From: a virus
IMG/VR virus record: IMGVR_UViG_3300048035_000121
Location: 1 to 26,218 of that record
DNA: 26,218 nt
Reading direction: 5' to 3' (one strand)
Positions 1-26,218 of the stretch are shown here, one piece after another; the first letter of the stretch is position 1; the number at the start of each line of letters is the position of its first letter. Made by a program: the position numbers and the translations under genes. The notes under the pieces are model-generated. The model was not told the DNA's origin, made no database searches, and was given only the letters and a program-made list of their open reading frames with translations.

Positions 1-728
1 CGGATAGCCTCAGCTTCTTCCATACGACCCGCACCGATGTAACCACCGACTAGGATAGACGCCTTCAACAGAGTAGCGTGTTTCTCACCATCTTGTGCCG
101 TACGAATCATACGACAAGCGATGTTAAGTTTTTGGTAGTCTGTGAAGTCCCCCTCTAGGATTGTAGCGTTAGCATTCTTGGTAGCACCCTCATCCGACAG
201 CATACCCCCAAAAGAAGTAGCATCGTCTTTGATACAGATGTGCTCATCCCAAGACTCGAAACAAGCACGAGACTCGTTAGCACCCGATGAATCGAGTTCC
301 AAGTTGTACTGCTTGTCAAAGTATTGCTGTAGTGCACGGAAGTGGTCACGATGTCTCTCGGGGTTAGTGATACGCACCAACGCCTTGAGTCCATCACCGC
401 TTGGCGAAATCCAACACGCAAGGATGTGGTCATCCGTACAGAGGATATTCTTGTAAGCCTCGACATCAATGTGGTCGAAGTCAAGAACAATCAGTCCGCT
501 GTGCGAGATGAGTTGGTCATCCTCACGGGAAGTAAACTCACCCGAGAATAAAACTACGGGTAGGTTAGTCTTGGCTTTCTTGTCCCCCGAGCGTACTGCT
601 TCGATAGTAGACTTGCTCTGTCCCTCCGATATTCTCTTGAGTGCTGTCGTAAGCGTAATATGATAAGGCTTGTCCGTTTTGAACACGCTCTCGAACATCG
701 TTACTCTCGGTTCTGATTTCTTCGCCAT
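1..728 (-). CDS. VirE-N/BT4734-type primase-like protein (3' end outside window)
   Basis: Open from an ATG at 728 to the window edge (242 codons read), so only the N-terminal part is visible. It begins MAKKSEPRVTMFESVF. Core motifs are SGLIVLDFDHID (about residues 73-84) and CWISPSGDGLKALVRI (about 99-114). The acidic strand followed by SPSGxGLK is the signature of the BT4734/VirE N-terminal domain, which in Bacteroidota and their phages usually heads a primase or helicase-type replication protein. The visible end (LLKASILVGGYIGAGRM) resembles the linker helices found after this domain. A role in phage DNA replication is inferred; the helicase part, if any, lies outside. The start sits in an A-rich leader but overlaps the upstream gene by 164 bases. 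A start at the internal ATG (MFESVF) would shorten the overlap but not remove it. Confidence 0.75.
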   Translation of the reverse strand, partial: MAKKSEPRVTMFESVFKTDKPYHITLTTALKRISEGQSKSTIEAVRSGDKKAKTNLPVVLFSGEFTSREDDQLISHSGLIVLDFDHIDVEAYKNILCTDDHILACWISPSGDGLKALVRITNPERHRDHFRALQQYFDKQYNLELDSSGANESRACFESWDEHICIKDDATSFGGMLSDEGATKNANATILEGDFTDYQKLNIACRMIRTAQDGEKHATLLKASILVGGYIGAGRMEEAEAI

Positions 729-1065
729 TGTCTGTTTGTTTTAGTTCCTTGTAAAAGTTTTCGTTCTCGTAGGACTCATCGCCCGTTAGATGTCGCTCTA
801 GTGCGCCTAACGCCCTCCAAGCTATCTTGGCTAGGTTGAGCGTTCCATCTTCATCGTATTCCTCTCCCGAGGCAAGGTCAACAAGGTGTCGTGTGAGACT
901 ACCTAGCTCATCCTTAGACTTGTCCATATCCCAATAGAGTGGTGCATCACCATTGTGCTGTCTGTTGGATGCGAGACTGCACTTAGCCACCTCTCGGATA
1001 GCGTGTGGGAAATACATCAATACCCCTTGGAATATCTTGGTATCTTTTCTTTCTTCGTTAGTCAT
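565..1065 (-). CDS. dATP/dGTP diphosphohydrolase N-terminal (DUF5664-type) protein
   Basis: This is a 166-residue protein. Residues about 12-95 match the phage dGTP_diPhyd_N/DUF5664 pattern: QGVLMYFPHAIREVA, then the KS.DELGSL.RHL helix, then EDGTLNLAKIAWRALGALE. Such proteins are helical MazG-like relatives tied to nucleotide-pool adjustment; hydrolase activity is family knowledge, not shown here. The conserved part ends near residue 96. The remaining 70 residues (polar, ending GGQESQD) largely overlap the start of the primase-like gene in another frame, so this tail may be unconstrained or the product of a frameshift. The start overlaps the stop region of the upstream gene by 8 bases, so the genes are translationally coupled. 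Confidence 0.7.
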   Translation of the reverse strand: MTNEERKDTKIFQGVLMYFPHAIREVAKCSLASNRQHNGDAPLYWDMDKSKDELGSLTRHLVDLASGEEYDEDGTLNLAKIAWRALGALERHLTGDESYENENFYKELKQTDNGEEIRTESNDVRERVQNGQALSYYAYDSTQENIGGTEQVYYRSSTLGGQESQD

Positions 1066-1495
1066 TTCTTAACATACTTAATACATTGTACAATATCTCT
1101 TGTGCTGTGTCTTTGTCAAAGTCCTCTAGGATGCGAACGATGTTAGCCTCAGCGCTGACAGATTCATCGACCCGTTTTGCTGAAACCACATTAATATACC
1201 CATCCATTGCCTTGAAAACAAGCGCCCATTTATTTATCTCATCGACATACTGAGCCTCATTGATGCCGAGCATATCCTCGACCATTTGACAAGAGTGGTA
1301 CATAACCGTTCTATCCCATCCCGTCCATTCACTCAAAGTCTGATAATGAATATGGAATTTCGTATTGAGTATGTAGAAAAGAGTCTGCCTCGGAACGAGC
1401 ACATTCCGTTGCCTTGTTTTTTGTAGCGGGTTTAACTCGAACTCTGTCTCGTAGCGGTTTACTACTTTCGTAAAGATTGGCTTTGTCATTCTCAT
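1058..1495 (-). CDS. DnaA domain IV-like HTH protein
   Basis: This is a 145-residue protein. Residues about 35-78 (RQTLFYIL, then LSEWTGWDRTVMYHSCQMVED) follow the DnaA C-terminal DNA-binding domain: RQ.a.YLl, an HTH, then the RDHTTV.HA..k.e signature, here WDRTVMYHS. DnaA domain IV recognises DnaA boxes. This protein has that domain without an AAA+ module, so it may be a phage origin-binding protein or a decoy for host initiation (inference). The first 55 codons overlap the tail of the sigma-like gene in another frame. A one-mismatch DnaA box lies at 16215-16223 in the central non-coding region. Confidence 0.6.
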   Translation of the reverse strand: MRMTKPIFTKVVNRYETEFELNPLQKTRQRNVLVPRQTLFYILNTKFHIHYQTLSEWTGWDRTVMYHSCQMVEDMLGINEAQYVDEINKWALVFKAMDGYINVVSAKRVDESVSAEANIVRILEDFDKDTAQEILYNVLSMLRND

Positions 1496-2045
1496 ACCTA
1501 TCGTATTTTTCTTTAAGTTTTTTGATGTTGCTGTTCTGCCTCTGCCTAACAGCTTCCGTACTAATTCCTATCGCCTCTGCAATATCCTTGCGAGACATAT
1601 CGGTTAGGGTCATCTCATAGACAGCGTAGCCGACATCATCTAGAATCTCTTGAGCGTAGGACTCAATCAAGTCTAGTGTATTGTCGTAGGGTGTGCTATC
1701 TGCCTTAGCCATCTGCACATAAGTGCGTAGACCATCCTCATCCTCTGAGCCAATGAAGTCACTCTCGGGTCTAATGTCTTGAGAGTTTTTCTTGGCTGAG
1801 TTCCACTCAATCATTCTGTAGATGCCCCGTAGGACATTCATTTCTACCACAGAATACAAGTGCAGTTCATCCTCGAACTCGTATCCCGAGTTCACGAGGC
1901 GCATAACAGCCTCAATCCCAAAGAACCTCGCTGAGTCTACATCATCGTTGTTGCGGAAGAACAAGCCGTTCTTCTTGGCTACGAAGTGCATAAAGCGATT
2001 GTCTGCGGGAAAGAAGTCTGTAAGTTTACTTGCGTTTAGTTTCAT
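1329..2045 (-). CDS. sigma-70 family RNA polymerase sigma factor
   Basis: This is a 238-residue protein from ATG 2045 (MKLNASKLTDFF). The first half contains a region-2-like helical block (ELHLYSVVEMNVLRGIYRMIEW, about residues 60-80). Residues about 145-190 form a region 4 HTH: LTDMSRKDIAEAIGISTEAV followed by RQRQNSNIKKLKEKY, as in sigma factors that bind the -35 element. It probably redirects host RNA polymerase to phage promoters. A TAACTTTG box ends 6 bases before this ATG, which favours this start over a TTG 9 bases upstream. The last 50 or so residues lie beyond region 4 and overlap the DnaA-like gene by 167 bases. Confidence 0.7.
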   Translation of the reverse strand: MKLNASKLTDFFPADNRFMHFVAKKNGLFFRNNDDVDSARFFGIEAVMRLVNSGYEFEDELHLYSVVEMNVLRGIYRMIEWNSAKKNSQDIRPESDFIGSEDEDGLRTYVQMAKADSTPYDNTLDLIESYAQEILDDVGYAVYEMTLTDMSRKDIAEAIGISTEAVRQRQNSNIKKLKEKYDRYENDKANLYESSKPLRDRVRVKPATKNKATECARSEADSFLHTQYEIPYSLSDFE

Positions 2046-2316
2046 TGCCGTCAAAGTTAGAATCGTTATAGTGAAAGGATTGGCTAATCGGTTTAGACTC
2101 GAGCACCTTGGTCACCCACAAGTTGTTTGGTGTCTTGTAGGCGACAGACTTGATACCGAAAGCCTCAGCCTTCAGCGTGGTCACAAGCCTCGATGTCTTG
2201 TTCATCTCTATTGCTGTTTTGCAGACAGAGGCGATTTGCGTTTGCCGTACATTGAAGCCTTTCCCTTTCTTATATCGATATTCAATTCGATGCAAGTATA
2301 TTGTGCGCTTTTCCAT
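2026..2316 (-). CDS. hypothetical protein, basic, 96 aa
   Basis: Starts MEKRTIYLHRIEYRYKKGKG at ATG 2316; a start further upstream is possible but would read through the HTH gene in an alternate frame. It is lysine/arginine-rich (ends DGNETKRK) with no recognised domain. It overlaps the upstream HTH gene by 109 bases and the sigma gene by 20. The sigma promoter candidate is embedded in its last codons. Confidence 0.5.
   Translation of the reverse strand: MEKRTIYLHRIEYRYKKGKGFNVRQTQIASVCKTAIEMNKTSRLVTTLKAEAFGIKSVAYKTPNNLWVTKVLESKPISQSFHYNDSNFDGNETKRK
2052..2075 (-). promoter_or_regulatory. candidate promoter for the sigma factor gene
   Basis: On the minus strand this holds TTCACTATAACG (2075-2064) followed by TAACTTTG (2059-2052), six bases before the ATG at 2045. 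TAACTTTG fits the Bacteroidota -7 consensus TAnnTTTG. The upstream half is one of three nearly identical copies of a motif also found at 9065-9076 and 11711-11722. It lies inside the 3' end of the preceding gene, so a nearly leaderless transcript is implied. Confidence 0.45.
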
Positions 2317-2483
2317 AAGTTGGGTTTTTTGTCTAAGATTAGTTGCAGTCCTTTCTCTGTGAGTCCGAGAGCCTTGGCTGAATCTCTGTGGTGCAGTCCG
2401 TAGTGGACAAGCGCCTTCCATATCAGTCTGTCTCTGTGGAACTCAATGTTTAGGTTTTCTGCGGTAAGAACTCTACTGCCCAT
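2208..2483 (-). CDS. small Fis-type HTH protein
   Basis: This is a 91-residue protein. Residues about 20-50 read IWKALVHYGLHHRDSAKALG then LTEKGLQLIL, the pattern of a Fis/NtrC C-terminal HTH (AL...gG....AA..LGls..gL..rL). It probably binds DNA as a small regulator. It sits directly upstream of the sigma-like and DnaA-like genes, so this sub-cluster looks like a control module. It overlaps the 112-residue gene upstream by 34 bases. Confidence 0.6.
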   Translation of the reverse strand: MGSRVLTAENLNIEFHRDRLIWKALVHYGLHHRDSAKALGLTEKGLQLILDKKPNLWKSAQYTCIELNIDIRKGKASMYGKRKSPLSAKQQ

Positions 2484-2788
2484 CGGTAAATAATTATTTC
2501 AGCCATATCTACGAGAGAGATGTGACTCATTTGTAATCTTTCTTTTACATCTGTCGTTCTAAGCAGAATGACATTGTCTCCCGTTTTGTCGAAAAGCGAA
2601 AGTAATAAAAAGTCTGCACATAAACAACAATCTGCTAGATTTATTTCTTTATCTAGATGTGTGCCGTATACCTCGACCTTATTCTTACGCTGTCCCTCAA
2701 TCCAAAAGGTTGAGTCTGTAATCTCGCTAACATCACCCATACCTTCCGAGTACAAGTGATGCGCCAATACTTTAGTTAGTGCTTTCAT
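2450..2788 (-). CDS. hypothetical protein, 112 aa
   Basis: No family recognised. The middle is cysteine- and leucine-rich (LADCCLCADFLLLSLFDKTG, about residues 51-70), and the end carries VDMAEIIIYRWAVEFL. It is probably a soluble alpha/beta protein. Its ATG overlaps the TGA of the 42-residue gene upstream (ATGA). Confidence 0.6.
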   Translation of the reverse strand: MKALTKVLAHHLYSEGMGDVSEITDSTFWIEGQRKNKVEVYGTHLDKEINLADCCLCADFLLLSLFDKTGDNVILLRTTDVKERLQMSHISLVDMAEIIIYRWAVEFLPQKT

Positions 2789-2913
2789 AGGTCTTCGTGA
2801 TAAGCGATTAGTGATTTTATTTGGTCGTGCATCTCTCGTGCATCGATTCTACTATTATCGTAGTCTGCTAAGACATCGAGTAGTTCCATTGTAAATAATT
2901 TTGGATGTGTCAT
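2785..2913 (-). CDS. small hypothetical protein, 42 aa
   Basis: Reads MTHPKLFTMELLDVLADYDN with an acidic, helical C-terminal half (HDQIKSLIAYHEDL). The ATG shares bases with the stop of the 25-residue membrane peptide (TGATG), and its own TGA overlaps the next ATG (ATGA). This coupling on both sides is the main reason to accept so short a gene. Function unknown. Confidence 0.5.
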   Translation of the reverse strand: MTHPKLFTMELLDVLADYDNSRIDAREMHDQIKSLIAYHEDL

Positions 2914-2990
2914 CAGTAGCTTCCGTTTTTAGGTGCTGAACTATCCCAAGCCAAAGCCAAGAGTAGTAGCACGATTATTGTAACTATCAT
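2913..2990 (-). CDS. 25-aa single-span membrane peptide
   Basis: Reads MIVTIIVLLLLALAWDSSAP then KNGSY. One hydrophobic segment (residues 2-14) suggests an inner-membrane micropeptide. The ATG overlaps the TGA of the lipoprotein gene upstream (ATGA) and its stop overlaps the next start. It sits between a lipoprotein and soluble genes; role unknown. Confidence 0.5.
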   Translation of the reverse strand: MIVTIIVLLLLALAWDSSAPKNGSY

Positions 2991-3256
2991 TGGAAAAAGA
3001 ATTGTGTGCTGTCAATACTCAGCAGTTCCATATCCATATCAGCCAAAGTCCAATACAAGTCTGTAGAGTCTTTGTCATTCGAGCCGACCAATGTAGTCGG
3101 ACAGATTACATACTCACCTTGCTGTACTGCCGTGTCACTTGCAAGTGCTGTCCACCACATTCTGCGACAGATGTCTGTCTCTTGTGGTTCAATGCTGATG
3201 TCGATTGGCTCACACGATACGAGTGCGATAGCCATAATAAATAGTAGCTTCTTCAT
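2987..3256 (-). CDS. small phage lipoprotein, 89 aa
   Basis: Begins MKKLLFIMAIALVSC: basic n-region, hydrophobic core, and a lipobox (LVSC) with Cys15 as the likely lipidated residue. The mature part is acidic with several Trp residues and ends STQFFFQ. Phage lipoproteins made early often act at the cell surface, for example in superinfection exclusion, but that role is only inferred here. Its start overlaps the end of the upstream gene by 4 bases. Confidence 0.65.
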   Translation of the reverse strand: MKKLLFIMAIALVSCEPIDISIEPQETDICRRMWWTALASDTAVQQGEYVICPTTLVGSNDKDSTDLYWTLADMDMELLSIDSTQFFFQ

Positions 3257-3648
3257 AATTGATTTACTTTAGCGAACTCGGGAAGCGTTCTGCTTCTCAA
3301 GAAGTTGTTTTTAAATTCTTTTCCTTCACGACCCTCCGACCAAATGTCGAAGTTCTCATCGTGGTCATACACATAGACTGAGTCTTTAGTGAAGTCGTAT
3401 ACCACAACCTTTAGACCCGAGCCGTAATACTTGGGGTCAAGCACAAATCTCGCCTTCTGTTGAAAGCGTTCAGTCTTTCCATCTTTGTGGAATGCTACCC
3501 AATCTGCACCATTGTGGTCATCATTGAGTCTGTGAAATTCGAGCCAACCTCTTCGGCTCATAACAGCTTGTATTTGACAGAATGCGTAGGACTCTTTCTG
3601 TACTGATGTCAAGTCTGTGTAGTTGATTGCTTTGAAACTTTCTTTCAT
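3253..3648 (-). CDS. hypothetical protein, 131 aa
   Basis: Start taken at ATG 3648 (MKESFKAINYTDLTSVQKES), just downstream of a terminator hairpin; a longer reading would run through that hairpin. The sequence is mixed alpha/beta, rich in aromatic and charged residues (VVVYDFTKDSVYVYDHDENF in the C-terminal half). DGKTERFQQKARFVLDPKYY in the middle has a restriction-endonuclease-like look, but catalytic residues cannot be assigned. It lies downstream of one lipoprotein gene and upstream of another. Confidence 0.6.
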   Translation of the reverse strand: MKESFKAINYTDLTSVQKESYAFCQIQAVMSRRGWLEFHRLNDDHNGADWVAFHKDGKTERFQQKARFVLDPKYYGSGLKVVVYDFTKDSVYVYDHDENFDIWSEGREGKEFKNNFLRSRTLPEFAKVNQL

Positions 3649-3660
3649 AATATAGGGGAT

Positions 3661-3690
3661 AAAAAACCCCCGCACATAGTGTGCGAGGGT
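3661..3690 (-). terminator. rho-independent terminator
   Basis: On the minus strand an 11-bp stem (ACCCTCGCACA with TGTGCGGGGGT, one G-U pair) and a CTA loop are followed by a run of six T. It follows the 179-residue lipoprotein gene and precedes ATG 3648. Confidence 0.8.
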
Positions 3691-3726
3691 CATCAAACAT
3701 TTACTCAAATCCTAACTGAATGTTGT

Positions 3727-4266
3727 TTAAATCTGTCTTAGGTACATTGTCCTTCTTTGGAATCCCATAAGACCGTAACTTGTATGATTGGTCAGCTCGA
3801 ATCCCCCGTTTACGGGTGTAATCACCCAAGCGTCACCCGCATAAAGAACCTTAGGGTCTGTTGGACTCGCTTGTTGGATGGATGCTCCAAATGTGTGGTT
3901 CAAGCTGTAGGTATACCCAATGTAGGATGGTAGTATTTGGATAGCGCCATTATAAACCGTGAACATTGTTCCTTTATAGAACATAAACGCACCAACATCA
4001 CCCCAAGTCGTGTCTACAACCTGCCCCAACATAGGGAAGTTTTCCTCCGAGCGAAACCATTCTATTTGGTAGAATCCGCTCTGTAAATCAATCTCATCGT
4101 ACCAAAATCCACCACCTAAGCCATCATTCATACCACCATCGTTAAGGTTGGTGACAGACTCGATGCTGATTGGGTCTGATTTTGATAGTTCCATTTCTTG
4201 CTCTGCCTCTTTTGTGCAAGAAAAAATTGATAGTGACAATGCTATTAGATAAATGTAGTTCTTCAT
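3727..4266 (-). CDS. phage lipoprotein, 179 aa
   Basis: Start set at ATG 4266, just after a terminator. It begins MKNYIYLIALSLSIFSCTKE, a signal peptide with likely lipidation at Cys17 (IFSC). The mature part starts with an acidic linker, then Gly/Asn-rich DGGMNDGLGGGFWYDE, then a beta-rich domain with many aromatics. No known domain recognised; surface exposure is inferred. It lies between two terminators, so it may form its own transcription unit. Confidence 0.65.
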   Translation of the reverse strand: MKNYIYLIALSLSIFSCTKEAEQEMELSKSDPISIESVTNLNDGGMNDGLGGGFWYDEIDLQSGFYQIEWFRSEENFPMLGQVVDTTWGDVGAFMFYKGTMFTVYNGAIQILPSYIGYTYSLNHTFGASIQQASPTDPKVLYAGDAWVITPVNGGFELTNHTSYGLMGFQRRTMYLRQI

Positions 4267-4287
4267 TTGTTTTTTGTTTAAGGGTTG

Positions 4288-4315
4288 AAAAAGCCCCACC
4301 CTTAGTGGGTGAGGC
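4288..4315 (-). terminator. rho-independent terminator after the SSB-like gene
   Basis: On the minus strand a 9-bp stem (GCCTCACCC with GGGTGGGGC, one U-G pair) and a five-base loop are followed by TTTTT. It separates the SSB-like gene from the lipoprotein gene. Confidence 0.8.
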
Positions 4316-4330
4316 ATTGATTGTGTTCTC

Positions 4331-4645
4331 TTAGAATGGTAAGTCACCACCTTGAGTTGGATTTGCTTGGCTTGGTGCGGGTGCACCTTGCGACTGAGCG
4401 TAAGAGCGTGACTGCTGTGAGCCTTGTCCGTTTGCATTCGGGTCATAGACTGAACAGATTTGGTAAGTACCGCTCTTGTCTTTCTTCTCACCCGATTTGA
4501 TTGTCAAATAAACACGCTTGGTTTCTTTACCCGTTAGGTAGTTCTTCAAGTCGTTTAGTTCCGCTTCTGTGAATGAGATACGAACCTCTGTGCGTGGTGC
4601 GTTAACGAATCCTACTAGCGGGTTGTTGTTTTGGTAATCAGCCAT
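4331..4645 (-). CDS. single-stranded DNA-binding-like protein
   Basis: This is a 104-residue protein. The first 70 residues are beta-rich and could form a short OB-like core (EVRISFTEAELNDL, RVYLTIKSGEKKD). Then comes a Gln/Ser/Pro/Ala-rich disordered tail ending GGDLPF. That layout (fold, flexible linker, acidic DLPF tip) is the SSB pattern for recruiting replication partners. The N-terminal match is weak. Its place near ERF and the PD-(D/E)XK exonuclease supports a recombination or replication role. A terminator follows directly. Confidence 0.6.
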   Translation of the reverse strand: MADYQNNNPLVGFVNAPRTEVRISFTEAELNDLKNYLTGKETKRVYLTIKSGEKKDKSGTYQICSVYDPNANGQGSQQSRSYAQSQGAPAPSQANPTQGGDLPF

Positions 4646-4719
4646 AATTGTTTTTGTTTTTAGAATTGATTAGTGATTGTACTTTACAAAATGCTTTCGA
4701 TGAAAACAAGTAGTCGGTG

Positions 4720-5079
4720 TTACTTTACGAAAAGTATGCTATCGAACCACGCCTTGTGAGAACGATAGAGTGCGATGTCACTCGGGGTTTGCCCGATTGT
4801 TTGAATCATATGTCGGATGTTGCGGTCGCTGAATCCTTTCTGCGGTAGACCGATAGCCAAGAACATTGACTCAAGCTCTACTGAACTCATACCCGCACCC
4901 GTCATATAATAAACGAATGACTGCTTTAGCGCTGTCTTCTCTCTTGAGCCGTTAGGTTCTGTTAGGTCGTAACCCGCAGATGCGAGTGAGTCGACCAAGA
5001 AAAGTGTTTCGCTCTTTGAGTATGAGCGCTTAGTTGTGAAGATGCTACGGATGTAGCGATAGATAATTCTGTATTTCAT
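4720..5079 (-). CDS. hypothetical protein, possible HTH
   Basis: 119 residues, starting MKYRIIYRYIRSIFTTKRSY. The middle (ALKQSFVYYMTGAGMSSVEL followed by GFSDRNIRHMIQTI) vaguely recalls a DnaA-IV or other HTH layout, but I cannot assign a family. The start codon lies in the first of four copies of a shared start-region repeat. Confidence 0.6.
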   Translation of the reverse strand: MKYRIIYRYIRSIFTTKRSYSKSETLFLVDSLASAGYDLTEPNGSREKTALKQSFVYYMTGAGMSSVELESMFLAIGLPQKGFSDRNIRHMIQTIGQTPSDIALYRSHKAWFDSILFVK

Positions 5080-5240
5080 TTCTCTTTGGTGTTAAAATAT
5101 TCATTCAGCAAATCTGCTAACTCTTCAGGGGTGTCGTTAATTTGTCCAATCTTTTCTCCATCTACAAAAACATCATAACCCCAATCATAACAACACCCAT
5201 CTCCACAAGTGTAGTCCCAATATTCAACAGATATTTTCAT
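5076..5240 (-). CDS. small hypothetical protein, 54 aa
   Basis: Starts MKISVEYWDYTCGDGCCYDW, then GYDVFVDGEKIGQIND, ending LNEYFNTKEK. Cys and Trp are concentrated near the N-terminus (CGDGCC), which could bind metal. The NTKEK end is encoded by the shared start-region repeat and recurs in the 76-residue neighbour. Its TGA overlaps the ATG of the next gene. It is flanked on both sides by the repeat, like its neighbours. Confidence 0.65.
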   Translation of the reverse strand: MKISVEYWDYTCGDGCCYDWGYDVFVDGEKIGQINDTPEELADLLNEYFNTKEK

Positions 5241-5252
5241 TTCTCTTTGGTG

Positions 5253-5453
5253 TTAAAGGTTTTTGATTTCTTTCCTTACTTCCTTCCAATAGATGTAGAA
5301 TCTATCGGATAAATCATCTTCAACCAATTCGCCAAGACTTAACATCTCATCAACCACAACTGCTGCGCATTGTTTTGCATCGTAGTGACCATCACTAAAT
5401 AGATTAGATTGCATCTTGCTTACTAATTCTTCTGCTTTCTCTTTTGGTGTCAT
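5253..5453 (-). CDS. small conserved phage-type protein, 66 aa
   Basis: Starts MTPKEKAEELVSKMQSNLFS with a central KQCAAVVVDEML helix and ends YIYWKEVRKEIKNL. The MTPKEKAEELV...AKQCA..VDE...YWKEVK.EI pattern resembles small proteins commonly seen in Bacteroidota phage and metagenomic contigs. Function unknown. It overlaps the upstream gene by 4 bases at the repeat. Confidence 0.7.
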   Translation of the reverse strand: MTPKEKAEELVSKMQSNLFSDGHYDAKQCAAVVVDEMLSLGELVEDDLSDRFYIYWKEVRKEIKNL

Positions 5454-5680
5454 TTCTCTTTGGTGTTAAAGGTTTGGTCATATAGTTCTTCAGTAGTCAT
5501 CAACCCTCTTTGGTCTGATAAGAACCCACACTTTCTTGTATATTCAGCAAACTCACACATCACCTCTTTCTCTTTCTCAAGCATTGACTCAATCTTTTCC
5601 TCAATCATTCTTGATGTATCTAAATCCATTGGTAGTGTTGCTCTAACCCATTCCAATAACTCTTGCATTGGTGTTTTCAT
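5450..5680 (-). CDS. small conserved phage-type protein, 76 aa
   Basis: Starts MKTPMQELLEWVRATLPMDL, then an EKIESMLEKEKEVM helix, ending ELYDQTFNTKEK. Proteins of this type (MQEL.EW...IE..L..EK) are frequent in Bacteroidota phages next to MTPKEKAEELV-type proteins. No function known. The NTKEK end comes from the shared repeat. Confidence 0.7.
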   Translation of the reverse strand: MKTPMQELLEWVRATLPMDLDTSRMIEEKIESMLEKEKEVMCEFAEYTRKCGFLSDQRGLMTTEELYDQTFNTKEK

Positions 5681-5700
5681 TTCTCTTTGGTGTTAAAGGT

Positions 5701-6504
5701 TTAAATACTGCCTTGTACGGCAAAGGTTGATGTATCTTTAGGTTGTTCGATTAGCCAATCGCTGATGTTACCAACAGCATCGTAGAACTTGCGTTCCCCG
5801 TTAGCCAATGTCTCATCAGTTGCTTTGAAGAGCCCACAAGTATAAGGCTTGTCCTTAGTCTGTACTAACCAATAGAAGTCCTTGATGCCGTAGACCTCGC
5901 AGTATATCCACGCTTGTAGGTCGTAGTTGTAATCACGAACATCCCACTTAAACTGAGACAGACTGCGTGATGAAGTCTTGACATCCGTAATGAATCCATC
6001 GCCTAAGACATCTAAGAAGCCTCGTACGGGCACATCTCCAATCCAAGTGTTGAACTCTTGCTGAGCCGTGCCTTCAATGAACTGAGACAAGTTTGTAACC
6101 TCACCCGTATCGTAGTCTACAACCTCGCTGTTGCGTAGTCGCTTGACCATAACCTTTGCGACATTGTGCTCGACTGCGGTAATCAATTCTTTCTCACCCA
6201 TCTGCTCTGCCTTCCACTCTTTGTAGCGTTTAGTAGCACGAGGGTTCTTACCGCCAATCTCAGCGCAAATCTCATCATCTTGTAGAACAACATAGCGTTC
6301 CCAAGTATCTTCGGGTGTAAGTAACAGACTATCGTAGAATCCACCGAACGTGAATGCCTTGGATGTTTTCTTGAGTTCTCCTTTCATATTGAGTTCCCAA
6401 GCCATCATATCGAAGTCTTTACTGCCCGTGATAGCGTATTTAAGAGAAGAGGCACTTACATACCCCTTCCCCGTTTTGTCTTGTATTGCTTGTGCAAACT
6501 GCAT
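5701..6504 (-). CDS. PD-(D/E)XK exonuclease (RecE/DUF3799-like)
   Basis: This is a 267-residue protein. It starts with a Ser-rich entry (YVSASSLKYAITG), then FTFGGFYDSLLLTPED (about residues 51-66), like the G..hH.lLLeP motif of phage exonucleases. The active site is visible as GFLDVLGDGFITDVKTSS: Asp165 and the DxK pair Asp174/Lys176. LQAWIYCEVYG (about 196-206) is the QxxxY motif of RecB-type nucleases. It probably resects double-stranded DNA ends to give single strands for the ERF protein two genes upstream. The copy appears intact. Confidence 0.85.
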   Translation of the reverse strand: MQFAQAIQDKTGKGYVSASSLKYAITGSKDFDMMAWELNMKGELKKTSKAFTFGGFYDSLLLTPEDTWERYVVLQDDEICAEIGGKNPRATKRYKEWKAEQMGEKELITAVEHNVAKVMVKRLRNSEVVDYDTGEVTNLSQFIEGTAQQEFNTWIGDVPVRGFLDVLGDGFITDVKTSSRSLSQFKWDVRDYNYDLQAWIYCEVYGIKDFYWLVQTKDKPYTCGLFKATDETLANGERKFYDAVGNISDWLIEQPKDTSTFAVQGSI

Positions 6505-6518
6505 AGTTAGTCTGTATT

Positions 6519-6728
6519 TTAGGGGTTGTTAATCTGCTCTTGTTTTTTCTTTAGGAAGATTTCCGCTTTCTTGACTTGATGCTTGGTTAGACCCGTAGCC
6601 TTGAAACCAAGTTCTTGTGCTCGTTTGAGTGTAGCTTTCTCTTCTTTGCTGAACTTAGAGCCTTTCCTTTTTTTGGATGACCCCCAAGATTTGGGAGTCA
6701 CCCCCGTGTGTCCTATACCAATAGGCAC
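6519..6728 (-). CDS. small basic hypothetical protein, 69 aa
   Basis: Starts at GTG 6728, overlapping the TAG of the ERF gene (TAGTG), so coupled translation is likely. It is Lys-rich: KSWGSSKKRKGSKFSKEEKA, then ELGFKATGLTKHQVKKAEIF. It may bind nucleic acid. It lies between the annealing protein and the exonuclease, so an accessory recombination role is possible but unproven. Confidence 0.6.
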   Translation of the reverse strand: MPIGIGHTGVTPKSWGSSKKRKGSKFSKEEKATLKRAQELGFKATGLTKHQVKKAEIFLKKKQEQINNP

Positions 6729-7300
6729 TACTTAACAAACTTTGCTAATGCACCAATCTGTTTCTCACTTGCAGTTGCCCCGTACTTAGACTTGACCATC
6801 TCAAATGCTTGTGCTTTGTCACTTGCATTCTTGATGTACTCGATAGCCTTACCGAACCAATCGTTGTCCGATGACTGAGCCGTAGCGGGTTTGCTTGAGG
6901 CTGTCTGTCCGTGCGTGTTAGTCGCATCAGCATCCTTGGTATCATCGATAAGAAGAAGTCCGTTCATAGCGTACTTACGAGCGTAAGAAGATGAAGAACC
7001 GAACGACTGAGCGATGTCCATACCTTTGCGGTTAGGGTCAACACCCGCTTGAGCAGATGCAGAAACAGACTCAGTTCCATCCGTGATTGTAGCTGTAGCT
7101 GTAATCACAACCATACCACCCAACTCTTCAACAGAGTCCGTGATAGTCATTGTCAATCCGTTAGCTGATAGCAACGGCTTAACCGCCTCGAGGATGTCCT
7201 CAGCAGAGCGGTAGTTATACTTTCCGAAGTTGTTGCGCTGATTCTTTGGCGCTTTCAGTTGAGACTGCACTTGAATAAGTGCCGAGTTTAGTTTACTCAT
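6728..7300 (-). CDS. erf: ERF family single-strand annealing protein
   Basis: This is a 190-residue protein. Residues about 1-120 match ERF: YNYRSAEDILEAVKPLL (29-45) and MDIAQSFGSSSSYARKYAMN (93-112) followed by GLLLIDDTKDAD. A Ser/Thr/Ala linker leads to a C-terminal helical segment (GKAIEYIKNASDKAQAFEMV). ERF proteins form rings that anneal complementary single strands in phage recombination. The nearby exonuclease and SSB-like gene complete a recombination set. A good promoter candidate lies just upstream. Confidence 0.9.
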   Translation of the reverse strand: MSKLNSALIQVQSQLKAPKNQRNNFGKYNYRSAEDILEAVKPLLSANGLTMTITDSVEELGGMVVITATATITDGTESVSASAQAGVDPNRKGMDIAQSFGSSSSYARKYAMNGLLLIDDTKDADATNTHGQTASSKPATAQSSDNDWFGKAIEYIKNASDKAQAFEMVKSKYGATASEKQIGALAKFVK

Positions 7301-7321
7301 ATGAATTTGTTTTAGTTATTA

Positions 7322-7352
7322 CTAATATACCGAACATCGGCAGAATTTACAA
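7322..7352 (-). promoter_or_regulatory. candidate promoter for erf
   Basis: Minus strand: TTG (7352-7350), a 20-base spacer, then TATATTAG (7329-7322), one mismatch from TAnnTTTG. The spacer contains the palindrome CCGATGTTCGG, a possible operator. The element is 20 bases before the erf ATG. Confidence 0.5.
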
Positions 7353-7727
7353 GGACATACCCGATTGAAATATCAAGCTGTCAGCAATTTGCCGTGCCCT
7401 TTCTTCGGTGAATCCGATGCTGTCACTATTCTCTGCATCGTGCTGTAGAATCACACCACGACCCGCATACATAACTTGACCGAGTCTCTCACCATCTGCA
7501 TCTTGTACTTGGAACACACCAACACGATTGGATGCCCCGTTCACGAATCCTTCTTCATCCACGAAGAGGTCAAGCGTATCTGTCAACACGCTTAGTTCAA
7601 CATAGTCGCAATCGATAATCGAATACAACTCGTTTAGACTTGCACGACCATTCGGCAAGTGTTTGATTGATACACCCGCACTTGGGTCTACCACGATAGC
7701 ATAAAGCCCTTCCAATTGATTACTCAT
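7347..7727 (-). CDS. DUF3846-type protein
   Basis: 126 residues. It starts MSNQLEGLYAIVVDPSAGVS, then LNELYSIIDCDYVEL, then a strand run DTLDLFVDEEGFVNG..NRVG, and GRGVILQ. This is the DUF3846 plan: yaivvdP..., l...ig...ve.v.l, ...vdeeg......N, then ..G.vvi. The family is common in phages and plasmids near antirestriction genes; its function is not known. It overlaps the upstream gene by 8 bases. Confidence 0.65.
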   Translation of the reverse strand: MSNQLEGLYAIVVDPSAGVSIKHLPNGRASLNELYSIIDCDYVELSVLTDTLDLFVDEEGFVNGASNRVGVFQVQDADGERLGQVMYAGRGVILQHDAENSDSIGFTEERARQIADSLIFQSGMSL

Positions 7728-8031
7728 AATTCCATTCGTTATAATCCTCTATTCTAATCATACCCCAATACTCACTAACAGATTTGTAGTCGGTGAATAA
7801 GTAGTTCTCGATGCCGTTCTCGACATTGTCGTTCCATATCTCTATGGTCTGCTCATCCATCACGGATAAGACAGCTACATTGTCTTCTACTGCGTAGTAG
7901 TCTGTTCCCTCACCAATGACCTTGGTCGAGCCGTTGTCATCCTCGTAGAGAATCATTGTCTCGTAAGATGCACCGCTCTCATCAACCGATGTCATCCATT
8001 CTACGAGTCTTAGATTGTTTATTCTTGACAT
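7720..8031 (-). CDS. acidic hypothetical protein, 103 aa
   Basis: Strongly acidic, beta-rich, with aromatic residues (YETMILYEDDNGSTKV, NYLFTDYKSVSEYWGMIRIE). No domain recognised. Its ATG lies 17 bases downstream of a long palindromic hairpin. It ends inside the start of the DUF3846 gene. Confidence 0.6.
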   Translation of the reverse strand: MSRINNLRLVEWMTSVDESGASYETMILYEDDNGSTKVIGEGTDYYAVEDNVAVLSVMDEQTIEIWNDNVENGIENYLFTDYKSVSEYWGMIRIEDYNEWNYE

Positions 8032-8047
8032 AGTGTATAATCTATGA

Positions 8048-8084
8048 GTAGAGAGAGTAGTAGCATATATGCTACTCTCTCTAC
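8048..8084 (-). repeat. long palindromic hairpin in the leader of the 103-aa gene
   Basis: The arms GTAGAGAGAG and CTCTCTCTAC enclose the 14-base perfect palindrome TAGCATATATGCTA, with a 3-base TAG bulge on one side. Total stem potential is 17 bp. No T-run follows on either strand, so it is not a classical terminator. It could be a regulator site, an mRNA processing site or a translation block. CACTATA lies just upstream on the minus strand (8102-8096). Confidence 0.75.
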
Positions 8085-8118
8085 AATGTTATATGATATA
8101 GTGCGCACACGCACGAGG

Positions 8119-8553
8119 CTACTCATCATCCCCGCTGTTGCGGAAGTTGTCGAGTTCATCATTGAAGTCATCCTCACCCATACGCTCAATCATACGGCTA
8201 ACCATACCCATTGCGTATTTCTCGGTGACATCATCGCCCATATCCTCAAGCACCGCTCGAGTGTCATCAAGCAAGTCAGCCATCTCGTTGGCTTGGTCTA
8301 CAATCTTGCTGACCAATGCCTTCATAGTCAAGTGCATTACCACAGCTAACTCATTCTTGTCCTCAGTAAGCAACAGCGCATTACGGATGATATCCGAGTC
8401 TGTTGAGTCTGTCTCAGTAAGCAGAGTCATCAAGTCCTTGACATTGTTCTTTGCTTTCTCAGTGTTCACACCGAAGATATCGGTGATGTCTTTGCCTAAA
8501 TCGTTGGCTTCAAGTGAGCCAAGCCCACCATTCATAATGTCATCAAAGTTCAT
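8119..8553 (-). CDS. acidic helical hypothetical protein, 144 aa
   Basis: Very acidic and mostly helical: VKDLMTLLTETDSTDSDIIR in the first half, QANEMADLLDDTRAVLEDMG in the second, ending NFRNSGDDE. Charge and helix content suggest a coiled-coil or scaffold-like protein or a DNA mimic, but nothing identifies it. Overlaps the upstream gene by 11 bases. Confidence 0.65.
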   Translation of the reverse strand: MNFDDIMNGGLGSLEANDLGKDITDIFGVNTEKAKNNVKDLMTLLTETDSTDSDIIRNALLLTEDKNELAVVMHLTMKALVSKIVDQANEMADLLDDTRAVLEDMGDDVTEKYAMGMVSRMIERMGEDDFNDELDNFRNSGDDE

Positions 8554-8974
8554 AAGCTAATCCGAAGTTTTTAAGTTGTTGTAAAGTTTTTTGTAAGTCA
8601 TCCTCAGTTGAGTTGTCCTTGTCTGTGTAGGTTAGTTCTCGGTGACCCCATTGGTGACCGAAGTCTCTAACGGCATTGTAAGGGGCAAAGAAGTATTTGG
8701 TCTCATCCTTATCCCAAATCAGCGCCCAACCCTCACTACAGATTAGTGAGTCATCAAAGAAGTCAATCTCATCGATGAAGATGCATTGCCCGTTGTTCGC
8801 ATTGTAGTATTCAGCGAAGTGTTCGCCATACGCTCGGTACACGGGATTGAATCCCTTGCTGATGAACCACGAGTCTAACTTGTTTCGTGTCACGACATCG
8901 TGCCTTGCGTGTCCGTTTCTTCTTAGTTTTTGACCTTCCCAATACTCGAGGGTGGTCTGCTTGGTTTCAATCAT
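8543..8974 (-). CDS. hypothetical protein, 143 aa
   Basis: Starts MIETKQTTLEYWEGQKLRRN. Rich in Trp, Tyr and His (YGEHFAEYYNANNGQCIFID and DFGHQWGHREL). The His/Asp spread might suggest metal binding, but no family is recognised. It follows a 150-base non-coding gap that carries a T-arm-like hairpin and a CACTATAACG motif, so it is probably first in its transcript segment. Confidence 0.65.
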   Translation of the reverse strand: MIETKQTTLEYWEGQKLRRNGHARHDVVTRNKLDSWFISKGFNPVYRAYGEHFAEYYNANNGQCIFIDEIDFFDDSLICSEGWALIWDKDETKYFFAPYNAVRDFGHQWGHRELTYTDKDNSTEDDLQKTLQQLKNFGLAYEL

Positions 8975-9064
8975 AGTCGTTGAATTTAAGATTGGTGAAT
9001 AAATGTTGTTACCCTCTATCTCGCATTATTATAACCACTTGAGGCGAGGTCGCTGAGGGCGAAT

Positions 9065-9076
9065 CGTTATAGTGAA
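9065..9076 (-). promoter_or_regulatory. CACTATAACG motif, copy B
   Basis: TTCACTATAACG on the minus strand, centred in the inverted repeat AATCGTT/AACGATT (9062-9081). It is about 95 bases upstream of ATG 8974. It matches copies at 2064-2075 and 11711-11722. It is either a phage promoter element or an RNA hairpin with a conserved loop. Confidence 0.4.
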
Positions 9077-9087
9077 CGATTGCTGAG

Positions 9088-9130
9088 TAGCGTGGGGCGG
9101 ACTCGAACCGCCCCCGTACCATACACGCTA
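9088..9130 (-). ncRNA. T-arm-like mini tRNA mimic
   Basis: Read on the minus strand, a closing stem TAGCGTG/CACGCTA encloses a 7-bp hairpin GGGGCGG-TTCGAGT-CCGCCCC. The two stems share one base at their junction. The loop TTCGAGT is the invariant tRNA T-loop with the correct closing pair, followed directly by an acceptor-like strand. At 43 bases it has no D or anticodon arm, so it is not a normal tRNA. The TAG stop of the upstream gene lies in the closing stem. Transcription is inferred from the operon. Confidence 0.55.
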
Positions 9131-9355
9131 TACCATATGGTCATCCCATAGGATTTCGGTTTCTTCTTCGCAGAAGTCGAGGTTGAATTGCCCCGACTCT
9201 TGGTATACCTTTTCGACATCCTCATCAGTAAGGAAGTCTTTAGGTTCTGCAAGGTCATTGCAGTAGTCTTCGAATTGTTGGTCGGTCACCTCGACCTCAC
9301 ACCAACATTCTGAGATTTGCGTGACTTTCATAGCCACTCGGATTACCTTACTCAT
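9128..9355 (-). CDS. acidic hypothetical protein, 75 aa
   Basis: Starts MSKVIRVAMKVTQISECWCE; acidic C-terminal half (VEVTDQQFEDYCNDL, EEETEILWDDHMV). Beta strands followed by a helix; no family recognised. Its stop codon is part of the T-arm-like element. Overlaps the upstream gene by 8 bases. Confidence 0.6.
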   Translation of the reverse strand: MSKVIRVAMKVTQISECWCEVEVTDQQFEDYCNDLAEPKDFLTDEDVEKVYQESGQFNLDFCEEETEILWDDHMV

Positions 9356-9527
9356 AGGTCTTTTTTAGTTTATCGTAGTTAGTCATAATGAACGCCCATT
9401 GTTGGCGTGTCATCTCAAGGTCATTCATCTCGTTAGCCAATGCTAACGCTCTTGGGTCAAACATATTGTAGTAACCCGCATCTTGTACGCCTCGGTAGGC
9501 GAACCACATTTCCTTTGTTACAGCCAT
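9348..9527 (-). CDS. small hypothetical protein, 59 aa
   Basis: Start taken at ATG 9527 (MAVTKEMWFAYRGVQDAGYY), two bases after the preceding stop; a start 27 bases further upstream would overlap that gene. The order (k..w.a...G.yNMfD.......A..m...e....w..i..nYdkL) recalls DUF5049-like small phage proteins, weakly. Function unknown. Confidence 0.6.
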   Translation of the reverse strand: MAVTKEMWFAYRGVQDAGYYNMFDPRALALANEMNDLEMTRQQWAFIMTNYDKLKKTYE

Positions 9528-9529
9528 AA

Positions 9530-9727
9530 TTATTTTCTTTGATTGTCTACCCACTCGTAGAAGTCATTACTATCAGCACCCTCTTCAAGTTGCTGTGCAT
9601 CAATCGATGCTGTGCCGTTCTCAAAGAGTTGCTCTTTTACCATCTCACCCAAGGCGATTAGCGTAGCCTCTTGCTCTTGGTCGCTACCGCTGAAGTAGTA
9701 GCTTAGGAATAATTCTCTGTTGCTCAT
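9530..9727 (-). CDS. acidic hypothetical protein, 65 aa
   Basis: MSNRELFLSYYFSGSDQEQE, then a helix EMVKEQLFENG and an acidic tail. No recognised family. Overlaps the upstream gene by 4 bases. Confidence 0.6.
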   Translation of the reverse strand: MSNRELFLSYYFSGSDQEQEATLIALGEMVKEQLFENGTASIDAQQLEEGADSNDFYEWVDNQRK

Positions 9728-9951
9728 ATTGTTTCATTTAAGTAAACCAAATGCTGAATGTCAGCATCATATAAGTCTACATTGTTTTCGGGATTCTCGA
9801 AGAAGATGGTCTTGGTATCGACAGCTGTTATCGTTTCCTCAACGCCATCAACAAAGACAAACAAGTCTGCTTTCTGCTCATCGCAGTCTAAACGACCGCC
9901 ATAGCTGTTGTTGATTTTCTCAACAATCTCTTTTACAATTCCGTATTCCAT
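9724..9951 (-). CDS. hypothetical protein, 75 aa
   Basis: MEYGIVKEIVEKINNSYGGR, then a beta-rich acidic part (KADLFVFVDGVEETITAVDT). No family recognised. The upstream gene's stop shares its last base with this ATG (TAATG). Confidence 0.6.
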   Translation of the reverse strand: MEYGIVKEIVEKINNSYGGRLDCDEQKADLFVFVDGVEETITAVDTKTIFFENPENNVDLYDADIQHLVYLNETI

Positions 9952-10154
9952 TACGCTACGATTTGAAGTTGTGCATACTCAGTTGCATAGCGTACCGCTT
10001 GGTCGACCGCATCATCCGATGATACAGCCTTGTACTTGAGCGTTTCCATAATCACGCCATCCCAACGGATGACAGACTTAGCAACCTCAGTTGCAGAATC
10101 GTAGAATGATTGAATGTTTAGTGACCCGAAGTCGAAGTTAGTTGCATTTTTCAT
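9951..10154 (-). CDS. small hypothetical protein, 67 aa
   Basis: Start chosen at ATG 10154 (MKNATNFDFGSLNIQSFYDS) because it follows an A/T-rich leader and lies just after the upstream stop; a longer reading would run back through that gene. The C-terminal half is helical (AVDQAVRYATEYAQLQIVA). Function unknown. Confidence 0.6.
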   Translation of the reverse strand: MKNATNFDFGSLNIQSFYDSATEVAKSVIRWDGVIMETLKYKAVSSDDAVDQAVRYATEYAQLQIVA

Positions 10155-10161
10155 AAAGCAA

Positions 10162-10467
10162 TTATTTGAATTTAGTGATTTGATTTTTAGAATAAAGTTT
10201 AGATACCTCAGCACGACTGCTCGGTCGAACAGCACCGCTCTCATCTTTTAGGAAGAACTCATCGCCATAGCGAATGCATTCATAAGTCTGTGGTAAGTCG
10301 TAAGACTTGTAGTTGCGTTTGTATATGCCCTCACCAATCAGCACAACAAGTGTGATTAGTCCGAAGACCACCGATACTGAAATCATACCGAAGTCTGCGT
10401 AAGCAAATCCGCACGAGAACCAAGCCCCGCTTGTTAGCATAAGTGTGCCCACGATTACATCTCTCAT
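10162..10467 (-). CDS. two-span membrane protein, 101 aa
   Basis: Two hydrophobic segments (about residues 4-25 and 28-46, the second MISVSVVFGLITLVVLIGEG) followed by a basic, soluble tail (YKRNYKSYDLPQTYECIRYG). Probably inner membrane with a cytoplasmic C-terminus. No family recognised. ATG overlaps the upstream stop (TAATG). Confidence 0.6.
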   Translation of the reverse strand: MRDVIVGTLMLTSGAWFSCGFAYADFGMISVSVVFGLITLVVLIGEGIYKRNYKSYDLPQTYECIRYGDEFFLKDESGAVRPSSRAEVSKLYSKNQITKFK

Positions 10468-10718
10468 TAGTCAATTAGTTCAAGTTGCTCTGCCTTGCAG
10501 AATTTACGATTAGGGAAAGGGTTGTATTTAACAGCCTCATCGATTGTCGTACCGCTGTACGGACTCTCGAGTAGTTCCATCTCATACTCTTCACGCTCGA
10601 AGTCGACCTCGTAGAAGAGGTTGTAAGTCTTGTCACGAATGCGACCAATCAATCCCGTTTCCTTGTGGGCTACCAATCTTCCTCGGTAGCCCTCTTCCAA
10701 TAATTTGAAGTTTAGCAT
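10467..10718 (-). CDS. hypothetical protein, 83 aa
   Basis: MLNFKLLEEGYRGRLVAHKE, then GLIGRIRDKTYNLFYEVDFE; an SH3-like small beta barrel is possible, and the end is acidic (CKAEQLELID). Overlaps the DUF7192-like gene by 7 bases. Function unknown. Confidence 0.6.
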   Translation of the reverse strand: MLNFKLLEEGYRGRLVAHKETGLIGRIRDKTYNLFYEVDFEREEYEMELLESPYSGTTIDEAVKYNPFPNRKFCKAEQLELID

Positions 10719-11635
10719 AAGCCAAATAGTTTTACAATGTTTTCATTAGACTCGACAGCATTCTCGATAGTCTTGGTAGCTGTCTTCAACCAATTAGCCG
10801 TATCCCCATCATTACGGAACTGAATCTCATCGGGTGCGGGAAAGTCAACAACCATTTCATCGTTGGCTACCCCGACCCACTCGCAGAAGTCCTCATCCTT
10901 GATGATGTACTTGCTACGCTGAGTCCCCGTACGGCTACCGCCATACCAAGAACTTAGACTCGGGTGGATTAGCTTACCCGCATTCTCGAACCAAGTGAAC
11001 CCGATTCTACGAAAGAACGATGGGTGAGCCGTACTCGCCACTCGTGGTACATCGACCACATCCTCGTACTCTTTGATGGTAACGACTTGACAGCCGTTGC
11101 CCCCGAACACACCCTCGTTGCTGATGTATAGACTAATCTTCACATCGACTTGCTCAGCGAGTTGGTCAACCAAGGCGCAGATTGATGCCCCGTGGCGAGT
11201 GAACTGCGTTGCCTTTACACCCGCTACAGCGTTCGTGCTGTACACGATGTGTACCCGAGGCTTAGCGTGTTCATCAGCATCCTTGTAGAAGTGGTAAGGA
11301 TTACCCGAGCAGTAAGCCCCCACATTTAGGGTCTCACCTACAACCGCCTTGCGTGGTTGCTCGGTCTCGTGATTGAGTAGCGCACCGATGTCAGCCTTAG
11401 CTTTGAGCATCTTCTTTACGCCCATCCCGTTGTAACACGCATCGTACATCTCTTGGTACGACCCGATGTTACCGAAGAACGAACCCGTATCTCTTTCATC
11501 CGATTCTTTGTGGATGACCCCCTCAGCGTTAGACCCCTCAACGAACTCGCTGTAGGTAGTCTGCGTTAGGACTAACTTGCGCTCTCGTGCGTGGCGGAAG
11601 TCAGTCTTGTAATTGTCAATGATTTCAAATCTCAT
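10712..11635 (-). CDS. DUF7192/CobT-like partner of the AAA+ ATPase
   Basis: This is a 307-residue protein. Its central block (LNVGAYCSGNPYHF about 103-116, RVHIVYSTNAVAG about 127-139, TRHGASICALVDQLAEQVDV about 146-165) matches phage DUF7192-type proteins, which look like diverged VWA/CobT subunits: a strand with a metal site, then RG..i.alid.L. The DxSxS metal motif of true VWA domains is replaced by YSTNAV, so the metal site seems lost. It sits directly downstream of a CobS/MoxR-like ATPase, the usual pairing. A role in ATP-driven remodelling is inferred from that pairing only. Confidence 0.6.
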   Translation of the reverse strand: MRFEIIDNYKTDFRHARERKLVLTQTTYSEFVEGSNAEGVIHKESDERDTGSFFGNIGSYQEMYDACYNGMGVKKMLKAKADIGALLNHETEQPRKAVVGETLNVGAYCSGNPYHFYKDADEHAKPRVHIVYSTNAVAGVKATQFTRHGASICALVDQLAEQVDVKISLYISNEGVFGGNGCQVVTIKEYEDVVDVPRVASTAHPSFFRRIGFTWFENAGKLIHPSLSSWYGGSRTGTQRSKYIIKDEDFCEWVGVANDEMVVDFPAPDEIQFRNDGDTANWLKTATKTIENAVESNENIVKLFGLC

Positions 11636-11650
11636 AGCAGATTGTGTTGT

Positions 11651-11753
11651 GCCCGTGGTGGGCGATTAGTAGTAGGATGCGGGGGACTCGAACCCCCACT
11701 CTACCCAAAGCGTTATAGTGAAAGACCACTAACTAAGCGCTTTTGTACATCCT
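11651..11753 (-). ncRNA. T-arm-like structured leader of the DUF7192-like gene
   Basis: Read on the minus strand: AGGATGT (11753-11747), then the end of the ATPase gene including CACTATAACG, then the T-arm hairpin GGGGG-TTCGAGT-CCCCC (11697-11681), then GCATCCT (11680-11674) pairing with AGGATGT. After it comes a GCCC-ACCAC-GGGC hairpin (11663-11651) and, 16 bases later, the ATG. Acceptor and T-arm spacing are tRNA-like, but no acceptable D or anticodon arm can be drawn. The ATPase stop (11713-11715) lies inside the element. Confidence 0.5.
11711..11722 (-). promoter_or_regulatory. CACTATAACG motif, copy C
   Basis: TTCACTATAACG on the minus strand at the end of the ATPase gene, about 80 bases upstream of ATG 11635. 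The same 12 bases occur at 2064-2075 and 9065-9076, each time in the region before a minus-strand gene. Confidence 0.4.
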
Positions 11754-13077
11754 TAGGCAGTCCGTTCAAACAAGTGAACTGAACAGCCTTTTTCAATGTC
11801 CAACCGAGGCTGTCAACCATTTGGTTAGCATCGATACATTGGCGTGGCGTGATGAGGATTTGGTCGTAGCCGTTAGACTTAGCGTTCTCACGGATAGTCT
11901 GCACAGCACGAGTCACCTCATTGTCACCGCAGATAGCAGTCTCTAACTTGCTATCGATGTTCCACTCAATACGAGTGAAGCGAGTGAGGGTCGAACCATC
12001 TTGAGCCTTAGCCGAAGCGTAGGTCTTAGATGCCCCCGTTCCGAATGTGTTTTGACAAGCAATCACTCGGAAGTCCTTGTGGCGAGTCACCATACCATCG
12101 GGGAAGCCGTAGCAGTCACCCGCTAAGATTCCGTTAAGGGCGATGGTAGTCTCGGTGTTCGAGCGGTCGAACTCATCGAGGATGAGTACCTTACCATTCT
12201 CGTAAGCATCACGCAACTTGGTGCTGATGTAGTCACCCGTTGTAGGGCTGATAGCACCAACCAAGTCGAACGACTGCATCTTGCCGTGACAAGACTCAAC
12301 AGCGTAGTCTAAGTCTAACGCTTGAGCCATTTGGATAGCCCCGAAAGACTTACCGCTTCCCGCCTCACCGATGAGTGCGATGTTCTTGCCCATACCGACA
12401 AGAGCAACAGCATCAGCGAAGTTCTTGTGAGCCATCTCGACTCTCTTCGTAGCTGTAGCGCTCACTACCTCAACCTTGGTAGGCTTGATAGCCTTGAGTT
12501 TGCGCTCAACGATAGCCTCTACTTGAGACTCATCAACTGATGCCCCGCTTTGAGACATCATCGCTAACGCAGTCGTTAGCATTTGCATAGGGTCTTGTCC
12601 TTGCATAGTTTGTGTGGTTTGTGCAGACTCAGTCTGCGTTACTGATTCTTCGATGTGCAGTTCAGCCAACTCGCCTAATGACATATACTCGACCATTTGG
12701 TCACGGATATCCTTTAGCTGACCTATCGAGTAGTTCCACATATCGAGGTCAATGTGGTGGTCATCGGGTCTGCTGAACTCAGCGGTACTGAAGTGCTTAG
12801 TTTCCCCGTGCATATGCACCGCCATCGTGTTGTCTGCCTTGCGGTAAGCAAAGATGAACTTGATGAACTCATCGCTACCAATAGTCTCACGAGTCTGCCC
12901 CGCACCAAGTTTATTGGTGGCTTGTTTGGTGCTCATCTTACCCGTTGGGGCTGTATTCAACCCCGCCTTGCGGTAAAGGTCTTGGCTCTTCTCAGCCATA
13001 AACAATACCTCGGTCTTGTCGAACCCGAGGCTCATTTGGGCAACTGCCCATACATCTGCTACAAATCGCATACGCAT
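11713..13077 (-). CDS. CobS/MoxR-type AAA+ ATPase
   Basis: This is a 454-residue protein. The N-terminal 200 residues are a phage-specific part with a Gln/Met-rich linker. The AAA+ domain begins near 215: Walker A GEAGSGKS (237-244), then QSFDLVGAISPTTG (loop typical of MoxR/CobS), Walker B VLILDEFDR (297-305), sensor 1 FRVIACQNTFG, and arginine-rich LTRFTRIEW. It probably acts as a hexameric ATPase that remodels a partner, with the DUF7192-like protein encoded next. Both ends lie in structured leaders: its ATG follows the leader at 13088-13166, and its stop is inside the T-arm-like element. Confidence 0.8.
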   Translation of the reverse strand: MRMRFVADVWAVAQMSLGFDKTEVLFMAEKSQDLYRKAGLNTAPTGKMSTKQATNKLGAGQTRETIGSDEFIKFIFAYRKADNTMAVHMHGETKHFSTAEFSRPDDHHIDLDMWNYSIGQLKDIRDQMVEYMSLGELAELHIEESVTQTESAQTTQTMQGQDPMQMLTTALAMMSQSGASVDESQVEAIVERKLKAIKPTKVEVVSATATKRVEMAHKNFADAVALVGMGKNIALIGEAGSGKSFGAIQMAQALDLDYAVESCHGKMQSFDLVGAISPTTGDYISTKLRDAYENGKVLILDEFDRSNTETTIALNGILAGDCYGFPDGMVTRHKDFRVIACQNTFGTGASKTYASAKAQDGSTLTRFTRIEWNIDSKLETAICGDNEVTRAVQTIRENAKSNGYDQILITPRQCIDANQMVDSLGWTLKKAVQFTCLNGLPKDVQKRLVSGLSL

Positions 13078-13087
13078 TCAATTTTGT

Positions 13088-13166
13088 GACCCGTGGTGGG
13101 TCGGTTCATAATTAGGGGGTAGTGCGGTCTCTTGCACCCGCCCCGACCTAAAGCCGTGGACTACCC
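13088..13166 (-). ncRNA. structured leader E1 (GGGTAGT-closed junction)
   Basis: Minus strand: GGGTAGT/ACTACCC (13166-13160 with 13123-13117) encloses two weak arms (CGGC/GTCG and GCGG/CCGC). CCTAA follows, then the hairpin GACCC-ACCAC-GGGTC (13102-13088), 10 bases before ATG 13077. The closing stem is identical to those of the leaders at 14.2 and 14.7 kb. The TAG stop of the upstream gene is part of the stem. The inner arms are less certain than in the sister elements. Confidence 0.55.
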
Positions 13167-13382
13167 TTGGATGGCGATTTGGTAAATCTTCATCCCTTGA
13201 CCGCCATACAAATCAGTACGGCGCTCATCATCGTAAGCCTTAGCCATCTCTACAGCCTTGTCGTACGATACAGCGAAGCCGATATCACTCGGGTGATACG
13301 GGTCTTCAAGCGATACCACTTGGTACGCCAATGTGAACTTACCGCTTGGTACAGCCCACAATTTCACAAATTCTATTTCCAT
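13161..13382 (-). CDS. hypothetical protein, 73 aa
   Basis: MEIEFVKLWAVPSGKFTLAY, then VSYDKAVEMAKAYDDERRTD. Beta strands then a helix; no family recognised. Its stop codon falls in the closing stem of leader E1. Confidence 0.65.
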   Translation of the reverse strand: MEIEFVKLWAVPSGKFTLAYQVVSLEDPYHPSDIGFAVSYDKAVEMAKAYDDERRTDLYGGQGMKIYQIAIQG

Positions 13383-13405
13383 AGTCTTCGTTTTTGGTTC
13401 AACAA

Positions 13406-13477
13406 TTACTTACGACCCGCTACAATTAGAGCACCCGATGTGCCTAATGCGGTCGCGACAAATACAGCTATTAGCAT
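13406..13477 (-). CDS. 23-aa membrane micropeptide
   Basis: Reads MLIAVFVATALGTSGALIVA then GRK: one membrane span with a basic C-terminus (positive-inside, so C-in). Its ATG overlaps the stop region of the 84-residue gene, suggesting coupled translation. It is similar in size and layout to the micropeptide at 2913-2990, but the sequences are not alike. Confidence 0.45.
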   Translation of the reverse strand: MLIAVFVATALGTSGALIVAGRK

Positions 13478-13725
13478 AACTCTTCTATTGATTTTTGATT
13501 AGTGTATTCGGCAACAACCTTGCAGTACATCTCGATGTAGCCAACCAAAGTTGGGTCTTCATCAACAGACTCAAGTTCTTTCGAGTCTATGTAATGCACG
13601 ATTAGGTTGCCCATATAACGGATTGAGTACGCCTCGTGCACCGATGCCGTACCCATAATTCCGTATACCTCGCTGACCTCACAATCCATCAGCATATTGA
13701 ATAGGGTTGATTTTAGATTCATCAT
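13471..13725 (-). CDS. hypothetical protein, 84 aa
   Basis: MMNLKSTLFNMLMDCEVSEV, Met- and Tyr-rich; mixed strands and a C-terminal helix (YCKVVAEYTNQKSIEELC). No family recognised. Overlaps the upstream gene by 4 bases. Confidence 0.6.
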   Translation of the reverse strand: MMNLKSTLFNMLMDCEVSEVYGIMGTASVHEAYSIRYMGNLIVHYIDSKELESVDEDPTLVGYIEMYCKVVAEYTNQKSIEELC

Positions 13726-13919
13726 TTCTTCAGTCCTTTGATTATTGATTCACGCAATTCTTGGTAGTCCTCATCTTTAGAGTATATCAAGTCTGCGATA
13801 TCCTCGCTTACCTCGTGCATACCGAACAACTTTGCGATGTCGTATGCATCTTGCAACCGCTCACTTTGTAGCCTCGTTGCTATCGTAGATTTCACTCGTT
13901 CTATACTATCGAAACTCAT
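13722..13919 (-). CDS. hypothetical protein, 65 aa
   Basis: Helical: MSFDSIERVKSTIATRLQSE, then RLQDAYDIAKLFGMHEVSED. No family recognised. ATG and the preceding TGA overlap (ATGA). Confidence 0.6.
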   Translation of the reverse strand: MSFDSIERVKSTIATRLQSERLQDAYDIAKLFGMHEVSEDIADLIYSKDEDYQELRESIIKGLKK

Positions 13920-14152
13920 ACAGCGTACGCAAATTGTAGGTTAGACTTTACCTCAACGAATCCCGCAGTCACGGGTTGCTTTGGGGCGTTCATTAGAGCC
14001 TTAGCCTCAGCTAATCTCTGCTTCATCGCAAGGCGCTCAGCACGACCTACGGCTCTCTTGTTGACATTGAACTCAGCGAACTGAGTTGCATCGAATTTGT
14101 CCTTGTTTGAAAGGAACTTAGCACCCGAGGTGCTTCTTGTGACCTTAGCCAT
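13916..14152 (-). CDS. basic hypothetical protein, 78 aa
   Basis: Starts at ATG 14152 (MAKVTRSTSGAKFLSNKDKF). Basic and helical in the middle (NKRAVGRAERLAMKQRLAEA), then a short beta end. A nucleic-acid-binding role would fit the charge but is not shown. A longer reading would run back into structured leader E3, so the ATG after the leader is preferred. Confidence 0.6.
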   Translation of the reverse strand: MAKVTRSTSGAKFLSNKDKFDATQFAEFNVNKRAVGRAERLAMKQRLAEAKALMNAPKQPVTAGFVEVKSNLQFAYAV

Positions 14153-14186
14153 AACACTTGATTTTAGTGGTTCAAAAATGATTAGG

Positions 14187-14239
14187 GGGTAGTCCGACCA
14201 CGATGTCGGCATAGACCTTATCTCAGTCTATCACTACCC
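14187..14239 (-). ncRNA. structured leader E3 (three-way junction)
   Basis: Minus strand: P1 GGGTAGT/ACTACCC (7 bp), P2 ATAGAC/GTCTAT with loop TGAGATAAG, P3 CCGAC/GTCGG with loop ATCGTG, then CCTAATC. P1 is identical to E1 and E2, and both inner arms match E2 with paired changes and nearly identical loops. It lies about 35 bases before ATG 14152 and lacks the GACCC hairpin of its sisters. Confidence 0.7.
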
Positions 14240-14280
14240 TTGGGTTTAACGCCCGACCTCGCAATGGGTCAAGCGGATTT

Positions 14281-14700
14281 TTATGAGTTCATCTCAGTCT
14301 CAGTCAATTCGCCACGGAATACCGCACGAACCTTTCTCAGTTCCTCGAGTAGGTAGTTCAGCAGTAGGATTTCATCCGTTACGCTCACATCGAAGTCCTC
14401 GTTGAATTTCTTCATCAGTTGATTTCTGCGGATTGTACAATCCACCACCATCGACATAGACTCAGCATCGTTGATGTTATCGAGGGTTACCACGCTTTCT
14501 TTGATAGCGTTAGCGACCTTGATACCCAACTTGATTTTCTGCTGTAGAACGCTACGAACACCGATGTTTTCGTAGTCCAACTCATTGAACTCTACGCCAA
14601 GTTCAGCACTCATTAGTGTGCGCTTTAGGTCTTTGTTGTTTAGTGCTCTTAGTTCAGTTGCACCGCCCATCTCGATTGAAAAAGTTGTTGATTTTACCAT
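14281..14700 (-). CDS. hypothetical helical protein, 139 aa
   Basis: Start at ATG 14700 (MVKSTTFSIEMGGATELRAL), right after the 42-base repeated leader; a longer reading would translate that leader. Mostly helical with a coiled-coil-like end (EILLLNYLLEELRKVRAVFR). No family recognised. Confidence 0.65.
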   Translation of the reverse strand: MVKSTTFSIEMGGATELRALNNKDLKRTLMSAELGVEFNELDYENIGVRSVLQQKIKLGIKVANAIKESVVTLDNINDAESMSMVVDCTIRRNQLMKKFNEDFDVSVTDEILLLNYLLEELRKVRAVFRGELTETEMNS

Positions 14701-14715
14701 TTGATTTGAATTTGT

Positions 14716-14793
14716 GACCCGTGGTCGGGTCGGGTTAGGGGGTAGTCCGAGCACGACCTCAGCGCTGACCTTATTTCAGTCAGTCCACTACCC
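14716..14793 (-). ncRNA. structured leader E2 (three-way junction plus hairpin)
   Basis: Minus strand: P1 GGGTAGT/ACTACCC, P2 CTGAC/GTCAG with loop TGAAATAAG, P3 CTGAG/CTCGG (one U-G pair) with loop GTCGTG, then CCTAACCCG and the hairpin GACCCG-ACCA-CGGGTC (14731-14716). ATG 14700 follows in a TTGAATTTG-rich stretch. Compared with E3, both inner stems change sequence on both sides and keep pairing, while the loops stay nearly fixed. Confidence 0.75.
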
Positions 14794-14802
14794 TTGGTTG
14801 GT

Positions 14803-14991
14803 TTAGGCTTCTTGCTCTGCGTAGAACATTCTTGCCTCAATCTCACGAAGATTTGAGAGTCTCGCAAGTTTCTCTTGCAAGTCGTAACCACTTGCCTTGT
14901 AGCAAGTATCAGCAATGTTTTGCTCTTCTCTACGAAGAATTTTGCGTACAAGTTTAGACTGCTCGATAGTTAGTGTTACGTTTGTTTTCAT
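14803..14991 (-). CDS. hypothetical helical protein, 62 aa
   Basis: Start at ATG 14991 (MKTNVTLTIEQSKLVRKILR). Helical throughout (SNLREIEARMFYAEQEA). No family recognised. Leader and start region are identical over 42 bases to those of the 139-residue gene downstream, but the proteins are not alike beyond a short N-terminal strand (TTFSIE against NVTLTIE). It appears to be the first gene of the leftward arm. Confidence 0.65.
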   Translation of the reverse strand: MKTNVTLTIEQSKLVRKILRREEQNIADTCYKASGYDLQEKLARLSNLREIEARMFYAEQEA

Positions 14992-15006
14992 TTGATTTGA
15001 ATTTGT

Positions 15007-15116
15007 GACCCGTGGTCGGGTCGGGTTAGGTGGGGTGCGCAGTTTCGCTCTGCGATACGAGTCGTGCCGTTCAACATACTCTACGTAACGATGAACAGCG
15101 TTCTCACTCACCCCAC
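15007..15116 (-). ncRNA. structured leader E4
   Basis: Minus strand: GTGGGGT/ACCCCAC (15116-15110 with 15036-15030) closes a junction containing GTTCA/TGAAC (long loop) and CGCAG/CTGCG with a 7-base loop. CCTAACCCG and the GACCCG hairpin follow, as in E2. The closing stem differs in sequence from E1-E3 but occupies the same place, so shape rather than sequence seems kept. Confidence 0.6.
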
Positions 15117-15155
15117 GGGAATGGGTCAAGAGCCTACGCTTAGATATCGTGGGTA

Positions 15156-15470
15156 GTGGTGTACATTTTGGGGCGCAACCTTGGTGCGCAGTACCTACCG
15201 ATTGTCTCGTTCTTGGCTCAAGCACTCTACACAGCATTGGTCTTTGCGATACACCATCCCTTACTTTTTCCACCTACTTGCTATTACTATCGTTCAGCGG
15301 TGTGCCGTGCCTCATACCTCGTTGAGTATGTTTGGTCTAGCCTACCGCTGAAGCCTTTCGTAGTGTTCGAGTATGACCAAGGTCAAACTAAGTACGGCTT
15401 CGGGGTTGGTGCATCCAACAGCATTCGAGGGGTGAACCTCTCATCCACAAGTTTAAGTCCGTGGGGCTGA
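15156..15470 (+). CDS. doubtful open frame, 104 aa
   Basis: Opens at GTG 15156 with no recognisable start region or promoter. The first part is hydrophobic (LPIVSFLAQALYTALVFAIH), and the later part reads like a beta domain (KPFVVFEYDQGQTKYGFGVG). It contains the TTCAGCGG/CCGCTGAA inverted repeat and other hairpins, and no homologue is recognised. It may be a chance frame in the structured region or a degraded gene. Confidence 0.2.
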   Translation: MVYILGRNLGAQYLPIVSFLAQALYTALVFAIHHPLLFPPTCYYYRSAVCRASYLVEYVWSSLPLKPFVVFEYDQGQTKYGFGVGASNSIRGVNLSSTSLSPWG

Positions 15471-15929
15471 CTGAGTAGCTGTTGCTATGCAGAGTGGTCG
15501 GTTGTTAGCATTCATTTCCCTCGGGCGTTTCCGTTGGGTTGCTTGTGCCTCACTCGATGCGGTTCGTTTTGTTGTGCATCGGCAGTCGGTGACTCGTGGT
15601 GAGGTGGGGACTTTGATTTCTTATGTGAGGCTCTCGCCCTCTCATCAAACATCCCCCGTTTGACATTGGCTAATTAACGGCGGATAATTGGTTCTCACAA
15701 CCCACCCTCAATTTTGCGTTAATATGACCCGCGCGAGGAAACACCCTCTAGCCCAAGCCTAGAGCGGGATACAGAGTTTTTTTGGGGTGAAATGCAATTT
15801 GAGTATTTCTACCTAAATCAAAATCGGAATTAGGTATTTTTACCTATGCACTTTTCCCCATATCTCACCGAAAAATGAGTATAAAACAGAGTAGAAAACT
15901 TTTGGTCACCTCGAAATAATTACTTGTAA

Positions 15930-16002
15930 AACCCTACCCTTTAATCAATCGTAGTGGTAGCAAGGGATACAGCATAGGTTGTCCCAACCCTACCCTTTAA
16001 TC
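15930..16002. repeat. two direct repeats of 17 bases
   Basis: AACCCTACCCTTTAATC occurs exactly at 15930-15946 and 15986-16002, 56 bases apart. Both are followed within a few bases by ATCGTAG or CGTAG. Such spaced repeats could be iterons or regulator sites in the central region. Confidence 0.75.
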
Positions 16003-16572
16003 GTAGAGCCAATTCGTGAACCCCCGTAAACATTGGGGTGCAGAGCAAATATTCCTAAAACGATAAGTTACCCCGTGGAACCTCACCGAAATCGCCCGAT
16101 ATCGCCCCGACCCACCACGCTACAACCCCCGCCAATGCTGAGGCGCTGAAATTGAGAAATGCCCATAAATTGTCGTGGATTGCCCACATATTAACCTATA
16201 TAGATACGCCATAGATATCCACAGGCGAAGCCTCAAGGGGTGCAGACTGAACCACCCAAGGCGAGTCTATCGGGGTGGAATGAGTCACCCATCCGAGGGG
16301 GTAAGAGGGTAAGAGTAGTATTTGGGGGGTGTGATAGTCCCCGTGCTTAGTCCATCTCACCAATCAACTGAGCTAAGCAGACTGAGACCCGTGGCGCAGA
16401 CTAGACCCAAAAAGCTAAAAGTATTTTGACAAATCCCGTGGATACTGAGGGAGGGGGTGTTGGGATTCGTTTCGGAATTGGTTTTGTTTCGTTGTCATTA
16501 TCATATAATCCCCACCCTACTTACTTCTCGCAAAAACCATCAGACGTGCTGACACCTTTTTTCCATTTTTCA

Positions 16573-16622
16573 TCAGGCTATATCCTGACACAAATAGTGG
16601 TATCGTAAGGTTATATCCTTAC
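16573..16622. promoter_or_regulatory. two matching palindromes (AGGYTATATCCT)
   Basis: TCAGGCTATATCCTGA (16573-16588) and GTAAGGTTATATCCTTAC (16605-16622) share the core AGG-Y-TATATCCT with different but still paired flanks. Their centres are about 33 bases (three helical turns) apart. As DNA they look like paired operators; as RNA, two hairpins with a shared six-base loop. Confidence 0.55.
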
Positions 16623-16631
16623 CCATTTAAA

Positions 16632-16693
16632 TGCTTTCTAACGGAGTTTTAATGGAGGCGGCAGGGTACAGTACCATAGGTACATAGAAAGCA
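16632..16693. repeat. 9-bp inverted repeat with inner hairpin
   Basis: TGCTTTCTA (16632-16640) pairs with TAGAAAGCA (16685-16693). Inside lies GTACC-ATA-GGTAC (16671-16683). This forms a 62-base structured unit just after the paired palindromes. Confidence 0.55.
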
Positions 16694-16770
16694 CTTCTGA
16701 GGGCACGTTATGGGAGGCTGTTACAACGAGGGGAATACGCAAGTGCGTCCCGAATACAATTAGTGCTAAA

Positions 16771-16846
16771 AACTTGTGATTATTGTGAGTGGGTGCGTGT
16801 GACTTCCCACTAGAAGACGAGGGATGAGAAAGACAAGTTACTCACA
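16771..16846. repeat. interleaved inverted repeats (possible pseudoknot)
   Basis: AACTTGT (16771-16777) pairs with ACAAGTT (16833-16839), and TGTGAGT (16784-16790) with ACTCACA (16840-16846), in the order A-B-A'-B'. Inside, AGTGGG/CCCACT is a further option competing with B. The pairs cannot nest, so they form either a pseudoknot or alternative states. Confidence 0.45.
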
Positions 16847-16932
16847 CTCTCGCTGTGATATTGAGGCAAAGTTACAACATATTTTTGACATTATTAAGGA
16901 TTCTGTTATCTTTTTTGGGTTTTAGGGGTATA

Positions 16933-16964
16933 TTGGATAAAATGTGGGCAGTTTCGTATCTTTG
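16933..16964 (+). promoter_or_regulatory. Bacteroidota-type promoter, start of rightward arm
   Basis: TTG (16933-16935), a 21-base spacer and TATCTTTG (16957-16964) match the Bacteroidota -33/-7 pattern. ATG 16975 follows after 10 bases, so the leader is very short. Confidence 0.75.
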
Positions 16965-16974
16965 CGGATAAATA

Positions 16975-17250
16975 ATGAGAGATATGGAATCATCTGAAGA
17001 TATCATCAAGGATTTACAAGACCATTGGAAGTGGGCGGTAAACCTCGATTCTCCCGAAGAGGAAATCGGGTATAAAAAATCTCATCCATACAGAGACCGA
17101 CTGTTGGACTTGGCGAATGCTCTAAATAAAGAGAAGTACGAATTAGACCAAAGAGCAAAGCGTATAAAGAGATGGGAGTGGTTAACAGATAACATTCTTC
17201 CGTATGGTATCTTGATTATCGATATTGTCTTCCGTATATTTGGTAAATGA
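16975..17250 (+). CDS. C-terminally anchored small protein, 91 aa
   Basis: The first 68 residues are charged and helical (KSHPYRDRLLDLANALNKEK, then a Lys/Arg-rich stretch). One membrane span follows near the end (ILPYGILIIDIVFRIFG). No family recognised. First gene of the rightward arm, immediately after a good promoter. Its TGA overlaps the next ATG (ATGA). Confidence 0.65.
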   Translation: MRDMESSEDIIKDLQDHWKWAVNLDSPEEEIGYKKSHPYRDRLLDLANALNKEKYELDQRAKRIKRWEWLTDNILPYGILIIDIVFRIFGK

Positions 17251-17417
17251 AATATTTAAAAGAAACGTGGGCGGACTTCGGTCAAGGTATTACAGCTTCA
17301 GCGCTAACCGCTGTAATGGTAGCCCCATCAGAAAAGTTGGCGACAGGACTGTTCTTTGGTTTAGCTGCTTGGGTGGCGATGTACACCGTAAACGAGATTC
17401 TAAAGAACTACAGGTAA
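17247..17417 (+). CDS. small membrane protein, 56 aa
   Basis: MKYLKETWADFGQGITASAL, then hydrophobic stretches (LTAVMVAPSE, TGLFFGLAAWVAMYTV) suggesting one or two spans, ending NEILKNYR. Coupled to the upstream gene by ATGA. Small size and membrane nature would allow a holin-like role, but nothing proves it. A terminator lies 105 bases downstream. Confidence 0.6.
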   Translation: MKYLKETWADFGQGITASALTAVMVAPSEKLATGLFFGLAAWVAMYTVNEILKNYR

Positions 17418-17671
17418 CCGAATTGAAAAATTTGGAGCGCTTCGCGCTTGTATTCCGAAGAGGGTTTCGGTATATTACCTGTGTACCGTTTCGGTACGCA
17501 TTGTTTTAGTTGTTAAGTAAGAGAGCTGCCTTCGGGTGGCTCTTTTTGTTTATAAGAGTTTTGTATCTATTCCTTATCTTAGTGTTAGCCGAAAGGCTCA
17601 AATGAAAAGGAGGTGTCAAGTATCTAGGAGAAGCTCTTGCGGATGTAGGAGCTTTTCTGTATATTAAGACT
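17418..17671 (+). other. hairpin-rich gap between two membrane-protein genes
   Basis: Holds hairpins AGCGC-TTC-GCGCT, CCGAA/TTCGG, GTACCG-TTT-CGGTAC, the terminator at 17522-17547, TAGCC-GAAA-GGCT, and AGCTC/GAGCT near the next gene. A 21-codon frame (17602-17667, basic and Cys-rich) is present but lacks support. TATATTAA just before ATG 17672 is a weak -7 candidate. Confidence 0.5.
17522..17547 (+). terminator. rho-independent terminator
   Basis: A stem AGAGCTGCC/GGTGGCTCT (9 bp with two G-U pairs), TTCG tetraloop and TTTTT. It closes the first rightward transcription unit. Confidence 0.75.
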
Positions 17672-17923
17672 ATGATAAACATTTTATTCGCAATACCATT
17701 TGGGGCGGCTTGGCTTTACTACTTCGCTGCATCACGCATTCAAAAAAAATGCTTCCGCACACTCACCGAAGAAGAAAAAAAGGAGTTCGACCTTGACGGG
17801 TTTGAGGACGAAGAAATCAAAATGTTCGATGCATCAAGAGCGGGTAGATGGTTGGCTGTTATGTCAGTATGTTGGTTTGTCGGCTACCCTGTAATACAGC
17901 TACAAAAATGGCTAGGTCTGTAA
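17672..17923 (+). CDS. two-span membrane protein, 83 aa
   Basis: N-terminal span (INILFAIPFGAAWLYYFAAS), a charged loop with acidic residues (TEEEKKEFDLDGFEDEEIKM), and a second span (WLAVMSVCWFVGYPVI). No family recognised; a membrane role of unknown nature. Confidence 0.65.
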   Translation: MINILFAIPFGAAWLYYFAASRIQKKCFRTLTEEEKKEFDLDGFEDEEIKMFDASRAGRWLAVMSVCWFVGYPVIQLQKWLGL

Positions 17924-17936
17924 AGAAATTTCTTAC

Positions 17937-17944
17937 TATCTTTG
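17937..17944 (+). promoter_or_regulatory. candidate -7 box TATCTTTG
   Basis: TATCTTTG ends six bases before ATG 17951, the same spacing as the sigma-gene promoter candidate. No clear TTG is found upstream at the usual distance, so confidence is moderate. If real, the transcript would be almost leaderless. Confidence 0.45.
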
Positions 17945-17950
17945 TGGTAT

Positions 17951-18163
17951 ATGTTTTTGCGCTACACCACACTACAATTCAAACGATTAAGCAACGTATT
18001 GTTCGCTTCAAAAGTCCGCTTCTGCCTCTTTTGTCTCGAGCACGTTCTGCTTATACAACCCCCTTTGTCGGCACTAAAACGAGACTTGCTAAGAGTGGAA
18101 CGCTCGGACTTCACAAGAGGTCGCAGATGGGCGCTCCGAACTTATCGCAGGTATTTCTCTTAA
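17951..18163 (+). CDS. basic hypothetical protein, 70 aa
   Basis: MFLRYTTLQFKRLSNVLFAS, then a basic end (RVERSDFTRGRRWALRTYRR). Chosen over a competing longer frame (ATG 17908 to 18342) because a TATCTTTG box directly precedes it and because the other frame's middle reads as low-complexity basic sequence. Both readings remain possible. Confidence 0.4.
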   Translation: MFLRYTTLQFKRLSNVLFASKVRFCLFCLEHVLLIQPPLSALKRDLLRVERSDFTRGRRWALRTYRRYFS

Positions 18164-18168
18164 TCCCT

Positions 18169-18342
18169 ATGTTTTGGTGCACCGCTCAGGTGAACATTAA
18201 GCTATGGAATCTTCTGTTCCCTTATATGGGTCGTGAACTCATTCTGACAATCCAAGAACCGTTTGGTATATGGATTAGTTGGTGTATGGCGTTTGGGTGG
18301 TTGGAGATTGGCTACAAGCTATCTCAGCTTAGACGTACTTAA
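18169..18342 (+). CDS. small membrane protein, 57 aa
   Basis: MFWCTAQVNIKLWNLLFPYM, then a span (GIWISWCMAFGWLEIGYKL) and a basic end LRRT. Starts 5 bases after the preceding stop. Alternatively it is the C-terminal part of a 144-residue protein starting at 17908. A membrane function is likely; nothing more specific can be said. Confidence 0.45.
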   Translation: MFWCTAQVNIKLWNLLFPYMGRELILTIQEPFGIWISWCMAFGWLEIGYKLSQLRRT

Positions 18343-18754
18343 TATCCTCTTCTCCGTAGAGCTTCCTGTAAACCCTTTGTACCGCGTGTCTACCCTTGTG
18401 GGATACTGACAGCTTAGATGCTGTTCTGCTCAGTTGGAATCTTTGAGCGTCCTCGTCCTTCTTGTGATTGTAATACTCTGTTATATAGCCTTTGCGCTTG
18501 AGCGGTAAGATGATACGTTCATACAACTTCTTTCTAGATTGGTTGTAGGTCTTGGCTGCCCAAGTAATTTCAAAGAACTCTAGGTCGTACACATACAACA
18601 GAAACTCAACCTCTGCACGAGTTAAGTCTGTGTGCTCCACCATATCCCGCATTACTAGGCTTAGGTACTTGATGTCGTTGTGACGGACGTACTTCTCCTG
18701 TAGCGGTAGGAACTCCCTGTGTAGCTTCTTCTTATGTACCTTGCTCTTCGGCAT
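18329..18754 (-). CDS. winged-helix (MarR-like) regulator
   Basis: This is a 141-residue protein from ATG 18754 (MPKSKVHKKKLHREFLPLQE). Residues about 45-120 look like a winged helix: LTRAEVEFLLYVYDLEFFEI, then KTYNQSRKKLYERIILPLKR as recognition helix, then KGYITEYY as the wing. The tail is basic. It is the only leftward gene inside the rightward arm. Its start faces the promoter at 18741-18771, so it could control that divergent promoter. Its 3' end overlaps the 57-residue gene by 14 bases. Confidence 0.6.
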   Translation of the reverse strand: MPKSKVHKKKLHREFLPLQEKYVRHNDIKYLSLVMRDMVEHTDLTRAEVEFLLYVYDLEFFEITWAAKTYNQSRKKLYERIILPLKRKGYITEYYNHKKDEDAQRFQLSRTASKLSVSHKGRHAVQRVYRKLYGEEDIKYV

Positions 18755-18771
18755 ACTTTTTCGTATATTTG
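18741..18771 (+). promoter_or_regulatory. Bacteroidota-type promoter for the 18.8-20.2 kb genes
   Basis: TTG (18741-18743), a 20-base spacer and TATATTTG (18764-18771). GTATA-TTTGTAG-TATAC (18763-18779) overlaps it as a possible operator. The promoter begins inside the start of the leftward regulator gene. Confidence 0.7.
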
Positions 18772-18801
18772 TAGTATACAATTTAATTTAAGAAAAAACA
18801 A

Positions 18802-19149
18802 ATGGATTATCAAGAAGCACCTCAAGAATTTTTTGAGGACGTTGCCGAAAAACTCGAAGGCATCAAAGCTGTCGTTAAAAAGTACGGCTTGGAAGACCAA
18901 TGGGTTTCTGTATTCGTAGGTGGAGTCTACACCGAGAACGAAGAAGGCGAAGCAAAACTAAAAACAGTATTGGACTACGTTGTAGTAGATGAAGATGAGC
19001 TAGACGAGATTACGTCTTTAGCTGTGTCGTACTACCAACAGATGGAAGTTCCTACGGAGCTACCACAAGACTTAGAAGACACTAAGGATTGGACTGCGGA
19101 AGATTGGATTAACTATGTAAACAAGAACACCGATGGAACAGCCAATTAG
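18802..19149 (+). CDS. acidic hypothetical protein, 115 aa
   Basis: MDYQEAPQEFFEDVAEKLEG, then VSVFVGGVYTENEEGEAKLK and a long acidic stretch (VVVDEDELDEITSL). Very acidic overall. No family recognised. First gene after the 18.76 kb promoter; overlaps the next by 17 bases. Confidence 0.65.
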   Translation: MDYQEAPQEFFEDVAEKLEGIKAVVKKYGLEDQWVSVFVGGVYTENEEGEAKLKTVLDYVVVDEDELDEITSLAVSYYQQMEVPTELPQDLEDTKDWTAEDWINYVNKNTDGTAN

Positions 19150-19375
19150 AAAACTAATCTGCGGTCAAGACCCTAAGAATGGTTTTGCATTCGTAGTAGG
19201 ACAGAAGGTATACGGCGGCGGAGAGATTCACGCAATAGCAGTAGATGGTCGTGCAGAGCAACTGTACGGTCGCTCACGTTACCTTATATATGTAGAGAAC
19301 GAGGAGGGCATCATTCTGTGGAAAGCTGTAGATGGTTTACCTGTTATTGTTGAATATGATATCGACCTAGGCTAA
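19133..19375 (+). CDS. hypothetical protein, 80 aa
   Basis: Beta-rich: NGFAFVVGQKVYGGGEIHAI, YLIYVENEEGIILWKAVDGL, ending VEYDIDLG. It could be a small beta barrel. No family recognised. Its stop overlaps the ATG of the co-chaperonin gene by 1 base (TAATG). Confidence 0.65.
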   Translation: MEQPIRKLICGQDPKNGFAFVVGQKVYGGGEIHAIAVDGRAEQLYGRSRYLIYVENEEGIILWKAVDGLPVIVEYDIDLG

Positions 19376-19965
19376 TGAGACCTCTCTACGATTTTGTTAT
19401 TGAACTTCCTAAGGCATTTGAAGATACTATCGAAGTTGGTGGTATCCAAATGTTTAAGGACACTCGTTTTGATGATTTCAATGCTCGTATCTCTTATGGG
19501 ACTATCAAGGCTATCCCTGTAAAGTGGAATATCCCTGAGAAGGTTCAAGTAGGTGATACACTTGTATTTCACCACCACGTTAATCAACAGCCCGATAAGT
19601 ACGGTCTTGGTGATGACTGCTACCTAGTGGCTTACCACCCAACAGAACTAGCGGGTCAGGCATATATGGTTATCCACGAAGATGGCTCTACCACCGTATT
19701 GGGTGATTGGGTTATCTTAGAAGCTACCGAGGACAAAGAAGTTGACATTGTATCAGAAGGTGGCTTGTTCTTAGGGACTGAGAAGGTCGAGGCTAAAAAC
19801 GAGGCTGTTGTACTGCACCCAAGTGCGGGTACAGAAGAGCTTGGTCTTGAGGTGGGTGACCTAGTTATGTACGCTAAGAATGCAGATTACAGAATCACCT
19901 TGCCTGATGGCTCACAGGTATTCCGTATGAAGCCTAACTATATCTACGCAGCTTATGTCGGATAA
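19375..19965 (+). CDS. double GroES-like co-chaperonin
   Basis: This is a 196-residue protein, about twice GroES length. Repeat 1: PLYDFVIELPKAFEDTIEVG, then a loop (IQMFKDTRFDDF), GTIKAIP and VQVGDTLVFHHHV. Repeat 2: AVVLHPSAGTEELGLEVGDL then VMYAKNADYRITL. The V.vGD.V.f strand of GroES is seen in both. It probably works with host GroEL to fold capsid protein, as T4 gp31 does. Its position before terminase and portal fits a morphogenesis role. The mobile loop of repeat 1 is not close to the standard sequence. Confidence 0.65.
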   Translation: MRPLYDFVIELPKAFEDTIEVGGIQMFKDTRFDDFNARISYGTIKAIPVKWNIPEKVQVGDTLVFHHHVNQQPDKYGLGDDCYLVAYHPTELAGQAYMVIHEDGSTTVLGDWVILEATEDKEVDIVSEGGLFLGTEKVEAKNEAVVLHPSAGTEELGLEVGDLVMYAKNADYRITLPDGSQVFRMKPNYIYAAYVG

Positions 19966-20245
19966 GAACTTTACATTAGATGCTGCTCAGAACTTGCTTC
20001 GTGCAACTGAGACCGCAATAAAGAATATGATTACTGAAATAGAGAAACCTGTCGACCCTGAGCTTAACGGCTCGGGGCGTAAGGCTGAACTAGCAGCTAT
20101 TAAGCAGACTGCGGTAGACGCTAAGGAGCTTTTGATTATCCGTCAAGACATTGAGACGATGATAAAAAACGCCAAAGAAACAGGAACTATCGAAGAAGAA
20201 CAGGACTTTGGTGGTGGGTTTGCCGAGAGATTCAGTAAGAAATAG
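19955..20245 (+). CDS. hypothetical helical protein before the terminase, 96 aa
   Basis: MSDKNFTLDAAQNLLRATET, helical (AVDAKELLIIRQDIETMIKN), acidic C-terminus with FGGGFAERFSKK. It sits where many phages carry the small terminase, but no HTH can be drawn, so that role is a guess from position. Overlaps the co-chaperonin gene by 11 bases. Confidence 0.6.
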   Translation: MSDKNFTLDAAQNLLRATETAIKNMITEIEKPVDPELNGSGRKAELAAIKQTAVDAKELLIIRQDIETMIKNAKETGTIEEEQDFGGGFAERFSKK

Positions 20246-20339
20246 CCCACATATTAGCATAAACTGCCCAAATAGTCTCATTATAGACACAATATATGGG
20301 TTGTTTATGATTTATATTAGAAAATTAAACATATATTTG
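20246..20339 (+). promoter_or_regulatory. intergenic hairpin and terminase promoter
   Basis: An imperfect inverted repeat (CCCACATAT with ATATATGGG) and GTCT-CATTAT-AGAC follow the upstream gene. TATATTTG (20332-20339) then fits the -7 consensus, 15 bases before ATG 20355. No TTG is seen at -33. The 12-base GCCCACATATTA also occurs at 16182-16193. Confidence 0.6.
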
Positions 20340-20354
20340 TAAATCCTTACCACA

Positions 20355-22478
20355 ATGGCGGGACTGAAACAATTAGAAAATTTTGAAGAGCAGGTCATCA
20401 ATATATGCCCTAACGATACAATGGGGGATGTCATTGAGCTTGAAGGATTGTATATACAACTTCCTGAAAAGCCCGATGAAAGTGAGATATTATTCTCCAA
20501 TCTTCCTGTGTCTGAGCAGTATTGGAAACGTCAGGAAATCCCATCTGCATTGCAAGGGATTCGTTCTATGGATGAGTGGGCGGAACAGCCGAGTAACTTT
20601 AGGAAAGCCTATCGTTCATATATCGAGCAGGAGTTTAAGCGTAGGCGCGAAGGTGTTTGGATGTACGTTAACGGTGAAGCCACTTACATAACGGGCAACC
20701 ATTACTTTATGCTCCAATGGGTGAAGATTGATGGTTCATTCTACGGAGACTACCTAGCGTTTCAACGTAAGCTGTTCATTCACGCCAAGGCTTGTGAGGT
20801 AGACCCTCGATGTGTAGGACAGTTGTTTACCAAGTGTCGCCGTTCAGGATACACAAATATGGCTACTGCTACACTCTTAGCAGAAGGCACAATCGTAAAA
20901 GATAAGGTTTTAGGTATTATGTCTAAGACGGGTTCTGATGCCCGTGACAATGTCTTTATGAAGAAAGTAGTGTCTATGTATAAGCACTTCCCATTCTTCT
21001 TCAAACCTATACAGGACGGTTCAACCAATCCTCGTGTAGAGTTGGCTTTCCGTGAACCTGCAAAAAAGATTACCAAAAACAATAAGACAGCTACCGTTGG
21101 GGAAGCTCTCGATACAATAATCAATTGGAAGAACACCGTTAATAATGCGTACGATGGTGAGCGTCTCTACTATCTGTTTCTCGATGAGGCAGGTAAGTGG
21201 GAAAAACCTGCGGATATCCGTGAGGCTTGGCGTATCAATCGTACCTGTTTGATTGTAGGTCGTAAGATTGTAGGAACGGCACTAGTCGGGTCTACGGTTA
21301 ACCCTATGAATAAAGGTGGTCAGCAATACAAAGATTTGTGGTATGATTCAAACCCGCAAGAGCGAAACGCAAATGGTCGTACACGCTCAATGTTATACAG
21401 GATATTTATCCCTGCCTACGAAGCGCTTGAGGGATTCTTTGACAAATACGGCAACCCAATCATTGATGACCCTGCAGAACCTATTGAAACCTCTGATGGT
21501 GAGTTCACAGACATCGGGGCAAGAACATACCTCAACAACGAAAGAAAAGCTCTTAAAGAAGATGCAAACGAACTTAACGAGGTGGTTCGACAGTTCCCGT
21601 TCTCAGCGGACGAAGCGTTCCGTGATTCGGTAGAGAGTAGTCTGTTTAATCTAGGTAAGATATACGAACAGATTGAGTACAACGAGATGATGTACCCTAA
21701 GCCTACGGTAACGGGTAACTTCCAATGGAAGAATGGCGAAATAGACTCCAAGGTCATCTTTGTACCTAACCCTGAGGGTCGTTGGGTTCTTTCGTGGACA
21801 CCACAGGAAGATAAGACTAACATTCGAGCAAAGCACCGCAATGGGCATTGGGCTGCGCCACACGGCAACCTAGGGGTTGGTGGGGTCGATAGCTATGACC
21901 TTGACGCTACCGTGGATGGACGAGGCTCTAAGGGCGCGTGTCACTTCTATAACAAGTTTAGTATGAACCAAGCTAGTAACGTATTCGTTGCAGAGTATTG
22001 TTCACGCCCACCTATGGCGAAGATATTCTACGAGGATGTGTTGATGGCGGCTGTATACTTTGGCTACCCCATCTTAATAGAGAACAACAAGTATGGTATC
22101 GCCCGTTACTTCGAAGAGCGTGGCTACCTAGAGTATCTGCTAGACAGACCCCAACACTTGGGTGGCGCTACTAGCAAGGTTAAGACCAAAGGTATTCCGT
22201 CTAACTCCGCTGAGGTTATCCAAGCTCACGCTATGGCTATTGAGGCTTATATACACAACTATGTAGGTGAGAGTAACGAGACAGGCAATATGGGCAAGAT
22301 GTACTTGGGTAGAACTTTAGAGGATTGGATTGGTTTTAAGATTGACAACCGTACGAAATATGATTTATCTATCAGCTCAGGACTTTGTTTACTAGCCGCG
22401 CAGGTAAAGCCAAAGAAGGTAGAGAAAGCAGACTTCTCAGCCAAGAAGTTCTTCAGGCGTTATAACCACAATGCTTAG
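20355..22478 (+). CDS. terL: terminase large subunit
   Basis: This is a 707-residue protein, the ATP-driven DNA-packaging motor and genome-cutting nuclease. ATPase half: TKCRRSGY (159-166) stands where Walker A is expected, in the K.R..GYT form common in Bacteroidota phages; Walker B is YYLFLDEAG (272-280), and motif III is VGSTVNP (311-317). Nuclease half (RNase H-like): GVDSYDLD (Asp512), ILIENNKYG (Glu576) and a C-terminal Asp near 664-670 are the probable metal ligands. It appears intact. It follows its own promoter and precedes the portal gene, the usual order. Confidence 0.9.
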   Translation: MAGLKQLENFEEQVINICPNDTMGDVIELEGLYIQLPEKPDESEILFSNLPVSEQYWKRQEIPSALQGIRSMDEWAEQPSNFRKAYRSYIEQEFKRRREGVWMYVNGEATYITGNHYFMLQWVKIDGSFYGDYLAFQRKLFIHAKACEVDPRCVGQLFTKCRRSGYTNMATATLLAEGTIVKDKVLGIMSKTGSDARDNVFMKKVVSMYKHFPFFFKPIQDGSTNPRVELAFREPAKKITKNNKTATVGEALDTIINWKNTVNNAYDGERLYYLFLDEAGKWEKPADIREAWRINRTCLIVGRKIVGTALVGSTVNPMNKGGQQYKDLWYDSNPQERNANGRTRSMLYRIFIPAYEALEGFFDKYGNPIIDDPAEPIETSDGEFTDIGARTYLNNERKALKEDANELNEVVRQFPFSADEAFRDSVESSLFNLGKIYEQIEYNEMMYPKPTVTGNFQWKNGEIDSKVIFVPNPEGRWVLSWTPQEDKTNIRAKHRNGHWAAPHGNLGVGGVDSYDLDATVDGRGSKGACHFYNKFSMNQASNVFVAEYCSRPPMAKIFYEDVLMAAVYFGYPILIENNKYGIARYFEERGYLEYLLDRPQHLGGATSKVKTKGIPSNSAEVIQAHAMAIEAYIHNYVGESNETGNMGKMYLGRTLEDWIGFKIDNRTKYDLSISSGLCLLAAQVKPKKVEKADFSAKKFFRRYNHNA

Positions 22479-22489
22479 GTAATTTTTCT

Positions 22490-22515
22490 TATCTTTGCAC
22501 AATATAATCTTGTGC
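22490..22515 (+). promoter_or_regulatory. portal-gene promoter with overlapping inverted repeat
   Basis: TATCTTTG (22490-22497) is a -7 box. The perfect repeat GCACAA-TATAATC-TTGTGC (22497-22515) begins on its last base and ends 3 bases before ATG 22519. It could be an operator over the start site or a hairpin hiding the ribosome site. Confidence 0.6.
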
Positions 22516-22518
22516 GAA

Positions 22519-24948
22519 ATGAATAAGAACTACGGAAATTTCCCTAACCCTTTAGCTAAGTCTAGCGAAAAGGTTTCAAAGGGATATGGTGCAGCCTATG
22601 CAAAGGCTATCTTGGGACAATGGGGAGGAACAGACTCGTCACAGTCTCTTTACCAAAAACGATTGAAAGACTTTGAACGCGCCCGTGACTATGCTCAGGG
22701 TACGCAGTCTACTCAAATCTACAAACAACTTTTGAATAGTCTAGACGCAGGTGGCGGAGCAGGTACTCTGTTAAACTTGGATTGGACTCCTGTACCTATT
22801 GTACCAAAGTTTGTTAAAATCGTAGTTAACAAGATTCTATCTCGTAAGCCTTACCCTAATGTAGAAGCTATCGACCCTGTGTCACGCGGTGAGAAGGAGA
22901 TGAAGAAAGCTCGTACTCGTGCGGCTATCGAGAACAAGGCGTTCCTAAAGGAGATGCAAGGATTGGGTGCTTCATTGAAGGACGACGTGGATTCGTTGCC
23001 CGACACACCTGAGGAAGCAGAAATCTTTATGGATGTAAACATCAAGGTAGCAGCGGAGATTGCTGCACAGGTTGCAACTAACCTGACCCTTGAGTGGAAC
23101 GACTTTAACGACTCTACATTCCGTAGAGCTGTAGAAGACCTAGTGGTTACAGGTATGGCTGCTGTCAAGCGTGAGAACGACCCGAATCACGGTATCGTTG
23201 AGCGCTATGTAGACCCTAGCCACCTAATTCACTCATACACGGAAGACCCGTTTATGAAGGACTTGGTATACGCAGGTGAGGTTCGCAGAATGAGCCTAGC
23301 TGAATTGAAGCGTGTTGCGGGTAATGAGCTAACAGAAGAGCAGTTCCAAAAAATCGCACAGGGCGTTAAGGGTAAGTACGGTAACAACAGCGGTAACATC
23401 GGTAAGACTTCATTCAACGAACGCACAGGACGAATGGAGTACGGATACGATGAGTACACAATTGAGGTTCTAGACTTCGAGTTCATCGGCTTGGACGAGA
23501 TGATATACGAAGAGAAAATGTCTAAGTATGGTAATATGGGCTTCTACTTTAAAGGTGAGGAGTATAAGATGCCTACTCAGTCTGTATACGACCGCAACCC
23601 TGTGTATATGAAGAATATGTGCCTATACGGTGGTCTATATGTTATAGCTAGTGGCGTTCTCGTAAACTACGGTAAGAAGAAGAACCAACCTCGTAACATC
23701 CACGACTTGTCTCGCACAACACTATCTTACTCTATTGTAGCAACAAACCTACGCAGAATGATGCCTAAGTCTATGGTATCTTCTATCATCGGGTTTGCTG
23801 ACCAACTACAGATTACACACTTGAAGATTCAACAGGCTGTTGCTAAGGCTAAGCCTGACGGAATTATGATTGACATCGAGGGTCTTGACAACGTACAGCT
23901 AGGTGCGGGTGGTGAGCTATCTCCACTAGACCTGCAAGACATCTACGAGCAAACAGGTGTAATGTACTACCGCAGTAAAAACCCTGAGGGTGGATTCCAA
24001 AACCCACCTATCCGTGAGATTAACAACACAATTCGTAATATCAACGAATTGATTGGTCTATATAATCACTACTTGCGTATGATTCGCGATGCAACGGGTG
24101 TAAACGAGGCTGTTGACGGTTCATCAGCTAAGTCTGACGCACTAGTTGGAGTTCGTGAGCAACAAGCAATAGCGGCTAACAACGCACTTTACGACATTAC
24201 TCACGCATCACTTGTATTGTACAAGCGTGTATGTTCTGACGTAATTAAATGTCTACAGATTCTTCCTAAGGATTCTGTTCTTTACAAGACCTACGAAAAA
24301 GCTATCGGTCAAAGCGCTATGGATACCTTAAAGGAGTTTAAAAAGCTACCTATGTATAACTTCGGTATCGTGGTTACTACAGAGATGAATGACGCAGACA
24401 AGGCTTACTTAGAACAAAACATTCAAATGGCTTTGGGTCAAAAAGAAATTGACATCGAGGATGCTATCGCAATCCGCAGACTAAAGGATATTGACCAAGC
24501 TGAAAGACTGCTAATCATTCGTAGAGCTAAGCGTGTTAAGAAGGCTCAGGAAGCCGCACAGCAAAACTCTCAGATGCAGGGTCAAGTTGCACAACAAGCA
24601 GCACAGGCTAAGGCACAAGCAGATATGCAGGTGGCTCAGACTCAGGCTCAATTCGATATGCAGAAGAAACAGATGGAAGCACAGCTTGAAATGCAGCGTA
24701 TGGAAATGGAGTACAAGTTTAAGCTAGAACTTGAAAAACTCAAGGGTGCAAATGCGCGTGACGTAGCATCAGCGTCTTCAGAAATGAAGAAGGCTATTCA
24801 ATCAGCGCAAGAAGACCGCAAAGATGCTCGTATTAAAAAACAGACTGCGGAGCAATCTAAGCTAATCTCTCAGCGTAAAGGTGAGCGCGGAGAAATCCAA
24901 GACGAAGACCAAGGAGATGATTTTATCAACCAACTAACTAATATGTAA
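22519..24948 (+). CDS. portal protein
   Basis: This is an 809-residue protein starting MNKNYGNFPNPLAKSSEKVS. Its N-terminal part includes LNLDWTPVPIVPKFVKIVVN and a KILSRKPYPNVEAIDP segment, seen in portals of Bacteroidota phages. Residues about 520-570 (GLYNHYLRMIRDATGVNEAV, then LVGVREQQAIAANNAL) are typical portal wing/stem helices. The C-terminus is a long Gln/Ala/Met-rich coiled coil (AQTQAQFDMQKKQMEAQLEM) ending in an acidic tail. It forms the 12-fold ring at the capsid vertex where terminase docks. Its place after terL supports this. The start at 22519 is preferred over a TTG inside the promoter. Confidence 0.85.
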   Translation: MNKNYGNFPNPLAKSSEKVSKGYGAAYAKAILGQWGGTDSSQSLYQKRLKDFERARDYAQGTQSTQIYKQLLNSLDAGGGAGTLLNLDWTPVPIVPKFVKIVVNKILSRKPYPNVEAIDPVSRGEKEMKKARTRAAIENKAFLKEMQGLGASLKDDVDSLPDTPEEAEIFMDVNIKVAAEIAAQVATNLTLEWNDFNDSTFRRAVEDLVVTGMAAVKRENDPNHGIVERYVDPSHLIHSYTEDPFMKDLVYAGEVRRMSLAELKRVAGNELTEEQFQKIAQGVKGKYGNNSGNIGKTSFNERTGRMEYGYDEYTIEVLDFEFIGLDEMIYEEKMSKYGNMGFYFKGEEYKMPTQSVYDRNPVYMKNMCLYGGLYVIASGVLVNYGKKKNQPRNIHDLSRTTLSYSIVATNLRRMMPKSMVSSIIGFADQLQITHLKIQQAVAKAKPDGIMIDIEGLDNVQLGAGGELSPLDLQDIYEQTGVMYYRSKNPEGGFQNPPIREINNTIRNINELIGLYNHYLRMIRDATGVNEAVDGSSAKSDALVGVREQQAIAANNALYDITHASLVLYKRVCSDVIKCLQILPKDSVLYKTYEKAIGQSAMDTLKEFKKLPMYNFGIVVTTEMNDADKAYLEQNIQMALGQKEIDIEDAIAIRRLKDIDQAERLLIIRRAKRVKKAQEAAQQNSQMQGQVAQQAAQAKAQADMQVAQTQAQFDMQKKQMEAQLEMQRMEMEYKFKLELEKLKGANARDVASASSEMKKAIQSAQEDRKDARIKKQTAEQSKLISQRKGERGEIQDEDQGDDFINQLTNM

Positions 24949-24949
24949 T

Positions 24950-25225
24950 ATGGCAGCAAGAAAAACAAACTTTACCTCAACGGGTGATTTCCAAAACGCC
25001 GCTTTTGGGCAGAATGGATTCAGAGTAATAGACAATACATTTTCTCAACCTGCGGGAGAGGAATATGTAGCAATCTACTGTTTATCGGTGGCTACTAACG
25101 TAGCTACAACAACTCAAGTGGGAGATGTTCTTGGCGGAGTGGACTTAGCTCAAGGTATGGTGGTTTACGGAGACTTTCAGACCGTTTCGGTAGGAACAGG
25201 AACTGTGATAGCATATATTCGATAA
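24950..25225 (+). CDS. small structural-type protein, 91 aa
   Basis: MAARKTNFTSTGDFQNAAFG, beta-rich and Gly/Thr/Val-rich, ending VSVGTGTVIAYIR. Looks like a small beta-sandwich head or fibre component. No family recognised. It starts one base after the portal stop, and its own stop overlaps the next ATG (TAATG). Confidence 0.65.
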   Translation: MAARKTNFTSTGDFQNAAFGQNGFRVIDNTFSQPAGEEYVAIYCLSVATNVATTTQVGDVLGGVDLAQGMVVYGDFQTVSVGTGTVIAYIR

Positions 25226-25365
25226 TGGCTTTAGGATTACCAAACATATTAACCAACCTTACAAAGGAGCAAGGAGGGAGTCTGTTTGTCTCTTTTATAA
25301 CAGAGGAAGACGGCACACCTATAGCTAGGGAAGATGGAAGCAACTTAATAAGAGAAAACCTATAA
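25225..25365 (+). CDS. small hypothetical protein, 46 aa
   Basis: MALGLPNILTNLTKEQGGSL then FVSFITEEDGTPIARE. Coupled on both sides by TAATG overlaps, which is the main evidence that it is translated. Function unknown. Confidence 0.55.
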   Translation: MALGLPNILTNLTKEQGGSLFVSFITEEDGTPIAREDGSNLIRENL

Positions 25366-26168
25366 TGAGTAACACAAAGATATCACAGTTATCCAACGTG
25401 GGTAACGTAGACGGCTCAGGATTATTCCTGCCCGTTGTAGACACAACAGACACTACACAAGCTGCTTCGGGTACTACCAAGAAAGCTGACCTAGAGATAG
25501 TAGTAAACGCTTCGGGATATGAGTTCACAGGTGGATTTGCAGACAAGACAGAATTAAGCTCGGGAGTCTTTGGACACTCGGGCAATACGGGCGTAAATTA
25601 CACTCAAGCAGATGTAGATGCAGGAAACTATCGCAGATTCCCTTTAAGCACCACTGTACACGAAGCTGTTGACTCTCCTTATTGGAGTGACCCTGCACCT
25701 AACACGAACTTCCAAGGATTTGGTATGTTCGGTGGAGACCACTTACCTGCGGGTAAAACAACCACCCTAATTAGCTACGACCTGTCCGATTGGAGTAGCT
25801 CTACAATGCAGGGGAGTAATGCCTCTGATACAGGCTCTATTAGACTAGATGGACTAAAGGTTGGTGATTTAGTACAAGTTCGCTTTGACTACAATGTCAT
25901 ACCACAGGTTCAAAACACAACGGTAGACACAGGATTATGGTGGGCTACAAGAGACAACACAGATGCTATTACATTTGAGTTCTTCCTTCAGGGCGCTACG
26001 ACATTCTTCGGTCAAGGTACTGTTGGCGTGTCTAGACTTCAGCGTGTGACATCTTCAGCGTATCTCGCTAGTAACGAAGACGTTAACGCAATCGCTCTAC
26101 CGTGTATTAAATCAGACAACCCTGTAATTATTCAACCACTAACAATGTTAGTAACAATCACTAAGTAA
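25365..26168 (+). CDS. tail fibre or spike-type protein, 267 aa
   Basis: It begins MSNTKISQLSNVGNVDGSGL then FLPVVDTTDTTQAASG. The kISqL....gsgl.pvvd...T..aa motif is a common N-terminal module of Bacteroidota phage tail or head-fibre proteins. The rest is beta-rich with many Gly, Thr and Asn residues, including LDGLKVGDLVQVRFDYNV. A structural, surface role is likely; the exact part is unknown. Confidence 0.55.
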   Translation: MSNTKISQLSNVGNVDGSGLFLPVVDTTDTTQAASGTTKKADLEIVVNASGYEFTGGFADKTELSSGVFGHSGNTGVNYTQADVDAGNYRRFPLSTTVHEAVDSPYWSDPAPNTNFQGFGMFGGDHLPAGKTTTLISYDLSDWSSSTMQGSNASDTGSIRLDGLKVGDLVQVRFDYNVIPQVQNTTVDTGLWWATRDNTDAITFEFFLQGATTFFGQGTVGVSRLQRVTSSAYLASNEDVNAIALPCIKSDNPVIIQPLTMLVTITK

Positions 26169-26218
26169 TGGCTATTAAAGTAACAAGAAACGACGCAGGT
26201 AACTGTATCACATTCGTT
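26168..26218 (+). CDS. start of next structural gene (truncated by window)
   Basis: ATG 26168 shares a base with the preceding stop (TAATG), and the frame is open to the window end (17 codons, MAIKVTRNDAGNCITFV). Only the coupling supports it; function cannot be judged. Confidence 0.5.
   Translation, partial: MAIKVTRNDAGNCITFV

Follow-up and report, generated by a model that had tools for sequence, protein, structure and literature searches.

What are the structured sequences that recur just before several minus-strand genes of this phage genome, and what would they do there? The window, i.e. the whole stretch of DNA analysed here, is the IMG/VR record IMGVR_UViG_3300048035_000121 (26 218 bases). 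It encodes a terminase (phrog_6681), a portal protein (phrog_6547) and an AAA+ ATPase (phrog_249). The terminase matches those of phages that infect Flavobacterium, Cellulophaga and further Bacteroidota, its best identities (40–45%) being to an uncultured podovirus and Flavobacterium phages, and these matches make Flavobacteria the likely hosts of the phage lineage. Close relatives of the ATPase are encoded by five IMG/VR contigs (L123, L124/L194, L125, L126/L197 and L127), and a further relative, L226, was reached via the D-hairpin pattern described below and confirmed by our type A model (E = 5e-17). The comparisons that follow use seven closely related phage contigs: the window, L123, L125, L127, L194, L197 and L226.

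The sequence GGGTAGT…ACTACCC is found exactly at 13117–13166 (E1), 14187–14239 (E3) and 14740–14793 (E2), all on the minus strand, with none expected from 100 dinucleotide shuffles. As the earlier note stated, E2 and E3 share an identical 7 bp closing stem and all three elements stand just before minus-strand genes. They lie 40–50 nt upstream of the ATGs at 13077, 14152 and 14700 for E1, E3 and E2, respectively. The gene behind E1 is that of the ATPase (11713..13077, minus strand), the gene behind E3 encodes 78 amino acids starting MAKVTRSTSGAK (MAKVTRST; 13916..14152, minus strand), and the gene behind E2 encodes 139 amino acids with no PHROG match (14281..14700, minus strand). Written stem by stem, E2 reads GGGTAGT-GGA-CTGAC-TGAAATAAG-GTCAG-CG-CTGAG-GTCGTG-CTCGG-ACTACCC and E3 reads GGGTAGT-GA-TAGAC-TGAGATAAG-GTCTA-TG-CCGAC-ATCGTG-GTCGG-ACTACCC. 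The closing stem P1 thus encloses two hairpins, with loops UGAAAUAAG (P2) and GUCGUG (P3) in E2, and UGAGAUAAG and AUCGUG in E3, and is followed by C-CUA in both; we call this arrangement type A (model scores of 77.9 and 76.8 bits, respectively). Single-sequence folding returns the same three-way junction, with z-scores of −1.4 for E2 and −3.1 for E3 (−0.2 for the folding energy of E1). These values are modest and the energy alone is no proof of the fold, which comes instead from comparison.

The alignment of type A (A5) comprises ten distinct sequences from six related phage contigs, with 17 pairs and therefore 170 base-pair cells, 99.4% of which are paired. Both sides have changed at 12 of the 17 pairs, and the covariation score of 0.590 was reached by none of 500 shuffles (0.242 ± 0.031). 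When the structure is slid along the alignment as a control, only 28–41% of the cells remain paired. In the closing stem all seven pairs have changed on both sides; L127, for instance, has TCTCTAT/GTAGAGA and AGTCTGC/GCAGACT. Both loops are nearly fixed, loop 1 as UGMRAYAAG (with the single exception UGAGAUAUG) and loop 2 as RUCRUG, and an element at 11062 in L226 is a hybrid whose frame is that of type A and whose loop 1 is E1-like. The proposal that E2 and E3 are a selected RNA, with stems that differ yet still pair around loops that scarcely vary, was made from two copies; it now extends to ten, and the covarying homologues in related phages that were named as its check are indeed present. 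On this comparative evidence, type A is a real, selected class of three-way-junction RNA that is absent from Rfam.

No Rfam family matches the window at its gathering score, and at E ≤ 5 there are only two chance snoRNA matches, both in coding sequence, in line with the earlier remark that no known riboswitch or leader could be recognized. Among the loci searched, matches to the type A model (R1) are confined to this lineage. In the wider sequence space of IMG/VR, the closing-stem pattern alone was discarded as useless without the loops, its matches (at least 119 stretches) being nearly all due to chance. A stricter loop pattern returned the same five contigs only, plus two chance matches in bacterial genomes, and a looser one returned 30 stretches, with no clear model match outside the known phages (the best reaching 19 bits, E = 0.016). 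A riboswitch identity is not supported either, as different folds stand before the same gene and the same fold before unrelated genes.

E1 (13117..13166, minus strand) shares the sequence of its closing stem with E2 and E3, and to this extent its inclusion in one family by the earlier note stands. Its inner arms are different, however, with P2 being CGGCUUUAGGUCG and the P3 loop UGCAAGAG (UUCAAGGG in relatives), again followed by C-CUA, and the type A model misses it at E ≤ 1. E1, with orthologues in L123 and L124, is by these sequence criteria a class of its own, which had been overlooked, and no weak copy of E2 and E3. The first gene carries yet another three-way-junction class, E4 (15030..15116, minus strand), with an 8 bp P1, loops GUUACGYAGAGUAU (P2) and AGCGARA (P3) and a CUAA end, which has orthologues in six relatives.

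A further class, type B, occupies the same leader slots and was likewise missed. It consists of an acceptor-like stem and a canonical T-arm (loop UUCGANY), most copies having UAUGGUA between the two. The copy at 11674..11753 (minus strand) has the acceptor AGGATGT/GCATCCT, a 49 nt insert and the T-arm GGGGG-UUCGAGU-CCCCC, followed by A-CUA. On its 5′ side this copy runs into the end of the ATPase gene, and it precedes a 307-residue gene (phrog_1909, function unassigned; 10712..11635, minus strand). A comparison with 50 697 phage records gave no real match to this gene or to the DNA of the leaders. The minimal form, without an anticodon arm, lies at 9089..9129 (minus strand) and is composed of AGCGTG/CACGCT, UAUGGUA and the T-arm GGGCGG-UUCGAGU-CCGCCC, followed by A-CUC. 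In the slot before gene 8974, type B ranges from a version with a 36 nt insert down to an acceptor, a D-loop-like segment and a T-arm only. ARAGORN finds no tRNA in the window and no tmRNA. The tRNA-Tyr that it calls in L125 (9038–9130) was rejected because it has the wrong acceptor, the sequence folding with GTGGTAG/CTACCAC instead. Type B-like elements are also seen at 11692–11732 in L123, at about 13270–13330 in L125 and at about 10040–10130 in L127, two of which end in N-CUA; the genes that they precede are well away from the early leader block, and the set thus reaches further into these genomes.

What do these four unrelated folds have in common? We tabulated 30 elements of the four classes (A, B, E1 and E4), to which L226 adds four, giving 34 across the seven contigs, all built on one frame. 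In all 30 tabulated elements, a closing stem of 6–8 bp abuts a 3′ hairpin of 4–6 bp without a gap, and the two together span 12 positions, of which 11–12 are paired (the stack contains a mismatch in E1 and in two others); the 12-position register was chosen by us where the helix extends to 13, namely in E4 (8 + 5), the window element at 9129 and L125 9070. Twelve positions is the length of the acceptor plus the T stem of a tRNA. The stem is followed by one unpaired base and then by a C in 34 of 34 elements. The tail is C-U-A in 24 of the 30 tabulated elements and N-CUA in all four of L226, hence NCUA in 28 of 34 (L125 9070 being counted in a 7 bp register, which gives C-CUC). The tails seen are CUA, CUC, CAA and CAC, and never CCA, and the likeness to the 3′ RCC(A) read by RNase P is therefore partial, with N-C invariant and then U in most cases. 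Features of a tRNA elbow are unevenly distributed: type B has UUCGANY and mostly UAUGGUA, E1 has UNCAA loops, and the fixed loops of types A and E4 are different ones, with no canonical UUCRA T-loop on the stacked arm. Neither the coaxial stack nor the tail, nor the ACCAC hairpin that usually follows, had been noticed earlier.

Moreover, the classes replace one another. The downstream genes are orthologous according to BLAST, and nevertheless the class of element before them changes. The ATPase leader carries E1 in the window, L123 and L124/L194, type B in L125, and type A in L126/L197 and L127. The leader of the 307-residue gene carries type B in the window and L125, and type A in L123, L194 and L127. 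The MAKVTRST leader, that of E3, carries type A in five phages, type B in L226 and E4 in L194, a phage that lacks the upstream gene. The flank past the discriminator base stays similar across such exchanges, ACTACTAATCGCCCACCACGGGCACAA being found behind type B in the window and behind type A in L194. From these exchanges between similar flanks, the four classes appear to be treated as equivalent by selection, and the feature that is read is probably what they have in common, namely the 12-position stack and the N-C-U-A end. That type A and a plain tRNA-like element can take each other's place is an unusually direct clue to function.

The main leaders of the gene block each carry one of the four closed elements, between genes and in the sense orientation, which supports the earlier reading of them as repeated cis-regulatory or RNA-processing elements in a phage operon. 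The elements come directly after stop codons and, after a short AU-rich linker, a second hairpin (D) with an ACCAC loop follows, then an A-rich stretch (CACAAA or similar) and the ATG in most leaders. D hairpins of the window, all on the minus strand, are GACCC-GACCAC-GGGTC at 15007..15022 (before the ATG at 14991) and at 14716..14731 (before that at 14700), GACCC-ACCAC-GGGTC at 13088..13102 (before that at 13077) and GCCC-ACCAC-GGGC at 11651..11663 (before that at 11635). Their stem covaries as well (GACCC/GGGTC, GAGCC/GGCTC, GAGTC/GACTC, GCCC/GGGC and GAGC/GCTC). A pairing between loop 2 of type A and the ACCAC loop was considered and rejected by inspection, being lost when loop 2 becomes GUCAUG. 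Upstream of the block, TAACTTTG (16867..16874, minus strand) is by consensus match a candidate start of a polycistronic transcript; from 18900 to 9500 the minus strand has no other match to the Bacteroidota −7-like TANNTTTG, and none falls among the leaders of 13.0–15.0 kb. From this promoter motif alone we infer a single transcript, and the lone motif upstream, with none among the leaders, would fit one long message that needs to be divided.

The swapping of different folds at the same positions suggests that they are cutting marks for host enzymes that trim tRNAs. We propose that the elements are tRNA mimics marking the gene boundaries of a polycistronic mRNA, where host RNase P and/or RNase Z would cut; we judge the chances of this reading to be evenly balanced. 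The conservation, the geometry and the exchange of the elements are features of the genomes themselves, and it is from them that we infer cutting. RNase P would measure the 12 bp stack and cut on the 5′ side of the closing stem, and RNase Z, in addition or instead, would cut after the discriminator base. Separate mRNAs would thereby be released with the ACCAC hairpin at their new 5′ end, where it might protect the message or keep the start site open. RNases E, G or Y could equally cut in the AU-rich linker past the CUA. Type B keeps the features used by the enzymes of tRNA ends (acceptor, T-loop UUCGANY and D-loop-like UAUGGUA), whereas type A and E4, which stack to the necessary length, have no canonical T-loop. 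Contact of the two fixed loops may rebuild the elbow in type A, with UGMRA of loop 1, which fits the T-loop pentamer pattern, as the T-loop motif.

Several known properties of these enzymes are compatible with such a role. RNase P acts as a ruler of the T/acceptor stack and may cut any RNA that presents it (PMC4919913), and acceptor/T minihelices are substrates (PMC11221534), as are the phage C4 and M3 RNAs and polycistronic mRNAs (PMC11143913). RNase Z, too, recognizes the elbow, on pre-tRNAs that carry no CCA (PMC4810234). With CUA instead of CCA, pairing with the L15 loop of RNase P would be weaker (C-G plus U-G). No phage-encoded RNase P RNA was found in three relatives. The wider claim is more tentative and falls somewhat short of an even chance: several unrelated phage folds, including a three-way junction in which the T-loop and D-loop roles are exchanged, would have converged on the acceptor/T-arm ruler of tRNA and would serve interchangeably as early-mRNA cutting marks for the host tRNA-maturation enzymes. 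If so, they would be the counterpart in bacterial viruses of mitochondrial tRNA punctuation. If the processing reading holds, host RNase P/RNase Z would serve phages as an all-purpose cutter of mRNA, the four folds would reveal the real requirements of the tRNA 'ruler' enzymes, the minimal determinants of both enzymes could be tested on natural substrates, and the elements would provide compact mRNA-splitting parts for Bacteroidota.

Mimicry of tRNA and the cutting of phage RNAs by RNase P are already known. By contrast, neither the type A fold nor a repeated set of unrelated, interchangeable folds in phage operon leaders was found in Rfam, in the 50 697 phage records (compared by leader DNA and the 307-residue gene) or in the literature searched, and both would be new on that basis. 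In animal mitochondria, tRNA-shaped units likewise lie between polycistronic genes and can be excised by the tRNA 5′ and 3′ enzymes; here most units cannot be working tRNAs, several unrelated folds are involved, the message is that of a phage and cutting is only presumed. The non-tRNA substrates of bacterial RNase P (P1/P7 C4 RNA, phage M3 RNA, tmRNA, 4.5S RNA and operon mRNAs) also present an acceptor/T-like stacked helix within a longer RNA (PMC11143913), but they are single cases, whereas here the elements recur through the main leaders and are interchangeable, type A and E4 have no canonical T-loop and the tail is NCUA rather than NCCA. Viral tRNA-like structures (TYMV and others) mimic the elbow and acceptor through other topologies (PMC4810234), but at the 3′ ends of RNA genomes, with a CCA and with charging, whereas the present elements are internal and have no CCA. 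The tRNA-like domain of tmRNA resembles type B in combining an acceptor, a D-loop without a D stem and a T-arm, although here no tag reading frame, CCA or ARAGORN tmRNA is seen. Finally, the early mRNA of phage T7 is divided at RNase III sites, which are long hairpins between early genes. These too are structured intergenic sites separating early phage genes, whereas here we find 12-position stacks with traits of tRNA.

Could compactness alone account for the elements? They might stop exonucleases where the upstream message ends or where the downstream one begins, or be sites for other nucleases, with RNase E, G or Y cutting the AU-rich linker that leads to the D hairpin, and the likeness to tRNA would then be a mere consequence of compact folding. 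The position just past stop codons, with a short AU-rich linker before the second hairpin, is what such a barrier would show, and the fixed loops of type A are typical of a compact tertiary fold. Yet neither the invariant C and the NCUA tail, nor a 12-position stack in four unrelated folds, nor the presence of true T-loop elements in the same slots is explained in this way, and we regard this reading as unlikely.

Control of translation seems less likely again. The element, the ACCAC hairpin and the A-rich stretch could recruit or gate ribosomes, the element insulating translation units while genes without one would be coupled in translation through their overlap. Most element-less genes of the early block do start −14 to +10 nt from the preceding stop, compared with element-bearing leaders of about 70–200 nt, and the D hairpin, with its conserved CACAAA, lies close upstream of the ATG. 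For this purpose D alone would suffice, however, and a proper D hairpin is missing after E3 and its L123 orthologue; nor is there any known translational need for a 12 bp stack ending in NCUA. It is improbable that the loops UGMRAYAAG and RUCRUG are binding sites for a phage regulator or a small ligand, in the manner of a riboswitch. Near-invariant loops on variable stems would suit such a site, but the downstream genes differ, no Rfam aptamer matches, type A gives way to folds with different loops in orthologous leaders and its frame carries another loop 1 at L226 11062, so no single loop is required by the gene. A purely DNA-level role, as recombination boundaries or protein sites, is very improbable: repeated leader sequences could promote mosaic exchange between phages, but every element is in the sense orientation to its downstream gene (26 D hairpins, with no antisense copy) and the stems covary, G-U pairs included, around fixed loops.

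Other repeated or structured leaders accompany the tRNA-mimic candidates. The first early gene is preceded by a long noncoding leader (15020–15780, minus strand) with the patches CACATAAGAA, GCACCAAGGTNGCGCCCCAAAA, ACCCATTCCCGTGGGG and GTTACGYAGAGTAT, conserved in all or most of L123, L125, L127, L194, L197 and L226; it is probably a large structured RNA that is absent from Rfam. The fragment CTTAGCTCAGTTGATTGGTGAGA (16330–16390, minus strand), inside long leader sequence, resembles the 5′ half of a tRNA (D arm) and is closed by TGCTTAG/CTAAGCA, with no T-arm after it. A hairpin with the fixed loop UUCACUAU and changing stems occurs at 9062–9081 and 2060–2082 (minus strand) in the window and in relatives (L123 at 6369; L125 at 4535, 5995 and 9142; L127 at 4519, 6443 and 10330); it often adjoins tRNA-like elements or sits within them, and its letters are also present at the end of the ATPase gene (about 11713–11728). 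Between this hairpin and the next gene lies a structure closed by CCCTC…GAGGG (8970–9060, minus strand), with conserved GCGACC and GTGGTTATAATAAT-like stretches, which occupies the same slot in L123 and L125. A second, different repeated leader is found at 5073–5702 (minus strand), where the 29 nt AACCTTTAACACCAAAGAGAAATGAAAA is present in four copies over the starts of consecutive small genes.
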